Assembly (NCBI GenBank): GCA_030692055.1
Contig: JAUYCY010000101.1
Coordinates: 1 to 57,512 of the forward strand
Direction of reading: 5' to 3'
Source: Candidatus Omnitrophota bacterium
GTDB lineage: Bacteria > Omnitrophota > Koll11 > Duberdicusellales > 4484-171
Length of the DNA stretch: 57,512 nt
A model generated the notes under the pieces. The model saw only the letters and a program-made list of their open reading frames with translations. It had not been told where the DNA came from and did not search any database. Positions within the stretch are counted from its first letter, which is position 1, and each line of letters begins with the position of its first letter. The position numbers and the translations under genes are program-made. Below, one piece after another: positions 1 through 57,512 of the stretch.

Positions 1-1
1 A

Positions 2-130
2 GAAATTATTCCTGTGGTAAAAGTTGACGGGAGAAAAATCGGTGAAGGTAAACCCGGCAAAGCTACTAAATTATTAATGCAGGAATTTCATAAATTTACA
101 AAAACCGACGGAGTAAAATACACACTGTAA
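2..130 (+). CDS. C-terminal end of a class-IV aminotransferase (IlvE/Dat-like), cut by the window edge
   Basis: Only the last 42 codons are present. They read [19 protein letters not shown] and onward to a TAA at 128-130. The run of a PVV-x-VDGR-x-IG-x-GKPG type, about 25 residues before the stop, is typical of the C-terminus of fold-type IV PLP aminotransferases (branched-chain or D-amino-acid aminotransferases), where the GxPG turn is near the active site. The catalytic lysine lies outside the window, so branched-chain versus D-amino-acid specificity cannot be decided. The stop codon abuts a palindromic repeat (131 onward). Confidence 0.7.
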
Positions 131-292
131 CGCATAGCGCATAGTGCATAGCGCATGGCGTAGACAAAAGGTAGAGATGGCAAGATTCAGATTCGAAGAT
201 TTAGAGATGCAGGAAATTAACAAATTTTTCAGAGGTATTTACTAACTTAATATTTTTTAAACGCTATGCGCTCTGCGCTTAGCGCTATGCGA
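131..292. repeat. Palindromic element, cgcatagcgc family, enclosing a mini-ORF
   Basis: The left arm at 131-160 is a run of CGCATAGCGCATAG units and the right arm at 262-292 is the complementary ACGCTATGCGCT type, so the element can fold back on itself. The loop holds a 22-codon ORF (177-245). Other copies or partial copies lie at 8928-9072, 12438-12515, 34027-34097, 43212-43338 and, inside a gene, 48383-48414. The right arm ends only about ten bases before the start codon of mcsA. Confidence 0.85.
177..245 (+). pseudogene. Mini-ORF resembling the N-terminus of S23/four-helix-bundle (23S rRNA IVS) proteins
   Basis: ATG at 177 follows a purine-rich stretch (aaaggtagag) and encodes 22 residues that begin MARFRFEDLE and end at TAA 243-245. 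From memory, MxxFxxFEDLE(V/I)WQ is the usual start of the S23 family of four-helix-bundle proteins carried in intervening sequences of 23S rRNA genes. Here the resemblance stops after about ten residues, so I read it as an internally deleted relic. It sits exactly in the loop between the two palindromic arms, which is the arrangement of a real IVS. The identification is inference from a very short match. Confidence 0.4.
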
Positions 293-301
293 GTTTTAAA
301 T

Positions 302-793
302 ATGTTGTGCGATATCTGTCACAAAAATATTGCTACAGTTCATCTTACAGAAATTGTAAACGATAAGGTTATGGAGATGCATATTTGCCAATCCTGCGCT
401 AAGTCAAAAACCCAAGAGCTGAAGGAGCAGTTTAATATTTCAGATCTTTTGGGTGGACTCGTCGATACGGTGGGAGTACGTAAAGAGGACGGATTACTTA
501 AGTGCCAATTTTGCGGATTGACTTACGCTGATTTTAGGAAGAAAGGTAGGTTGGGTTGCGCTATCTGTTACAGCACATTTAAAATACAGCTAACTCCGCT
601 ATTAAAAAAAATACACAGCTCAATTCATCATACAGGAAAATTTCCAATACAGGTAGCCACTAAGGTGTCCATAGGAACGAAAATAAAGGAATTAAAAGAG
701 CGCCTTGAGCGTGCGATAAAGTTGGAAGAATATGAAGAAGCAGTTCATTTACGCGATGAAATAAGAAAGCTGGAGAGCGAGGGAAAAAAGTAA
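302..793 (+). CDS. mcsA: Protein-arginine kinase activator McsA
   Basis: A 163-residue protein with the McsA layout: two treble-clef-type zinc sites (C3/C6 with C29/C32, then C68/C71 with C86/C89) and a C-terminal UVR motif (about residues 128-160; ELKERLERAIKLEEYEEAV), the coiled segment also found in UvrB, UvrC and ClpC. In Firmicutes McsA activates the arginine kinase McsB and couples it to ClpC, and the next two genes here are mcsB and clpC. I chose ATG 302 because an upstream in-frame ATG (266) lies inside a palindromic repeat and would only add repeat-derived residues. No good Shine-Dalgarno sequence is visible. CtsR, the usual partner repressor, is not in the window. Confidence 0.9.
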   Translation: MLCDICHKNIATVHLTEIVNDKVMEMHICQSCAKSKTQELKEQFNISDLLGGLVDTVGVRKEDGLLKCQFCGLTYADFRKKGRLGCAICYSTFKIQLTPLLKKIHSSIHHTGKFPIQVATKVSIGTKIKELKERLERAIKLEEYEEAVHLRDEIRKLESEGKK

Positions 794-1110
794 TTGCTGC
801 AGGTTACAAGCTACACGATTACAATGAAAATTTTAAGTTCTTTCCCAAGTTTGTTGCAAAAGGAAAGAACTTGATTACAGTGATTTTAAGATGATTACAC
901 AGATTTTTGATATATTTTACAGTATTTTTTAATCAGTGTAATCTGTATCTAATCGGTGTAATCCAGAAGCTTTCTGGCATTTAAAAGGTCTAAAATAAAA
1001 ATTCATAGATAATCTATTGAATTTAAATTAGTTATGAAATATTTGTGCAACAAAGTCGAGAAAGCTTCAAATTTTAATCTTGTAATTTGCAGCTTCAAGC
1101 CCGTAGTCTG
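794..1110. repeat. Nested repeat region (GATTACA family and inner hairpins)
   Basis: The outer ends are roughly complementary (CTGCAGGTTACAAGC near 798 and CTTGTAATTTGCAG near 1078). Inside lie GATTACA-type units (about 818-980, left arm gattacaatga, right arm tgtaatc) and an 11-bp perfect stem, AAGTTCTTTCC paired with GGAAAGAACTT (about 828-870). Bases 940-1075 resemble 20355-20480 ahead of the DUF362 gene, including an ATG-led stretch with GTCGAGAAAGCTTCAAA. No gene is supported in this 326-bp gap. Confidence 0.7.
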
Positions 1111-1119
1111 AAGTGTGAT

Positions 1120-2175
1120 ATGTTTGAAGAATTTTTAAACAATAAAGATAGTTGGCTAAGCGGAAGGGGCCCTTCATCAGAAATTATTTTTTCTTCTCGT
1201 ATACGCTTAGCAAGAAATTTCAATGATTTTCCCTTTCCTTGCCGTGCTAACAGTAACCAAAAAGAGATAATACTTAAAAAGATGCAAGAGATTTATTCGA
1301 AGGTTAAGGGACTAAAGAAAGCTATTTTTGTTTCCATGGAGGATTTAAACAATTTAGAAAGGCAATTTCTTCTGGAACGCCATCTCATTAGTCAAGAGCA
1401 TATGGTTTCGCTTAAGGGGAAGGGGTTAATCGTATTGGCTGACGAAAAAATTGCTTTAATGATAAACGAGGAGGACCATTTAAGAATACAAGTGATGACT
1501 TCTGGTTTCGATTTAAAACTATGTTGGGAGGTTATTAACGATATTGATAATGAATTAAGTAAATCTATTGAGTTTGCTTTTTCCTCTTCAATGGGTTACT
1601 TAACTGCTTGCCCTACAAATGTAGGGACAGCGTTGCGGGCATCGTGCATGTTGCATTTGCCTGCTCTTGTGCTTACTAAAAGAATCGCAAAGGTCCTAGA
1701 ACTTTTGGCAAAAATTTCTTTTACCACGCGGGGACTTTTTGGGGAAGGTACACAGGCATTGGGAGATTTTTTCCAGATTTCCAATCAAGCAAGCCTTGGC
1801 CATTCGGAGGCAGAATTAATAGACAACCTTTCAGGGGTTGTAAACCAGGTTAAAGAACAGGAGATGGATGCTCGCGATACTCTTTTTAGAAAACATAAAA
1901 ATAATTTAGAAGATAATATTTGGCGTTCTTTAGGGATTTTAAATAACTGCCGTTTAATTAGCAGCAAAGAAGCTCTAAGCCATCTTTCCATGTTGTCTTT
2001 AGGCTTAGATCTAGGTATAATTAATAGTATCAAGAGAGAATTAATAAATAGCTTATTTATTGCTATTCAGCCAGCGCACCTGCAGAAAATAGAAGGAAAG
2101 GAGTTAAAAGAAGGAGAGAGGGATTATACCAGGGCGCAGATTTTAAGAGAAAAATTAAGTGAAACAAATAATTAA
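1120..2175 (+). CDS. mcsB: Protein-arginine kinase McsB
   Basis: A 351-residue ATP:guanido phosphotransferase-type kinase. The family nucleotide/substrate signatures are visible: SSRIRLARNF near residues 25-34 and CPTNVGTALRAS in the middle, followed by the arginine-rich FTTRGLFGEGT segment. McsB phosphorylates arginines on proteins and marks them for ClpCP, and clpC is the next gene. ATG 1120 is preferred to an upstream in-frame TTG (1087) because homologues begin at about this point and the extra residues would come from repeat DNA. Length matches the family (about 350). Confidence 0.92.
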   Translation: MFEEFLNNKDSWLSGRGPSSEIIFSSRIRLARNFNDFPFPCRANSNQKEIILKKMQEIYSKVKGLKKAIFVSMEDLNNLERQFLLERHLISQEHMVSLKGKGLIVLADEKIALMINEEDHLRIQVMTSGFDLKLCWEVINDIDNELSKSIEFAFSSSMGYLTACPTNVGTALRASCMLHLPALVLTKRIAKVLELLAKISFTTRGLFGEGTQALGDFFQISNQASLGHSEAELIDNLSGVVNQVKEQEMDARDTLFRKHKNNLEDNIWRSLGILNNCRLISSKEALSHLSMLSLGLDLGIINSIKRELINSLFIAIQPAHLQKIEGKELKEGERDYTRAQILREKLSETNN

Positions 2176-2440
2176 AATAACCAAGCTCCCTGCCTGCCGG
2201 CAGGCAGGCAAGAAACAATAACCAATGTTGCGTCTTTCGTTTATCGGTTGCGCTACTTCCCGCATGCGCTTCGTTCTGCGGGATCCCGCCGAGATGAAAT
2301 CGTAGGCGAGACGTTTCGTCTATCGTCATACGTTTTACGTTTAACGCAACCGTGACGAGCGGCGTAACCGCAACCGTTTGACGTAATTCGTCTAGTAATT
2401 GTATCTTGGCTATTTTATAAAAACAGCTATAGAATAATAT
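2176..2440. repeat. Dispersed repeat (ataaccaagctc family) filled with a 20-bp palindrome and other hairpins
   Basis: The left end ATAACCAAGCTC...AAGAAACAATAACC matches the element at 21646-21797, and the right end (TTGTATCTTGGCTATTTTATAAA) matches the right end of that copy. The exact palindrome CCTGCCTGCCGGCAGGCAGG sits at 2189-2208, precisely where the other copy has nothing. The centre (2230-2395) differs from the other copy and contains smaller inverted repeats such as CCGCATGCG...CTGCGG and CGTTTAACG-type runs. No gene is supported. Confidence 0.75.
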
Positions 2441-2452
2441 TAGGAGGTAGTA

Positions 2453-4885
2453 ATGTTCAACAGATTTACAGAAAGAGCGCGTAAGGTATTGGTGCTTGCT
2501 AAAGAAGAAGCAAGGCGTTTTAACCATGATTATATCGGAACCGAACACATTCTTTTAGGCCTGATTCGTGAAGGCGAAGGCGTAGCTTGTGCAGTTTTAC
2601 AAAACTTAGGAATAGACCTAGAGCGTTTAAGAATTGAAATAGAGAAGTTGATCTCTCCGGGAAGTTCAGCTTCTGTCCTTGGAGATATTCCGTTCACACC
2701 GCGAGCAAAAAAAGCTTTGGAACTTGCTGCCGAAGAAGCGCATAATCTTGGCCACAATTATATAGGTACCGAGCATATTCTTTTAGGCCTAATTCGTGAA
2801 GGTGAAGGACTTGCCTCCCAAGTGCTATTTTCTTTAGGCGTGGATTTACGCAAAATTCGCGAAGAAATAGCTACACTTTTAGGAGGAAGTCAACCATTCC
2901 AGAATACCCAAACGGCTACTACCTCAAAAACCCCGGCGTTAGATTCTTTTGGCAGAGATTTGACTAAATTAGCAAAAGATGGCAAGCTTGATCCGGTGAT
3001 TGGTAGAAAAGCAGAGATAGAGAGAGTCATTCAGATTCTTTCACGGCGCACCAAGAATAACCCTGTTCTTTTAGGAGAGGCGGGTGTAGGTAAAACCGCA
3101 ATCGTAGAGGGTTTAGCGCAGAATATTACCTTGGGGGAAGTGCCTGAAGTTTTACGTAATAAAAGAATAGTAGTTTTAGATCTGGCTTTAATGATTGCAG
3201 GGACGAAATATCGCGGCCAGTTTGAAGAACGAATTAAAGCAGTGATGGAAGAGATAAAGCGCTCTAAAGATGTCATGATCTTTATTGATGAGCTGCATAC
3301 TTTAGTGGGCGCAGGCGCAGCTGAAGGGGCGATTGATGCTTCTAATATTTTAAAGCCGTCGCTCTCAAGAGGAGAAATCCAATGCATAGGCGCAACAACT
3401 CTTGATGAATATAGAAAATATATTGAAAAGGATGCAGCTTTAGAGCGAAGATTTCAGCCTATAATTGTTGATCCTAATTCCGTTGAAGAAACTATTGAAA
3501 TTTTAAAAGGGCTAAGAGATAAGTACGAGGCCCACCATAGAGTAAAGTTTTCTAACGAGGCATTAGAGGCATCAGCAAAATTATCGGATAGGTATGTTTC
3601 TGGAAGGTATTTACCTGATAAAGCTGTTGATTTAATCGATGAGGCTGGCGCCAGAGCCCGTCTTGCGATTTTAACCGCCCCTAAGGAAATAAAGAATTTA
3701 GAAGATAAACTAAATGGGATTGACAGGGAAAAGGAAGCTTTTATAAAACAGCAGGATTTTGAGGCAGCGGCGCGACTTAGAGATGAGGAGAAAAAGTTTA
3801 GACTTGAGTTAGATGGTTTAAGGAAAGATTGGAGTAAAAAAAGAGATCAGATTGTTCCATCGGTGAGCGCGGAAGATATCGCGCGTTTGGTTGCTCAAAT
3901 TACAGGTATTCCTATATATAGATTAGAGGAGAGAGAATCCGAAAAGCTTTTAAAGATAGAGGAAAAACTTAGTGAAAAAGTTATAGGCCAAAAAGAGGCG
4001 CTTGCGGCAATTGCGCGTGCCGTAAGAAGAGCCAGAGCTGGGATAAAAGAACCGCGCCGGCCAATAGGCTCTTTTATGTTTTTAGGTCCTACAGGAGTGG
4101 GCAAGACTCTTTTGGCGAAAGCTTTAGCAGAACTTATGTTTGGCGATGAAGATGCATTATTTCAGCTAGATATGAGTGAATATATGGAAAAGTTTAATGT
4201 TTCACGTCTAATAGGCGCTCCTCCTGGCTATGTTGGGTATGAAGAGGGAGGCCAACTTACTGAAAAAGTAAGGAGGCGCCCATATTCGGTAGTTCTTCTT
4301 GATGAAATAGAAAAGGCCCATCCGGATGTTTTTAATCTTCTTCTACAGATTTTTGAAGAGGGTAGGCTTACTGATAGTTTTGGCAGAAGAGTTGACTTCA
4401 AAAATGTCATTCTTATCATGACTTCTAATGTCGGGGCAGAAATTATTCGCAAGCGCGGATCATTGGGATTTAAGGCAATTACTGATGATATAAGCTATGA
4501 AGAAATGAAGAGTCTACTTTTTGAAGAGGTTAAAAAAGCATTTAAGCCTGAGTTTTTGAATCGCCTCGATGAAACTATTGTTTTTAGGCCATTAAGTAAA
4601 GAGGATTTAGAGAAAATTGTTGATATTGAAATTTCTCATGTCAACAGTCGTCTGACTGAACAGAGCGTTGAAGTAGTATTAACACAGGAAGCAAGGGACT
4701 TTTTTGTTGAGAAAGGGTTTGATCCTGCTTTTGGCGCCCGGCCACTAAAACGTGTTATACAAAGATTCCTAGAGGATCCCTTGGCGGAAGATATAATTAA
4801 AGGAGAATTTTTAGAGAGATTAAAGGCAGAGAAATCAGTAAAAATAAAGGTAAAGCGAATAGGGGAAGGATTAAAATTTGAATGA
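2453..4885 (+). CDS. clpC: AAA+ unfoldase ClpC
   Basis: An 810-residue class-I Hsp100 protein. In order: two Clp_N repeats (about 1-145, both with a [17 protein letters not shown] run), AAA-1 with Walker A GEAGVGKT (about 207-214), a middle domain with a UVR motif (about 430-465, [15 protein letters not shown]), AAA-2 with Walker A GPTGVGKT (about 545-552), an LGF-type loop for ClpP docking and the C-terminal [12 protein letters not shown] block. It unfolds substrates, including arginine-phosphorylated ones, for ClpP. A strong ribosome binding site (ttaggaggtag) precedes ATG 2453. It forms the quality-control group with mcsA and mcsB; no clpP is in the window. Confidence 0.97.
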
Positions 4886-5790
4886 GATTTTTTTACCTTC
4901 TTATTTTTCTTTTCGCAATATGTATGCCAGATTGTTTTCCCCACGGTTTTATAGAGATCGATTTAAACAAAAGAGAGATAAAATTTGACAGTTTTCGTTT
5001 TGGAAATTATAGCATCGTTGCAGATTTATTCTTCGATGTAAGACAAAAAGACGGTTCTTTGATATTTAGCCTGGATGGCAAAAAAATTTCTTTAACCTCC
5101 GAAAAATCATTACCTTCTGAATGGATAACTAAGCGCAATTTTTCTTGGATAGAGATGAAGATGTTGTTAAAAGATAATAATTTGTTTATCAATTATTTTC
5201 GTTCCCCGGAATTTCTTATCAGGGGAAAAATTGATTTAACTACCCAAGAACTTCTTTTAGATGTAGATGGAAAATGGCAGGAAAAAAGTGTTTTTTTAGA
5301 TGGAAATACAAAAATATCGCTGAGGATTTGGGGTAGGCTTAGCGATTATTTGGTCAACGGGACATTGGATGTTGAAGACGGGGTGTATCGAGACGTTGAG
5401 TTTTCCAAATTTTGTGTGCATTTTTTAGGAAAACCACCGCTTTTTCACCTTACCGATTCCCAGATTACGCTTCGAGACGGCAGTGTTTATGAAATTGACG
5501 GCGCGATGGACGTAAGAGATTTCAGTAATATTTTTCCTAAGGCAGTATACATTTCTAAAAAAGTAGTATTAGGTGACTGGAAAATGCTTTCGGAGAGCGA
5601 TAAAAACGTTGGTTTAAGAAAAAATGTCGATGATAATCTCGACGTTGTTTTTGACACATATGATAGAGAAGATCAATCAATGGAAACCGGGACAGAGGTG
5701 CGTTATAAAATTAAGAGAGACCAATTCCTGAGATTACGAATGCAGGATGATAAAACTATTGTTGGATTTGAAAGGAGAAAAGAATTTTAG
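4882..5790 (+). CDS. Exported protein of unknown function (beta-rich, AsmA/TamB-like flavour)
   Basis: The start codon overlaps the clpC stop (ATGA), so translation is probably coupled. The first 20 residues ([15 protein letters not shown]) look like a cleavable signal peptide. The remaining 280 residues are rich in alternating hydrophobic/charged strands with repeated 'L-x-x-D/G' turns (for example LDGKKISLTSEK, GKIDLTTQELLLDVDGKW), as seen in AsmA/TamB/LPS-transport-type beta-helical proteins. The C-terminus ends in a DNLDVVFDTYDRE...RLRMQDDKTIVGFERR stretch, which recalls TamB/translocation-module ends. I do not recognise a family with certainty. The following mla genes fit an envelope role. 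Confidence 0.55.
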   Translation: MRFFYLLIFLFAICMPDCFPHGFIEIDLNKREIKFDSFRFGNYSIVADLFFDVRQKDGSLIFSLDGKKISLTSEKSLPSEWITKRNFSWIEMKMLLKDNNLFINYFRSPEFLIRGKIDLTTQELLLDVDGKWQEKSVFLDGNTKISLRIWGRLSDYLVNGTLDVEDGVYRDVEFSKFCVHFLGKPPLFHLTDSQITLRDGSVYEIDGAMDVRDFSNIFPKAVYISKKVVLGDWKMLSESDKNVGLRKNVDDNLDVVFDTYDREDQSMETGTEVRYKIKRDQFLRLRMQDDKTIVGFERRKEF

Positions 5791-5796
5791 ACAAGA

Positions 5797-6250
5797 ATGT
5801 TTTATCCGCCTACGCAGAAGACGACGGCTGTAAAGCCGTGGATGAATGCGAAGCGGATAACCCGCCGTAGCCTTGGCGAAGGCGGGTATGCTTCGGCGGA
5901 TTTCGCCGAAGAATTTGAAGATACCACGGGTGTCCTTCGACAGGCTCAGGATGGTTCGAAAGATGGTGAGCGAAGTCGAACCATAAACCCGCGGAGCTTC
6001 ATGCGTTAGCGGCGTAGTTAGACTGGCTCACTATCTTGCGGTATAGGAAAGTATACCCTAAAGGGCACAAGTAAAAATGCGTCGTAGGTAATGCGGATAG
6101 TTCAATTTTATGTCGTAGCTACCGCAAGGAAGTTCAAGGTTGTGAGCTTGCCAACTTCGTTGGCAAGTGAACTTTCTTGAACGAAGTCGAAAAGTTAGCC
6201 CGAGCCTGTCTGTCGGCAAGCAGGGAGTTATAGAAGGCTTCATTTTTAAT
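5797..6250. repeat. Composite palindromic repeat array ahead of mlaE
   Basis: About 450 bases without a credible gene. It contains tccgcc/ggcgga hairpins (5808-5910), an inverted pair built on cttcgacaggctcaggatggttcgaa and gaaccataaaccc (5935-5990), a tgagcttgccaacttcgttggcaag hairpin (6140-6170), a degenerate copy of the 20-bp palindrome (CCTGTCTGTCGGCAAGCAGG, about 6205-6224) and the right end gggagttatagaaggcttcatt shared with the elements ending at 7214 and 43612. An in-frame ORF at 5797-6009 is made wholly of these repeats. Confidence 0.7.
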
Positions 6251-6260
6251 GTGATATTCT

Positions 6261-7070
6261 ATGAATGGCAATAACGTTCCTTCATTTTTTACACAAATTT
6301 GGGGTTTAGGCAATCTGATTAAAAAAATAAGCATATTATTCCAATATGTAGGCAGCATTAGTTTCTTTATAGGAGATATTTTTCGGTGGTTGTTTGTTAA
6401 AAAAAGAGACCTTAAGGCTATTGTTCGGGAAATAATCTTTATTGGCATAAATAGCCTTCCGCTTGTGTCTTTAATTTCTTTTTTTGTTGGAATTATTATT
6501 GCTTTTCAAACCGCCTACCAGCTAAAGCAATTTTCTTCAGAAATTTATATCGCTTCTTTAGTGGCTCTATCGTTAGTAAGAGAACTTGGGCCAGTTTTAG
6601 GTTCTTTGATAGTTGCAGCCAGAAGCGGAGCGTCTATTACCGCTGGTATAGGTTCAATGAAAATAAGCGAACAGGTAGATGCCCTAGAGGCTTTTGCGGT
6701 AGACCCTATAGATTATCTCGTGGTTCCTAAATTTATTGCGTTACTTGTTACGATGCCGGTTCTAATCATTTATGCTGATTGTCTAGGTATTCTAGGAGGC
6801 TATGTTGTTGGTTCTTCTAAATTTGGTATTCCTTTTAAATTTTATTTTAAATTAACATTTGATGCCCTAAAGAACAAAGATATTATTAGCGGATTGTTAA
6901 AGAGCGTATGCTTCGGATCAATAATTGCATTCGTTGCTTCTTACGAAGGGTTTCGTCCGCTTTCGTCTACAGAAGTTTCCGAAGCAGTTACTCATTCTGT
7001 GGTGCGTTCTTTTATCTTAATTATCGTTTGCGACTGTATACTAACGGCTTTGTTTTATTTCACGTTTTAA
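6261..7070 (+). CDS. mlaE: Phospholipid-transport permease MlaE
   Basis: A 269-residue membrane protein of the MlaE/YrbE permease family, which forms the inner-membrane channel of the Mla (MCE) lipid transporter. Visible marks are the long hydrophobic segments (about 52-80, 98-125, 150-175, 205-225, 240-265) and the family block ELGPVLGSLIVAARSGASITA followed by EQVDALEAFAVDP, the coupling region that contacts the ATPase. mlaF and an mlaD-like gene follow on the same strand. No clear ribosome binding site precedes ATG 6261, and the repeat array ends about 15 bases upstream. Confidence 0.93.
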   Translation: MNGNNVPSFFTQIWGLGNLIKKISILFQYVGSISFFIGDIFRWLFVKKRDLKAIVREIIFIGINSLPLVSLISFFVGIIIAFQTAYQLKQFSSEIYIASLVALSLVRELGPVLGSLIVAARSGASITAGIGSMKISEQVDALEAFAVDPIDYLVVPKFIALLVTMPVLIIYADCLGILGGYVVGSSKFGIPFKFYFKLTFDALKNKDIISGLLKSVCFGSIIAFVASYEGFRPLSSTEVSEAVTHSVVRSFILIIVCDCILTALFYFTF

Positions 7071-7087
7071 GCGTAGAGCCATATAGA

Positions 7088-7214
7088 TTTTATACATTCA
7101 CGGCGCTTCCCGATGATGTCGGGATTTCGCTTATTATCGTATTAAGGTGCTCAAAAAACCGCGACATTCATAAGCGCACCTGCCGGCAGGCAGGGAGCTA
7201 TGGAAGGTTTCATT
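7088..7214. repeat. Dispersed element (tttatacattc...ggaaggtttcatt), copy 1
   Basis: The first 75 bases (TTTATACATTC, CGGCGCTTCCCGATGATG, then ATTAAGGTGCTCAAAAAACCG) match 43363-43436 with only a few differences and contain a TCCCGA/TCGGGA hairpin. The right end ggagctatggaaggtttcatt matches ends at 6245 and 43612. A shortened palindrome CCTGCCGGCAGGCAGG sits at 7179-7194. The element fills the gap between mlaE and mlaF. Confidence 0.8.
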
Positions 7215-7234
7215 ATGCAGACTGGAAATGAAAA

Positions 7235-7987
7235 ATGATTAAGCTAGAGCATGTTTTTAAAAGTTTTGGCGAAAAAAAAGTTCTTCAGGATGTTAATCTG
7301 AATATAGGCAAAGGAGAAACTTTTTTGATTATTGGAAGAAGCGGAGCGGGCAAAACCGTCCTTTTAAAAAATATCATAGGGTTGCTACGGCCGGATTCGG
7401 GAAAAGTTTTCATTGATGGCGTAGATACTACCAAACTCGATAAAAAAGATTTCGAAAAAGTAAGATATCAATTTGGCCTAGTTTTTCAGAGTGCCGCATT
7501 ATTTGATTTTCTTACCATAGAGGAAAACGTTGGCTTTTTTCTTTACCAGCACACTAATTTAAAAAAAGCCGAGATAAGAAAAAAGGTAAAAGAGACTCTT
7601 GCTTTGGTAGGCTTAGAGGGAATAGAGGATATGTATCCGTATCAGTTAAGCGGCGGAATGAAAAAAAGAGTAGCTATAGCCAGAGCAGTAATTTATAATC
7701 CAAAAATTATAATTTATGACGAGCCTACAACGGGAATTGACCCCATCGCTGTAGATAAAGTAGTTTCTTTGATTGAAGATCTCCACCAGCGTCTTTCAAT
7801 CACATCGCTGGTAGTAACTCATGATTTAGAGGTAGGCCTAAAAATATCCGAACGCATTGCATTTCTATTAGGTGGCAAAATAATTTTCCAAGGTAAAAAA
7901 GATGAGCTAAAGGGTACGAACGACCCCCGGGTAATGCAGTTTTTAAACGGCAGTTCTGCGGGGCCAATAAAGGAGATGGAGGTGTAA
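7235..7987 (+). CDS. mlaF: Phospholipid-transport ATP-binding protein MlaF
   Basis: A 250-residue ABC ATPase. Walker A is GRSGAGKT (about 34-41), the Q-loop follows, the signature is LSGGMKKRVAIARA (about 138), Walker B is IIIYDEPTTGIDP, and the switch histidine lies in VVTHD. The LSGGM signature and the short C-terminal tail (QFLNGSSAGPI) are typical of MlaF. It powers MlaE. The gene sits between mlaE and the MCE-domain gene. Confidence 0.94.
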   Translation: MIKLEHVFKSFGEKKVLQDVNLNIGKGETFLIIGRSGAGKTVLLKNIIGLLRPDSGKVFIDGVDTTKLDKKDFEKVRYQFGLVFQSAALFDFLTIEENVGFFLYQHTNLKKAEIRKKVKETLALVGLEGIEDMYPYQLSGGMKKRVAIARAVIYNPKIIIYDEPTTGIDPIAVDKVVSLIEDLHQRLSITSLVVTHDLEVGLKISERIAFLLGGKIIFQGKKDELKGTNDPRVMQFLNGSSAGPIKEMEV

Positions 7988-7992
7988 TGAGG

Positions 7993-8013
7993 CAGTCCCG
8001 ATGTAATATCGGG
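7993..8013. terminator. Hairpin after mlaF
   Basis: GTCCCGAT and ATCGGGAC pair over 8 bp around a 5-base loop a few bases after the mlaF stop. There is no T-run, so it is more likely an insulated repeat hairpin or mRNA-end stabiliser than a full intrinsic terminator. Confidence 0.35.
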
Positions 8014-8016
8014 ACG

Positions 8017-8208
8017 TAGCCAAATTACACCCCACACCCAGTTTTGCAAATGATGTAAAATAAAAGATATGGACATGAAGTTAAAATTTATCCATTGTAT
8101 TTATCGCAAAGTGTTGTTTCAAAACTGGGTGTGGGGTTCAATTCGCAGACGGCAAAGCCTACGATTTACGTTCGCCAGCAGGCTGCCGTAAATCGTCTGC
8201 TCATTGAA
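8017..8208. repeat. Modular palindromic element, copy A (tagcc ... ctcattgaa)
   Basis: Arms ACCCCACACCCAGTTTTG (8029-8046) and CAAAACTGGGTGTGGGGT (8120-8137) are an 18-bp perfect inverted repeat. After the right arm come TTCAATTCG-CAGACG, a private hairpin (ACGATTTACG...CGTAAATCGT) and the end CTCATTGAA. Copy B at 32708-32908 shares the ends and arms but has different DNA in both loops. The mlaD ribosome binding site (aaggagg) begins directly at the end of the element. Confidence 0.85.
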
Positions 8209-8219
8209 GGAGGTTCGAA

Positions 8220-8927
8220 ATGAAAAATAAATTTTTAGATATCAAAAGGTATCTACGCGAAATAAAAGTAGGTAGTTTCTTTTTTGGTGCTCTAGTTTTG
8301 CTTTTCATCACCCTCCTTTCGATGAGGGAATTATCTTTTTTTAGAAAAACACAAAATCTAATTGTTAAATTTGATTTTGCGGAAGGATTGCGTTCCTCTT
8401 CGCCTGTGCGATTCTGCGGTGTAGATATAGGAGAGGTTAAGGAGGTGGAGGTAAGACGCAAGGATGCAGATCAGCCTGTTGTTTACGTGCATATTAAGGT
8501 GGATAAGGATTCTCGCATTCCAAGAAACTCATGTTTTTTTATTAATGGTTTAAGCCTCTTTGGCGAAAAATATTTAGAAATACTTCCTCCCGAAAAGACA
8601 GAAGGCTATTTACAGGAAGGAGAAATTATAGATGGTAACTCTCCTACGCCTTTGTTTTATGTTATGAATAATGTTCATAAAACAATGAAAGAGGTAAACG
8701 AGTTCGTTAAAGACGGCAAAGTCAGAAAGTCTTTTGAAAATACTATCAGCAATGTTGAAAAAATAAGCGAAGACGTAAAGCAGCTGATGGAAGATGTAAG
8801 GAATAAAAAAGGAACTGTAGGTAGGCTATTTTATGACGAATCTTTATATGTCAAGACTGAAGAATTTATTGAAGAGTTAAAGAAAAATCCCTGGAAGTTA
8901 TTGCACAAACCAAAGGATGTAAGATAG
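8220..8927 (+). CDS. mlaD: MCE-domain lipid-transport protein, MlaD-like
   Basis: A 235-residue protein with one N-terminal membrane anchor (about residues 18-40, VGSFFFGALVLLFITLLSM) and an MCE domain (about 45-125, with VKFDFAEGLRSSSPVRFCGVDIGEVKEV, the classical start of the fold, and later INGLSLFGEKYLEI). The C-terminal third (about 145-230) is charged and predicted helical. MCE proteins form the periplasmic hexamer that shuttles phospholipid between membranes. SD aaggagg and ATG 8220. The stop (TAG) lies at the first bases of the next palindromic element. Confidence 0.88.
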   Translation: MKNKFLDIKRYLREIKVGSFFFGALVLLFITLLSMRELSFFRKTQNLIVKFDFAEGLRSSSPVRFCGVDIGEVKEVEVRRKDADQPVVYVHIKVDKDSRIPRNSCFFINGLSLFGEKYLEILPPEKTEGYLQEGEIIDGNSPTPLFYVMNNVHKTMKEVNEFVKDGKVRKSFENTISNVEKISEDVKQLMEDVRNKKGTVGRLFYDESLYVKTEEFIEELKKNPWKLLHKPKDVR

Positions 8928-9072
8928 CATAGCGCATGGCGCAGAGCGCATAGCGCATAGCGTTTAATACTATAAGGGATGAAAAGAAAGAGACTTAGAG
9001 ACCTAGAAAGATATAATAACTTAGTTAATGAATTCTTAATCTAACTCTATGCGCCATGCGCTATGCGCTGTG
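8928..9072. repeat. Palindromic element, cgcatagcgc family, enclosing a second mini-ORF
   Basis: The left arm 8928-8962 (CATAGCGCATGGCGCAGAGC and so on) and right arm about 9046-9072 (CTATGCGCCATGCGCTATGC) are complementary. The loop contains a 21-codon ORF (8979-9044) in the same position as in the copy at 131-292. The right arm ends about ten bases before the radA start. Confidence 0.85.
8979..9044 (+). pseudogene. Second loop mini-ORF, possible degenerate S23-like relic
   Basis: The ATG at 8979 follows 'ataaggg'. The 21 residues begin MKRKRLRDLE and end VNEFLI, with TAA at 9042-9044. The match to the first mini-ORF is limited to a basic start followed by (E/R)DLE at residues 7-10, and the same position between palindromic arms. 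On its own it would not be called. Confidence 0.25.
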
Positions 9073-9082
9073 CATTTATAAT

Positions 9083-10411
9083 ATGTTTTTTTGTTCCAAT
9101 TGTGGATACAAATCAGTAAAGTGGTTAGGCAAATGTCCTCTTTGTGAGGGGTGGGAAACTTTTGCACAAGAACAAGAGACCATAGCGGCAGATGTTGTTA
9201 GAGAAAAAGGCTCACCTAAACTTTTAAAGGACGTAGATCAACGGGATTACGAGAGAGTTTTTACGGGGATAGAGGAGTTTGATAGAGTTTTAGGAGGAGG
9301 CTTAGTTAAAGGAGAGATAATTCTGGTAGGCGGTGAACCAGGTGTTGGCAAGTCTACCCTTCTTTTAGAGGTTGCCGTAGCTCTTTCACGTAAATATAAG
9401 ATGCTTTATGTGAGCGCCGAGGAGTCACCGCAGCAATTAGTCTTACGAGCCAAAAGGCTCGAGAGCAACTTTGAGAATCTATATGTTTTAGGCGAAGATA
9501 ACGTTGAGAATGTTTATGCGTATATAAAAGAACAGGGATTTAAATTTATAGTCATCGACTCTATCCAGGTAGTTTATTCTACAAGACGCGAAGGTTCTAA
9601 GGGCAGTGTTTCTCAAATCAAAGGTTGCGCTGATTATCTTACGCAAATAGCTAAATCTTTGGGGGTGGTCATTTTTGTAGTTGGCCATGTAACAAAAGAA
9701 GGAGTGATAGCTGGGCCAAAGCTCCTAGAGCATATTGTTGATTGTGTTCTTTATTTTGAAGGAGAAATCCTTTCGAATTACCGAATATTACGGGCAACGA
9801 AAAATAGATTTGGTCCCACTGGAGACATAGCTGTCTTTGAGATGGTATCCAGCGGATTAAAAGAAGTTAAGAAAATAGCTGATATCTTTCTTCCTCATCA
9901 GCAACAAGCTATATCAGGAAGTTCCGTGGTTTGCATTATTGAGGGACTGAGGCCATTACTTATAGAGCTACAGTCTTTAGTGAGCAGAGCGAGTTTCGGC
10001 GTAGTGAGAAGAAGAAGCTTAGGGTTTGATTTCAATAGGTTTTCTCTTTTGGTTGCCATAATTGAAAAACGTATTAAGTTATCTTTGTCCAATGAAGATG
10101 TATTTTTAAATGTTGCCGGGGGGCTGCGAATAAATGACCCTGCAGCAGATTTAGGTGCGGTGATGGCGATAGTATCAAGCCATAAGGAAAAAGAGCTTTC
10201 TTTAAACAGTGTTTTTATGGGGGAAGTTGGTTTGGGGGGTGAGCTAAGAAGGGTAAATAACATTAATCTAAGACTAAAAGAAATAGAGCGGGCTAATTTT
10301 AAACGTTGTTTTATTCCAGAAGCCAATCTTAAGGAGGTAGATAAAAAATTTAGTTTCAGAATAGAGGGGTTTTCATCGTTAAAGGAAGTACTAGAGGAGG
10401 CGTGGAGGTAA
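9083..10411 (+). CDS. radA: DNA repair/branch-migration ATPase RadA (Sms)
   Basis: A 442-residue protein from ATG 9083. It has an N-terminal zinc finger (C4, C7, C18, C21 with the motif KWLGKCPLC), Walker A GGEPGVGKST (about 83), the RadA-specific KNRFG motif (about 240, ATKNRFGPTGD), and a C-terminal Lon-protease-like domain (about 290-442). RadA is a hexameric helicase that processes recombination intermediates. An earlier in-frame ATG (9056) lies inside the repeat and would add the repeat-encoded RYALCIYN, so I prefer 9083. As in Firmicutes it follows clpC (with the mla genes inserted) and precedes yacL. Confidence 0.95.
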   Translation: MFFCSNCGYKSVKWLGKCPLCEGWETFAQEQETIAADVVREKGSPKLLKDVDQRDYERVFTGIEEFDRVLGGGLVKGEIILVGGEPGVGKSTLLLEVAVALSRKYKMLYVSAEESPQQLVLRAKRLESNFENLYVLGEDNVENVYAYIKEQGFKFIVIDSIQVVYSTRREGSKGSVSQIKGCADYLTQIAKSLGVVIFVVGHVTKEGVIAGPKLLEHIVDCVLYFEGEILSNYRILRATKNRFGPTGDIAVFEMVSSGLKEVKKIADIFLPHQQQAISGSSVVCIIEGLRPLLIELQSLVSRASFGVVRRRSLGFDFNRFSLLVAIIEKRIKLSLSNEDVFLNVAGGLRINDPAADLGAVMAIVSSHKEKELSLNSVFMGEVGLGGELRRVNNINLRLKEIERANFKRCFIPEANLKEVDKKFSFRIEGFSSLKEVLEEAWR

Positions 10412-10413
10412 TT

Positions 10414-11403
10414 ATGAAGGGTTTATTTATTTTAAGAGCATTTTTTGTCTTTCTTTGCGTAGGGGCTGCTTTTCAATTAGGAGGAACCAATATTTTTCTT
10501 TCAACGTCATTGGGTTTATTTATTGGTTTAGTAGTGGTTTTTTTTGAGGCTTTTGCACGTAAGGTTTCGCTGAAAGGCCTTTCTTCTGCTGTATTTGGCA
10601 TAATTTTAGGTTTGCTTTTATCATGGATATTTCTCAATGCTTTAGAGTTTTTTGCTTTGCCTAAAGAAGTAGTAAGCACCGTCAAAGTGTTTGTTACTTT
10701 TACTTTTATATACCTTGGATTAACCCTCGGCATTAAAGGCAGGAACGAGTTTCATTTGATCATCCCATATGTTAAATTTAGACGACAGGATTTAAAGGAA
10801 GATCAGGTAGTCATAGACACAAGCATAATTATTGATGGCAGGATTTTAGATATAGTAAAAACAGGATTCTTGGAAGCAAGATTTATCATCGCGCGTTTCA
10901 TTCTTAACGAGCTGCAAGCGTTAGCTGATTCTACTGAACATATTAAACGTCAGAAAGGTAAACGCGGTATAGAAGTTTTGCATTTACTAAAAAAAGAGAC
11001 AAATATTGAGGTTGAAATTTATAATGAAGATATTGAAGGCCTAAACAGCGTTGATGAGAAAATCGTAAGATTAGCGCAAACATTAGATGCTAAGATTTTA
11101 ACTACAGACTATAATTTGAATCGAATTGCGCAGCTACAGGGTGTCAAGGTATTAAACATCAATGATCTTGTCAATGCTTTGAAGCCGACTTTTGTCGCCG
11201 GAGAGCGGTTCCAAATAAAATTAATCAAAGAAGGGAAAGAGCATAACCAAGCAATAGGTTATTTGGAAGATGGAACAATGGTTGTGGTGGAAAACGCCAA
11301 ATGGCTTATCGGAAAAATTGTAGAGATAGAGGTTACTTCAGTATTGCAAAGCCCTAGCGGCAGAATAGTTTTTACTAAACTTACTGGCCATGAAAAAGGT
11401 TAA
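10414..11403 (+). CDS. Membrane-anchored PIN/TRAM-domain protein, YacL type
   Basis: A 329-residue protein with four N-terminal hydrophobic segments (about 1-110), a PIN ribonuclease-like domain (about 125-240; acidic residues in VIDTSIIIDGR, ELQALAD and ILTTDYNLN) and a C-terminal TRAM domain (about 262-325, starting PTFVAGERFQIKLIKEGKE). This is the layout of Bacillus YacL, which lies between radA/disA and ispD just as here. The cellular substrate is not established. Translation starts at ATG 10414, with ggaggcgtggaggtaatt upstream; the ribosome binding site overlaps the end of radA. Confidence 0.88.
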   Translation: MKGLFILRAFFVFLCVGAAFQLGGTNIFLSTSLGLFIGLVVVFFEAFARKVSLKGLSSAVFGIILGLLLSWIFLNALEFFALPKEVVSTVKVFVTFTFIYLGLTLGIKGRNEFHLIIPYVKFRRQDLKEDQVVIDTSIIIDGRILDIVKTGFLEARFIIARFILNELQALADSTEHIKRQKGKRGIEVLHLLKKETNIEVEIYNEDIEGLNSVDEKIVRLAQTLDAKILTTDYNLNRIAQLQGVKVLNINDLVNALKPTFVAGERFQIKLIKEGKEHNQAIGYLEDGTMVVVENAKWLIGKIVEIEVTSVLQSPSGRIVFTKLTGHEKG

Positions 11404-11430
11404 ATATTCATAGTTCCGATGCTATTTAGC

Positions 11431-11743
11431 TTGAACCCAAAATTTGCATTAGAAACGCAGAAGCTTTGTAACTTGCTTAAACTGTTGCTATTACAATAAA
11501 TAGGTCCGCACCAAAAAGGTGCAGGCAAATTTTGCCTACGGCAGCCCTAATTTTACAAAAAAAGGCAGACTGGTTTATCCAAAAGTTTGTAATGTAACTC
11601 TTTTGTTTTGCTCAAAAAGCATATTCTATCAGTAAAATTAGGGCTGGGTTACCCAGCCCTTTATTTCTACGAATGAGAAACCCTCTATGAGAATAAAGGG
11701 CTGCCCTTCGGGCAAATTTTTCTAATGAAAAATTTGGGTTGAA
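11431..11743. repeat. MITE-like element with 24-bp terminal inverted repeats
   Basis: Bases 11431-11454 and 11720-11743 are inverted repeats that match at 21 of 24 positions (left end ttgaacccaaaatttgc). Inside are an inverted pair GCAGCCCTAATTTTAC / GTAAAATTAGGGCTG (about 11538-11553 and 11631-11645), a perfect palindrome GGGCTGGGTTACCCAGCCC (about 11641-11659) followed by tttattt, and a TGCCCTTCGGGCA hairpin (about 11702-11714). No ORF of note lies in this 363-base gap. The GGGCTGGG palindrome with its T-rich tail could double as a terminator. Confidence 0.65.
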
Positions 11744-11766
11744 CGTTGAACATTTAACTCTGAACT

Positions 11767-12450
11767 ATGAAAAATACTTCTTTTAAAGTTGGGGTTGTTG
11801 TAGTTTGTGCCGGCAAAGGCAAAAGACTTGGCCGAAAAGTCGACAAGGCAATCCTAAACCTAAAGGGAAAGCCCCTCTTTTACCATACTTTTAAAACTTT
11901 CCAAAACATAAAAGAGATAAAAGAAATTGTTCTTGTTTTAAGAAGAAAGCACTTTAATTTAGCAAAAAGATTGATTAAAGATAAAAGAGTTAAACTCGCA
12001 AAAGGCGGCTACGAGAGGAAAGATTCGGTATATAATGGTTTATCAGTTTTAAATAAAAGTATAGATTACGTACTCATTCATGACGGCGCAAGGCCGTTTG
12101 TGGATAAAAAAATAATAAGGCGTTTGTTAAGAGAACTCAAAAAATATCCGGCAGTAATTTGTGGAATCAGACCAAAGGATACCGTAAAATTGATAAATGG
12201 AAAATTTATCAAGAAAACACTAGACAGGGAAAAGCTTTTTCTTGTGCAGACTCCTCAGGGTTTTAAGAAAGTTTTGCTTTTAAAGGCATATAGTAAATTA
12301 AAAAACAGAAAAGTTTTTGATGATGCGCAAGTTCTAGAACTGGTAGGCGAGAAAGTAAAGATTGTTGAGGGTGAGGCTTCCAACATTAAAATAACATATC
12401 CGCAAGATATTTTATTGGCAAAAGCCATCTTGCAGGCAAAAGGCGCATAG
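11767..12450 (+). CDS. ispD: 2-C-methyl-D-erythritol 4-phosphate cytidylyltransferase
   Basis: A 227-residue nucleotidyltransferase. It opens with VVVCAGKGKRLG, the CTP-binding loop, and has the family motifs VLIHDGARPFVDKKII (about 98-113), RPKDTVKLI and LVQTPQGFK. IspD makes CDP-methylerythritol in the MEP isoprenoid pathway; ispF follows. The last codons GGC-GCA-TAG are also the first bases of the next palindromic repeat, so the repeat supplies the stop codon. The protein is unusually lysine/isoleucine rich, in keeping with the AT-rich genome. Confidence 0.93.
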   Translation: MKNTSFKVGVVVVCAGKGKRLGRKVDKAILNLKGKPLFYHTFKTFQNIKEIKEIVLVLRRKHFNLAKRLIKDKRVKLAKGGYERKDSVYNGLSVLNKSIDYVLIHDGARPFVDKKIIRRLLRELKKYPAVICGIRPKDTVKLINGKFIKKTLDREKLFLVQTPQGFKKVLLLKAYSKLKNRKVFDDAQVLELVGEKVKIVEGEASNIKITYPQDILLAKAILQAKGA

Positions 12451-12515
12451 AGCATAGCGTAAAATACTTTGATAGTATAAATGGTATTTTGCTATGCGCT
12501 TTGCGCTATACATTA
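12438..12515. repeat. Palindromic element, cgcatagcgc family (short loop)
   Basis: The left arm (GGCGCATAGAGCATAGCG) overlaps the last codons of ispD and the right arm is GCTATGCGCTTTGCGCTATA. The loop has about 30 bases and no ORF. The ispF start lies 17 bases after it. Confidence 0.8.
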
Positions 12516-12531
12516 CCTTATATTGAAATAT

Positions 12532-13005
12532 ATGGTGAATTATAGGATTGGTTTAGGATTTGATGTGCACCGTTTTTCTAAGAAAAATAAGCCTTTAGTT
12601 TTAGGTGCAATGAAAATCTCCCGCAGTTTTGGATTAGAGGCTGTATCTGATGGAGATGTTTTGCTACATGCAATCACCGATGCTTTGTGCGGAGCTTGCT
12701 CATTGGGTGATATCGGCGATTATTTCCCTCCCTCTAAGAAATATGAGGGGATAGATAGTAAAGAAATTGCTAAATTCATTTTGCATAAATTAGGAAAAAA
12801 ATTTAAAATTGCAAATATTGATATAACTATAGTTGCCGAGAAACCAAAACTTTTCCCACATAAAAAAGATATTTTAAAGTCTTTAAAAAGTATCTTTCGT
12901 ATCCGAAACATTAATGTAAAAATAAAGTCTAAAGAAGGATTAAATATTTTAGGCGGCAAAGATGCCATAAGTTGTTTTGCTATTGCCTTGGTAAGAAGGA
13001 TATAG
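12532..13005 (+). CDS. ispF: 2-C-methyl-D-erythritol 2,4-cyclodiphosphate synthase
   Basis: A 157-residue trimeric zinc enzyme of the MEP pathway. The metal ligands are visible in GFDVHRF (D and H) and the HAITDALCGA block; SLGDIGDYFP and KSKEGLN follow as expected, and the protein ends with the standard CFAIALV. ATG 12532 is chosen because homologues begin MxYRIGxGFDVH; an upstream in-frame ATG (12481) falls in the repeat. In many bacteria ispD and ispF are adjacent or fused, as nearly here. Confidence 0.94.
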   Translation: MVNYRIGLGFDVHRFSKKNKPLVLGAMKISRSFGLEAVSDGDVLLHAITDALCGACSLGDIGDYFPPSKKYEGIDSKEIAKFILHKLGKKFKIANIDITIVAEKPKLFPHKKDILKSLKSIFRIRNINVKIKSKEGLNILGGKDAISCFAIALVRRI

Positions 13006-13009
13006 CCGT

Positions 13010-13080
13010 AACACGTATCACGCCACATTTTTAGAACAGCAAAAACGTGTTACTTGTTACGTGAGACGTGATACTAAAAT
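13010..13080. repeat. Small inverted repeat between ispF and cysS
   Basis: GTAACACGTATCACG near 13011 and CGTGATAC near 13068, with CGTGTTAC in between, form a fold-back of about 70 bases. It fills the gap; no gene or terminator tail is visible. Confidence 0.5.
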
Positions 13081-13086
13081 AATAGT

Positions 13087-13782
13087 ATGTTAAGAATATA
13101 TAACACCTTAACCAGAAAAAAAGAAGACTTTGTTTCTCAAAATCCTCCGCAAGTAAATATGTATACTTGCGGCGTGACGGTTTATGATGATTGTCATATC
13201 GGGCACGCCAGGAGTCTTTATATTTTTGACGTAATGAGAAGATATCTAAAATACCGCGGTTTTGACGTGGAATTTGTGCGTAATATCACCGATATCGACG
13301 ATAAAATTATTAATCGTGCCAACGAGTTGAAGGTTGATTGGCAGGAATTAGTTAAGAAATATATTGATAGGTATTATGAAGATTTAAAAGCGCTTGGAAT
13401 TGAGAAAGCAGATTCTGAACCGCGCGCTACAGAGAATATTCCTGATATGATTAAGTATATAACAGCGCTTATTGAAAAAGGTTATGCCTATGTTATAGAT
13501 AGCGGAATATATTTTAGCGTGCGTAAATTTAAGGAATACGGAAAATTATCTGGTCAAAGTATCGAGCAAATGTTAAGCGGGGTAAGGATCAAGCGGGATG
13601 AGAATAAGCTTGATCCATTAGATTTTGCTCTATGGAAGAAATCAGAACCTAATGAACCAAAGTGGGAAGCTGTCTTAGAAATAGAAGTTTCAGATGAAGA
13701 ATATGAAAAATTAATTAAGAAAGCCATTCAGGATAATGACGAAGATTTTCTCAAATTAAATAAAATAAATAAAAGCCAATGA
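13087..13782 (+). CDS. cysS: Cysteinyl-tRNA synthetase, N-terminal fragment (fractured gene)
   Basis: 231 codons. Residues 1-194 are ordinary CysRS: the first zinc ligand in YTCGVTVYDDCHIGHARS, the HIGH motif, NITDIDDKIINRA, and LDPLDFALWKKSEPNEPKW. Just where the family has a conserved W(D/E)SPWG-KGRPGWH block, the sequence changes at about 13669 to 37 codons of unrelated acidic/lysine-rich protein and stops at TGA 13780-13782. The rest of CysRS resumes at about 14729 in the third ORF. The fragment lacks the remaining zinc ligands and KMSKS, so it can work only if joined to, or assembled with, the other part. TGA overlaps the start of the next ORF (ATGA). Confidence 0.85.
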   Translation: MLRIYNTLTRKKEDFVSQNPPQVNMYTCGVTVYDDCHIGHARSLYIFDVMRRYLKYRGFDVEFVRNITDIDDKIINRANELKVDWQELVKKYIDRYYEDLKALGIEKADSEPRATENIPDMIKYITALIEKGYAYVIDSGIYFSVRKFKEYGKLSGQSIEQMLSGVRIKRDENKLDPLDFALWKKSEPNEPKWEAVLEIEVSDEEYEKLIKKAIQDNDEDFLKLNKINKSQ

Positions 13783-14705
13783 AAAGAATAGTTTTATGCA
13801 AAGGCGGTTGCGGAAGCAGGGCAATTTATAAAGGTTGGTGCAATATAAAATGGAAGAAAGGAAATAGGGTTTGTGTAACATGTCCAGAGCTTGAGAAGAA
13901 AAGAATAAAAGCTATTTCTACTTTTCGGATTAAAGAAGCAAAGTTGGGTTTAAACCCTATGCAGAATCCGATGATATGTAGAAAGAATCACTCAATAACA
14001 AGAAACATAAAATCATCACAAACTCTTAGAAAACTTGGAGAATTAAAACTTTTACCGCAACAAACAGAGTCAAGAGAGCTTCATGGCAGACGGTTAGCAA
14101 GAGTCAGGAAAGCCTTAAGAAGGTTATCGAAAGAAGGGAAATTAAATCATCAGATAGAATCAAAGGCGAATAAAAAGAGAAGACACCAGAAAATTAAACA
14201 AACATTAAAAAGATTGGCTGAAGAAAGAAAATTACCCAACCAGAATCTTAGCAAAGAGGAGAAGGCAAAATTTAGTAAAAAATTATCTCAAATATTAAGG
14301 AGAAAATTTAAAAAAGGAGAAATTAAGCTTAATGATTGGGGCAAGAGTCATAGATATAAAAGTTTGCGGAATGGAAAAGTAAAGTTTCGTTCTAAATGGG
14401 AAAGAGAAGTAGCCAGATTTCTAGATGGACGCGGCATCAATTGGAAATACGAAGCTTTAACAATTCCCTATTACGATAAAGAGAGGAGGTTATTTAGGAA
14501 TACGATCCCAGATTTTTATATTCCCGATTTTAATCTATTTATCGAAGTAAAAGGAAATGGGGAAATTGGAAATCAAAATACACAGGATAAACTAAACGGC
14601 GTTAGGCGGCAAGGGTATAAAATAATGCTTTTTGGCAAAAAACAAATAAAGATTTTAAGAGAAGATCCTGTAAAAATATTTTTGGCAATAAAAGAATTAA
14701 TGTGA
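13779..14705 (+). CDS. Homing-endonuclease-like protein: Cys-rich N-terminus, helical repeats, PD-(D/E)XK/Vsr-like nuclease
   Basis: A 308-residue basic protein inserted inside cysS. It has a Cys-rich start (CKGGCGSRAIYKGWC, then CVTCP) that could bind zinc; then four spaced copies of an RLxxEGKL-type helix (near 85, 112, 141 and 166), which resemble NUMOD3 DNA-binding repeats of mobile endonucleases; then a nuclease domain (about 200-305) with an early glutamate in FRSKWEREVARFL, IPDFYIPDF and IEVKG, the PD-x(n)-ExK pattern. This matches in outline the Vsr-like endonucleases reported between halves of split-intein 'fractured genes', though no intein halves are seen here. Start and stop overlap both cysS pieces by 4 bases. 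Family assignment is from motifs only. Confidence 0.75.
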   Translation: MKRIVLCKGGCGSRAIYKGWCNIKWKKGNRVCVTCPELEKKRIKAISTFRIKEAKLGLNPMQNPMICRKNHSITRNIKSSQTLRKLGELKLLPQQTESRELHGRRLARVRKALRRLSKEGKLNHQIESKANKKRRHQKIKQTLKRLAEERKLPNQNLSKEEKAKFSKKLSQILRRKFKKGEIKLNDWGKSHRYKSLRNGKVKFRSKWEREVARFLDGRGINWKYEALTIPYYDKERRLFRNTIPDFYIPDFNLFIEVKGNGEIGNQNTQDKLNGVRRQGYKIMLFGKKQIKILREDPVKIFLAIKELM

Positions 14706-15613
14706 AAAAGATTAAGATAAAAATAAGCGGTCGTCCTGGCTGGCATATTGAGTGTTCGGTGATGAGCCAGAAATTCTTAAAAACCGATACCCTTGACATA
14801 CACGCTGGGGGCAGAGATTTAGTTTTTCCGCATCATGAGAATGAAATCGCTCAAGCAGAGGCTCTAACCGGTAAACTTTTTGCCAAATATTGGATGCATC
14901 ACGGACTTTTAACTATCAACGGTCAAAAAATGTCAAAGTCTTTAGGGAATTTTATAACGATTAAAGATTTTATAGTTAAGCATAAATATACGGATATTTT
15001 AAAAATATTTTTTTTATCGGCGCACTATTCTCAGCCTATAGATTACAATGAAAAAAGGATAACTGAAGCTAAGCAGGCATTGGAGAGAATTTTACTTTTA
15101 TTGGACAAGATAGGGAAGATAAAGCAGAAACTAAAAGCTAAAGGTCAACGGCAAAAACACAAAGAAATAGAGGATATTAAGACAAGATTTATAGAGGCTA
15201 TGGATGATGATTTTAATGCACCACGCGGATTAGCTTCAATATTTGAATTGGTAAATGTACTAAATAAAAACATTGATGATTTAGATTTTATTTTGGCAGG
15301 CGCAACTACCCTTAAAGAGTTATTATCGATTTTTGGTATAATATCGGAAACGAGCCGAAGCAACAAGATATTCAAAAATATTAAAAATATATTTGAACCT
15401 CTTCCAAAGCTATTAAGTGACGACAAAGGATCTGATATGGTTGAGAGTATTGTTGATGAACGTTACATTGAAGAAATGATTGCCAAAAGAAATGAGGCGC
15501 GGCGGACTAAAGACTATTCTTTGGCAGATAAAATAAGAAAAGAATTAGAGCAGAAAGATATTATATTAGAAGATGCGAAAGATGGCGCTACAACATGGCG
15601 AAAAAAACTATGA
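14702..15613 (+). CDS. cysS: Cysteinyl-tRNA synthetase, C-terminal fragment (fractured gene)
   Basis: It starts at GTG 14702, which overlaps the previous stop. After nine non-native residues (KKIKIKIS), CysRS resumes at GRPGWHIECSVM, carrying the second zinc Cys, then FPHHENEIAQ (zinc His/Glu), WMHHG and the KMSKSLGNF signature, the anticodon-binding helical region and the end LEDAKDGATTWR. The conserved SPWGK segment that should link it to the first fragment is missing from both pieces. Catalytic parts are intact and show no stop or frameshift, so the piece is under selection or the insertion is recent. Confidence 0.85.
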   Translation: MKKIKIKISGRPGWHIECSVMSQKFLKTDTLDIHAGGRDLVFPHHENEIAQAEALTGKLFAKYWMHHGLLTINGQKMSKSLGNFITIKDFIVKHKYTDILKIFFLSAHYSQPIDYNEKRITEAKQALERILLLLDKIGKIKQKLKAKGQRQKHKEIEDIKTRFIEAMDDDFNAPRGLASIFELVNVLNKNIDDLDFILAGATTLKELLSIFGIISETSRSNKIFKNIKNIFEPLPKLLSDDKGSDMVESIVDERYIEEMIAKRNEARRTKDYSLADKIRKELEQKDIILEDAKDGATTWRKKL

Positions 15614-16233
15614 GTAAAAAAACAACTTTCATAACCATCGAAGGCTTAGAGGGAAGCGGTAAAAGCAGCGTAATTAATTTTTTGCGAAGGTTTCTTGAAA
15701 AAAGAGGATATTCCGTATTGGTTTTACGTGAGCCGGGCTCAACCAAGGTAGGCGAAAAAATAAGAAATATTCTTTTGGATAAAACTAATACCAAACTTTC
15801 GCCTCATACCGAATTACTTCTATATTTAGCGGCAAGGACGCAGCTTATTGAAGAAAAATTGGTTAAGGCGTTTAAAAAATATGATTTTATTATTTGTGAC
15901 CGTTTTCTTGATTCTACCTTAGTATATCAAGGATATGCTTTAGGTTTGGGTGATATCGCCCTTCAAGCAGTAGAGATGTTTTCTTTAGGGATAAAGCCGG
16001 ACTTGACGCTTATCCTTGATGTGCCGGCAAAAGTAGGGCTTGCAAGGATTAATGTCAAGGATCGCATCGAGTCAAGGCCAATTGCCTTCCATAATAAATT
16101 AAGAGCGGGTTATTTGAAGTTAGCAAAAAAATACCCGAAAAGAATAACAATAATTAACGCCAGCGGAAAATTAGAAGATATCTATAAAAGGACTGAGCGA
16201 GTTTTAAACGCAAAATTAAAAATCAAAAGCTAA
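15610..16233 (+). CDS. tmk: Thymidylate kinase
   Basis: A 207-residue dTMP kinase from ATG 15610, which overlaps the cysS stop (ATGA); an in-frame ATG at 15595 would overlap more and adds only AKKT. P-loop GLEGSGKSS (12-20), the DR(Y/F) motif in DRFLDSTLVYQG, and a LID region with basic residues are present. It makes dTDP for DNA synthesis. It begins a tmk-holB-ricT-metG-tatD run known from Bacillus. Confidence 0.93.
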   Translation: MSKKTTFITIEGLEGSGKSSVINFLRRFLEKRGYSVLVLREPGSTKVGEKIRNILLDKTNTKLSPHTELLLYLAARTQLIEEKLVKAFKKYDFIICDRFLDSTLVYQGYALGLGDIALQAVEMFSLGIKPDLTLILDVPAKVGLARINVKDRIESRPIAFHNKLRAGYLKLAKKYPKRITIINASGKLEDIYKRTERVLNAKLKIKS

Positions 16234-16246
16234 AATATACTTATAT

Positions 16247-17053
16247 ATGGAACAAGATAAAATATTGAACTATTTTTCCATTCTGAAAAAGCACGAAATC
16301 ATAGGAAAATCTTACCTTTTTGTAGGTGATAATTTTTTATTAGTCAAAGACATAGCAAAGCTAGTAAATTGCCAAGAACATAAGAACAGTTTTTGTGATT
16401 CTTGCTGGGATTGCAAAAAGATAGAAGAGGGTAGTCATCCCGATGTATTTATTGTTGAACCAAAAACACTTAGCATAACAATCGATAGCATAAGAGATTG
16501 TCAACAATTTTTGCGCCTAAAGAGTTTTCGCGCAAAGCAAAAAATAGTTATCATAAAGGAGGCAGAAACTATTGCCGAGGCGGCAGCCAACGCTTTCCTT
16601 AAAACCCTGGAAGAACCTCCGAAAAACTCCTTAATTTTCATTTGCACATCCAAATTAGAGGGGCTTTTACCTACGATTATATCCCGCTGTCGAAAGGTTT
16701 TTTTACCTTTTGCAGAAGAGGAAATTGAGAAATCATCGATTAAGTATATTTTCGATTTTTTAAAGGGGGAAAAGCTGGAATTTAAGGATCGCAGTAATTT
16801 TAAGGCTTTCCTGTGGACACTTATTGTTATCTTACGTGACCATATGGTATCAGCCGTTACACATGAAAATAGGTTGCTCAAGGCAAAAGATTGTGAGATA
16901 ATTTTACCCCTTTTGCGAGACCGTAAAGTTTATACGATAGAGCAGCAAGGAGATATTTTAAAAGATATTTTGAAGGTATATAGCGCATATAACACAATTA
17001 ATGAGAATTTAGCTTTGAATTTGATTAGAGCTAAAATGGATTACACCGATTAA
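16247..17053 (+). CDS. holB: DNA polymerase III delta-prime subunit
   Basis: A 268-residue clamp-loader subunit. The expected zinc module (CQEHKNSFCDSCWDCKK, about 42-60) and the SRC-bearing block EAAANAFLKTLEEPPKN...IISRCR are present. The P-loop is degenerate (LFVGDNFLLVK), as normal for delta-prime, which does not hydrolyse ATP. The final residues MDYTD and the TAA are encoded by a copy of the GATTACA repeat (ATGGATTACACCGATTAA), so the repeat sets the C-terminus. Confidence 0.85.
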   Translation: MEQDKILNYFSILKKHEIIGKSYLFVGDNFLLVKDIAKLVNCQEHKNSFCDSCWDCKKIEEGSHPDVFIVEPKTLSITIDSIRDCQQFLRLKSFRAKQKIVIIKEAETIAEAAANAFLKTLEEPPKNSLIFICTSKLEGLLPTIISRCRKVFLPFAEEEIEKSSIKYIFDFLKGEKLEFKDRSNFKAFLWTLIVILRDHMVSAVTHENRLLKAKDCEIILPLLRDRKVYTIEQQGDILKDILKVYSAYNTINENLALNLIRAKMDYTD

Positions 17054-17150
17054 ATATTTGATTACACTGATTTTTTCCGGAGGCGGATCCGCCTTCGGCG
17101 GAAAATAATCTGTGTAATCATTTTCTAATCAATGTAATCTTAATAAAAAG
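17042..17150. repeat. GATTACA-family inverted repeat with inner hairpin
   Basis: The left arm GATTACACCGATTAA...GATTACACTGATT and the right arm AATCTGTGTAATCA...AATCAATGTAATC enclose the hairpin TCCGGAGGCGGATCCGCCTTCGGCGGA (17078-17102, split here only for description into GGCGGATCCGCC and CGCCTTCGGCG). It overlaps the end of holB and fills the gap to ricT. Confidence 0.75.
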
Positions 17151-17158
17151 ATTAAAAT

Positions 17159-17971
17159 ATGAAAGTAGCGTTAGTAAGATTAAGAGAAGCAGGGCAGTTG
17201 GCAACCTATAGGACTGACGAGAGTATTAATATAAATGATTATGTAATAGTAGAGGCCGATAGGGGCACTGATTATGGTGAAGTTATTGAAATAAGCGATA
17301 TCGACACCACGGTGCAAAAGGTTGAAAACGAAAGTTCGCTCAAGAATATCATACGTAAAATTTCAGCCCAAGATTCGCAGCAAATAGCGGGTAATAAAAA
17401 AGAAGTAGCTGAGGCTATACAGTTATGCAGCCGTAAAATTGGCGAGTATAAAGTTAACATGAAATTAGTAGACGCTGAATATTCTTTTGATAAGAAAAAG
17501 ATTGTTTTTTATTTTACCTCAGACGCCAGGGTTGATTTTAGAGAATTAGTTAAAGATTTAGCAAAAGTTTTTAAGATAAGGATAGAAATGCGTCAAATTG
17601 GAGTACGGGATGAAGCAAGACTTTTTGGCGGAGTGGGTCCCTGCGGCCAAACTCTTTGCTGCGTCCGTTTTTTAAAAAACTTTGAGCCCGTAAGCATGAA
17701 AATGGCTAAAACACAGAAATTGCCTTTAAGTTCAGGAAAAATTTCTGGAATATGCGGAAGGCTTATGTGTTGTCTTTTCTATGAATATAAAACCTACAAA
17801 GAATTATCCAAGGGGCTTCCCAAGGAAGGAGAGAACATCGATACTCCCGAGGGAAAAGGCAAGGTAATTTCTGTGAATGTTTTAAAGCGGCTTGCCTACG
17901 TTGAACTAGAAGATGGCAGAGTGGATAAAGTTTTCTTTCCTCAAAATCCCGGCAAAGAGACTAATGAGTAA
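17159..17971 (+). CDS. ricT: PSP1-domain protein RicT (YaaT)
   Basis: 270 residues with the PSP1 C-terminal domain. The conserved cysteine motifs GPCGQTLCCVRFL and GICGRLMCCLFYE are the ligands of the [4Fe-4S] clusters in the Bacillus RicA/RicF/RicT complex, which helps mature RNase Y-dependent mRNAs. The gene follows holB exactly as yaaT does in Bacillus. RicA and RicF are not seen in the window, so the partner proteins may lie elsewhere or be absent. Confidence 0.9.
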   Translation: MKVALVRLREAGQLATYRTDESININDYVIVEADRGTDYGEVIEISDIDTTVQKVENESSLKNIIRKISAQDSQQIAGNKKEVAEAIQLCSRKIGEYKVNMKLVDAEYSFDKKKIVFYFTSDARVDFRELVKDLAKVFKIRIEMRQIGVRDEARLFGGVGPCGQTLCCVRFLKNFEPVSMKMAKTQKLPLSSGKISGICGRLMCCLFYEYKTYKELSKGLPKEGENIDTPEGKGKVISVNVLKRLAYVELEDGRVDKVFFPQNPGKETNE

Positions 17972-19499
17972 GTTTTATTTGACTACCCCCCTTTATTATG
18001 TAAACGCTTCCCCTCACATAGGCCACGCTTATACTAATATCATCAGCGATTGCATGGCGCGGTTTAGGCGCCTTAGGGGCGATGAGGTATTTTTTCTTAC
18101 CGGAACCGATGAACACGGTGAAAAGATAAAAAAATCCGCGCAAAATTATGCAAAGGAAACAAAGGTTTTTATAGATGAGGTGGTAGAAAATTTCAAAGAT
18201 TTATGGAAGGAATTGAATATTTCATATGATTTCTTTATTCGCACCACAGATAGTTTCCATAGTGATACGGTTAAAGAGGTAATCCGTACTCTGCACAAAA
18301 AAGGAGATATCTATACGGCAAAATACCGTGGTTTTTATTGTATGCCTTGCGAGTCATTTTGGAATGAATCACAGGTGAAAGAGGCTGGGGGTTGCCCTGA
18401 TTGTAAGAGGGCAGTTGAAGAGATAGAAGAAGAGAATTATTTCTTTAAACTGTCCAAATATGAAAGTTGGCTAAAAGATTACCTAAAAAGCAACCCCGAT
18501 TTTATAAAACCAAAGATACGCTATAATGAAGTAATGGGATTTTTAGAAAACAATCGGCTGACCGATCTATGTATATCGCGTCCAAAAAAGAGAGTTTCTT
18601 GGGGAATAGATTTTCCCCTAGACAATAATTACGTAGTGTATGTTTGGTTTGACGCTCTTTTAAATTATATCAGTGCGGTGGGATTTGGCGTTGATGAGGA
18701 AAAATTCAAAAAACTGTGGCCGGCAGATATACAGTTTATGGCAAAAGATATTTTAAAACAACACGCGGTATTCTGGCCGATAATGTTAAGGGCGCTTGAG
18801 ATAGAGATGCCGCGCGTAATATTTGCGCATGGCTGGTGGAAAATTGGAGAAGAAAAGATATCAAAGTCAAAAGGTAATATCGTTAATCCCCTTGAGCTTA
18901 TAGCAGCTTTTGGCCAAAAAGAGACCGGCGTAGACGCTTTACGCTATTTCCTTTTACGCGAAGTAGCGGTGGGTGTGGATGGGAATTTTTCCTGGAAGGC
19001 ATTAGTAATTAGGACTAATAGCGACCTCGCTAATGACTTAGGCAACTTAGTGTATCGTACCCTTAATATGGCAGAGAAATATTTTGGGGGGGGTGTTTTA
19101 TCTGTAGCGAAAGGAATGCCTTTAGAATTTAAGGAATCCCTATCTAATCTAGAAGAAAATTATATTAGTTTAATGGATAACGTAGGATTTTCTCTATGCT
19201 TAGAGAGTATTTTTAAATTTGTCAGCGCGATGAATAAATATATTGAAGATACAAAACCTTGGGTTTTGTGGAAGGAAAAGAAAGAAGACGAAACTAAACA
19301 TTTTCTTTATTCTCTTTTAGAGGGGATAAGGCTGGTCGCATTATACCTTTATCCGTTTATCCCGTATACAGCCGGTTCTATAAATAGGCAATTAGGGCTA
19401 AAACCTCGCTTTGACCTAAAGGATAGAAGTTGGTCTACTCAGAATAATTTTAATATAAAAAGAGAGCAACCTCTTTTTCCTCGTATCGATGTTGATTGA
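17964..19499 (+). CDS. metG: Methionyl-tRNA synthetase
   Basis: A 511-residue class-I synthetase beginning SKFYLTTPLYYVNASPHIGHAY. HIGH is at 18-21, a zinc knuckle with the pattern CMPC...CPDC at about 126-150, and the catalytic lysine loop is KISKSKGN (about 298). The anticodon domain follows, and the C-terminal OB-fold extension of longer MetRS is lacking. ATG 17964 overlaps the end of ricT; the longer in-frame reading from 17913 would run deep into ricT and is not conserved. Confidence 0.95.
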   Translation: MSKFYLTTPLYYVNASPHIGHAYTNIISDCMARFRRLRGDEVFFLTGTDEHGEKIKKSAQNYAKETKVFIDEVVENFKDLWKELNISYDFFIRTTDSFHSDTVKEVIRTLHKKGDIYTAKYRGFYCMPCESFWNESQVKEAGGCPDCKRAVEEIEEENYFFKLSKYESWLKDYLKSNPDFIKPKIRYNEVMGFLENNRLTDLCISRPKKRVSWGIDFPLDNNYVVYVWFDALLNYISAVGFGVDEEKFKKLWPADIQFMAKDILKQHAVFWPIMLRALEIEMPRVIFAHGWWKIGEEKISKSKGNIVNPLELIAAFGQKETGVDALRYFLLREVAVGVDGNFSWKALVIRTNSDLANDLGNLVYRTLNMAEKYFGGGVLSVAKGMPLEFKESLSNLEENYISLMDNVGFSLCLESIFKFVSAMNKYIEDTKPWVLWKEKKEDETKHFLYSLLEGIRLVALYLYPFIPYTAGSINRQLGLKPRFDLKDRSWSTQNNFNIKREQPLFPRIDVD

Positions 19500-20241
19500 T
19501 GCACACTGCCATATTACTTTTTTATCAGAAGAAGAAAAAAAACGTATTTTTTCTTCTTACGGTACCAGCCATATTTTTATAGATTCCAGCATAAATTACC
19601 AAAGCACATTGGCATCTTCTAAAATTTCCTCTGATTACCCTTTCATATATTCAGCTTTAGGGTTTCATCCTTTCTATGTAAGGGGATTTACCCCGCACAT
19701 CCTAAAATCCTATAGAGAAATAATTGATAAAAATAAGAAAATAATTGCGATTGGAGAAATCGGTTTAGATGATAAAGCAGAGGCAAAGTTAGACGAGCAG
19801 GAGAATATTTTCCGGATATTTCTAAAGTTAGCTAAAGAAACAAACTTACCATTAATCATACATAATCGCTTGCATTCCCGCATGCTTTTGGGTATTCTCG
19901 ACGACTTTTTCAATTCTTATGAAAAAATTGTTTTTCACTGTTTTTCTTATCCCGCAGATTTTCTAAAAAAAATTATAGAAAAGAAGGGGTATATTTCTTT
20001 TTCACTTAATATTTTAAGAAAGAAAAAAGATATAACTGAATCTTTGAAAGAATGCCCCTTAGAGAATCTTTTATTAGAGACAGACTCTCCTTATATGAGA
20101 ATAGGCGATAGAGCTTCAACGCCACTCGATATAAAAGAAGTTTATGCGTATGTTACTTCGCTTAAAGGTATAGAGCAAAAAAAGCTAGAGGAGATAGTTT
20201 TTTCTAATGTTAAGAAAGTTTTTGGGCTACTGCGTGAATAA
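19489..20241 (+). CDS. tatD: TatD-family metal-dependent hydrolase
   Basis: A 250-residue TIM-barrel hydrolase. Metal ligands are visible in DAHCH (4-8), GEIGLD (about 91-96), LIIHNR, VFHCFS and LLETDSPYM. TatD-type enzymes are 3'-5' deoxyribonucleases, and bacterial members are implicated in DNA quality control. The gene overlaps metG by 11 bases, matching the metS-yabD pair of Bacillus. Confidence 0.9.
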   Translation: MLIDAHCHITFLSEEEKKRIFSSYGTSHIFIDSSINYQSTLASSKISSDYPFIYSALGFHPFYVRGFTPHILKSYREIIDKNKKIIAIGEIGLDDKAEAKLDEQENIFRIFLKLAKETNLPLIIHNRLHSRMLLGILDDFFNSYEKIVFHCFSYPADFLKKIIEKKGYISFSLNILRKKKDITESLKECPLENLLLETDSPYMRIGDRASTPLDIKEVYAYVTSLKGIEQKKLEEIVFSNVKKVFGLLRE

Positions 20242-20412
20242 TGGCGCTGTTGCATAATGCACCAGCGCCTGATTACAATGATTACTAAAAGATTCCAACG
20301 ATTGAAAACATTACATAGATTTTTGTAATATTGGACAATGTTTTCAATCGCCGTAATCTGCATCTAATCTGTGTAATCAGAAGCTTTCTTAATACAATGA
20401 CTTTAAAAAGAT
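20242..20412. repeat. Hairpin GGCGCTG/CAGCGCC plus GATTACA-family repeat
   Basis: GGCGCTGTTGCATAATGCAC with CAGCGCC (20244-20268) also occurs at 31790-31815. It runs into gattacaatgattactaaaagattcc (a copy without the 20-bp palindrome found at the same point at 31880), and then a long inverted pair (GATTGAAAACATTAC / ATGTTTTCAATC). The right arm is TAATCTGTGTAATCAGAAGC. The neighbouring stretch to 20480 matches the region upstream of mcsB. Confidence 0.8.
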
Positions 20413-20448
20413 GGTTATAAGAGATAACTCCTTGATTTATAATTAGTT

Positions 20449-21591
20449 ATGAAAAATTCCTGCCATAAAGTTGAGAAAGCTTCAAAGAAAGTAGTTGTCC
20501 TCAAAATAGAGGAATATAACTTCAATATTCTTAAAAAAAATATAAAAGAATCTCTTCTAAAACATTTCTCCTTTGATAAACTTTTTTCTCCCCAAGATAG
20601 AATTCTTCTTAAGCCAAATCTACTTATGGAGGCTAATCCGGATGAGGCGATAACCACACACCCTATTTTCATAGAAGCAGTAGGCGCTATTTTTCAGGAG
20701 ATGGATTATCCTGTTTTTATAGCAGATAGCCCTGGCGGATTCGTAGACAATAAAGATATGGATTTTATTTATGGGGCTACAGGAATTAAGGAAATTGCAA
20801 ACCGATATAATTTTGAACTCCTACATCCCACGCAAAGTAGAGTTTGTCAAGATTTACCCTTGTGTTGGTGGACAGAAGGTTTTAAAATGATAAACCTTCC
20901 GAAGCTAAAAACCCATGATATAATGATTTTGACTTTAGCGACAAAGAACCTTTATGGCTGTATAAGCGGACTTCATAAAAGCCATATACATAAGGTTTAT
21001 CCGAAAGCCGCCGATTTTACTAGTATTATTTTGAAGCTTTATAAAATGATAAAGCCTTCTTTAAATATAGTTGACGGTATATTGGCATTAGAGGGAAATG
21101 GCCCGGCTAAGAAAGGTAAGCCAAAAAAACTTGGCATTGTAGTCATTGGCGATGATGCGTTATATACGGATTATGTCATAGGCAGACTTTTGGGGTTAGA
21201 TGATAAATTCAACCCCTTAATAAATAAGGCTAAAGAGCAAGGCCTCTTTAATGAGAATATGTTAGAGCTGGTTTGCGATATCCCTTACGAAAATTTTAAC
21301 AACTTTAAATTTCCTTCCCCGTTTATTCTTAACAGTATTCCTTCGCCTTTAGTATCTTTGTTAAAACTCTTTTTAAAATTCAAGCCATTTGTAGATATAA
21401 GAAAATGTACGGGCTGCAGCCAATGCAAAGAGGTTTGCCCGCAAAATGCGATAGAAATAGAAAAAGCAAAGGCGCATATCGACTACAAAAAATGTATTAT
21501 GTGCATGTGCTGCGGCGAGATGTGCAGTTTTGGGGCTATAGATTTGAATAAGAGTTTGTTGTTGAAATTTATTGAGTTTATACACAGATAA
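20449..21591 (+). CDS. DUF362 protein with C-terminal two-cluster ferredoxin domain
   Basis: 380 residues: a DUF362 domain (about 20-300; LLKPNLLMEA, FIADSPGG, NLPKLKTHDIMILTLATKNLYG) and a bacterial ferredoxin tail with two CxxCxxCxxxC-type sites (about 320-365; CTGCSQCKEVCP, then CIMCMCCGEMCS) for two [4Fe-4S] clusters. The function of the family is not settled; it is common in anaerobes. The only usable start (ATG 20449) and the first dozen codons (MKNSCHKVEKAS) lie within DNA repeated upstream of mcsB (1034-1075), so a repeat has provided the start codon. Confidence 0.85.
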   Translation: MKNSCHKVEKASKKVVVLKIEEYNFNILKKNIKESLLKHFSFDKLFSPQDRILLKPNLLMEANPDEAITTHPIFIEAVGAIFQEMDYPVFIADSPGGFVDNKDMDFIYGATGIKEIANRYNFELLHPTQSRVCQDLPLCWWTEGFKMINLPKLKTHDIMILTLATKNLYGCISGLHKSHIHKVYPKAADFTSIILKLYKMIKPSLNIVDGILALEGNGPAKKGKPKKLGIVVIGDDALYTDYVIGRLLGLDDKFNPLINKAKEQGLFNENMLELVCDIPYENFNNFKFPSPFILNSIPSPLVSLLKLFLKFKPFVDIRKCTGCSQCKEVCPQNAIEIEKAKAHIDYKKCIMCMCCGEMCSFGAIDLNKSLLLKFIEFIHR

Positions 21592-21848
21592 CCACAGATA
21601 TGCACCACAGATGAACACAGATATTAAAAAAGTATAGAGCAGGTGAATAACCAAGCTCCAAGAAACAATAACCAAACAATGGCCAATAACCAAATTTCAA
21701 TAACCAAACAAAAACCAACAGAACTTTTTGGTCATTGGTTATTGGATATTGGAATTTGCTTGGAGCTTGTATCTTGATTATTGGTTATTTTATAAAGCAT
21801 CTGTGACTACCTGCGGTCTTCGCCCGTGATAATCTGTGTAATAAAAAA
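21592..21848. repeat. Nested inverted repeats (cacagat units around the ataaccaagctc element)
   Basis: Outer units ACACAGATAACCACAGAT and ACCACAGATGAACACAGAT (21586-21625) face TAATCTGTG-type units near 21790-21840. Inside, 21646-21797 is an element with complementary ends (AATAACCAAGCTCCAAG and CTTGGAGCTTGTATC... TTGGTTATTT). It is the empty-site counterpart of the element at 2176-2440. No gene is supported. Confidence 0.75.
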
Positions 21849-22883
21849 ATGCGAGCCATAAAATTTACCAATAATCGTTTATTCTATTTAGACCAGACCG
21901 AGCTTCCAGCAAAAGAGGTTTGGAGGGAATGCAAAAGCCTGCAAGACGGCTATAGAGCAATTAAGCGCTTAGAGGTAAGGGGAGCGCCTTTAATAGGAGT
22001 TTTTGCGGCATACTGTATCGCGGTCACTAGCCAAAAATTGTCTTTGAGAAAAGCTATTTTTTCAAAACAGCTTAAAAGCGCAATCGCTTACCTAAAAACC
22101 GCGCGGCCAACAGCAGTCAATTTGTTTTGGGCTTTAGAGCGTTTAGAGAAAGCTGTCTTGGAACATAAAAATAACAATCCAGAACAACTTAAAAGCATTA
22201 TTTTAAACCAAGCGCGCCAGATCCATATGGAGGATGTAAGTCTTTGCGAGCAGATGGCAAGACACGGTGTCAGATTAGTTAAGAATGGAGATAGGATTTT
22301 AACGCACTGTAATACTGGATTTTTAGCTACTTCAGGGGAAGGAACAGCGCTTGCAGTGATTTGTAAAGCGCATAAGATCTATAAGAATATAAAGGTTTAC
22401 GCTGATGAAACTAGGCCGCTTCTTCAGGGTGCCCGTCTAACCATTTGGGAATTGACAAAAAGAAAGATTCCTTGCACGCTTATTTGCGATAATATGGCAG
22501 CCTACTTAATGCAAAAAGGCCAAATCGATAAAGTATTTGTGGGGGCAGATAGAATCGCGCGAAATGGCGATACGGCAAATAAAATTGGAACTTATAACGT
22601 AGCAGTGATTGCCTACTATCATAAGATTCCTTTCTATGTAGTCGCGCCTTTTGGCACTTTCGATTTAAAGCTAAAGAATGGCGCAATGATTCCGATTGAG
22701 CAGAGAAGGAAAGACGAGGTAAGAAAAGTTTTAGGTAAAGTTTATATTTCACCTAAAAAGGTGAGCGTTTTTAATCCTGCTTTTGATGTTACGCCACACC
22801 ATTTAATTACCGCGATAATAAGCGATAAGGGTATAATTTATCCGCCGTATAAAAATAATATAAAAAAAGTGTTAGGTAAATAA
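21849..22883 (+). CDS. mtnA: S-methyl-5-thioribose-1-phosphate isomerase
   Basis: A 344-residue eIF2B-alpha-like isomerase. Family blocks are in order: EVRGAPLIGVFAAYC, RPTAVNLFWAL, ILTHCNTGFLATSGEGTALAV (catalytic Cys), DETRPLLQGARLTIWEL and FVGADRIARNGDTANKIGTYN (catalytic Asp). It works in methionine salvage, turning methylthioribose-1-phosphate into methylthioribulose-1-phosphate. No other mtn gene is in the window. ATG 21849 directly follows the repeat region without an obvious ribosome binding site. Confidence 0.93.
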   Translation: MRAIKFTNNRLFYLDQTELPAKEVWRECKSLQDGYRAIKRLEVRGAPLIGVFAAYCIAVTSQKLSLRKAIFSKQLKSAIAYLKTARPTAVNLFWALERLEKAVLEHKNNNPEQLKSIILNQARQIHMEDVSLCEQMARHGVRLVKNGDRILTHCNTGFLATSGEGTALAVICKAHKIYKNIKVYADETRPLLQGARLTIWELTKRKIPCTLICDNMAAYLMQKGQIDKVFVGADRIARNGDTANKIGTYNVAVIAYYHKIPFYVVAPFGTFDLKLKNGAMIPIEQRRKDEVRKVLGKVYISPKKVSVFNPAFDVTPHHLITAIISDKGIIYPPYKNNIKKVLGK

Positions 22884-22886
22884 AAT

Positions 22887-23576
22887 ATGTCAAGTAACTA
22901 CAGAATAAAAGATTTGCCAAAAATTGAAAGGCCAAGGGAAAAACTTATGCAATATGGCCCGGAACGGCTTTCTAATTCAGAGCTTTTAGCAATAATTCTA
23001 AGGTCCGGCAAGAAAGGTGAAAATGTAGTTAGTCTGGCAAATAAAATACTTAAAAAATATAAGGCTGAAAACCTGCCTAATCTTTCTTACGGCGAATTAA
23101 AAGATTTACCGGGTTTAGGCCCAGCTAAAGCCTGTGAAATTATCGCTTGCTTTGAATTAGGTAAGAGGCTTTTGAAAGAAAAACACACAACTCTTTGTCT
23201 AAAACCAGAAGATGTTTGGAAGGAGCTCAAAGATATACGCGAACACAAAAAAGAACATTTTATTATTTTCTATCTTGATAGCAGAAATAAAGAAATCGGA
23301 AGGGAAGAAATTAAGAGAGAAATTATTTCCGTAGGTTCACTCAACGCTAACTTAGTCCATCCGCGAGAAGTTTTTGAGCCGGCAGTTAAAAACTTAGCCG
23401 CTCAAGTTATTTTAGCGCATAACCATCCTTCAGGAAATTTAGAGCCCTCAGAAGAGGATTTAATAATTAGTAAAAGGTTGATTGAAGCAGGCAAAATTTT
23501 GGGGATAGAGGTGATTGACCACATTATTGTAAGCAAAGGTGGTTATTTTAGTTTTAAAGAAAAAAATCTTATTTAG
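22887..23576 (+). CDS. radC: RadC-family JAB/MPN-domain protein
   Basis: 229 residues: an N-terminal helix-hairpin-helix (LKDLPGLGPAKACEI, about 73-87) and a JAB metalloprotease-like domain with E...HNHPSGN...SEED (histidines at about 178-180). The family was once linked to DNA repair; its real role is unsettled. It starts three bases after the mtnA stop. After the TAG the same frame stays open for another 33 codons (23577-23678), described separately. Confidence 0.92.
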   Translation: MSSNYRIKDLPKIERPREKLMQYGPERLSNSELLAIILRSGKKGENVVSLANKILKKYKAENLPNLSYGELKDLPGLGPAKACEIIACFELGKRLLKEKHTTLCLKPEDVWKELKDIREHKKEHFIIFYLDSRNKEIGREEIKREIISVGSLNANLVHPREVFEPAVKNLAAQVILAHNHPSGNLEPSEEDLIISKRLIEAGKILGIEVIDHIIVSKGGYFSFKEKNLI

Positions 23577-23678
23577 AATTGGGGTATTTTTAGAAAATAT
23601 GAAAGGAAAGATTGCCAATGGTATGATGTTTTTAAGGGTAAGGTCAGATTTGATGATTTGTATTTGCCTAAAAAATAA
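23577..23678 (+). pseudogene. Open in-frame tail after radC; unidentified 3' gene remnant
   Basis: Immediately after the radC TAG and in the same frame, 33 codons read NWGIFRKYERKDCQWYDVF and continue to TAA 23676-23678. The composition is protein-like (aromatic and charged residues, ending FDDLYLPKK) but has no start codon. It may be the end of a deleted gene or a lost extension of radC. I do not recognise the family. Confidence 0.3.
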
Positions 23679-23685
23679 AAACGAA

Positions 23686-23770
23686 CGAGCCCTGTGGATT
23701 TGGTTTGTCGAGGCTTAACCTACCAGATGGAAGGGAACACCTCAAACAACCCACAGCGGACTTACCGCCC
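23686..23770 (+). ncRNA. Structured RNA candidate, possibly a divergent small SRP (4.5S-type) RNA
   Basis: A long imperfect hairpin: CTGTGG (23692-23697) pairs with CCACAG (23751-23756), GTTT with AAAC, and GAGG (23710-23713) with CCTC (23740-23743). The apical part reads AACCTACCAGATGGAAGGGA followed by ACACC. Small bacterial SRP RNAs have AACCU-G-GUCAGG-CCGGAAGGGAGCAGC in this place, so the GGAA tetraloop and much of its flank agree, but two or three bases before the tetraloop are missing and AGCA reads AACA. SRP identity is inference; the hairpin itself is clear. Confidence 0.35.
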
Positions 23771-23835
23771 ATAATTAATATAAAACATTTTTAATATAAA
23801 GTCAAGAAGTAAAAGGTAGCCTTAAAAAGCGAAAA

Positions 23836-23854
23836 TCCCGCTCATAGAGCGGGA
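23836..23854. other. Perfect hairpin in the gap before the restriction island
   Basis: TCCCGCTC-ATA-GAGCGGGA is an 8-bp stem with a 3-base loop, followed by a short GCGT/ACGC stem (23857-23868). There is no T-run, so termination is doubtful. Further on, AGTAAGAATCCTAT is repeated directly (about 23928 and 23960). The rest of the gap to 23997 shows nothing I can name. Confidence 0.5.
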
Positions 23855-23997
23855 CCGCGTGTATACGCAAGTCTGATTTCTCAGTTTGCACATAGAGTAT
23901 ACTATTTAGACCAGAAAATTGTCAAGTAGTAAGAATCCTATCAAAATAAGCGAAGCAGTAAGAATCCTATTGAAAATCATAAGAAATAAGGAGTTAT

Positions 23998-26025
23998 ATG
24001 AATAAAACATCCTATACGCCGCCAAAAGAAAAAATTGGTTCTGAAGAAATCTTTGATTTAGTTTTTAAGGATTCTTCGGTAAAGTACGGACTTCAGGAGT
24101 TTCCTCGAGATGTTTTTAGGGGGGTTAGTTTTTTGGGAAAAGAAGACGGGAAGGTTTATATCAGGTGTCTAAAAAGAGATAAAGAAGTCTTTGTTTATGA
24201 TAGGAATAAAAAATCAGGCAAGCCAGAAGAAATTATACGTCAATTATTTTTGATATATGTTAGGGATTATCTTAAGTATCCGTTAAATCAGGTGAGCGTT
24301 GAAGAACCAATCCAGATGGCTTCCGATGATTCTAAGAGAGCAGATATTGTCATCTTTACGGATGATACTTGTACGAGAAAATATATCATTATCGAAGTAA
24401 AAAAACCAGACGAAAAAGAAGGCGTTGATCAATTACGTTCATATTTGAATGCCACTGGAGTTAGATTCGGCGCATGGTCTAATGGCTCGAAAACTATTTG
24501 CCAGCTTCGCGAAGAAGACATTGAAACTAAGGGAGAACCATACGATTATCGTGATATTCCTAGATTGCCAAAGAAAGGTGAGTATTTAAAGGATATCCTT
24601 AAGCCGCTAACCAAAAAAGATTTAAAACTAATTACCAATCTCAAAGAAACAATTCAACGTCTTGAAGAAGACGCGCTGGCTAATGCTGGTGTTAATGCTT
24701 TCGATGAATTATTTAAGTTATTTTTTGCTAAGCTTCATGATGAATTCGATCCTAAGAAAAATGATGATTCGCCTATGCGTTTTCGAGTTCCTGAAGCAGA
24801 CCCAGATACTATTTATGAAATTATAAATGGTTTGTTTCAGGAAGCAAAAAAACGGCCGGGATGGACAGATATTTTTGATGTTGACGAGGTATTAAAGCTT
24901 AAGGATGAAGCCTTAATTAAATGTGCCTCAACTCTTGAGCCTTTGAGATTTCACGACGCGAATCTTGACGTTATTGACGCGGCATTTGAGTACCTTATTA
25001 ATCCAGAGCAAAAAGGACAGAAAGGGCAGTATTTTACTCCCCGCATGGTTGTAGACATGTGTGTAAAAATGATAGATCCCCAAGTTGACGAGCGAGTAAT
25101 TGACCCTGCGTGTGGATCCGCAGGCTTTCTTATCCATACAATCAAACACGTTAGAGCTGCGCAGAAATGGGGAGAAGATTTAGATAAAGTTTACAGATAT
25201 GCAAGTAACTATGTTTATGCGGTTGATTTCGATGATAAGCTAAAGAAGGTAGCAAAAGTAATGATGTTAATAGCAGGTGATGGTAAATCTAATGTATTTG
25301 GCGTCGATTCACTTGATTTTAGGAAATGGACAAAATCTGAAGCTGCAGCTAGAATTGGCCCATTTAAGAAAGATATAAAAGATGGTAACTTTGATGTTGT
25401 GCTAACCAATCCACCCTTCTCAGGAAAAATTACTGGAAGAGAGCAGCTTTCAGCATATGAATTATATGAATTACAGCAGTCTGGAAAATTATCCGATGAA
25501 GATGAGACGGAGGATGAGGAACAAGAAGCAAAAAAGAAAACAAAGAAAAATGTCAATTCTATGAAGCGTGACATTCTTTTTATTGAACGCTGTCTAAGAT
25601 TATTAAAACCAGGTGGTAGGATGGCTATTGTTTTACCTCAGGGTAACCTTAACAACATTGGTACTAAGGCGCTAAGAGAATGGATTATGCAGAAAGCGCG
25701 AATTTTAGCAGCTGTCGGACTTGAGGTAAATACCTTTAAGCCGTTTACCGGAACAAAAACAAGCGTGCTATTCTTGCAGAAATGGGGTGGCATTGCAGGC
25801 AAGCCTATGGATGATTATCCGATTTTCATGGCTACTAGCGAAAAACCAGGAAAAGATAGTTCGGGTGAGTATCTTGTATTAACAAACAAAGATGGGCAGC
25901 CGATAGATAGAGAAGGCAGAGTTATAAATATACTCAAAGAAAAGCTATTTGTTGATCATGATTTAGATGAGATTGCAGAAGCATTCGCAGATTTTCGTAA
26001 GAAGGAAGCTCTTAAATTTAATTAA
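23998..26025 (+). CDS. Fused nuclease-methyltransferase (BcgI-A/type I-like R-M subunit)
   Basis: 675 residues. An N-terminal PD-(D/E)XK domain of HsdR_N type lies at about 75-160, with RADIVIF (Asp about 114) and IIIEVKKP (ExK about 133-135). A HsdM-like helical region follows (about 200-300), then an N6-adenine methyltransferase domain with VIDPACGSAGFLI (motif I, about 368-380) and VVLTNPPFSG (motif IV, about 467-476). There is no helicase motor here or next door. Nuclease plus methylase in one chain with a separate S subunit is the layout of BcgI-like type IIB systems. SD aaggag before ATG 23998. The acidic insert near 500-520 (DEDETEDEEQEAKKKTKK) is likely a flexible loop. Confidence 0.85.
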   Translation: MNKTSYTPPKEKIGSEEIFDLVFKDSSVKYGLQEFPRDVFRGVSFLGKEDGKVYIRCLKRDKEVFVYDRNKKSGKPEEIIRQLFLIYVRDYLKYPLNQVSVEEPIQMASDDSKRADIVIFTDDTCTRKYIIIEVKKPDEKEGVDQLRSYLNATGVRFGAWSNGSKTICQLREEDIETKGEPYDYRDIPRLPKKGEYLKDILKPLTKKDLKLITNLKETIQRLEEDALANAGVNAFDELFKLFFAKLHDEFDPKKNDDSPMRFRVPEADPDTIYEIINGLFQEAKKRPGWTDIFDVDEVLKLKDEALIKCASTLEPLRFHDANLDVIDAAFEYLINPEQKGQKGQYFTPRMVVDMCVKMIDPQVDERVIDPACGSAGFLIHTIKHVRAAQKWGEDLDKVYRYASNYVYAVDFDDKLKKVAKVMMLIAGDGKSNVFGVDSLDFRKWTKSEAAARIGPFKKDIKDGNFDVVLTNPPFSGKITGREQLSAYELYELQQSGKLSDEDETEDEEQEAKKKTKKNVNSMKRDILFIERCLRLLKPGGRMAIVLPQGNLNNIGTKALREWIMQKARILAAVGLEVNTFKPFTGTKTSVLFLQKWGGIAGKPMDDYPIFMATSEKPGKDSSGEYLVLTNKDGQPIDREGRVINILKEKLFVDHDLDEIAEAFADFRKKEALKFN

Positions 26026-26031
26026 AAAACT

Positions 26032-27423
26032 ATGGCAATTTGTTATGTCACAAATATAGCTAGCTTGGATGAGGATAAAGTATTGGATTCTAGGTTCTAT
26101 GATCCACAGAAAATAGAATTTCTAAACCTTTTGAGTAATAAAACTCGACAAAAAGTCTGTAATGAGTTCGAAGAAATAACCGATTTGGTAACGTCAGCTA
26201 ACCAGGATTTTTTTCCCGCAATGATATATGATCTACCGCATTCTTTAGGTAATATTTTTGTTGACGGAAAAATTATTCCATCGAGTGTAGACTTAGGAAG
26301 TACTAAAAAAATTGGCTTAGCTGGTGATTTAGCTGTGTCGCGGTTGCGATATTACCTCAAAGAATTTGCAATTGTGCCGAACAAAGAAATTTCAAAGCTA
26401 TTTAGCACAGAGTATGTTATTTTAAGGTCAAGGGGGCAACTCTCTACTTCATTATTGTTGCCCTTTCTGTTAACAGAAGAAGTCCAATATATTTTTGAAT
26501 GTAGCCAACGGGGCTCAAATCATCCTAGATTAGCCAATAAAGATATATTAAGGTTGCCGTTCCCCCAAGAGCTCAGAAAATTAGATAAAGTTATTGCGGA
26601 GATGGTAAAAGATATTTTGTTAAGCTTTGAGAGATCCAGCAAGCTATATCCTGAAGCAGAGCAGGAATTACTCGAGAGGCTCGAATTTAGAAAAATAAAT
26701 ATTAGCCATGTTTTAGATTATTCAGTTTCGAGCAGAAACATTATTAAGGATGAGCGCCTTGACCCGGAATTTTATCAACCGAAATTTGAGCATTTACTTA
26801 GACAGATAAGGAAAGCCGGAGCTAAAAAGCTCAGCGAATTTTGTCCGTTGCCTAATCGTGGGGTGCAGCCCGCGTATGCAGACCAAGGTAATATCATCGT
26901 AGTTAACAGTAAACATCTCGGGCCAACTGAGATTGATATTGAAAATAGTGAGCGTACATCCGAATCTTTCTATGAAGAAGATAATACAGCGAAGGCAAAA
27001 TTGCAACAACATGACGTTTTAATGTATTCGACAGGGGCATATGTTGGTAGAACAAATGTCTACCTAGAGAATCTGAATGGTATTGCGAGTAATCATGTAA
27101 CTATTATTAGGCCTGATAGTAAGGCTTGCAATCCTGTTTATCTAGCGTTGTTCTTAAATTCGCCAGCAGGCTTAATGCAAACCGATCAACGAGCTTCTGG
27201 CTCAGCGCAAAGAGAAATATACCCACAGGATATTGCAGAATACCAGGTTTTTATCCCTCAAAATAAAGATGGAAAACCTGACTTAACATGGCAAAATAAA
27301 TTAGTAGATAAAGTTGTACAAGCAAACCAAGCGAAAAAAGAAGCGAAGCAAAAGCTACAAGAAGCAAAGGAGCTCGTTGAAAGAGAAATCGAAAAGATAA
27401 CGGGGTTAGACCTTAAAATGTGA
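26032..27423 (+). CDS. Restriction-modification specificity subunit (HsdS/BcgI-B-like)
   Basis: 463 residues in two similar halves, each a target-recognition domain followed by a conserved helix. The first half ends near 185-215 (NKDILRLPFPQELRKLDKVIAEMVKDIL) and the second near 405-460 (YPQDIAEYQVFIPQ, then a long coiled coil KLVDKVVQANQAKKEAKQKLQEAKELVEREI). Each starts with a D/E-RLDPEFYQPKF-type anchor (LDSRFYDPQKIEF, residues 18-30; LDPEFYQPKFEHL, about 244-256). Such S subunits read the two halves of a split DNA target. It lies six bases after the methylase gene, without its own visible ribosome binding site, so the two are probably translated together. Confidence 0.85.
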   Translation: MAICYVTNIASLDEDKVLDSRFYDPQKIEFLNLLSNKTRQKVCNEFEEITDLVTSANQDFFPAMIYDLPHSLGNIFVDGKIIPSSVDLGSTKKIGLAGDLAVSRLRYYLKEFAIVPNKEISKLFSTEYVILRSRGQLSTSLLLPFLLTEEVQYIFECSQRGSNHPRLANKDILRLPFPQELRKLDKVIAEMVKDILLSFERSSKLYPEAEQELLERLEFRKINISHVLDYSVSSRNIIKDERLDPEFYQPKFEHLLRQIRKAGAKKLSEFCPLPNRGVQPAYADQGNIIVVNSKHLGPTEIDIENSERTSESFYEEDNTAKAKLQQHDVLMYSTGAYVGRTNVYLENLNGIASNHVTIIRPDSKACNPVYLALFLNSPAGLMQTDQRASGSAQREIYPQDIAEYQVFIPQNKDGKPDLTWQNKLVDKVVQANQAKKEAKQKLQEAKELVEREIEKITGLDLKM

Positions 27424-27488
27424 GATCTAAGTTTACCGCGCCACTCTCGAGAAAAAATTATTTTGAATGTAAAGAGGAGGCAAAATAA

Positions 27489-28547
27489 ATGAGTAACCAA
27501 TTCAACCAACAGAAATTAGGAATGGCGCTTTCTTCCTTTAAGGAATATGCAAAAGAATCGAGATTTGTAAATGATACCAAAGAAAGAATAGCACGGAAAG
27601 AGTTTTTTAAGCATTTATCTCAAGAGAAATTAACGGAATTAACTTTATCGGAGATGATAAAAAAGCTTTGGGCTGCGCAAATTTGGGGAAATAAAGAATA
27701 TCTGGTAAATAAAATTATAAGAGATAATGGGATTGAAAAGCTAGAAAAGAAATTTAGTTATGTCTTTACTAAAGAAGATTTGCCAAACAAGTGTTATGAA
27801 TCATTACTCGGGGATATTAAAGGAATTGGTCCAAGTATGATTACTGAGATTCTTTGTTATATTGATCCTAAGAATGCAGGAATTTGGAATGATAAAGCAC
27901 GAAAAGCCTTGGCTTGGCTCGAGGCAAAAAATGTGCCTTTTGATAGATATAAAATTACCGGCGAGGAGTACAGCAACTTTAACTCAGTCCTCAAGGTATT
28001 GGCTGAGCAGTTAACTAAAGAAGGCTATAAAGATGTCGATTTTCTTTTTGTCGATTATTTTCTATGGGAGGTATGGGAAAAGTTTGCTCGACAAGAAATA
28101 ATAATAGAATCTCCAACTAGATCTCATCCAAGAACGCCTTCAAGGCATGATGAGCTATGTGATAAGATTGCAGAAATCGGCTCTTGGCTTGGTTTTGATG
28201 TTGAATCTGAAAAGTTAGTTGCTTCAGGAGCTAAAATTGATATTATTTGGCGAGCCAAAATTGCTAATTTGGGAGCAGTTTCATATGCTTTTGAAGTACA
28301 GGATCGAGGCTCAATCGACAGCCTTATTGTTAATCTTCAGAGAGCTCAAATAAATCCTACAGTTCAAAAACTAATTGTAATTTCCGATGAAGAACAAATA
28401 TTGAAGATTCAAGAGGAAATTAAAACAATGCCAGAAAGTTTCAGAAAGGCATGTACTTTCTGGGAATCTTTAGATGTCGATAAAACTCACCAGAGTTTAG
28501 AGCAAGTCAGCAGTTCTATAGCAAAATTAGATTTGGTTAGAGAATAA
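27489..28547 (+). CDS. Helix-hairpin-helix protein with C-terminal PD-(D/E)XK-like nuclease domain
   Basis: 352 residues. The N-terminal half is helical with a helix-hairpin-helix (LGDIKGIGPSMITEIL, about 108-123), as in DNA glycosylases. The C-terminal part (about 215-350) reads AEIGSWLGFDVESEKLV...AKIDIIWRA...AFEVQDRG, which fits a D-x(n)-E-x-Q variant of the restriction-endonuclease fold. A strong ribosome binding site (agaggagg) and a 65-base gap place it as a third gene of the R-M operon. I do not know a named family. A second nuclease or a DNA-end-processing accessory of the defence unit is the likeliest role. Confidence 0.65.
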   Translation: MSNQFNQQKLGMALSSFKEYAKESRFVNDTKERIARKEFFKHLSQEKLTELTLSEMIKKLWAAQIWGNKEYLVNKIIRDNGIEKLEKKFSYVFTKEDLPNKCYESLLGDIKGIGPSMITEILCYIDPKNAGIWNDKARKALAWLEAKNVPFDRYKITGEEYSNFNSVLKVLAEQLTKEGYKDVDFLFVDYFLWEVWEKFARQEIIIESPTRSHPRTPSRHDELCDKIAEIGSWLGFDVESEKLVASGAKIDIIWRAKIANLGAVSYAFEVQDRGSIDSLIVNLQRAQINPTVQKLIVISDEEQILKIQEEIKTMPESFRKACTFWESLDVDKTHQSLEQVSSSIAKLDLVRE

Positions 28548-28569
28548 GATTGATCGACGGAAAGCTAAT

Positions 28570-28735
28570 CTGAAATGGGGTCAGAGTCATTTTGCTAATG
28601 GGGAATTTTGGGAATCCAATACATAATTATTAAAAGAGGAATTCCTAAGCAACCAAATTCCACCGCGTAGGTGGACTTTGGTTGCAAGAGATAACATAAC
28701 CTATTTCCACCTACGAGGTGGACACGGTTAAATTT
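28570..28735. repeat. Solo ggggtcagagt motif and CCACC/GGTGG hairpin (empty form)
   Basis: ATGGGGTCAGAGTCATTTTG (about 28574) shares its core with the sequence 50 bases before the RAYT gene (46325). Then GCAACCAAA (28650-28658) pairs with TTTGGTTGC around CCACCGCGTAGGTGG, and a second CCACCTACGAGGTGG follows (about 28711). The copy at 29593-29660 has a 25-bp insertion in the loop. Confidence 0.75.
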
Positions 28736-28740
28736 AAAAC

Positions 28741-28932
28741 ATGGATAAAGAATTACATGAGTTTTTTAACGATGGTGGCGTTCTGGTTAACCCCGACTTG
28801 ATGCCCAAACCGAGCTTGTGCGTTACTTGTAAACATAATAGTGATCCGGTGCAGGAAATTCCCTGCACATTAAATCGTATGGACCAACACGGTAAAGCTA
28901 ATTTTAAATGCGAGGCTTATAAGAAAAAATGA
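28741..28932 (+). CDS. Small cysteine-rich protein
   Basis: 63 residues with CVTC (27-30) and two further Cys (about 42 and 57) spaced like a small zinc-ribbon (PSLCVTCKHN...IPCTLNR...FKCEAY). No enzyme motif. It leads a group of three short genes (this one, 28954, 29266) on one strand with small gaps. Function unknown; a zinc-bound regulatory or adaptor role would fit. Confidence 0.6.
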   Translation: MDKELHEFFNDGGVLVNPDLMPKPSLCVTCKHNSDPVQEIPCTLNRMDQHGKANFKCEAYKKK

Positions 28933-28953
28933 ATAGAGACAGGGAGGGTTGCT

Positions 28954-29259
28954 ATGGATGCTAAGAAGAAAGAAGGAATTGTGGTAGGTGTTGGCTACTA
29001 TAGCCGGCAAGATTGGGAACGGTTTCTTGCTTCTGCAAGCGACAGAGAAAAATTAGAGGATACTTATGATGAATGGTTGGAGCTTTATCATAAGACAATA
29101 AGAGATATGAAGGCCGCAGGTATTGAACCAAGAAAAGTGTCTTTTAATCTGGATGAGTTGCTGGAATATTGCAAGAAAAAAAGATTAAAAAATAACTCCG
29201 AGGTAAGAGCTAAATTTTTCTCCGAGTTAACAAAGCAGGGCAGGTCAGCGAAAATTTAA
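28954..29259 (+). CDS. Conserved small helical protein, function unknown
   Basis: 101 residues, charged and helical, with a good ribosome binding site (gggagg) upstream. The pattern (VGYYSRQDWERFLASASDRE, then TYDEWLELYHKTIRDMKAAG) is common for short plasmid/phage-like proteins next to helix-turn-helix regulators. No domain that I can name. Confidence 0.6.
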   Translation: MDAKKKEGIVVGVGYYSRQDWERFLASASDREKLEDTYDEWLELYHKTIRDMKAAGIEPRKVSFNLDELLEYCKKKRLKNNSEVRAKFFSELTKQGRSAKI

Positions 29260-29265
29260 AAATTT

Positions 29266-29592
29266 ATGGCTACTAATAATTTTCGGGATAATTTTGAAGA
29301 AAAGATAGTAGAGTTTATAAAGAAGGAAACTCTCTATCCTGAATCACAGATAAGGACAGAACTAACCCAAGCAAAACAGGCTACCTCATTAGGCCACGTT
29401 CTTAAATACGGTCGGCAAAAAAAGCGTATTAATGTCAAGAAAATGGCAGAATTGTTGAAAGTGGACGAAGCGATTATCAAAGAGTTAGAATCAGGAGAAA
29501 CACGAAAGTTCCCCTTAGGGCTGATTACCGCATATTGCAATGCCTTGAATTGCATTTTAACGTTTAAGATTGAAGAACAGTTGAGGAAATAA
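29266..29592 (+). CDS. Small helix-turn-helix (XRE-type) regulator
   Basis: 108 residues. Residues about 50-98 fit an XRE-like helix-turn-helix (KRINVKKMAELLKVDEAIIKELESGETRKFPLGLITAYCNALN). The N-terminal 45 residues are helical and may dimerise. It follows the 101-residue gene by six bases. With that partner it could be a toxin-antitoxin-like or regulatory pair, but no toxin fold is visible. Confidence 0.6.
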   Translation: MATNNFRDNFEEKIVEFIKKETLYPESQIRTELTQAKQATSLGHVLKYGRQKKRINVKKMAELLKVDEAIIKELESGETRKFPLGLITAYCNALNCILTFKIEEQLRK

Positions 29593-29660
29593 ATTGCAAA
29601 CCAAATCCCACCGCGTAGTCCAACAGGATACCTTGCTGGGTAGGTGGGCTTTGATTGATA
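29593..29660. repeat. CCACC/GGTGG hairpin with a 25-bp inserted palindrome
   Basis: Same hairpin as at 28650-28687 but interrupted after CCACCGCGTA by GTCCAACAGGATACCTTGCT plus GGGTA (29618-29642), after which GGTGGGCTTTG resumes. A closely related 25-mer lies at 31098-31122. Confidence 0.8.
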
Positions 29661-29719
29661 AATATAGATTAACATATTCCACTCAATTTCATAGAGCAGA
29701 AATGTTCTCGGTAAGTTAG

Positions 29720-29778
29720 TATTCTCATATTCTTGAGAATATTGGAATAGTTTAAATTTGTGATATAATCTTACATTA
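29720..29778 (+). promoter_or_regulatory. Promoter and possible operator of the winged-helix gene; likely leaderless start
   Basis: TATAAT at 29764-29769 has TTGGAA 16 bases upstream (29742-29747). The expected transcription start falls at or next to ATG 29778, so the mRNA is probably leaderless. A 30-bp sequence with the imperfect palindrome ATTCTTGAGAAT covers the -35 region (29720-29749) and is repeated, with one mismatch, at the 3' end of the gene (30044-30073). Confidence 0.55.
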
Positions 29779-30074
29779 TGCTTGAAGGAAAAGAGGAGTT
29801 TAAAGCCAATCCCTATCGTCGCCTTGAGCGCATTGTTAAAGGATTCGCTAACCACCGCCGTATCCAAATATTAGAGCTTGTTGAAAAAGAACCTGAACTC
29901 TCGGTGTTGGAAATTGCTGAGAAGCTGCATATCAACTTTAAAACTGCATCTGAACATATACGCCGTCTTGCAATCGCAGGATTACTTATGAAGCGCTCCC
30001 AAGGTTTAAATATTCGCCACAGAGCTACTGACCGTGGTTTAACTATTCTCAAATTCTTGAGAATATTGGAATAA
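29778..30074 (+). CDS. ArsR-like winged-helix regulator
   Basis: 98 residues with a winged helix-turn-helix (about 15-75): RRIQILELVEKEPELSVLEI, helix-turn-helix EKLHINFKTASEHIRRLAIAG, then the wing LLMKRSQGLNIRHRAT. No metal-binding cysteines, so a metal sensor is unlikely. The last ten codons (TILKFLRILE) are encoded by a 30-bp sequence that also overlaps its own promoter. The gene faces the same way as thiL but is set apart by repeats. Confidence 0.75.
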   Translation: MLEGKEEFKANPYRRLERIVKGFANHRRIQILELVEKEPELSVLEIAEKLHINFKTASEHIRRLAIAGLLMKRSQGLNIRHRATDRGLTILKFLRILE

Positions 30075-30091
30075 GGAAAAGAATGAAATAA

Positions 30092-30170
30092 TGAAAACCA
30101 AATTCCCTTCCTGTTGAGAGGCACCTTGGAAAGGTGGTCCGCGACATGAAAGTAGGCTTTGGTAAAAGCT
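30092..30170. repeat. Small inverted repeats between the regulator and thiL
   Basis: AAACCAAATTCCC near 30095 and GGCTTTGGTAAAAGC near 30152 form the same outer arms as the CCAAA hairpins at 28650 and 29593, with a different centre (CACCTTGGAAAGGTGG, about 30121-30136, itself a hairpin). Confidence 0.55.
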
Positions 30171-30187
30171 AAGGGTTGGGTGCTTAC

Positions 30188-31069
30188 ATGTTAAAAGAAT
30201 TAGAGTGGGTTGATTTTCTAAAGGAAAAGGTAAAGAAGGGCAAGGATGTGCTTGTCGGCATAGGAGATGATTGTGCTTTAGTTAAAATAGGTAAAGAAAA
30301 TGTTCTTCTAAAAAGCGACTTATTTATAGAGGGAGTTCATTTTCCCGCCATAGGCGGGTCCGCTTTTGGCGGAAAGCAAAAAAAAATTAGTTTTAAAACT
30401 ATAGGCATGCGTGCTGTAGCCAGAGTTCTTTCTGATTTTGCAGCTTGTGGCGGAATTCCTAAATTTATAGGAGTTTCCGCGGGTGTGCCCTCACACATTA
30501 AAGAAAAACAACTTATAAGAATATTAGCGGGCATTTTATACTATGGCAAAAAATATAATTTTTCTTTAGTCGGCGGAGATACGGCAAAGTCATCTAAGCT
30601 ATTTTTAGATATTTGGGGTATCGCAACGGCAAAGAAATTTATTAAAAGAAGCAGCGCAAGGGTAGGCGATTATATTTTTATTACAGGTAGGCTGGGGATG
30701 AGAAAATTTTGCGATGCATTTGAGCCAAGGATAGAAATAGCACAATACTTAATTAGAAATTTTAAGATAAACGCGATGATTGATATTTCCGATGGGTTTA
30801 TTCTTGACCTTTATAGAATTTTAAAAGAAAGCAAAAAAGGCGCAATTGTTTATAAAGAAAATATACCCGTGACAAAAGGCGAATTAGACTTTTATCGCGG
30901 CGAAGATTATGAGTTGATTTTTACCGTAGACCAGAATGAATCGCGGATAGAGCATTTAAAAAAGAAATTCTATCATGTAGGGGTAATCAAAAGTCGAAAC
31001 TTTGGGTATAAAATGCAAATTGACTCTAGAGTATATAAAATAGAGCCTAAGGGGTACTTACATTTTTAA
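30188..31069 (+). CDS. thiL: Thiamine-monophosphate kinase (with in-frame repeat insertion)
   Basis: 293 residues. ThiL motifs: GIGDDCALV (ATP/Mg), LLKSDLFIEGVHF, SDFAACGGIP, LVGGDTAKS, DISDGFILDLYRI and RGEDYELIFTV. It phosphorylates thiamine monophosphate to the diphosphate coenzyme. Between GVHF and the TIGMRAVA helix there are about ten residues more than usual, encoded by two adjacent palindromes (30344-30373, reading PAIGGSAFGGK). ATG 30188 is preferred to a TTG at 30176. The thiL-tsaE-tsaB order is common in bacteria. Confidence 0.9.
   Translation: MLKELEWVDFLKEKVKKGKDVLVGIGDDCALVKIGKENVLLKSDLFIEGVHFPAIGGSAFGGKQKKISFKTIGMRAVARVLSDFAACGGIPKFIGVSAGVPSHIKEKQLIRILAGILYYGKKYNFSLVGGDTAKSSKLFLDIWGIATAKKFIKRSSARVGDYIFITGRLGMRKFCDAFEPRIEIAQYLIRNFKINAMIDISDGFILDLYRILKESKKGAIVYKENIPVTKGELDFYRGEDYELIFTVDQNESRIEHLKKKFYHVGVIKSRNFGYKMQIDSRVYKIEPKGYLHF
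30344..30373. repeat. Palindrome pair inside thiL (in frame)
   Basis: CCCGCC-ATA-GGCGGG followed at once by TCCGC-TTTTG-GCGGA. The same kind of GCGGA-rich hairpin occurs between genes (17080-17102, 31235-31285). It is 30 bp, so it keeps the frame. Confidence 0.7.
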
Positions 31070-31328
31070 TGAGGCTTCACCGAACGCGCAAGCCGCAGTC
31101 CAACAGGACGCCCTGTTGGGCAGGCGCAGCGTGAGGTGGTAGTCCAACCCCGATAAATCGGGGCTGGGTAGCCGAATTAACCCTTGACAAAACATATGTT
31201 TTGTCAAGGGTCTCCGCCACCTTTGCGCCAAAGGCGCATCCGCCTATGGCGGAAAAACATTTAGGCGGATCTGCTTCAGGCATGAGGCGGAAAATTCGCC
31301 GCAGTTTACTGCGAGGTAGTTCATTCCA
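31070..31328. repeat. Palindrome cluster between thiL and tsaE
   Basis: Contains a 25-bp unit (31098-31122), a CCCCGA/TCGGGG hairpin in the related unit 31142-31170, a 30-bp perfect palindrome at 31181-31210 (arms CCCTTGACAAAACAT), and GCGGA/TCCGCC repeats (31213-31290). No gene. Confidence 0.8.
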
Positions 31329-31787
31329 ATGGTAAAAGTATTAACAAATTCAGCCAAGGAAACAGTTGCCTTAGGAAAAAAGTTCTCTAAAATCTTAAAA
31401 GAAAAAGATGTGGTTCTTTTCGAGGGTGCCTTGGGAGGAGGGAAAACTACATTTATAAAAGGTATATTGCGGGGTTTTAATTTAAAAGCAAAAGCATTGA
31501 GTCCGTCTTTTACCTTGGTGCGCCGTTATCACAAAAGAAGATTATATATATACCACATTGACCTTTACCGTCTGGATAACGCAGATGTCTTTAGCTTTGG
31601 TATAGAGGATTACCTATATGCCCCTGGCGTAATAGTTTTAGTCGAATGGGGAGAGAAGTTTGAGAAGCATCTTTCCCGCTACATAAAAGCCGAGTTTTCT
31701 TTTTTGGGAGAAAGCGCACGTAAAATATCTTTTTCTTATAAAGGATATAGTAATAAAATATTTTCGTCAATACGTAAAACACAATAA
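31329..31787 (+). CDS. tsaE: tRNA threonylcarbamoyladenosine biosynthesis ATPase TsaE
   Basis: 152 residues with Walker A GALGGGKTTF (about 35-44), the SPSFTLVRRY switch block, IYHIDLYRL and VLVEWGEKF, all diagnostic for TsaE. It works with TsaB and TsaD in making t6A37 of ANN-decoding tRNAs. tsaB follows after a repeat. TsaD is not in the window. Confidence 0.93.
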   Translation: MVKVLTNSAKETVALGKKFSKILKEKDVVLFEGALGGGKTTFIKGILRGFNLKAKALSPSFTLVRRYHKRRLYIYHIDLYRLDNADVFSFGIEDYLYAPGVIVLVEWGEKFEKHLSRYIKAEFSFLGESARKISFSYKGYSNKIFSSIRKTQ

Positions 31788-31788
31788 G

Positions 31789-32000
31789 GCGCTGTTGCAT
31801 AATGCACCAGCGCCTGATTAGACCCCTCCTTTAAAGGATTAGGAAGGTCTATCCTTTAGGATTACAATGATTAAGAAAACCTGCCTGCCGGCAGGCAGGG
31901 ATTCCAATGATTGAAAACATTAACAATCTTAATCACTGGAATCAAGTTTTAATCGCTGAAATCAGGGGCTGTTGCGTTTCGCAACAGCCCCAATAACAGC
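31789..32000. repeat. GGCGCTG hairpin, GATTACA repeat and inserted 20-bp palindrome
   Basis: GGCGCTGTTGCATAATGCAC with CAGCGCC (31790-31815) repeats 20242-20268. Then gattacaatgattaagaaaa, the exact palindrome CCTGCCTGCCGGCAGGCAGG (31880-31899) and gattccaatgattgaaaac. The copy at 20270 has the same flanks without the palindrome. It ends with GGGGCTGTTGCG-tttcg-CAACAGCCCC (31967-31991), a hairpin of 10 bp without a T-run. Confidence 0.85.
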
Positions 32001-32008
32001 AGATAAAA

Positions 32009-32668
32009 ATGAATTTATTAGCATTGGATAGTTCCTCGGAAAATATTTCTTTAAGCATAATGCATAAGGATAAGATTTTAGTAGATTTTAACCGGCGCAT
32101 GAACTTAGGCGCTTCAAGGTTACTGTTCTATTTGGATAAATATTTTAAAGAATTTTCTCTAAGCTTAGAAAGGTTTGATGCTTTCGTTGTGGGCTCTGGC
32201 CCGGGTTCTTTTACGGGGCTACGCATATCTTTTAGCATTATTAAAGGTTTTGCGCTAGCGCTAGGCAAACCGGTGATTAGTATAGGAAGTTTTTTATCGC
32301 TTGCCTATCCATTTAGGAAACAGCGCTGCAAAATCGCTGTTATTTCTGATGCGCGTAGGAATCTAATATACGGTGCTTCATTCGCGATAAAGAACGGCAT
32401 ATTTAAAAAAGAAGCTATAGAGGGGTTGACCACCGTGGAAAAATTCATAAAAAACAAAAATGATTATTTTTTTGTAACTTACGACGAAGCCTTAAGAAAT
32501 AAAATAATGAATTCATATTCAGGATTAGAATTTTGTCCAGAGAATGTTTACCCCAGGGCAGAGTATCTTTTAGAATTAGCGCAAAGCCGTTATATTGATA
32601 AGGATTTTACACCCATTGATAAGTTGGAGCCGTTATATTTACATCCTAAAACGTGCCAGATCAAATGA
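32009..32668 (+). CDS. tsaB: tRNA threonylcarbamoyladenosine biosynthesis protein TsaB
   Basis: 219 residues, ASKHA fold. LLALDSSSENISLSI at the start, VGSGPGSFTGLRISFSIIKG (about 67-86), the TsaB fingerprint, and VISDARRN later. It is the non-catalytic partner that binds TsaD and TsaE in t6A synthesis. A short repeat separates it from tsaE. Confidence 0.92.
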   Translation: MNLLALDSSSENISLSIMHKDKILVDFNRRMNLGASRLLFYLDKYFKEFSLSLERFDAFVVGSGPGSFTGLRISFSIIKGFALALGKPVISIGSFLSLAYPFRKQRCKIAVISDARRNLIYGASFAIKNGIFKKEAIEGLTTVEKFIKNKNDYFFVTYDEALRNKIMNSYSGLEFCPENVYPRAEYLLELAQSRYIDKDFTPIDKLEPLYLHPKTCQIK

Positions 32669-32707
32669 GACTACGACTTTTAGAGCTGAAAGTGAATAAA
32701 AGTCGTT

Positions 32708-32908
32708 TAGCCGAATTTGACCCCACACCCAGATAACTTGGTGTGGTGAATAAGCTCTGTAGAAAAGAGGACAGTAGACCTCATATCGTAAGGTAGCGTA
32801 ATGAACCGCTGGGTGTGGGGTTCAATTCGTAGACGCTTGTAACAAGCAAGAATGATGGACGCTATGATACTTGACATTTTCAATGTCAAGTATCATCTAC
32901 TCATTGAA
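32708..32908. repeat. Modular palindromic element, copy B (tagcc ... ctcattgaa)
   Basis: Arms ACCCCACACCCAG (32720-32732) and CTGGGTGTGGGGT (32808-32820), then TTCAATTCGTAGACG, a small GCTTGT-AACAAGC stem and a 15-bp perfect hairpin (32864-32878 with 32882-32896, loop TTC), then CTCATTGAA. It matches copy A (8017-8208) in ends and arms only. The alr start codon begins two bases after the element. Confidence 0.85.
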
Positions 32909-32910
32909 TT

Positions 32911-34041
32911 ATGTTTAGACCATTATGGATAGAGGTAGATTTAAAAGCGTTACGGCATAACTTCAAAACGATTAAAAAGATCGTTAGCAGCAAAACTAAA
33001 ATTGTCGCAACCGTAAAGCAGTATGCTTATGGCCATGGGTTGGTTCCGGTAGCAAGAGAATTATCGCGTTTAGGAGTAAATTCATTTGGTGTAGGGAGCA
33101 TAGAAGAGGCAATTACCTTACGGGATAATGGTTTTACCGAGCCTATCTTAGTTTTGACAACAGTATTCGCTCGATACGCTCATAATTTTATCAAATACCA
33201 AATAACTCCTACCGTTGTTGATATAAAATTTGCTAGAAAACTAAATAAGGAGGCGCTAGATAGGGATATTATATTTCCTATCCATGTTAAAATAGATACA
33301 GGTATGGGTAGGTTAGGGGTGCACTACGAAGATGCCCACGAGTTTATTAAGAAACTGCGCAAGTTAAAAAATATTACTCTCGAAGGTATTTTTACGCATT
33401 TTCCGGTTGCAGATACAGATCCAGAATTTACAAATTCTCAGATAGATATTTTTAATAAATTCATTGCTAGATTACACCGTGAGGGCATAACGTTTAAATA
33501 TTGCCATAGCGCAAACAGCATTGGCCTAATAAACTATCCTAGTTCGCATTTCAACATGGTCAGGCCCGGCCTTATACTTTACGGGATTAAACCTTTGGCG
33601 GATATTGATTCTAAATTAGAGCCTGTCCTTACGCTTAAGTCAAGAATCGTCTTTATCAAGAAAATCAAGAAAGGAACAAGCGTAAGTTACGGTAGAATTT
33701 ATATTGCCGAAAAACCCACCTTAATTGCAACAATAGCTATAGGTTATGCGGATGGTTACCCTTGGGCGTTATCAAACTGCTCCAAAGTAATTATCAGAGA
33801 CAGAATTTTTAATGTAGTCGGCAAGGTTTGCATGGATCACATTATGGTAGATTTAGAAGACAGAATAGATATCAAGATAGGCCAAGAAGTAATTTTGCTC
33901 GGTAGAAGTAAAAATGTAGAAATAGCAGCAGAAGATCTAGCGTCTTGGGCAAAAACCATTCCTTATGAAATTGTCAGCCGTCTTTCGCTTAAAATCCCAC
34001 GGATTTACAAAAACCCCACACAAAATTCGCATAGCGCATAG
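32911..34041 (+). CDS. alr: Alanine racemase
   Basis: A 376-residue fold-type III PLP enzyme. The PLP lysine lies in ATVKQYAYGHGL (family: VKANAYGHG; the usual Asn is replaced), HVKIDTGMGRLG, MVRPGLILYG and the second-domain VSYGRIY with IAIGYADGYP (catalytic Tyr region). It makes D-alanine for peptidoglycan. The C-terminus (QNSHSA, TAG) is encoded by a cgcatagcgc repeat, so the repeat sets the stop. ATG 32911 has no ribosome binding site. Confidence 0.93.
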   Translation: MFRPLWIEVDLKALRHNFKTIKKIVSSKTKIVATVKQYAYGHGLVPVARELSRLGVNSFGVGSIEEAITLRDNGFTEPILVLTTVFARYAHNFIKYQITPTVVDIKFARKLNKEALDRDIIFPIHVKIDTGMGRLGVHYEDAHEFIKKLRKLKNITLEGIFTHFPVADTDPEFTNSQIDIFNKFIARLHREGITFKYCHSANSIGLINYPSSHFNMVRPGLILYGIKPLADIDSKLEPVLTLKSRIVFIKKIKKGTSVSYGRIYIAEKPTLIATIAIGYADGYPWALSNCSKVIIRDRIFNVVGKVCMDHIMVDLEDRIDIKIGQEVILLGRSKNVEIAAEDLASWAKTIPYEIVSRLSLKIPRIYKNPTQNSHSA

Positions 34042-34097
34042 GGCATAGCGCTAAGCGTTTCTACATTTACGCTATGCGCTTGGCGCTTTGCGCTATG
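34027..34097. repeat. Palindromic element, cgcatagcgc family, at a convergent gene end
   Basis: Left arm CGCATAGCGCATAGGGCATA and right arm TACGCTATGCGCTTGGCGCT with a short loop. It overlaps the end of alr and lies between alr (+) and lptG (-), where such a hairpin could end transcription from both sides. Confidence 0.8.
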
Positions 34098-34111
34098 CAA
34101 ACACTTGCTAT

Positions 34112-35206
34112 TTATTTAATGAGGATGAGGCCGGCGACGCCAAAAGTGATGAAGAATAATGGGGCAAGCCAAGGGGAAAGAATTGGCAGTATAATTCCAC
34201 CCTTACCCAAGGCAATGGAAAAAAACATAAGGCTATAGTAACCAAAGTCAGCCATTATACCTAAGCCTAAAGAAGAAAACGCCGCCCTTCTTTTTTTTAT
34301 TTCTAAGGCGAGAGGTAGAATTCCAATAATGATGAAGAAATGCGACAGGGGTTCTACAAATTTGCGGTGATAATCAACAACTAAATTAGATAATTTATCG
34401 TAAGCTTTTACTTTTTTTAGCTGCCGTATTTCTTTTCTTAGATTTTTTAAAGAATTAGAAGAGAGCATAAAAAAAGAACTCTTCTTTAATAACAATGCTT
34501 CAGGTTTTTCTTCCAACGGAATTTCTTTCTTTTTCCAGTAGGTTGGGGTGCCGCTTATATTGCCGATAGCATTCAGCTTATACTCTATAACATCGTTTCC
34601 CTGCCATTTATTTTGTTCGTATGTTATACTTCTACATATTGTTTTTTTAATAATATCGTTATTTTGGTCTTCCTGAAAAATCATTGCGTCTTGCATAGTT
34701 TTCTTTCGCGGCAATAATTTACCTATAAAAAAAATCATATCACCTGAAGAAAAAGCAATATTCGTTTCCTCTGAGCTAGATGAGAAATTTTTCTTAATAA
34801 AGTGGACTTTTATTTGTTCAATCTTTTTTTGCGAGCCAAGAAGGAACTTCTCTTGTATAAATAAGGAAAGAAACGAAATACATATAGCAAAAAATATTAT
34901 CGGAAACGATAACCTCGCGATGCTTATCCCCGAGGCACGCATGCTTAAAACTTCGTTATGACGGTTTAATTCCCCAAAAGTATAAAATACGCCTATGGGA
35001 AGAGAAAAAGGGCTAACAGTCAAAAATATTAAAGGCAACATATTGAGGTAATACTCTATCACAATCGCAGCCGGCGGTTTTGTCTTTAATATATCAGACA
35101 GGGTGTATGACAGGTCTATAACAAAATAAAGGCAGATGAATATCAAAACAATAAATATATAGCTATAGGCAATATTTTTTAGGATATATTTATCTAAAAT
35201 GCGCAT
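34112..35206 (-). CDS. lptG: Lipopolysaccharide-export permease LptG-like
   Basis: 364 residues of the YjgP/YjgQ family: a membrane segment at each of about 10-35, 55-80 and 100-120, a periplasmic beta-jellyroll region (about 125-265), and three C-terminal membrane segments. EVLSMRASGISIARL near residues 80-95 is the cytoplasmic coupling helix that meets LptB. Its start overlaps the end of the preceding gene by 17 bases. I call it LptG by position as the second gene of the pair; F and G cannot be separated with certainty. LptB is not in the window. Confidence 0.85.
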   Translation of the reverse strand: MRILDKYILKNIAYSYIFIVLIFICLYFVIDLSYTLSDILKTKPPAAIVIEYYLNMLPLIFLTVSPFSLPIGVFYTFGELNRHNEVLSMRASGISIARLSFPIIFFAICISFLSLFIQEKFLLGSQKKIEQIKVHFIKKNFSSSSEETNIAFSSGDMIFFIGKLLPRKKTMQDAMIFQEDQNNDIIKKTICRSITYEQNKWQGNDVIEYKLNAIGNISGTPTYWKKKEIPLEEKPEALLLKKSSFFMLSSNSLKNLRKEIRQLKKVKAYDKLSNLVVDYHRKFVEPLSHFFIIIGILPLALEIKKRRAAFSSLGLGIMADFGYYSLMFFSIALGKGGIILPILSPWLAPLFFITFGVAGLILIK

Positions 35207-36281
35207 TTTTAAAAATCAGAAATCCCCCTATTAGAAGAACAACGATATTAGGAATCCACATTCCCAAAAGTGGCGTAAGCATATGGTATTCAATTAAAGT
35301 TTCAGCGGGGGTAAATAATAGGAAGTAAATAAGAGCAGTAAAGGCAGCAATGCCAAAGTTGATAGATTTTTCGCGGTGGCGTACCAGAAGCGATACGCCA
35401 AACCCTAAAATTGTAAAAGTAAAAATAGAAAAGGAAAAGCTTATCCTTTTGTGAAGCTCTGCAAGCAGTTCTACGGCATCTATTCCCATCTTTTTTAAAT
35501 ATTTTATTTTTTCTCTAAGTTCTTTAATACTCATATCAGCAGGTTTTTTGTCTACTTTAACCGCCTTTTTATCCGCAATGGGAATATCTATAAAAAATAC
35601 TTCAAAATTGAGCCTGTAGAGTTCTTTCTTATCGCCAGCGGCACTCTCGTCGCGAAAGCCGTTTTCAAGTTTCATTTTTAAATTATTCTTATCAATAGCA
35701 AATTCTCCTTTTTTTGCATAAGTAACTTTGCTTACGCTATCCTTTTCGTTGATTTCATATATAAATACATTTTTAAGTTTATTTCCCTCTTTATCTGAGA
35801 CGCGGATGATATAATTTCCGAAGCCTTCCAGAAATACCCCGGGTTCGATAAGGCTTGCGATATTTTTAGAATATATATTTTTTATTTGTGTACGATAACG
35901 GTAATGAAAATAAGGGTCTATTTTGGCATTAAGAATATAAAGAAAAAGAGTTAGGATGAATCCAATAATCAAAAAGATATTTAGTAGCTTAAAGGAAGAA
36001 ATACCAGCTACATTTATAGCAATTATTTCATTGTCTGAGATAATTCTACCCATGCATAAAAGGATACCGAAGAGAAAAGAAAAAGGCAAGGTGTAACGCA
36101 AGAGATTCACCAGATAAGGAGAGCATATTTTTATAGCATCTACAATATTTACTCCTTTTCCTATCACCAGTTGCGATGCCATCATTATATTGACAATAAG
36201 CATAAGCAGGCTTGTAAATAGTAAAGTAAAAATGAAAGTGGTGAGAAAATCTTTGAGGATATAATTTCTTATGATTTTCAT
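35190..36281 (-). CDS. lptF: Lipopolysaccharide-export permease LptF-like
   Basis: 363 residues with the same plan as its neighbour: TM segments near 12-35, 55-75 and 100-118, the coupling helix DNEIIAINVAGISSFKLL, a periplasmic beta-domain, and three C-terminal TMs (about 275-360). LptF and LptG form the inner-membrane part of the LPS bridge, so the cell should have an LPS-bearing outer membrane. It overlaps comFC by four bases (ATGA). Confidence 0.85.
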   Translation of the reverse strand: MKIIRNYILKDFLTTFIFTLLFTSLLMLIVNIMMASQLVIGKGVNIVDAIKICSPYLVNLLRYTLPFSFLFGILLCMGRIISDNEIIAINVAGISSFKLLNIFLIIGFILTLFLYILNAKIDPYFHYRYRTQIKNIYSKNIASLIEPGVFLEGFGNYIIRVSDKEGNKLKNVFIYEINEKDSVSKVTYAKKGEFAIDKNNLKMKLENGFRDESAAGDKKELYRLNFEVFFIDIPIADKKAVKVDKKPADMSIKELREKIKYLKKMGIDAVELLAELHKRISFSFSIFTFTILGFGVSLLVRHREKSINFGIAAFTALIYFLLFTPAETLIEYHMLTPLLGMWIPNIVVLLIGGFLIFKNAHFR

Positions 36282-36991
36282 TGTGTTTTAGATAAAGTGA
36301 TTACTGTTACTATTTGTGCCCCCTTTTCTTTAAGGGCCCAAGCGCACTCACTGATAGTTGCTCCTGTCGTAAAAATATCGTCTACTAAAATAATTTTTTT
36401 ACCGCTAACATTATTTTTAGCCAAGAATGCATTTTTGACGCTTTCTTGACGCTTTTGTCTCTCGAGTTTTGTTTGCGAAACCCTTTCGTTCTTTTCATAG
36501 ATTATATCATCTTTAAAAGGAATTTTGAAATAATTTGCTAATGATTTTGCCAGTAGCGCCGCTTGATTATAGCCCCTGTCTCTTAGTTTAGCGTGGTGCA
36601 TAGGGACAGAGGTAATGTCAGCGTAAGAAGAAAAATCAAAACCTATTTTTAAAAAAAACTGTAACATCACAGACGAAAAAAAATCAATAAGGCAATCATA
36701 ATTTTTATATTTAAAGAGGTGTATTAAGCTTATCATGGGTTCTTTATAGCTCGTCACGCTTATAATTCTATCATACGCAAATGTCTTTCCCATGCACTGT
36801 TTGCATAATCCCGTTTTATTATTCTCAATTTGTTTTGAGCAAAAGCGGCATAGCGGAGGATAAAGTAATTCTATTTTTTCTTGGCAACTTTTGCATAGAT
36901 ACCCCTTGCTTATTTTTTGTTCGCAATAAAAACACAACGATGGTAGGAATATATCTTTTGCCGCTTTCATATATTTTTCTAACATAGGCAT
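36278..36991 (-). CDS. comFC: ComFC-like phosphoribosyltransferase-domain protein
   Basis: 237 residues: N-terminal zinc sites of CxxC type (CFYC, CKSC, CRFC, CKQC within residues 20-70) and a C-terminal phosphoribosyltransferase domain with the PRPP loop IILVDDIFTTGATI (about 203-216). In transformable bacteria ComFC helps to take up DNA. The next in-frame ATG (36985) is an alternative start. First gene of the comFC-lptF-lptG unit. Confidence 0.88.
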   Translation of the reverse strand: MPMLEKYMKAAKDIFLPSLCFYCEQKISKGYLCKSCQEKIELLYPPLCRFCSKQIENNKTGLCKQCMGKTFAYDRIISVTSYKEPMISLIHLFKYKNYDCLIDFFSSVMLQFFLKIGFDFSSYADITSVPMHHAKLRDRGYNQAALLAKSLANYFKIPFKDDIIYEKNERVSQTKLERQKRQESVKNAFLAKNNVSGKKIILVDDIFTTGATISECAWALKEKGAQIVTVITLSKTQ

Positions 36992-37037
36992 TATTGTAAG
37001 CCTTTTTTATTCGCTTGTAAACGGGATTTAAAAATAT

Positions 37038-37084
37038 TTGACAAAAATATAGATAGCTTTATAATAGTTTACCAAATAGGTATA
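37038..37084 (+). promoter_or_regulatory. Sigma70-type promoter and possible Rrf2 operator upstream of the iscR-like gene
   Basis: TTGACA (37038-37043), 16-base spacer, TATAAT (37060-37065) is a near-consensus promoter. Directly after it lies TTTACC-AAATA-GGTATA (37068-37084), an inverted repeat with TACC/GGTA arms, placed over the expected start site, a typical place for autorepression. Between it and the gene (37086-37250) are a tccgcc/ggcgga fold-back and nothing else I recognise. Confidence 0.6.
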
Positions 37085-37172
37085 CTATCCGCCTTCGCTA
37101 AAAGGCACCTATAACTTTTAGCGAAGACCCGCCGGAGTTTTTCTTAAAGAGTATCAGGCTTCGGCGGATTTC
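37085..37172. repeat. tccgcc/ggcgga fold-back in the Rrf2-gene leader
   Basis: TATCCGCCTTCGCTAAAAGG (about 37086) faces CTTTTAGCGAAG and GGCTTCGGCGGAT (about 37155). If transcribed, it puts a long hairpin into the 5' leader of the regulator. Confidence 0.6.
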
Positions 37173-37258
37173 GTTAAGGCATTGATTTTATAAATGGACA
37201 TATAGCATTTAGATTGCGTAAGGGCGTATATATGTTGGGTTTGTATTAGTGGTGCTCA

Positions 37259-37666
37259 ATGTTTAATTTTACGACTGCTCTTAGTTATGGCTTACGATTG
37301 TTACTTAATTTAGCCTTAGAGGGTAAACGGCCGAAACAGCTTAAGAAAATAGCCAAAGAAGAGAATATCTCTTTACCCTATCTTAGAAAGCTTATACCCT
37401 CTTTGGAAAGAGCTGGTTTTATACGTAGCTTAAAAGGCCCGGGAGGAGGATTTATGCTTACGCGTAAACCATCTCAGATACCGCTTCTAGGGGTGATTAA
37501 TATTTTAAGTAAAGATAGAATGCGGCATTGCCTTAAAGATCCTGTATCTTGCCTGCGCCGTCAAGATTGCTTAACAAGAGATTTATGGGAAGAAGTGCAT
37601 AAAAAAACTGAAGGGATATTTAGAAATAAAACATTAGAAACAATAATCAGCAAGAAGAATAAGTGA
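37259..37666 (+). CDS. Rrf2-family regulator, IscR-like
   Basis: 135 residues: a winged helix-turn-helix (about 8-65; YGLRLLLNLAL, ISLPYLRKLIPSLERAGFI, RSLKGPGGGFMLTR) and a cysteine cluster C-x6-C-x5-C (HCLKDPVSC, RRQDC; about 90-103), the [2Fe-2S]-binding set of IscR. It heads the iscS-nadA-iscU run, so cluster-dependent autoregulation is the natural guess. The stop precedes the iscS start by one base. Confidence 0.88.
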   Translation: MFNFTTALSYGLRLLLNLALEGKRPKQLKKIAKEENISLPYLRKLIPSLERAGFIRSLKGPGGGFMLTRKPSQIPLLGVINILSKDRMRHCLKDPVSCLRRQDCLTRDLWEEVHKKTEGIFRNKTLETIISKKNK

Positions 37667-37667
37667 A

Positions 37668-38825
37668 ATGGTTTACTTAGATTACAATGCTACTACTCCT
37701 TTAGATGAGAAGATATTAGCCAAGATGAGGCTGTATCTTACCGATATTTACAGTAACCCTTCTTCGGTTTACCGTTTTGCGCAAGTCGCACGAAAAGCCG
37801 TGGAGGATGCGCGTCAAGATGTCGCCCAATTGCTTTGTGCTTCGGTTGATGAAATAATTTTTACTGCCGGCGGAACAGAATCAGATAATACAGCAATTAA
37901 GGGAATCGCATGGCATTATCAAAATAAGGGCAAGCATATTGTTACATCGAAGATAGAACATCACGCAGTTTTAAATCCATGTAAGTTCCTGGAGAAACAC
38001 GGATTTGAATTAACTTATATCAATGTAGACGAATACGGTATTATTGACTTAGAACAATTAAAGAAAAGCTTAAGAAAAGATACAATTTTAGTTTCTATTA
38101 TGTATGCTAACAATGAAGTGGGTACCATCCAGCCCATAAAAGAAGTAGGGAGAATTTGTCGGGAAAACGGAACTTATTTCCATACTGACGCGGTACAAGC
38201 CGTAGGAAAAATCCCTATAGACGTTAACGATTTAGGTATAGATTTATTATCGCTTTCTGCCCATAAGCTGTATGGGCCTAAAGGAGTGGGGGCATTATAT
38301 GTTAAGAAAGGTATAAAGTTTGAGCCGTTACTTCACGGTGGTCAACATGAGAAGAATAGGCGCGCAGGAACAGAAAATGTAAGTGGTATTGTCGGCTTAG
38401 GAGAAGCTGCGAGAGTTGCTAAAGTCGAGATGGCAAACGAAGAGGAAAAAATAAGATTACTGAGAGATAAACTAGAGCAGGGTATTAAGGATAGAATACC
38501 TGAAGTTAAAATTAATGGGCATCCCAAGGATAGATTGTATAACACTTTGAATGTTTGTATACGATACATAGAGGGCGAAAGTATTTTAATCAATTTAGAT
38601 TTTGAGGATATATGCGCCTCCAGCGGTTCAGCTTGTACTTCCGGTTCACTAGAGCCGTCGCATGTTCTTCTAGCAATGGGCATACCTCATGAGGTTGCCC
38701 ACGGATCGTTACGTTTTAGCTTAGGAAAATATAATACCGATGAAGATATAGAAAAAGTTTTAAAAGTATTGCCTGGGATAGTAGAAAAGCTAAGGAAAAT
38801 GTCTCCTTTTTGGAATAAAAAATAA
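37668..38825 (+). CDS. iscS: Cysteine desulfurase (IscS/NifS type)
   Basis: 385 residues, class-V aminotransferase fold. PLP lysine in LLSLSAHKLYGPKGVG, catalytic Cys in ICASSGSACTSGSLEPSHVL (about 320-333), substrate Arg in the GSLRFSLGKYNT block. It delivers sulfur to IscU and to the thiolation enzymes; MnmA and LarE are encoded downstream. The catalytic loop is of the long, IscS-like type. Confidence 0.95.
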   Translation: MVYLDYNATTPLDEKILAKMRLYLTDIYSNPSSVYRFAQVARKAVEDARQDVAQLLCASVDEIIFTAGGTESDNTAIKGIAWHYQNKGKHIVTSKIEHHAVLNPCKFLEKHGFELTYINVDEYGIIDLEQLKKSLRKDTILVSIMYANNEVGTIQPIKEVGRICRENGTYFHTDAVQAVGKIPIDVNDLGIDLLSLSAHKLYGPKGVGALYVKKGIKFEPLLHGGQHEKNRRAGTENVSGIVGLGEAARVAKVEMANEEEKIRLLRDKLEQGIKDRIPEVKINGHPKDRLYNTLNVCIRYIEGESILINLDFEDICASSGSACTSGSLEPSHVLLAMGIPHEVAHGSLRFSLGKYNTDEDIEKVLKVLPGIVEKLRKMSPFWNKK

Positions 38826-38838
38826 TATACTTACGACT

Positions 38839-39756
38839 ATGAAAAAAGATAAGCAAATTTTAATTGACGATATTTTAAAACTAAAAAATCAAAGGAAGGC
38901 GACTATTTTAGCCCACAACTACCAAATTCCTGAAATACAGGATTTAGCTGATTACGTAGGCGATTCTTTGGAATTATCAAAGACTTCAAAAAATATAGAT
39001 TCATCTTTCTTAGTTTTTTGCGGCGTAAAATTTATGGCAGAAACCGCAAAGATTCTTTCGCCAAACAAAAAAGTACTTTTACCTGTCCCGGCAGCGGGGT
39101 GCCCTTTAGCCGATACTATACAGGAGCATGAACTTCTGGGTTTAAAGTCAAAATACCCCGATGCTTGGGTAGTAAGCTATGTTAATACTTCTGCCCGGAT
39201 AAAAGCGTTAAGCGATGTTTGTTGTACTTCAAGCAATGCCATAGCCGTTGCCAGGAACGTGCCTTCGAAACGGATAATTTTTGTACCTGATAAGAATTTA
39301 GGCTGGTGGGTACAAAAGAATGTACCCGATAAAGAAATAATTACTTGGGAAGGATTTTGCTATGTGCATGAACAATTTACCTTAGAGGAACTAGACGAGG
39401 CTAAGAAAATATTTCCTGAAGCAGAAGCATTGGTGCATCCCGAATGCCGTAAGGAAATATTAGAGAAAGCCGACTTTGTCCTTTCTACGGCAGGGATATT
39501 AAAACGCGCAAAAGAATCCGAAGCTAAACAATTTATCATAGGCACAGAAGAAGGGCTCATCCATAAGTTAAAAAAGGAAAATCCCGGAAAAGAATTCTAT
39601 TCTTTAGGCAGAGCAAAAATCTGCGTTAATATGAAAAAAACCACTTTAAACGAACTTTTACAATCTCTGGCTAAGGAAATTTATGAAGTAAATTTAAAAA
39701 ATGAAATAATTGAGAAGGCACAAAAAGCTTTAGAAAGAATGGTGACTTATGTCTAA
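38839..39756 (+). CDS. nadA: Quinolinate synthase
   Basis: 305 residues with the three conserved cysteines of the [4Fe-4S] enzyme (in VFCGVKFM, DVCCTSSNAI, and VHPECRKEI) and the AHNYQIPEIQDLADYVGDSLELS opening. It condenses iminoaspartate and DHAP to quinolinate for NAD. It lies between iscS and iscU and overlaps iscU by eight bases, so its cluster source is made from the same transcript. nadB and nadC are not here. Confidence 0.95.
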   Translation: MKKDKQILIDDILKLKNQRKATILAHNYQIPEIQDLADYVGDSLELSKTSKNIDSSFLVFCGVKFMAETAKILSPNKKVLLPVPAAGCPLADTIQEHELLGLKSKYPDAWVVSYVNTSARIKALSDVCCTSSNAIAVARNVPSKRIIFVPDKNLGWWVQKNVPDKEIITWEGFCYVHEQFTLEELDEAKKIFPEAEALVHPECRKEILEKADFVLSTAGILKRAKESEAKQFIIGTEEGLIHKLKKENPGKEFYSLGRAKICVNMKKTTLNELLQSLAKEIYEVNLKNEIIEKAQKALERMVTYV

Positions 39757-41284
39757 CGATTATACTAAAAAAGTTTTAGAATATTTTCGTAACCCCCACA
39801 ATATGGGAAGAATGGAGAATCCCGATGGCATAGGCAAGGTAGGGAATCCTGTTTGTGTAAGAGAAGAAGATTTTTTACATACTAATAACGAAATTAAAGA
39901 AGCAAAAGATATTGTTTTGAATGATAAAGTTGTAGGCATATCAGGATTATATTATAGAGTAGGTAAAATATTTTCGCAGAACTATAAAGGTTACATTTTG
40001 GCGATAAGAAATAGATTGGGAGAAACACAGCTTACACCAGAGCACGTGGTATTGGCGAAAAAAGTCCCTCTTAATAAAGATAAATTTAGAAGAACAAAAG
40101 GTAAGCAAGAGTTACCTTATTGTTGGTATCATGCTGGGGAACTGAAGAAAAACGATATAGTGCTTTATCCTATATTTAAATATATTAAAAATAAAGATTA
40201 TATTGATCTAGGGATTGAAAAGAAGAGATTTGATTTTAGAAGTAAAAAGTTACCTTTCAAAATCCCTCTAAATGCTTATTTCTTAAGATTATGTGGTTAT
40301 TATCTGTCTGAAGGTTCAGTAAAAGACAAAACATCAAACAGAACTTTGATGTTTACTTTCAATATTAACGAAAAAGACTTGATAAATGATGTGATACAAA
40401 TAATAAAAAAATTATGGGATTTAAAGGTTTGTATTGATGAAAGAAAAAAAGTAAATACCACCCATCTAATAATTAACAATACATTTTTAGAAAGATTTTT
40501 TAAAAAGCATTTCGGGGATTCCGCAGAAAGTAAAAAAATTCCCGATTTTCTTATGAATCTTTCTCCAAAGAAACAAAGGCATCTAATTTACGGTTTATGG
40601 AAAGGGGATGGTTACGTCGATTTGAAACAACCACGAGCAGGATATTCTACTATTTCTTTTCAGTTAATTTCACAGTTGAAATTACTTCTTTTACGGCAAA
40701 AAATAATCCCTTCAATATATATTGAAAAAGAAAAAATAAGAAAAGGAGTAAAGCATAGAAAGAGCTATAGGATTTATGTAGGCGACAGGGAATCTTTGAA
40801 AACCCTTTTTAACTTACTGGATGTAAAACATGAGTTTAATTCATTTGTACGAAGAAAAGTATGGGTTGATGATAATTTTGTTTATTTGCCCATTACTGCG
40901 ATAAAGAAAAAACCATATGAGGGCAGAATATATAATTTAGAAGTTCCGAATGCCCATTCGTTTATAACAAATTCTCTTTGTTTGCATAACTGCGGCGATG
41001 TTATGTGGATATATATAAAGGTAAAAGATAATGTAATTGTCGATAGCAAATTTGAAACCTTTGGTTGTGTGGCAGCGATTGCTACTTCTTCAATTTTAAC
41101 TGATCTTGTGAAAGGTAAAACTATAGAGGAGGCCCTTAAGGTTAGTAATAAAGATGTAGTGCGTGAGCTAGGGGGACTTCCTAGCGTAAAAATGCATTGC
41201 TCATTATTAGCAGAGGAAGGCATAAAGGCAGCTATTGAAGATTATCGTAAAAAAAGCAAAGATACTAACCCGTCAAAAGACTAG
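39749..41284 (+). CDS. iscU: Fe-S scaffold IscU interrupted by an intein
   Basis: 511 codons. Residues 1-35 and 415-511 form a 132-residue IscU/NifU-N scaffold: YTKKVLEYFRNPHNMGRMENP, then C415-GDVM after splicing, FGCVAAIATSS and VKMHCSLLAEEGI, which give the three cluster cysteines. The intein lies exactly before the first ligand Cys, so splicing must happen to create the active site. IscU receives sulfur from IscS and builds [2Fe-2S] clusters. Confidence 0.94.
   Translation: MSNDYTKKVLEYFRNPHNMGRMENPDGIGKVGNPVCVREEDFLHTNNEIKEAKDIVLNDKVVGISGLYYRVGKIFSQNYKGYILAIRNRLGETQLTPEHVVLAKKVPLNKDKFRRTKGKQELPYCWYHAGELKKNDIVLYPIFKYIKNKDYIDLGIEKKRFDFRSKKLPFKIPLNAYFLRLCGYYLSEGSVKDKTSNRTLMFTFNINEKDLINDVIQIIKKLWDLKVCIDERKKVNTTHLIINNTFLERFFKKHFGDSAESKKIPDFLMNLSPKKQRHLIYGLWKGDGYVDLKQPRAGYSTISFQLISQLKLLLLRQKIIPSIYIEKEKIRKGVKHRKSYRIYVGDRESLKTLFNLLDVKHEFNSFVRRKVWVDDNFVYLPITAIKKKPYEGRIYNLEVPNAHSFITNSLCLHNCGDVMWIYIKVKDNVIVDSKFETFGCVAAIATSSILTDLVKGKTIEEALKVSNKDVVRELGGLPSVKMHCSLLAEEGIKAAIEDYRKKSKDTNPSKD
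39854..40990 (+). mobile_element. Intein with LAGLIDADG homing-endonuclease domain, inserted in iscU
   Basis: 379 residues from C36 (first intein residue) to N414, followed by +1 Cys 415. The C-terminal splice block is HSFITNSLCLHN|C with penultimate His. N-terminal splicing block: CVREEDFL..., with a TPEHVV-type block B about 70 residues in. LAGLIDADG motifs are LRLCGYYLSEGSV (about 190) and LIYGLWKGDGYVD (about 280). All splice residues and both acidic endonuclease residues are present, so both activities may be intact. Confidence 0.93.
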
Positions 41285-41340
41285 ACTAGACACTGCGTCA
41301 GTAATTGTCCGCAAAAGCAAGATTGTCAACATAATCAAAT

Positions 41341-42393
41341 ATGAAGAAAAAGATAGCCGTAGGTTTGAGCGGAGGCATTGATTCAAGCTTTGCCGCCTAT
41401 TTGTTAAAGAAAGAGGGTTGGGATGTTATTGGTTTTACTTTAAAATTCTATCCGGAAGAGAACCGTTGTTGCGATTTAGATAGCTTATATCAAGCACAAA
41501 GGCTTTGCGATAACTTAAAAATCCCTCATTATGTGATAGATGTAGGCGAGATATTTAAAAAAGAAATTATAGAGTATTTCATAGGTAGTTATATCCGCGG
41601 CCTTACCCCTAATCCTTGCGCATTCTGTAATCGCCTTATTAAGTTCGGATGCTTTCTTGAAAAAGTTAGATCCTTTGGCATTGATTATTTAGCTACAGGC
41701 CATTACGCTAAAGTAGTTAAAGAAAATAATAGTTTTTTTCTTAAGCGCGCAAAAGACGAAAAGAAATCTCAAGAATATTTTCTTTCTTTGATAAATCCCG
41801 ATGCTCTCAAGAATTTGATTTTTCCTTTGGCGGACTTCACTAAAGAAGAGGTTAAAAAGATAGCACGTAAAGAAAAAGTTATGTTTAAAGAAAGAAAAGA
41901 AAGCCAGGATATTTGCTTCGTAAGGGAAAAGTCGTATATAGAATTTATAGAAAATAGCATTCCTCTAACGCAGGAATATAGGGGCAACATTAAGCATGTA
42001 TCGGGAGATATTTTAGGTAGACACGCGGGGATTTACTATTTTACCTGCGGCCAGAGAGAAGGTTTAGGTGTTTCTTGGAAAGAGCCGTTATATGTTATAG
42101 ATATTGATGCTGAGAATAAAACAATTGTCGTAGGAGAGAAAAAATATTTATCTAAAGATAGATTTATGGTTTCTTCTCTTAATTGGTTTATCTTGCCCGC
42201 TAAATGTAGCGGTATAAAAGTAAAGATAAGGTATAACTCGCCTTTTTATGAATGTAGGATAGAGCCTAGAGAAGATAAAGTACTGGTTTTACTTAAAAAT
42301 AAAGTAGACGCCGTTACTCCGGGGCAAGTCGCCGCGTTTTACGATCATGATACGTTAATCGGCGGCGGAATAATAGAAAAATCAATTAAATAA
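41341..42393 (+). CDS. mnmA: tRNA-specific 2-thiouridylase MnmA
   Basis: 350 residues. PP-loop GLSGGIDSSFAAYLL at the N-terminus, NPCAFCNRLIKFG (first catalytic Cys region), ATGHYAK, KDEKKSQEYFLSL, and the second Cys in FTCGQREGLG... with QDICFV ahead of it. It puts sulfur on U34 of Lys/Glu/Gln tRNAs using sulfur from IscS. Gap of 56 bases after iscU. Confidence 0.93.
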   Translation: MKKKIAVGLSGGIDSSFAAYLLKKEGWDVIGFTLKFYPEENRCCDLDSLYQAQRLCDNLKIPHYVIDVGEIFKKEIIEYFIGSYIRGLTPNPCAFCNRLIKFGCFLEKVRSFGIDYLATGHYAKVVKENNSFFLKRAKDEKKSQEYFLSLINPDALKNLIFPLADFTKEEVKKIARKEKVMFKERKESQDICFVREKSYIEFIENSIPLTQEYRGNIKHVSGDILGRHAGIYYFTCGQREGLGVSWKEPLYVIDIDAENKTIVVGEKKYLSKDRFMVSSLNWFILPAKCSGIKVKIRYNSPFYECRIEPREDKVLVLLKNKVDAVTPGQVAAFYDHDTLIGGGIIEKSIK

Positions 42394-42424
42394 CTGGCGC
42401 ATTAAATGACTAAATAGCTTTTAA

Positions 42425-43228
42425 ATGAATAGTTTGGAAAAAAAGTATTTACGACTTAAAAAACTTTTAACTAAACTTGGTTCGGCTGTTATTGCCTTCT
42501 CTGGTGGTTTAGACAGTGGTTTACTAACAAAAGTAGCTTTTGATTGTTTAGGTAAGAATATAATTGCAGTAACGGCATTTTCTCCAACCTACCCGTCTTC
42601 TGAATTAAAGTTCGCAAAGAAAATCGCTAAAGAAATCGGCGCGCGGCACATAGTTATTCATACGCAAGAATTTAAGGACAGAAATTTTCTCAATAATACT
42701 AAGCATAGATGCTATTGGTGCAAAAGAGAGCTGTTCTCAAGATTGAAAGAAATTTCCCGCAAATTTAGGATTAAATATATTTTAGACGGGACAAATTATG
42801 ACGATAGAAAAGATGTCCGTCCGGGCCTCGCGGCGAACAAGGAATTTAGCGTAATAAGCCCACTATATAAGTGCCGATTTACAAAGCAAGATGTAAAAAA
42901 GCTAACCGCGTTTTTAGCGCCTTCTTTATGCAATAAACCTTCAGGAACCTGCCTTTCGTCTCGTATACCTTTCGGAGAAAAAATAACTCAGAAGCGGCTA
43001 AAGAAAATAGAGGCGGCAGAGAGAATTTTGAAAAATTTTTTAGGGGAAAATATACTACTACGCGCAAGAGACCATAATGATATTTTGCGTATTGAGGTAG
43101 AAAATAAAGGATGGACTCGTTTAAAAAAATCTGATATAAATAAGCTTATTATACGGCTCAAGAAATGCGGCTATAAATATATAACGCTGGATTTAGAGGG
43201 ATATGTTCCGGCAGGCCTACGCGCATAG
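42425..43228 (+). CDS. larE: ATP-dependent sacrificial sulfur transferase LarE
   Basis: 267 residues. PP-loop AFSGGLDSGLL, HRCYWCKRELFS, LDGTNYDD, and NKPSGTCLSSRIPFGEKIT, where the Cys corresponds to the sacrificial Cys of LarE. LarE builds the nickel-pincer cofactor used by lactate racemase-like enzymes; larB and larC are not in the window. The C-terminal GLRA-stop is encoded by GCGCATAG of a cgcatagcgc repeat. Confidence 0.9.
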   Translation: MNSLEKKYLRLKKLLTKLGSAVIAFSGGLDSGLLTKVAFDCLGKNIIAVTAFSPTYPSSELKFAKKIAKEIGARHIVIHTQEFKDRNFLNNTKHRCYWCKRELFSRLKEISRKFRIKYILDGTNYDDRKDVRPGLAANKEFSVISPLYKCRFTKQDVKKLTAFLAPSLCNKPSGTCLSSRIPFGEKITQKRLKKIEAAERILKNFLGENILLRARDHNDILRIEVENKGWTRLKKSDINKLIIRLKKCGYKYITLDLEGYVPAGLRA

Positions 43229-43338
43229 CGCAAGGCGTAGAGCGCATAGCGTAAAGATAGTGTACGAGCGTTGCTGTATTTGTTTTAACGCTTAGCGCCC
43301 TGCCTGCCGGCAGGCAGGTATGCTCTATGCGCTTTGCG
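43212..43338. repeat. Palindromic element, cgcatagcgc family, with an inserted 20-bp palindrome
   Basis: The left arm overlaps the end of larE (CGCGCATAGCGCAAGGCGTA); the right arm CGCTTAGCGC...TATGCTCTATGCGC is split at 43299-43318 by the exact palindrome CCTGCCTGCCGGCAGGCAGG. The family sequence CTTAGCGCTATGCG (seen whole at about 279) resumes directly after it. The loop has about 45 bases and no ORF. Confidence 0.85.
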
Positions 43339-43349
43339 AAAAGGGAGGC

Positions 43350-44213
43350 ATGATGAAAAATATTTATACATTCGCGGCGCTTCCCGATGATGTCGGGATT
43401 TCGCTTAATATCGTATTAAGGTGCTCAAAAAACCGCCCCGACGTGTCGGAGGACGGATTATATAGTGCACCGCTTGGTATTAGCCATGCTGAAACCTCGG
43501 GCTTTGGTTCGACTAAGCTCACCATTCCCTCGAACCATCCTGAGCGACCTGTCCTGAGTGGAATCGAAGGAAGTCGAAGGATTAGCCCGAGGAATTGTGG
43601 AGGGCTTCATTTTCTAATTACAGGTTTTTTATTCATTTCGATAATGGGTTGTTCTTCTGCTCCCGTAGAAGATCTTATGATAGATAGTTTTGAGGGGGAA
43701 ATAAATAAACAAACCGTTGATTACGGCGCAAGCGATGGTTCAAGCGTGAATGTAACAGCTGATAAGCAATTGAAAGCCTGCGGTGAGCAGTCGCTAAAGA
43801 TAGAATATGTTTTAAAAACTTCCGGCTATATGTGGATAGCCAGGGGCTATAACTTAGATGTTAAAGGGGCAGCGCAATGGTTAATTGAGCCGCAAAAAAT
43901 TAATTGGAAAAAATATAATGCTATTAGTTTGCAGATGTATGGAAGCAATTCCGGCAGCGTAGCCGCCTTTGATATCAAGGATGCTAAAGGAGAGGTATGG
44001 CGATTTATTGTTGATGATGATTTTAGCGGCTGGAAGGAGATTATATGTCCATTTTCGGGATTTTTTGTGCGTAAAGATTGGCAACCAGATGCAGCAGAGA
44101 AAAACGAAGCTATGGATTTTCCTATTATGAGTTTTCAATTTGAGCCTCGCCTCCCTGGAAAAGGAACCTTTTATTTTGATTGTATAAAATTGGTAAAAGT
44201 AAAGAAAAAATAA
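43350..44213 (+). CDS. Lipoprotein with carbohydrate-binding-like domain; repeat inserted in its signal peptide
   Basis: The ribosome binding site (aaagggagg) and MMKN start at 43350/43353, then about 80 codons of repeat (43363-43612), then LITGFLFISIMGCSS, a lipoprotein signal core with lipobox ending at Cys (codon 43650-43652). Joining MMKN to LITGFLFISIMGC gives a perfect short signal peptide, so the repeat has split it in frame. The mature part (about 185 residues, VEDLMIDSFEGEINKQTVDYG... to FYFDCIKLVKVKKK) resembles family-11 carbohydrate-binding/jelly-roll domains with a 'W-x-x-I-x-C-P-F' strand. Whether it is exported still is unknown. Confidence 0.7.
   Translation: MMKNIYTFAALPDDVGISLNIVLRCSKNRPDVSEDGLYSAPLGISHAETSGFGSTKLTIPSNHPERPVLSGIEGSRRISPRNCGGLHFLITGFLFISIMGCSSAPVEDLMIDSFEGEINKQTVDYGASDGSSVNVTADKQLKACGEQSLKIEYVLKTSGYMWIARGYNLDVKGAAQWLIEPQKINWKKYNAISLQMYGSNSGSVAAFDIKDAKGEVWRFIVDDDFSGWKEIICPFSGFFVRKDWQPDAAEKNEAMDFPIMSFQFEPRLPGKGTFYFDCIKLVKVKKK
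43363..43612. repeat. Dispersed element (tttatacattc...agggcttcatt), copy 2, inside a gene
   Basis: The first 75 bases match 7088-7162. The middle holds the CCTGAGC/GTCGAAGG-type inverted repeat (43497-43580: ggttcgactaagctcaccat and agtcgaaggatt). The right end GGAGGGCTTCATT matches 6245 and 7214. No stop codon in the host frame over 250 bases. Confidence 0.8.
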
Positions 44214-44257
44214 TTTCTATATTTTATAACCATTTTTTAACAAAAGGAGTAAATTAG

Positions 44258-46321
44258 ATGAAAAAAATAGTTATTATATTTTTGGCCGCAATATTATTTT
44301 TGGGTATAGGTATTTATTATTATAAGGCAAAAATTGCAAAACTTGAAATAGAGAGCATAATACCTGCTAACCCCGTACTTTATTTACATGTTCGCGATAT
44401 AGAAAAACGCCTGGATAAATTTAAAACAACAAAGCTTTGGCGTAATATAAATAATATAGATGTAGAATATTTAATGAAAAAAAGCGGCGTAGCTGAGGAT
44501 AAAATAGAGCAATACCGTAAGTTTAACTCCGAGTTTTCTAAATTCGCCTCCGGCCTTTTGCTGGAAAAATTCTTTGGCCAGGAAATTGCCGTAGCGGTAT
44601 ATCCGATTGCTGGTAATATAACCGGCTTTAATTCTGAGGCTATGCGGGATATTGCTTCCAATATAATTTTAGTAACTCGTGTCAAGCCGGAAGCCGAGTT
44701 TATTGATTTTATTAGGAAAATATACGGTAAATTTGACAAACAGACTGTTACCAAATACGAAAAATATCAAAAGCATGAAATTACCATTATTGAGATAAAA
44801 GATAACTTTAATATTGCCTACGTCAAAATCAAAGACTTGTTGGTCATCGGTTTAGGTAAAAGAGGGGTATCTGATTGCTTGGACGTTTTAAATAGGCTAA
44901 AAACCCCTATATCTCAGGACAAAGATTTTATCTCTACGATAGAACAGCTTCCTAAGCCGGCCGAAACTTTGGCTTACGTGAATTTAAAGGCGCTTCTTCC
45001 CGGGATGAAAAACCTGGCGGTTTCTTCTTTGAAAAGTGATAACAAAAATCTTCAATCTAGCGCCAGTGCTTTAAGAAATTTTAGCAAATTGGAAGGTTTT
45101 AAGACATTAGGGTTTGCTTCGGTTGCAGGGAAAATCCCTAAGAGTAAGTTCATTTTTACTTTTGACAAAAATAAGCTGGATCCTCTGCTGATTAAAACTT
45201 ATTCCGTAAAGCCGCAGTTAAATAATACAATTAATTTTGTGCCTAAAGGCATAATCGGTTATCAATGGGCATGTTTTGATCCTAAAGGCTACTGGGAGTC
45301 GCTTAAAAAAGAAATGCCCGGCCAGTACCCCGGGTCTCCTGCTATGCCTTCGCCGGCTCAAGTGATTGACGGCATACAAAATACATTAGGGGTGGATATT
45401 GAGGGTGGTATTATCCCCGCTTTAGGCAATGAGGCAGGGGGATTGCTTTCTGATATTAATCTAAGCGGGCCTTTCCCTATACCAGAGTTAGTTTTTTTTA
45501 TAAAAGTCAATAATAAAGGGGCCATTGAAGCTGTTTTGAATAGTTTAATTGCAAAAGGTAACCTACAAACGCGTTCCGAGAATTATCAAAATAAAAATAT
45601 TAGCTATATTTTACTGCCCTTTGGCGCAAGTTTACAGCCGGCATATTGTTTCCTGGATAATTATTTATTGATTTCCACAAGCAACAAGCTTCTTCAAGAT
45701 TGCATTGACGCTTCTAAAGATAAGGCGAAATCTTTGCTTGCAAATACTGATTTTCAGGCAATTAATCTTGGCTTAACAGATAAGGGAAATTCCCTATTCT
45801 TTCTTAAACCAGACTTATTATTTGATAAGATGAAAAAGATAGGCGAATGGTTTATAGGTTGGGCATCTATTATGTCAGCCAACGCGGATGCTTATCAAAA
45901 ACAAATGCAAGAAAACCTAAATTTAGCAGAGAAGCAAATCCAGGATGAAGAATCAAAGCTTAAAAATCTTAAAGACAAACAGCAAATGCTAAAAGAAGAG
46001 ATAGACAATATTAAAGGGCAAGACTTGAGGGTTACAGATAAAGAATCAGAGTTGAGCAAAACGGAGGCGCAAATAAGAGCCAAACAGGATAATGTAGATT
46101 TTGCCAGAAAGGAACTTGAAAAAAGAGAAGAAGAGTTTAAAAAAACAAACGAATATTTGGCCAAGAGGAGAATAGATCCTTCTTTGGTAAAACTTTATTT
46201 AGATGAGGCAGCATATCCTATACTGGAGGGCCTTGAAAGCTTCAAGGCTTTTGGTTCAATAACTATTTTTAAAGAAAATGCCATTGAAACACTTTCTTAC
46301 TCTATTACGCTTGAGGATTAG
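44258..46321 (+). CDS. Large membrane-anchored protein, DUF3352-like, with coiled coil
   Basis: 687 residues. A single TM helix (about 4-22, IVIIFLAAILFLGIGIYYY), then a long periplasmic region opening with SIIPANPVLYLHVRDIEKRLD, a pattern of DUF3352-type proteins, with repeated 'A-Y-V-N-L-K-x-L' and 'FIKVNNKGAIEAVL' strands. A coiled coil lies at about 550-635 (QIQDEESKLKNLKDKQQML and on). The function of the family is unknown; an envelope role is likely. SD aaaaggag upstream of ATG 44258. Confidence 0.7.
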   Translation: MKKIVIIFLAAILFLGIGIYYYKAKIAKLEIESIIPANPVLYLHVRDIEKRLDKFKTTKLWRNINNIDVEYLMKKSGVAEDKIEQYRKFNSEFSKFASGLLLEKFFGQEIAVAVYPIAGNITGFNSEAMRDIASNIILVTRVKPEAEFIDFIRKIYGKFDKQTVTKYEKYQKHEITIIEIKDNFNIAYVKIKDLLVIGLGKRGVSDCLDVLNRLKTPISQDKDFISTIEQLPKPAETLAYVNLKALLPGMKNLAVSSLKSDNKNLQSSASALRNFSKLEGFKTLGFASVAGKIPKSKFIFTFDKNKLDPLLIKTYSVKPQLNNTINFVPKGIIGYQWACFDPKGYWESLKKEMPGQYPGSPAMPSPAQVIDGIQNTLGVDIEGGIIPALGNEAGGLLSDINLSGPFPIPELVFFIKVNNKGAIEAVLNSLIAKGNLQTRSENYQNKNISYILLPFGASLQPAYCFLDNYLLISTSNKLLQDCIDASKDKAKSLLANTDFQAINLGLTDKGNSLFFLKPDLLFDKMKKIGEWFIGWASIMSANADAYQKQMQENLNLAEKQIQDEESKLKNLKDKQQMLKEEIDNIKGQDLRVTDKESELSKTEAQIRAKQDNVDFARKELEKREEEFKKTNEYLAKRRIDPSLVKLYLDEAAYPILEGLESFKAFGSITIFKENAIETLSYSITLED

Positions 46322-46324
46322 AAA

Positions 46325-46956
46325 AAGGGGTCAGAGTAATTTATGTTGACGGTTCTATAACCTCTCTTTATAATTTATTCATGCCACGGCAACCAAGATT
46401 AGTTGTCGTAGGGTATCCTTACCATATTATTTTAAGGGGAAATAACCGCAGCGCCGTCTTTTATAATGATAAAGATAGGTGCTTTTTTCTTGCCTGTTTG
46501 AAAGAAGCTAAAGAAAAAACAAGCTCAAAGATTTATGCGTATTGCCTTATGACAAATCATGTCCATCTGCTCGTCGAACCATTAACGAAAGAGGGGCTCG
46601 TAGAGATGATGCAGTCATTGGGTAGAAAATACGAGCAATACATAAATCAAACCTACAAAAGGACAGGTATTCTCTGGGAAGGGAGATTTAAAAGCAGTGT
46701 TATAAGTAAAGATGAATATTTTTTGGCGCGTTGTCGTTACATTGAGTTAAATCCCCTAAGGGCCAAGATAGCACAAAATCCTGCTGATTATCCTTGGTCA
46801 AGCTTTAAACTCAAAACCGAAGGCAAAAATAACAACATTCTTGACGAAGATACTTTTTATCTTGACTTAGGTGATGCACAAAAGCAGAGGCAACTAAGTT
46901 ACCGAAGACTGTTTTTAGATAATATTTCCGAGGAAAATTTAGCACTTTTCCCTTGA
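46325..46956 (+). mobile_element. RAYT unit: ggggtcagagt motif plus transposase gene
   Basis: GGGGTCAGAGTAATTTATG-type DNA begins 56 bases before the transposase start; the same core recurs alone at about 28574. The unit ends near a terminator (46999). REP-associated tyrosine transposases act on REP-like hairpins, which are abundant in this window. Confidence 0.6.
46381..46956 (+). CDS. REP-associated tyrosine transposase (RAYT/TnpA-REP, Y1 family)
   Basis: 191 residues of the IS200-like Y1 transposase family. PYHIILRGNNRSAVF near the start, HUH motif in MTNHVHLLVEP (about 57-67), and the catalytic Tyr helix GRKYEQYINQTYKRTG (about 80-95) followed by LWEGRFKSSVI and YIELNPLRAKI, which mark the RAYT branch. 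Intact with all catalytic residues, so possibly active and a candidate mover of the palindromes. Confidence 0.93.
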   Translation: MPRQPRLVVVGYPYHIILRGNNRSAVFYNDKDRCFFLACLKEAKEKTSSKIYAYCLMTNHVHLLVEPLTKEGLVEMMQSLGRKYEQYINQTYKRTGILWEGRFKSSVISKDEYFLARCRYIELNPLRAKIAQNPADYPWSSFKLKTEGKNNNILDEDTFYLDLGDAQKQRQLSYRRLFLDNISEENLALFP

Positions 46957-46998
46957 CAAGTAATCCTTGAGTTGTAGAATAATCTGGATTTTAAGGAC

Positions 46999-47040
46999 AA
47001 GGGCGTCCTTTCCCAGATAGGGAAGGACGCCCTTTTTTTA
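46999..47040 (+). terminator. Intrinsic terminator after the RAYT gene
   Basis: AAGGGCGTCCTTTCCC and GGGAAGGACGCCCTT form a 15-bp stem with one bulge and a 4-base loop, followed by TTTTTTT. One of the clearest terminators in the window. Confidence 0.85.
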
Positions 47041-47075
47041 TTAAACCTTAGTATTTCCTTAAAGATAAATAAGTT

Positions 47076-47975
47076 ATGAGAATAATAGAAAAAAACATAT
47101 TGGCAAATGTTTCCGGCGCCATGGTCGTACAAATAAAAGTTACAGCCGCCGATATTGCCCAAAAAGCCAAAGCAGGACAATTTATCGTGCTTATGGTTAG
47201 CGAAGAGGGGGAACGTATCCCTTTGACTATAGCCGAAATAGATAAAGCTAAAAATAACCTCACTATAATTTTTCAAGAAGCAGGCTTAACTACCAGGCTT
47301 TTAGGCAAATTAGAAGTGGGTGATTCTTTGTATGCTCTGGCCGGACCGCTGGGATACCCCACAGAAATCCGTAAATACGGTCAAGTGATTATCGTGGGCG
47401 GTGGGGTGGGTATTGCAGAAATTTACCCCGTTACCAAGGCGCTCAAAGAAGCCGGTAATCAGGTAACTACCATTCTAGGCGCGCGCACTAAAGAGTTGCT
47501 TATTCTAGAACAAGAATTAAAGAAAGTATCAGACAGTCTTTATATAACCACCGATGACGGCTCCTACGGTAAAAAAGGCTTTGTCACCGATATTCTAAAA
47601 GACCTTTTATCGTCCCACGTCCCATCCGCCAAAGGCCCTCGGCTTCGCCGAGAGGCGAGCGAGACCTCGCCGCTTCGCGGCGGGCGTCCCACGTTTAACT
47701 TAGTTTATGCGGTAGGGCCGATTCCAATGATGCGTAAAGTCAGTGAAACTACCAAGTTTTTTGGCGTAAAGACATTAGTTTCGCTAAATGCTTTAATGGT
47801 AGACGCTACCGGTATGTGCGGTTGTTGTCGCGTCAGTGTAGGAGGCCAGACTAAATTTAGCTGCGTTGACGGCCCGGAGTTTGACGCGCACTTGGTAGAT
47901 TGGGATGAGCTAATAAAAAGAAATAATATTTATAAAGACAAGGAACAGCATATCTGTAAACTTTATAATTTATAA
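47076..47975 (+). CDS. nfnA: NADH-dependent ferredoxin:NADP+ oxidoreductase subunit A-like (NfnA/SudB/PyrK family)
   Basis: 299 residues: a FNR-type FAD/NAD domain (about 10-220; GPLGYPTEI, VIIVGGGVGIAEIYPV, VTTILGARTKELL) and a [2Fe-2S] region near the C-terminus (DATGMCGCCRVSV...KFSCVDGPEFDAHL). The pair with the next gene matches Nfn, which bifurcates electrons from NADPH to NAD and ferredoxin; SudAB is an alternative name for the same fold. About 27 residues at 178-205 (HVPSAKGPRLRREASETSPL...) are extra and encoded by palindromes. Confidence 0.85.
   Translation: MRIIEKNILANVSGAMVVQIKVTAADIAQKAKAGQFIVLMVSEEGERIPLTIAEIDKAKNNLTIIFQEAGLTTRLLGKLEVGDSLYALAGPLGYPTEIRKYGQVIIVGGGVGIAEIYPVTKALKEAGNQVTTILGARTKELLILEQELKKVSDSLYITTDDGSYGKKGFVTDILKDLLSSHVPSAKGPRLRREASETSPLRGGRPTFNLVYAVGPIPMMRKVSETTKFFGVKTLVSLNALMVDATGMCGCCRVSVGGQTKFSCVDGPEFDAHLVDWDELIKRNNIYKDKEQHICKLYNL
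47611..47693. repeat. Palindrome cluster inside nfnA (in frame)
   Basis: CGTCCCACG at 47611-47619 and 47685-47693 flank two hairpins: CCCTCGGCTTCGCCGAGAGG and CGCCGCTTCGCGGCG. The encoded residues interrupt the usual transition from GFVTDILKDLL to the FNLVYAVGP strand. Confidence 0.7.
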
Positions 47976-47987
47976 ATATAGATTTTT

Positions 47988-49409
47988 ATGAAAAAAGAGC
48001 CAATAAAAGTCAAAGAATTAGAAGCCGTAGTCAGAGTAGAGAATTTTGCTGAAGTTGTTTTAGGCTATAGCGAAGAAGAAGCGCTGAATGAGGCGGCAAG
48101 ATGCATACAATGTAAAAATCCTCTTTGTATTGCTGGGTGCCCCGTAGGAATAGATATTAAAAAATTTATTTATGAAATTACTCAAAAAGATTATGCCGGC
48201 GCATATAGCACTATTCGCGAAAAAAATGATTTTCCCTCTATGTGCGGAAGGGTTTGTCCTGCAGAGTACCAATGCTGTAAAGCCTGTGTTTTGACTAAAA
48301 AAGGAGAACCTTTTGCTTCAGTCCAGGCAATTAATATCCATTTTCTGGAAAGATTTGTAGGCGACTATGGAATGAAACACGTACGCATAGCGCATAGCGC
48401 AGAGCGCAAAGCGTTAAATAATAAAAAGGTGGCAGTAGTTGGTTCCGGGCCTGCAGGGCTTTGCTGTGCAGGAGAACTGGCACGCGCAGGCATAAAAGTA
48501 GTTATGTTTGAGGGTTTACATAAATTAGGAGGGGTATTACGTTATGGTATCCCGCCTTTTAGGCTGCCGAGAAATATCCTTGATTACGAAATAGATTCGC
48601 TTAAAAGTATGGGGGTTGAATTTGTCTCTAATTTTATTGTCGGTAAAAATAAAGAGATAAATGAGCTATTTAGCGAGGGCTATGCGGCAGTATTTTTAGG
48701 TTTAGGCGCGGGAATTCCGTCTTTTTTAGGGATTAAGGGAGAAAATCTTTGTAATATTTATTCGGCCAACGAATTTTTGACCCGGGTAAATCTCATGTCT
48801 GCCTATAAATTTCCCCAAGTTCATACGCCGGTAAATATAGGTAAAAGTATGATTGTTATCGGTGGTGGTAATACTGCCATGGATGCGGCGCGCTGTGCTT
48901 TACGGCTACAGAAGATGAATGCAATTGCTCCCAACACCACAATTCTTTATAGGCGCAGCGAAATAGAAATGCCGGCAAGGCGCCTTGAAATTGAGCATGC
49001 TAAAGAAGAAGGCGTGCAATTTAAGCTTTTGGTTAAGCCTGAAGAGTTTTTGGGTGATGAAAACGGTTTTGTTAAGAAATTGCGCTGCTTAGAATGTAAG
49101 CTCGGCGAGCCTGATAGTTCCGGAAGAAGAAGACCGGTAGAAATTCCGGGAAGCGATTTTGAGATTAGCTCTGATATTGCAATTATTGCCGTCGGGTTAA
49201 AAGCAAACCAAATATTAACCAAGGTTACGCCACAGCTAAAGACAGATAAATACGGTGATGTTATCGTAGATAAGCAGACCATGGAAACGTCTATAAAAAA
49301 TGTCTTTGCCGGAGGCGATATCGTCGGAGGCGAAGGTACGGTAATTGAGGCAATGGGAATGGCCAAAATTGCTGCCCGAGCAATTATTGATGGGTTAGCG
49401 AATAATTAA
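47988..49409 (+). CDS. nfnB: NADPH-dependent oxidoreductase, NfnB/GltD-like subunit
   Basis: 473 residues: an N-terminal two-[4Fe-4S] domain (about 36-110; CIQCKNPLCIAGCPVGIDIKKF, and MCGRVCPAEYQCCKACVL) and tandem FAD and NAD(P) Rossmann domains (VAVVGSGPAGLCCAGELA about 147-165; MIVIGGGNTAMDAARCA about 288-304). Ends with NVFAGGDIVGGEGTVIEAMGMAKIAARAI. As the sole GltD-like protein next to an NfnA-like one, Nfn is more likely than glutamate synthase; no GltB is in the window. A repeat (48383-48414) forms part of the inter-domain linker (VRIAHSAERKAL). Confidence 0.88.
   Translation: MKKEPIKVKELEAVVRVENFAEVVLGYSEEEALNEAARCIQCKNPLCIAGCPVGIDIKKFIYEITQKDYAGAYSTIREKNDFPSMCGRVCPAEYQCCKACVLTKKGEPFASVQAINIHFLERFVGDYGMKHVRIAHSAERKALNNKKVAVVGSGPAGLCCAGELARAGIKVVMFEGLHKLGGVLRYGIPPFRLPRNILDYEIDSLKSMGVEFVSNFIVGKNKEINELFSEGYAAVFLGLGAGIPSFLGIKGENLCNIYSANEFLTRVNLMSAYKFPQVHTPVNIGKSMIVIGGGNTAMDAARCALRLQKMNAIAPNTTILYRRSEIEMPARRLEIEHAKEEGVQFKLLVKPEEFLGDENGFVKKLRCLECKLGEPDSSGRRRPVEIPGSDFEISSDIAIIAVGLKANQILTKVTPQLKTDKYGDVIVDKQTMETSIKNVFAGGDIVGGEGTVIEAMGMAKIAARAIIDGLANN
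48383..48414. repeat. Half of a cgcatagcgc element inside nfnB (in frame)
   Basis: CGCATAGCGCATAGCGCAGA followed by GCGCAAAGCG, one arm of the family. It falls between the Fe-S and the first Rossmann domain, where homologues tolerate varied linkers. Only one arm is present. Confidence 0.75.
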
Positions 49410-49464
49410 GTAGTTTTAGCTTTACCCAATGACGCGTAGAGCGCAAGACTTTAAAGGAGGTAAT

Positions 49465-50802
49465 ATGTCAAAGAGAATCGATGAATTCATGAAAAAGGTT
49501 ATTGAGAGAGACCCGATGCAGCCAGAGTTTCACCAGGCAGTGTGTGAGGTAGTAGAGTCGGTGATGCCTTTTATTGAGGCAAATCCAAAATACGAAAAAG
49601 CAAAAATATTAGAAAGAATGGTAGAGCCGGAAAGAGTGATTATGTTTCGCGTTCCCTGGGTTGACGATAAAGGAGAAATTCAGACCAACAGAGGCTTTCG
49701 TATCCAGATGAGTAGCGCAATTGGCCCGTATAAAGGAGGATTGCGTTTTCACCCCAGCGTAAACTTAGGCATTCTAAAGTTTTTAGCTTTCGAACAGGTA
49801 TTTAAGAATAGCTTAACTACTCTTTCTATGGGCGGCAGCAAGGGCGGCTCTGATTTTGACCCTAAAGGAAAATCTGACAATGAAGTAATGAAATTTTGCC
49901 AGAGCTTTATGAGCGAGCTTTTTAGGTATATTGGCCCTGATACAGACGTTCCTGCCGGTGATATTGGCGTGGGTGGGCGCGAAATAGGATTTTTATACGG
50001 CCAATATAAGAAATTACGCAATGAATTTACCGGCGTTTTAACCGGTAAGGGCCTGCAATGGGGTGGAAGCTTAATCAGGCCGGAAGCCACCGGTTATGGC
50101 TGCGTTTACTTTGTGCAGGAAATGCTTAAAACCCGAGGTGAATCTTTAAAGGGTAAAGTTTGTACTGTTTCCGGTTCCGGTAATGTTGCACAATATACCG
50201 TTGAGAAGTTACACCAATTAGGCGCCAAAGTTGTAACTTTGTCTGATTCCAACGGGTTTATCTATGATAAAGACGGCATTGATACCAAAGAGCTAAAGTG
50301 CTTAATGGATCTTAAAAATGAGCGCCGCGGCCGTATCAAGGATTGCGCTAAGGAATTTAGCTGTAAATATTTTGAGAACCAAAAGCCGTGGAACATCAAG
50401 TGTGATATTGCTTTTCCTTCTGCTACACAAAACGAGATAGACGAAGCTGACGCAAAGGTTTTAGTTAAGAATGGCTGTATTGCTATAGGCGAAGGCGCAA
50501 ATATGCCTTCTACACCGGAAGCGATTAAGGTATTCCAGAAGGCAAAGATTTTATACGCACCGGGAAAAGCTTCCAACGCCGGCGGCGTGGCCACATCGGG
50601 ACTAGAAATGTCACAAAACAGCATGCGGCTTTCTTGGAGCCGTGACGAAGTAGACAATAAGTTACACGATATTATGATTGCTATTCATGAGCAATGCTTA
50701 AAATACGGTAAAGAAGGCAAATACATTGATTACGTAAAAGGCGCTAACATCGCAGGATTTGTGAAAGTCGCTGACGCTATGCTGGCGCAAGGGGTAGTGT
50801 AA
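49465..50802 (+). CDS. gdhA: Glutamate dehydrogenase (NADP type)
   Basis: 445 residues, hexameric GDH family: GPYKGGLRFHPSVNLGILKFLAFEQVFKN with the substrate lysine, GGSKGGSDFDPKGKSD (catalytic Lys), PAGDIGVGGREIGFLYGQYK, and the dinucleotide fold TVSGSGNVAQYTVEKL. It fixes ammonium onto 2-oxoglutarate. A good ribosome binding site (aaaggagg) precedes ATG 49465; an earlier frame start (49429) lies in a fragment of repeat. With nfnA/nfnB it suggests an anaerobic redox-nitrogen unit. Confidence 0.95.
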   Translation: MSKRIDEFMKKVIERDPMQPEFHQAVCEVVESVMPFIEANPKYEKAKILERMVEPERVIMFRVPWVDDKGEIQTNRGFRIQMSSAIGPYKGGLRFHPSVNLGILKFLAFEQVFKNSLTTLSMGGSKGGSDFDPKGKSDNEVMKFCQSFMSELFRYIGPDTDVPAGDIGVGGREIGFLYGQYKKLRNEFTGVLTGKGLQWGGSLIRPEATGYGCVYFVQEMLKTRGESLKGKVCTVSGSGNVAQYTVEKLHQLGAKVVTLSDSNGFIYDKDGIDTKELKCLMDLKNERRGRIKDCAKEFSCKYFENQKPWNIKCDIAFPSATQNEIDEADAKVLVKNGCIAIGEGANMPSTPEAIKVFQKAKILYAPGKASNAGGVATSGLEMSQNSMRLSWSRDEVDNKLHDIMIAIHEQCLKYGKEGKYIDYVKGANIAGFVKVADAMLAQGVV

Positions 50803-50826
50803 GGTAAAAATAAGTAGATTTTTATA

Positions 50827-50864
50827 AATAGGCGCTTCGTTTTGAGGCGCCTATTTTATTTTTT
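50827..50864 (+). terminator. Intrinsic terminator after gdhA
   Basis: AATAGGCGC (50827-50835) pairs perfectly with GCGCCTATT (50847-50855) and is followed by TTATTTTTT. Well placed 25 bases after the gdhA stop. Confidence 0.85.
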
Positions 50865-50869
50865 AACGA

Positions 50870-50986
50870 TTAACGCAGAGGAAGATACTTTTTAATTTCG
50901 TGTTGGGTGATTTGGATACGGTACTCTTCCCATTCTTTCTTCTTGTTAAAGAGAAACCGCGTGAATATATACTTGCTTAAACCTCT
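50870..50986 (-). pseudogene. Possible remnant of a glutamine synthetase C-terminus
   Basis: On the minus strand an open stretch of 38 codons without a start reads ...FTRFLFNKKKEWEEYR, IQITQHEIKKYLPLR, stop. A WxEYRxQxTxxExxxYL ending is what type-I glutamine synthetases have at the C-terminus. Upstream it is blocked by a stop codon, so at most a relic. The location next to gdhA is suggestive only. Confidence 0.35.
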
Positions 50987-51299
50987 TTACCTCTTAGACA
51001 AAAAATCCTTATCAAACGAATTTGTTGTTTTATAGAAAATTATTTGTTAAAATAACTAAACATCTTACGTGAATAACTGTGGTGTAAATATGAACCCAAT
51101 CTTTGCACCAGCAAAGAGCGCTGCAAGCGCATTCATTGGGTCCATCATTGGATTTGATTGTGGATATAAGCATTTCGCGGCAGAGAAAACATTTTATTTC
51201 GTAAAAAGTTTTGCAACTTTTTCTTGCTTTACAATATTTGATAACCTATTATTTTACAAAACGTTATCGATTGCTATAACAGCCTAATGCAAAATTTCG
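50987..51299. other. Gap before phoB with no supported gene
   Basis: About 310 bases. A 72-codon open frame (51069-51287) has no ribosome binding site, no domain and odd composition, and the opposite strand is open as well. The segment 51090-51180 has protein-like periodicity on both strands and may be decayed coding DNA. No Pho-type repeat promoter is visible here. Confidence 0.4.
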
Positions 51300-51995
51300 A
51301 TGAAAGAAAAGATTCTAATCGTAGATGACGAAAAAGACATAGTTAAGGTGCTTGATTATAACCTGAAAAAAGAAGGCTTTAGAACCATTTTGTGCTATGA
51401 TGGCGAAGAGGCATTGGATTTAGCGGCTAAAGAGCATCCGGATTTGATTATTTTAGACTTGATGTTACCGGGCTTAGACGGTTTAGAAGTTTGCAAAACC
51501 TTAAAAAAAGAAAATAAAACCTCAAATATTCCGATAATCATGCTTACGGCAAAAGCCCAGGAAACGGATAAAATTGTAGGGTTGGAGCTCGGAGCAGATG
51601 ATTATATTACTAAGCCGTTTAGCCCCAGAGAATTAATTGCGCGCGTAAAGGCGGTGCTAAGGCGCGTAAAAGACAAAGGGAAGATGCCGGAGGTAATACA
51701 TATAGGCGAATTAACTATTGATTTTGCAAAGATTGCAATATTTATAAAAGATAAACCAGCCACGCTTACCTCTAAAGAGTTTGAATTGCTCAAAACCCTA
51801 ATACAGGCTAACGGCAGAGTTCTTTCTCGGGATTATCTTTTAGAAACTATCTGGGGCTTTGAGCGTGCAATGGAAATTGAAACTCGTACCGTAGATGTGC
51901 ACATCAGGACATTGCGTAAGAAATTAAAAACAGAAGCCAAGCGTATTATAACCATTAAGAATTACGGGTATAGATTTAAGTTTGATGAAGATTAA
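51300..51995 (+). CDS. phoB: Phosphate-regulon response regulator PhoB-like
   Basis: 231 residues: a receiver domain (1-120; DDEKD, phospho-Asp in LIILDLMLPGLDG about 53, MLTAKAQETD, YITKPFSPRELIARV) and an OmpR/PhoB winged-helix effector (about 132-229; LTSKEFELLKTLI, YLLETIWGF, VDVHIRTLRKKL, GYRFKF). Together with phoR and the pst genes it should be the phosphate-starvation regulator. It overlaps phoR by 11 bases. Confidence 0.92.
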   Translation: MKEKILIVDDEKDIVKVLDYNLKKEGFRTILCYDGEEALDLAAKEHPDLIILDLMLPGLDGLEVCKTLKKENKTSNIPIIMLTAKAQETDKIVGLELGADDYITKPFSPRELIARVKAVLRRVKDKGKMPEVIHIGELTIDFAKIAIFIKDKPATLTSKEFELLKTLIQANGRVLSRDYLLETIWGFERAMEIETRTVDVHIRTLRKKLKTEAKRIITIKNYGYRFKFDED

Positions 51996-53763
51996 GCCCA
52001 GTAGTTTTAAGACAAAATTAACGCTTTCCTATATTTTACTTATCGTAATTTCTTTTAGCTTTGTAGGCTATTTTTTGAATAAAAGCCTGGAAGAAAATGC
52101 CTTAAAAGATATTGAATCAAACCTTATTAAAAACGCCTACCTTATTGAGAATCAGATTGAGGTTACAGATTTAAAAAAAGAAAATACCGACTATCTTGAT
52201 TCTTTATCTAAAAAGCTAAGCCAGATAATAAAATCCCGCATTACGATTATCGATATGCAAGGTAAAGTTCTGGCAGATTCAGAAATACCGCGCCAGGATT
52301 TTGCAAATATTACAAATCACTCCGGCCGCCCCGAAATAAGAACAGCGTTTAGCGGCGAAATCGGAAGAGAAGTGCGCTATTCCGCGACTATAAAAATGGA
52401 TATGCTATATATTGCTTTACCATTGAAAGATAAACAAGAAGTAAAAGGGGTTTTAAGGCTTGCAATTCCTCTTGAGGTCGTAAATCTTATGCTTCACGCG
52501 ATAAGAAAAGCAGTTTTCTTTAGCCTCGTTTTTGCCTTGGGCCTTGCCTATATGTTAGGTTCTCTTTTGGCAAGGGCGATTTTCAAACCGATAAATAGAA
52601 TCAGCCATATCAGCCGTAAATTCGCAGCCGGAGATTTTAGCCATAAAATATACCTAAATTCAAAGGATGAAATAGGGGAACTAGCCGCGGTTTTAAATAA
52701 AATGTCTGAAAACTTAGAAGAAAAAATTCACGAGGTTGAGATACAGAATCAACAGCTTAAGGCAATTTTAGAAAGCATGGTTGAAGGTATAATTGTGGTT
52801 AATAAAGATAGCCGTATTGTTTCGGTTAATCGCGCTATAGAGCAGATTTTTAGTATTAAAAAGGCTGGCATAGAGGGTAAGATATTTTTAGAAGTAATCA
52901 GGAATACCGATATCGCAGAAATAATAAATCAAGTGTTAAATAAAGGCAACTTCTTTTCACAAGAGCTTACGCTCATCTGGCCGGTGCAAAGAATCTTTCA
53001 GGTGAATGCTTCCGCAATTTGGAAACAAAAAGCCATTGAAGGATGTCTCTTGGTGATTCACGATATAACACAGCTCAGGAAGTTAGAAGCTATACGCCGC
53101 GACTTCGTGGCTAATGTTTCTCACGAGCTTAAAACTCCACTTACCTCTATAAAAGGTTTTGTGGAGACTCTGCTTGACGGCGCCTTAGACGACAAGGCCA
53201 ATAATCGTAATTTTATAAAGATTATCCAGGAGCATACCGAACGCCTTAACAAATTAGTCGATGATTTACTTTCTCTATCGCATCTTGAATCGCAGGAGAT
53301 AACGCTTGAAAAAACAAGTTTTAGCCTTAAAGAGCAGCTCGAGAAAGTTATCTTAGGTTTCAAGGCTCAGTTAAAAAATAAAAATATAGAAATAAAAGAT
53401 GAACTGGTCACAGATATTTTGGTAATGGCTGATAAAGATAGAGTAGAGCAAGTATTGGCTAACCTCATTGATAACGCAATAAAATTTAATCACGAAAACG
53501 GCTTTATCAAAATTTATTCTCAAGAGACAAACGAAAAAACAAAAATTATCGTAGAGGATTCAGGCATAGGTATCCCCGAAAAAGATATCCCGCGTATTTT
53601 TGAGCGTTTCTACCGCGTTGACAAGGCGCGCTCGCGCGAACTCGGAGGAACTGGCCTTGGGCTTTCAATCGTCAAACACATCGTTGAGCTACACAGTGGA
53701 AGCGTTGGCGTAGAAAGCACTGAAGGTTTTGGTTCGAAATTCTGGTTTACCCTTCCTAAATAA
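51985..53763 (+). CDS. phoR: Phosphate-regulon sensor kinase PhoR-like
   Basis: 592 residues: TM1 (about 11-30), a periplasmic/extracytoplasmic sensor (about 32-170), TM2 (about 174-195), HAMP (about 196-250), PAS (about 255-365), HisKA with H-box FVANVSHELKTPLTSIKGF (about 373-391) and HATPase with N-box DNAIKFN, G1 EDSGIGIPEKD and G2 LGGTGLGLSIVKHI. The Bacillus/Clostridium PhoR layout with an extracellular domain, unlike the short E. coli PhoR. ATG 51985 is preferred to the TTG just before it. Confidence 0.92.
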   Translation: MKIKPSSFKTKLTLSYILLIVISFSFVGYFLNKSLEENALKDIESNLIKNAYLIENQIEVTDLKKENTDYLDSLSKKLSQIIKSRITIIDMQGKVLADSEIPRQDFANITNHSGRPEIRTAFSGEIGREVRYSATIKMDMLYIALPLKDKQEVKGVLRLAIPLEVVNLMLHAIRKAVFFSLVFALGLAYMLGSLLARAIFKPINRISHISRKFAAGDFSHKIYLNSKDEIGELAAVLNKMSENLEEKIHEVEIQNQQLKAILESMVEGIIVVNKDSRIVSVNRAIEQIFSIKKAGIEGKIFLEVIRNTDIAEIINQVLNKGNFFSQELTLIWPVQRIFQVNASAIWKQKAIEGCLLVIHDITQLRKLEAIRRDFVANVSHELKTPLTSIKGFVETLLDGALDDKANNRNFIKIIQEHTERLNKLVDDLLSLSHLESQEITLEKTSFSLKEQLEKVILGFKAQLKNKNIEIKDELVTDILVMADKDRVEQVLANLIDNAIKFNHENGFIKIYSQETNEKTKIIVEDSGIGIPEKDIPRIFERFYRVDKARSRELGGTGLGLSIVKHIVELHSGSVGVESTEGFGSKFWFTLPK

Positions 53764-53800
53764 CCTTTCAAGCAAAACACCTTATTTAGCCTTCTAAAAG

Positions 53801-53854
53801 TTTACCTACATTTTACCTTTCCTTAAAACTACCTTAACACCTGTATTTTATACT
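53801..53854 (+). promoter_or_regulatory. Pho-box promoter 1
   Basis: Units of 11 bp: TTTACCTACAT, TTTACCTTTCC, TTAAAACTACC, TTAACACCTGT (53801-53844), then TATACT at 53849-53854. The first unit begins exactly 48 bp before TATACT, as in the two other sites of this region. It lies between phoR and a 41-codon gene. Confidence 0.7.
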
Positions 53855-53876
53855 CTACTTGGAGAGGGAGGTGGGT

Positions 53877-54002
53877 ATGAAAAAACTTCTTAAGAAAATA
53901 ATCGGGCTAATAGCAAATTTCTTTAACAGAGCGGTAGATCAAGAAGCAGAGAGGGTTATTGAGATGTATCAGCAGATTTTTGAGGTTAAACCAAATAAAT
54001 AA
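53877..54002 (+). CDS. Very small Pho-linked helical protein
   Basis: 41 residues, begins MKKLLKKIIGLIANFFNRAV, then a charged helix (DQEAERVIEMYQQIFEV). The start is amphipathic and could sit on the membrane. A very strong ribosome binding site (ggagagggaggtgg) and Pho-box promoter 1 immediately upstream support expression. No family known to me; the leading role could be in sensing or in a PhoU-like control. Confidence 0.6.
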   Translation: MKKLLKKIIGLIANFFNRAVDQEAERVIEMYQQIFEVKPNK

Positions 54003-54014
54003 AAGAGGTGGAAT

Positions 54015-54206
54015 ATGTGCCCATGTATAAGTTCAAGAAGTAAATATGCAATATGCTCGCGGTATGAATCAGGGCTAATGGTTCCCTCTATTTGGGAGAG
54101 AATTAATTATTGCTTTGATGCGTATGAACTTTGCCCGTTATTTTGTAATTCTCAAGGCGAGGATAAATTAAATACCGTTAATGGGCATTACGAAATGGCA
54201 ATATAA
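54015..54206 (+). CDS. Small cysteine-rich Pho-linked protein
   Basis: 63 residues with six cysteines (MCPCISS, YAICSRY, NYCFDAYELCPLFCN). SD agaggtgg before ATG 54015; 12 bases after the 41-codon gene, so the same transcript. The CPxI...YC...CP layout hints at a metal-binding fold. Not a family I can name. Confidence 0.55.
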   Translation: MCPCISSRSKYAICSRYESGLMVPSIWERINYCFDAYELCPLFCNSQGEDKLNTVNGHYEMAI

Positions 54207-54207
54207 T

Positions 54208-54261
54208 TTTACCTACATTTAACTTTATCTTAAAGCTGATTTAATCTTATTATTGTATACT
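54208..54261 (+). promoter_or_regulatory. Pho-box promoter 2
   Basis: TTTACCTACAT, TTAACTTTATC, TTAAAGCTGAT, TTAATCTTATT (54208-54251) and TATACT at 54256-54261, again exactly 48 bp from first unit to hexamer. Drives the 80-codon gene and the DUF2490 gene. Confidence 0.7.
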
Positions 54262-54279
54262 TTAAATGAAAAAACAATA

Positions 54280-54310
54280 GACCTCTCGCTAATACTCGAG
54301 GTCATTTTTT
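54280..54310 (+). terminator. Hairpin with T-run just after Pho promoter 2 (possible attenuator)
   Basis: GACCTC (54280-54285) pairs with GAGGTC (54298-54303), followed by ATTTTTT. It lies about a dozen bases after the expected transcription start and before the ribosome binding site of the next gene, so it may act as an attenuator or end a tiny RNA. Confidence 0.45.
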
Positions 54311-54341
54311 CGCGAAGCAAAAAAATGAAAGGAGGTGAAAC

Positions 54342-54584
54342 ATGGTAAACGTAAAATGTGCAAATGGGGATTTAGTGGCAGCAAGTTTACGTTCTATTAT
54401 CTTTGAAGTAGAAGCGCTACTTAAAGTAATAGAAGAAAACGATGTTGTAATGTATCAAGGCTTTGATACCCGTCTCAAAAAAGTAATTTTATCAATAAAT
54501 TTACTCAAGGTGCGATTCAAGAAAGGAGGTTTGCATGAAAGGAAAGATTATTTTTTTAACAACAATAATCATTCTGACAGGTAG
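54342..54584 (+). CDS. Small helical Pho-linked protein
   Basis: 80 residues. The first 63 (VNVKCANGDLVAASLRSIIF..., FDTRLKKVILSINLLKVRF) look like two amphipathic helices; the last 17, rich in Asn, arise because the frame runs on into the next gene (overlap 50 bases). Good SD aaaggaggtg. Function unknown. Confidence 0.5.
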   Translation: MVNVKCANGDLVAASLRSIIFEVEALLKVIEENDVVMYQGFDTRLKKVILSINLLKVRFKKGGLHERKDYFFNNNNHSDR

Positions 54585-55191
54585 TTGTGTTTATGCCTAC
54601 GACGACGGCGATTTTCAGGTATGGAATACTGACGTAGAGGAATTAAAAATCAATAATGATGCAAAAATAGCACTCGAGGAAGAATTTCGCTGGGGCGATA
54701 ATGCCAGTGAATTTTATTACCAACACTACGACGTGGGTTTCTTTTATAATTTAAAGAAATACTTAAACATCGGAGGTGGTTATCGTCATATCTATGAATT
54801 AAAAAAAGGAAAATTTATGGTGGAGAATGAACCTTATGTAACCGCAAATTTGCTTTGGGATTTATTAGGGTTTAAATTTGATGACCGTAGCCGCATGGAG
54901 TACCGCCATTTTGATTATCAGACCGATTCCTGGAGATACCGCAACAAGATTACGGCAAAGCTACCTTGGAAATTTACCCGTATAGAGATTCAACCGTATT
55001 TGTCGGATGAAATTTTTGTTGGTTTCGGCACAATTAGTGAATTTAATCAAAACAGGTTTTCTTCCGGCCTTGCGATGAATCTAACCAAGAATGTAAAAGC
55101 AGAGATTTATTATATGTTGCAGAGCACTAAGAGTTCAGGAAAATGGGTTGACGCCAATGTATTAGGTACAAAGCTAAAAATAGCATTTTAA
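54535..55191 (+). CDS. DUF2490-type outer-membrane beta-barrel protein
   Basis: 218 residues: a signal peptide (KGKIIFLTTIIILTGSCVYAY) and a barrel of about ten amphipathic strands (WNTDVEELKINNDAKIALEEEFRWG, FYYQHYDVGFFYN, LNIGGGYRHIYE ... WVDANVLGTKLKIAF, ending in aromatic/hydrophobic Phe as usual for OM proteins). DUF2490 proteins are outer-membrane barrels without a settled function. Behind Pho promoter 2 and in front of pstS, a phosphate-starvation porin is a fair guess. Confidence 0.8.
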   Translation: MKGKIIFLTTIIILTGSCVYAYDDGDFQVWNTDVEELKINNDAKIALEEEFRWGDNASEFYYQHYDVGFFYNLKKYLNIGGGYRHIYELKKGKFMVENEPYVTANLLWDLLGFKFDDRSRMEYRHFDYQTDSWRYRNKITAKLPWKFTRIEIQPYLSDEIFVGFGTISEFNQNRFSSGLAMNLTKNVKAEIYYMLQSTKSSGKWVDANVLGTKLKIAF

Positions 55192-55193
55192 AT

Positions 55194-55247
55194 TTTACAT
55201 AGATTTTACATTAGCTTCACACAGATATAATATAGATAAAATATACT
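55194..55247 (+). promoter_or_regulatory. Pho-box promoter 3 (pstS)
   Basis: TTTACATAGAT, TTTACATTAGC, TTCACACAGAT (55194-55226) and TATACT at 55242-55247, 48 bp from first unit to hexamer. The expected transcription start (about 55254) is right before the structured leader. Confidence 0.7.
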
Positions 55248-55259
55248 ATAATAAAAATG

Positions 55260-55337
55260 ACACCCTGCGCTAATTGGTACCTGGCCCTTATTGGATTTGG
55301 GCCAGTATTCGCCCCGTGGCGAAAATTGCGCCGGTGT
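55260..55337 (+). ncRNA. Three-way-junction leader RNA upstream of pstS
   Basis: Outer stem in three blocks: ACACC/GGTGT (55260-55264 with 55333-55337), GCGC/GCGC (55267-55270 with 55328-55331) and AATT/AATT (55272-55275 with 55324-55327). Two inner hairpins: CTGGCCC/GGGCCAG (55281-55287 with 55299-55305, 11-base loop) and TTCGCC/GGCGAA (55308-55313 with 55318-55323, loop CCGT). A small GTGT/ACAC hairpin (55339-55350) stands next to the ribosome binding site aaggagg. No T-run, so control of translation or stability rather than simple termination. No class I know matches. Confidence 0.55.
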
Positions 55338-55362
55338 TGTGTCTGTACACAAGGAGGAAGAT

Positions 55363-56217
55363 ATGTTTAAGAAAGTGGTATTTATTTTGGTATCGTTTCT
55401 TTTCTCAGCATCTGCATTCGCTGCGAAGGACAAAAATTCGATTCAAACTAAAGGTTCAGATACCATGGTCAATTTAGGCCAAGCTTGGGCAGAAAAGTAC
55501 ATGGAGAAGAGTGCGAGCGAATTTGTAGCAGTTACGGGTGGTGGTTCAGGCACCGGACTTTCCAGTTTAATAAGCGGCACCTGTGATATTGCGATGAGTT
55601 CAAGAAATATCAAGGATAAAGAAATTTCCTTAGCCAAACAAAAAGGAATAAATCCCTACGAGATAAAAGTAGCTTTGGATGGTTTGGCGGTGGTAGTTAA
55701 CCCTAAGAATCCCGTGAATAAATTGACCATTGATCAGCTCGCCCAGATTTTTACGGGAAATATCACTAACTGGAAGGAGCTCGGCGGGGAAGACAAGAAG
55801 ATTGTTATTCTCTCGCGCGAAGTCAATTCCGGAACCCACGTTTATTTTAAAGAGCACGTATTAAGAAAGAACGATTCTAACAGTAAAGAAGAATTCGCGC
55901 CAACTGCATTAATGCTTTCATCCTCTCAGGCGATTGCTGATGAAGTAGCCGGTAATCCTGCGGCTATCGGATATTACGGAATGGGCTATATATCCAAAAA
56001 GCAAAAACCCGTAACTATAGCTAAAGATGAAAAGTCGGAATATGAAGCTCCGACGATAGAGAATGTTATAAGCGGTAAGTATCCTATTTCAAGGCCTTTA
56101 TTTCTTTACACCAATGGCACGCCAGAAGGCCTGGTAAAGAAATTCGTAGATTTTACACTTTCCAAGGAAGGCCAGGATATCGTTATGGCAACTGATTTCG
56201 TCCCCGTTAAACGCTAA
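55363..56217 (+). CDS. pstS: Phosphate-binding periplasmic protein PstS
   Basis: 284 residues from ATG 55363 (SD aaggagga). Signal peptide FKKVVFILVSFLFSASAFAA, then the PstS fold: KGSDTMVNLGQAWAE (phosphate loop), GGGSGTGLSSLISGTCDIAMSSR, VALDGLAVVVNPKNP, REVNSGTHVYFKEHVL, AIGYYGMGY and RPLFLYTNGTPEG. It binds phosphate for the PstCAB importer. A longer in-frame start at 55291 would lie in the structured leader and is rejected. Confidence 0.95.
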   Translation: MFKKVVFILVSFLFSASAFAAKDKNSIQTKGSDTMVNLGQAWAEKYMEKSASEFVAVTGGGSGTGLSSLISGTCDIAMSSRNIKDKEISLAKQKGINPYEIKVALDGLAVVVNPKNPVNKLTIDQLAQIFTGNITNWKELGGEDKKIVILSREVNSGTHVYFKEHVLRKNDSNSKEEFAPTALMLSSSQAIADEVAGNPAAIGYYGMGYISKKQKPVTIAKDEKSEYEAPTIENVISGKYPISRPLFLYTNGTPEGLVKKFVDFTLSKEGQDIVMATDFVPVKR

Positions 56218-56295
56218 TTCTCGCTAATCAAACGCGAATTTTCGCTAATAATATTATTCGCGTGTATTAGCGTTCGATTCGCGTATATTCGCGTT
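56218..56295. repeat. Inverted repeats between pstS and pstC
   Basis: CGCGAATTTTCGCTAATAAT faces ATTATTCGCGTGTATTAGCG, with two further CGCGTATATTCGCG-like units. It fills the 78-base gap. No ribosome binding site remains for pstC (gcgtt before the ATG). Confidence 0.65.
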
Positions 56296-57159
56296 ATGCG
56301 TAAGTTTAAAGAACTTATTATTGAAAAACTCATACTCATCTGTGGGTTAGCCTCGATATTCTTTGTAGCGTTAATTTTCCTTTTCTTGCTCAAAGAAGGG
56401 TTTGCGGTATTTAAGACTGTAAGCCCTTTTAATTTTCTCTTTGGGAAAAGTTGGTACCCGATTTCTGAGCCGCCCCAGCTGGGAATATTACCTTTAATTC
56501 TTGGTTCTTTATTAGTTACTTTAGGGGCAGCAATTATTTCTATTCCGATAGGAGTAGGTTGCGCGATTTATATAGCTGAAATAGCCCCATTAAAGATTAA
56601 AGAGACTCTTAAGGCGGGGATTGAATTATTGGCAGCTATTCCAAGTGTTGTCTTAGGATTTATTGGTATGGTAACTCTCGTTCCATTAGTAAAGACAGTT
56701 TTTCATTTACCAACAGGACTGACCGCTTTATCTGGTTCAATAATGTTGGCATTTATGGCCATGCCGACAATAGTTTCAATTGCAGAGGATGCGTTATATT
56801 CGGTCCCTAAGACGTATAAAGAAGGCGCTCTTGCGCTAGGAGCGACACACTGGCAGACGATATGGCGAGTAATGCTTCCTGCAGCATCAAGCGGTATACT
56901 TGCGGCAGTTATGCTTGGGATCGGTAGAGTAATCGGTGAAACAATGGCAGTAATGATGATTACAGGAAACGCTGCGGTTATACCAAATAGCATTTTAGCG
57001 CCGGTTAGAACTTTGACTGCTACTATTGCCGCAGAAATGGGTGAAGCAGTGGTAGGTAGCGAGCATTATTTTGCCTTATTTGCTATTGGTATAGTTCTGT
57101 TTGTTATTAGTTTTGCTATTAATGTAACCGCAGACTTATTCTTGCATAAGAGGCAGTAA
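56296..57159 (+). CDS. pstC: Phosphate ABC transporter permease PstC
   Basis: 287 residues with six TM segments (about 10-32, 67-95, 108-128, 142-165, 205-225, 255-280) and the EAA coupling loop EGALALGATHWQTIWRVMLP (about 175-194). The LFGKSWYPISEPPQLGILPL stretch after TM1 is typical of PstC. Partner of PstA. Confidence 0.94.
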   Translation: MRKFKELIIEKLILICGLASIFFVALIFLFLLKEGFAVFKTVSPFNFLFGKSWYPISEPPQLGILPLILGSLLVTLGAAIISIPIGVGCAIYIAEIAPLKIKETLKAGIELLAAIPSVVLGFIGMVTLVPLVKTVFHLPTGLTALSGSIMLAFMAMPTIVSIAEDALYSVPKTYKEGALALGATHWQTIWRVMLPAASSGILAAVMLGIGRVIGETMAVMMITGNAAVIPNSILAPVRTLTATIAAEMGEAVVGSEHYFALFAIGIVLFVISFAINVTADLFLHKRQ

Positions 57160-57339
57160 TGACCCATTTGACTTCGCTTGAGGGTCTATCCTTGAGCGAC
57201 TAAAAGGAGTCGAAGGATGACCCATTCGACGGAGTTTATACCGACGAAGCCGAGGTACTCAGGGTCATCCTGAGCGAAGGTTCGACCATGCTTACCATCG
57301 TCCTGAGTTTATCGAAGGACGACTAAAAGGAGTCGAAGG
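57160..57339. repeat. ctaaaaggagtcgaagga repeat cluster between pstC and pstA
   Basis: GCGACTAAAAGGAGTCGAAG occurs at about 57196 and 57319 with inverted partners GGTTCGACCATGCTTACCAT and CATCCTGAGCGAAGG in between. The same CCTGAGC/GTCGAAGG type is at 5933-5990 and 43497-43580. The last copy ends directly at the pstA start and its aaaaggag serves as the ribosome binding site. Confidence 0.75.
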
Positions 57340-57512
57340 ATGAAAAATCCTCATAGAACACAAAATATTGCATTTTTCTTCTTATTATTAGCGACGCTTT
57401 TAATAGTAATCCCGGTAGGGTTAATTGTTGTCATCATTATCCAGAAAGGGTTACCCGCAATTAACTGGCAGTGTCTTTCGGATATACCGCGACAAGGAAT
57501 GCGCGCAGGCGG
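57340..57512 (+). CDS. pstA: Phosphate ABC transporter permease PstA, N-terminal part (cut by window edge)
   Basis: 57 codons from ATG 57340: KNPHRTQNIAFFFLLLATLL, a first TM with IPVGLIVVIIIQKGLPAINW, the usual start of PstA. The gene continues past the window. Confidence 0.85.
   Translation, partial: MKNPHRTQNIAFFFLLLATLLIVIPVGLIVVIIIQKGLPAINWQCLSDIPRQGMRAG

What the first reader, a model, noticed from the sequence alone, without database searches (positions are those of the whole stretch)
13087..15613. Cysteinyl-tRNA synthetase gene broken into two translatable halves by a Vsr-like/NUMOD endonuclease ORF
Seen: three ORFs overlap by four bases each (ATGA and ATGTGA junctions). The outer two are the halves of CysRS, with all catalytic motifs intact, and the middle one is a 308-residue protein with a Cys-rich start, four RLxxEGKL-type repeats and a PD-(D/E)XK-like domain. 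The conserved SPWGK pentapeptide at the break is missing and replaced by 37 and 9 foreign residues. No intein blocks or intron-like structure is visible at the edges. Known: fractured genes with split inteins around Vsr-like endonucleases exist, but those have intein halves of about 100 and 35 residues. Inference: either a two-chain CysRS, a mobile element with a new splicing route, or a recent knockout backed by another cysS.
Basis: partly seen in the sequence, partly recalled or inferred. Interest (0 to 1): 0.75.

Follow-up and report, generated by a model that had tools for sequence, protein, structure and literature searches.

The report
Mobile nuclease splits essential tRNA synthetase
A nuclease gene sits inside the gene for the enzyme that loads cysteine onto its tRNA, so that the enzyme is made as two pieces with short added tags; the same arrangement recurs at the same spot in several bacteria and archaea, which suggests a mobile element that breaks an essential gene and may bring its own means of holding the pieces together.

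Summary
The split is real. The window's cysS is read as an N-half (TIGR00435 positions 1-195), a 308-residue nuclease ORF and a C-half (200-465); only the SPWGK linker is missing. It is no chance and no assembly error: ten loci from Omnitrophota and DPANN archaea carry the same nuclease, all ten at the same point of a split cysS, with a similar 33-44-residue tail and a 9-residue head. Nine of those ten genomes show no other cysS; none has SepCysS over its cut-off. Fetched uninterrupted relatives keep an SPWGK-like linker, 30 of 30. Split and intact genes intermix (AU p=0.003). At codon level tail, nuclease and head are more alike among hosts than the flanking cysS, so the tags seem to travel with the nuclease. 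One single-chain CysRS keeps a tail-head scar (P0215). No intein or intron was found. Best reading: a homing-endonuclease element making a two-chain CysRS, akin to phage mobE/nrdA genes-in-pieces, but in an essential cellular enzyme and with conserved, perhaps docking, tags. Chain assembly and DNA cutting are inferred, not shown.

The parts
13087..13668 (+). cysS N-half body (residues 1-194, ends at the conserved Trp-Glu; holds HIGH and the first zinc ligand)
13669..13779 (+). element-borne tail of the N-half, 37 residues (AVLEIEVSDEEYEKL...); strand-like start (by pattern only), then two predicted helices
   Evidence: (helices at residues 203-215 and 219-224, block pLDDT 82-88, residues 191-200 only 60)
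13779..13782 (+). ATGA overlap: start of the nuclease ORF over the stop of the N-half (reinitiation-type junction)
13779..14705 (+). nuclease ORF, 308 aa, probable homing endonuclease
13797..13883 (+). Cys cluster (C7, C11, C21, C35; zinc-finger-like, by inference)
   Evidence: C7, C11, C35 invariant, C21 in at least 90% of 34 rows
14370..14681 (+). PD-(D/E)XK domain; likely catalytic E208, D245, E256, K258
   Evidence: (T7 endonuclease I)
14702..14705 (+). GTGA overlap: start of the C-half over the stop of the nuclease ORF
14702..14728 (+). element-borne head of the C-half, 9 residues (M/VKKIKIKIS)
14729..15613 (+). cysS C-half body from GRPGWHIEC on (second zinc ligand, KMSKS, DALR and C-terminal domain)

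Best explanation
A homing-endonuclease mobile element is inserted in cysS at the codons for the conserved SPWGK linker. It consists of a tail (3' end of the N-half ORF), a PD-(D/E)XK nuclease ORF and a head (5' end of the C-half ORF). The nuclease probably cuts the uninterrupted site, and repair from an occupied copy installs the whole unit; because the occupied gene lacks the SPWGK codons it would not be cut again. The three ORFs are probably read from one message by stop-start reinitiation. The two CysRS chains then assemble without a peptide bond into one working enzyme, perhaps helped by the tags: the mostly acidic tail strand plus two helices on the N-half and the basic KIKIKI strand on the C-half. 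Shown here: the anatomy, its recurrence at one site across bacteria and archaea, the patchy distribution, the shared evolutionary history of tail, nuclease and head, purifying selection, and a database protein whose sequence looks like a scar of loss. Inferred: DNA cutting, homing, reinitiation, chain assembly, and docking by the tags.
For: All 10 loci found by a scan of genome contigs with the nuclease lie inside a cysS split at the same point. With the window, 11 of 11 have a 33-44-residue tail after W[DE] and PGW at residues 12-14 of the C-half. In 28 heads looked at (17 database C-halves, the window's among them, and 11 loci, four of the 28 counted twice) positions 4, 6 and 8 are hydrophobic and 3 and 5 basic. 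30 of 30 fetched Omnitrophota genes retain a five-residue SPWGK-like linker. Full-length elements in only 3 of 384 Omnitrophota genomes and 2 of 108 of one family. Split and intact genes do not sort: one split clade rejected, p-AU 0.00285, 22 split against 31 intact rows. Among four Omnitrophota, same-amino-acid codons are identical at 0.49 and 0.46 in the two cysS bodies but 0.68 in the tail, 0.70 in the nuclease and 0.76 in the head; stratified by amino acid the odds ratio is 2.33 (1.45-3.82) for tags and 2.83 (2.31-3.59) for the nuclease. dN well below dS in both halves and in the nuclease. 9 of 10 genomes have no other cysS and 0 of 10 have SepCysS over cut-off. N-half, nuclease and C-half lists share 8 contig lengths. 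P0215 is one chain with WDAIFEI-KKIKIKIS-GRPGW. Net charge of the first nine tail residues is -2 to -4 in 10 of 11, of the head +4 or +5 in 11 of 11.
Against: No experiment shows assembly, aminoacylation or DNA cutting. The predicted C-half alone has a disordered head (pLDDT 34) and low confidence for residues 1-70; the predicted N-half alone shows no strand in the tail; the complex could not be modelled. L001's tail start has net charge 0. For the pair window-L003 the tail shows little codon excess (16/31 identical), and tail dN/dS is 0.16-0.42 where defined, on only about 20 synonymous sites. The element is AT-richer than cysS, so part of the raw codon likeness is composition. In L006 and L008 a short frame-breaking insert interrupts the N-half near its start, so those two need a further explanation to be functional. 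G008 holds an extra cysS N-terminal fragment at a contig end, so a second copy or strain variant is possible there. Completeness of the ten genomes was not given, most are MAGs in many contigs. The window's own genome is not held. The nuclease scores under Pfam's own cut-off (24.2 against 29.1 bits). The 30 linker controls were the best-scoring matches, a choice that favours intact genes.
Confidence: 0.8

Rival explanations
1. A new protein-splicing or split-intein element: tail and head are remnants of, or substitutes for, intein halves and join the two CysRS halves covalently.
For: Layout resembles split-intein fractured genes with a nuclease between (recalled; such work was met only in the listing).
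Against: Tail of 33-44 and head of 9 residues match no intein family; the first tail residue is a possible nucleophile (Ser) only in L010 of 11 loci and in none of 21 database N-halves, and no head ends in His-Asn; in P0215, a one-chain form, tail strand and head strand are still present, so they seem tolerated in an unbroken enzyme.
Confidence: 0.04
2. A self-splicing or enzyme-spliced RNA intron with a long ORF.
For: Group I introns exist in the group (one near a partial tRNA in L001), and two archaeal loci have short intron-like inserts elsewhere in cysS.
Against: No Rfam intron match in window 13400-15000 even at E up to 5; the 5' edge does not fold better than shuffles (z=0.64); the tail varies most at third codon positions (identities 0.77/0.91/0.66); SPWGK codons are in neither flank, so splicing at the edges would not restore the enzyme.
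Confidence: 0.03
3. A dead insertion: cysS is broken and the cell relies on another source of Cys-tRNA.
For: The window's genome could not be searched; G008 has a second cysS fragment; in L006 and L008 the N-half is also interrupted by a frame-breaking insert.
Against: Motifs are kept in the loci with ordinary variants (HIGN, KMAKS; GWHIED in L009); dN well below dS in window, L001-L003; no other cysS in 9 of 10 genomes, among them a single-contig 1.43 Mb chromosome (other matches at most 41.7 bits, or 65.1 summed in one 733-residue frame, read as other class I synthetases); SepCysS over cut-off in 0 of 10.
Confidence: 0.04
4. A two-chain CysRS in which the tags are neutral leftovers: homing and assembly are right, but the halves find each other through the CysRS fold alone and the tags do nothing.
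For: The tags match no known family convincingly (best E=0.26; best 0.0038, VPg, in 1 of 11 members); the C-half model leaves the head disordered; P0215 has lost the tail helices.
Against: Head positions 3-6 and 8 keep their character in all 28 heads looked at; tail E198 is invariant across 11 loci, and tails keep a similar pattern across bacteria and archaea; P0215 keeps both strands.
Confidence: 0.3

Closest known systems
Phage Aeh1 nrdA split by the homing endonuclease gene mobE (genes-in-pieces ribonucleotide reductase); seen as passages in PMC2988022 and PMC3653736, primary paper not read
   Same: Homing-endonuclease ORF splits a conserved gene in a critical region; no intron or intein; the split nrdA is reported to give an active enzyme; overlap of start and stop codons is described for mobE and other free-standing homing endonucleases.
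   Different: There a phage gene and an HNH nuclease. Here an essential tRNA synthetase of cellular genomes, a T7-endonuclease-I-like nuclease, recurrence at one site across bacteria and archaea, and conserved tags that share the nuclease's history.
Fractured genes with split inteins around Vsr-like endonucleases (recalled, not read)
   Same: Nuclease ORF between two halves of a host gene.
   Different: No intein halves; the conserved linker is lost; the nuclease is closer to T7 endonuclease I.
T7 endonuclease I (PDB 3cae, 1m0d, 1fzr, 2pfj)
   Same: Same pattern E...PD...ExK; profile E=1.2e-6.
   Different: Only the part from about residue 200 on matches; here it follows a Cys cluster and repeats, and the gene lies in cysS.
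Split tRNA synthetase genes of Nanoarchaeota and Micrarchaeota (passages of PMC6349945)
   Same: A tRNA synthetase made from two genes in small archaeal genomes.
   Different: The passages seen mention no nuclease and no CysRS; here the split goes with a nuclease and occurs in bacteria too.

Membership tests
Homing-endonuclease genes-in-pieces (mobE/nrdA kind) | Nuclease ORF inside a conserved coding sequence, leaving two ORFs with own starts and stops | tested here: met
   11 of 11 loci (L006 and L008 N-halves have an additional break near the start)
Homing-endonuclease genes-in-pieces (mobE/nrdA kind) | Relatives with the uninterrupted gene at the same site | tested here: met
   30 of 30 fetched Omnitrophota loci uninterrupted, linker kept (best-scoring matches of 58 genomes)
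Homing-endonuclease genes-in-pieces (mobE/nrdA kind) | No intron or intein | tested here: met
Homing-endonuclease genes-in-pieces (mobE/nrdA kind) | Split product works as an enzyme | not testable with these tools
   indirect only:
Homing-endonuclease genes-in-pieces (mobE/nrdA kind) | Nuclease cuts the empty site and spreads by repair | not testable with these tools
   indirect: patchy distribution and codon evidence
Split-intein fractured genes | Intein halves with splicing motifs at both edges | tested here: not met
Group I / group II intron | Catalytic RNA core around the ORF | tested here: not met
   (Rfam; window 13400-15000 at E up to 5)
PD-(D/E)XK nucleases, T7 endonuclease I branch | E, D, E-x-K catalytic set conserved | tested here: met
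   E208, E256, K258 invariant and D245 in at least 90% of 34 rows; alignment
PD-(D/E)XK nucleases, T7 endonuclease I branch | Score over the curated Pfam cut-off for PF05367 | tested here: inconclusive
   E=2.9e-5, 24.2 bits against 29.1; some homologs carry PF05367 precomputed
Vsr-like (EDxHD) homing endonucleases | Clear sequence match to Vsr-like proteins | tested here: not met
   no Vsr family; 3r3p (mobile intron protein, Vsr-like by recall) only E=0.018

The most novel reading that the evidence does not exclude
The element carries its own assembly device: a mobile gene that breaks an essential enzyme in two and brings a matched pair of peptide tags that hold the halves together without splicing, a non-covalent counterpart of a split intein, and that has crossed between bacteria and archaea at one exact site. 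Its loss leaves a hairpin scar in a once more single-chain enzyme (P0215).
Probability: 0.5. Interest if true: 0.88.

Novelty: new variant of a known kind. Interest (0 to 1): 0.76.

Why it matters
Mobile elements in essential genes are commonly thought to need splicing (introns, inteins) to be tolerated. Here is a cellular case, in a tRNA synthetase, in which tolerance seems to come from assembly of two chains, with tags that share the mobile part's history. It would widen the genes-in-pieces idea from phage genes to a housekeeping enzyme in two domains of life, and it offers a natural pair of candidate docking tags and a naturally split CysRS that can be tested directly. It also helps annotation: pieces of such genes are filed as hypothetical protein or class I tRNA ligase family protein (P0202, P0213).

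Tried and rejected
Own genome: not held. Intein and intron searches: nothing. Known family for the tail: no convincing hit (best E=0.26; best 0.0038 in 1 of 11). Virus carriers: one partial match, query residues 201-252, among IMG/VR contigs, so no sign of a viral carrier at that sensitivity. Weaker nuclease relatives: in none of the 8 such loci read did the ORF lie between cysS pieces, so they were not pursued. N-terminal extension of the nuclease in L006: read as a structured spacer, not part of the core protein. Structure prediction of the two-chain complex was not possible: single chains only, both jobs used. Direction of the cross-domain transfer: the nuclease tree puts the Omnitrophota rows next to the archaeal branch of L009, but it is unrooted, so direction was not settled. 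Rows dropped before counts: two split rows identical to loci (P0086, P0091) and four intact loci missed by the script (L047, L050, L053, L056); five of the 31 intact rows there (P0102-P0106) are database proteins, mostly fragments, called intact because they show the linker. An earlier count said that all ten genomes lack another cysS; that was before G008's fragment was seen and is mended here.
Full report
Observation. The outer ORFs match TIGR00435 (cysS) at positions 1-195 and 200-465 of 466 and PF01406 at 5-183 and 187-300 of 301. The motifs looked for (HIGH, first zinc Cys, GWHIEC, HHENE, KMSKS) are present in the window. So the host residues lost are the SPWGK linker; in their place stand a 37-residue tail on the N-half and nine residues on the C-half.

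Recurrence. A protein search with the N-half gave 20 other proteins with the same kind of tail (P0081-P0100); two of them are those of L002 and L003. A search with the first 44 residues of the C-half gave 16 other C-halves with the same kind of nine-residue head, all with GRPGW at offset 9; three are those of L001-L003. Only the best 120 rows of each search are listed. Eight contig lengths are common to 20 N-half, 20 nuclease and 16 C-half entries (lengths), consistent with the three lying together, although contig length is only a proxy. The nuclease has 79 homologs at E up to 0.001. A scan of genome contigs gave 53 pattern matches and 10 confirmed loci: three Omnitrophota and seven DPANN archaea. 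Every one of the 10 lies in a cysS split at the same point. The host enzymes there are 34-42% identical between Omnitrophota and archaea.

Distribution and mobility. Full-length elements occur in 3 of 384 Omnitrophota genomes, 2 of 108 genomes of one family, 4 of 371 of one archaeal phylum and 1 of 156 of another. All of these are genomes already known; the other matches were weak and partial (at most 67.5 bits). Of 58 relatives of G003 the 30 best-scoring loci were fetched, and all 30 have an uninterrupted five-residue linker; this choice favours intact genes. In a tree of 22 split and 31 intact N-parts (196 columns) the two kinds intermix, with 10 changes on the tree and at least 3 forced by strong branches, and one split clade is rejected (p-AU 0.00285). 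The element has thus been gained or lost more than once.

The mobile unit includes the tags. Between four Omnitrophota (window, L001-L003) identical codons among same-residue pairs are 0.49 (n=828) in the N body, 0.68 (158) in the tail, 0.70 (1367) in the nuclease, 0.76 (42) in the head and 0.46 (910) in the C body; none of 457 overlapping body windows reaches the tail's value, and 10 of 438 nine-codon windows reach the head's. The element is AT-richer (GC3 0.21 for tags and 0.26 for the nuclease against 0.35), so I controlled for codon use: excess over expectation is 0.29 for tags, 0.42 for the nuclease and 0.10 for the body, and the odds ratio stratified by amino acid is 2.33 (1.45-3.82) for tags and 2.83 (2.31-3.59) for the nuclease. 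The step falls close to W[DE]|tail and head|GRPGW. Against this, the window-L003 pair shows little excess in the tail (16/31), and the last 15 body codons before the tail are at 0.58.

Function kept. In the window and L001-L003 dN is 0.15-0.19 for the N body and 0.24-0.45 for the C body with synonymous sites near saturation; for the nuclease dN/dS is 0.16-0.21, for the tail 0.16-0.42 where defined, on about 20 synonymous sites. In the ten genomes behind the loci the only strong PF01406 matches are the two halves, except for G008, where an extra N-terminal fragment (67 bits) lies at a contig end. The other matches are at most 41.7 bits, or 65.1 summed in one frame, and I read them as other class I synthetases. 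G001 is a single-contig 1.43 Mb chromosome; completeness of the genomes was not given. SepCysS was over its cut-off in 0 of 10 (best 39.4 bits against 365). The window's own genome is not held. In L006 and L008 the N-half is also interrupted by a short frame-breaking insert near its start, which must be removed or bypassed if those two are to work.

Nuclease. The profile of 34 homologs matches T7 endonuclease I (3cae E=1.2e-6, 1m0d 8.5e-6, 1fzr 5.6e-5, 2pfj 7.2e-5) between profile positions 201 and 264, and a mobile-intron protein weakly (3r3p, 0.018). E208, E256 and K258 are invariant and D245 nearly so. Pfam's PF05367 is matched below its own cut-off. Of nine PHROGs families matched, the best is of unknown function; a Holliday junction resolvase (2.1e-16), endonucleases and one named homing endonuclease (2.5e-4) follow, and one head-closure family. 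A junction-resolvase motif serving a homing endonuclease has a precedent in F-CphI (Endo VII motif; passages of PMC6083498).

Tags. Tail: a stretch like AVFEIEVSD with an invariant Glu, then two helices predicted with block pLDDT 82-88. Head: hydrophobic at positions 4, 6 and 8 and basic at 3 and 5 in all 28 heads looked at. Net charge is -2 to -4 for the first nine tail residues in 10 of 11 (0 in L001) and +4 or +5 for the head in 11 of 11. The predicted C-half alone has a disordered head and low confidence up to residue 70, which fits a chain that needs its partner but does not show it; no strand was predicted in the tail. Pairing of the two strands is my inference.

A scar. P0215 (476 residues, two contigs) is a single-chain CysRS with ...EPDEPGW-DAIFEI-KKIKIKIS-GRPGWHIEC...: first tail strand joined to the head, tail helices and nuclease gone, SPWGK not restored. 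P0101, an N-half that agrees with it at 192 of 207 positions, ends after a shortened tail. I read P0215 as loss of the element by in-frame deletion. It is the only such case among 163 single-chain rows held, and none of the 30 held loci shows one.

Literature. Passages of PMC2988022 and PMC3653736 describe mobE splitting nrdA of phage Aeh1 with function kept; the primary paper was not read. Passages of PMC6349945 mention split tRNA synthetase genes in Nanoarchaeota and Micrarchaeota. Two papers on cysteine coding, PMC5424206 and PMC9499178, hold the words split gene but not split CysRS (passages). Searches for CysRS or cysS together with homing endonuclease found one paper, PMC4427996, whose passages are on another subject, and none; homing endonuclease with split gene and aminoacyl-tRNA synthetase gave five papers, seen as a listing, none on this subject by title. 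Only open-licence papers are held, so a report elsewhere is possible.

Verdict. A real, conserved, mobile fracture of an essential gene; a new variant of the homing-endonuclease genes-in-pieces kind. The boldest part, that the element brings its own docking tags, is plausible but untested.

Noticed in passing
L008 1311-1338 and L006 about 5039-5069: In two DPANN cysS genes a frame-breaking insert of 28 and about 31 nt sits at the same codon (CGP^TVY); both fold with bulges like archaeal bulge-helix-bulge introns (z only -0.9). Perhaps mini-introns in cysS mRNA.
   Followed up: partly
L006 5715-5988: The spacer between the N-half stop and the nuclease start folds far better than shuffles (284 nt folded, z -4.4) and matches no Rfam family over its gathering score; its last predicted stem reaches the GGAGG before the nuclease ATG. 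P0033 and P0036 show a similar N-terminal extension in the alignment; P0031, P0052 and P0062 are as long.
   Followed up: partly
L094 (G008 C5 contig end): A second cysS N-terminal fragment without the 28-nt insert in the same genome bin: strain variant or second copy.
   Followed up: partly
L001 195-465: Group I intron (Rfam RF00028, 96 bits) close to a partial tRNA.
   Followed up: no
window 23678-23775, minus strand: DUF3800-V RNA (RF02964, 62.7 bits).
   Followed up: no
L064 and L080 (G544): Two related nuclease ORFs with similar repeats by eye that do not lie between cysS pieces: the nuclease family seems wider than the cysS element.
   Followed up: no
L008 89-1267: ORF of 392 residues just before cysS with LAGLIDADG-like motifs by eye; Pfam match only E=0.09.
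   Followed up: partly
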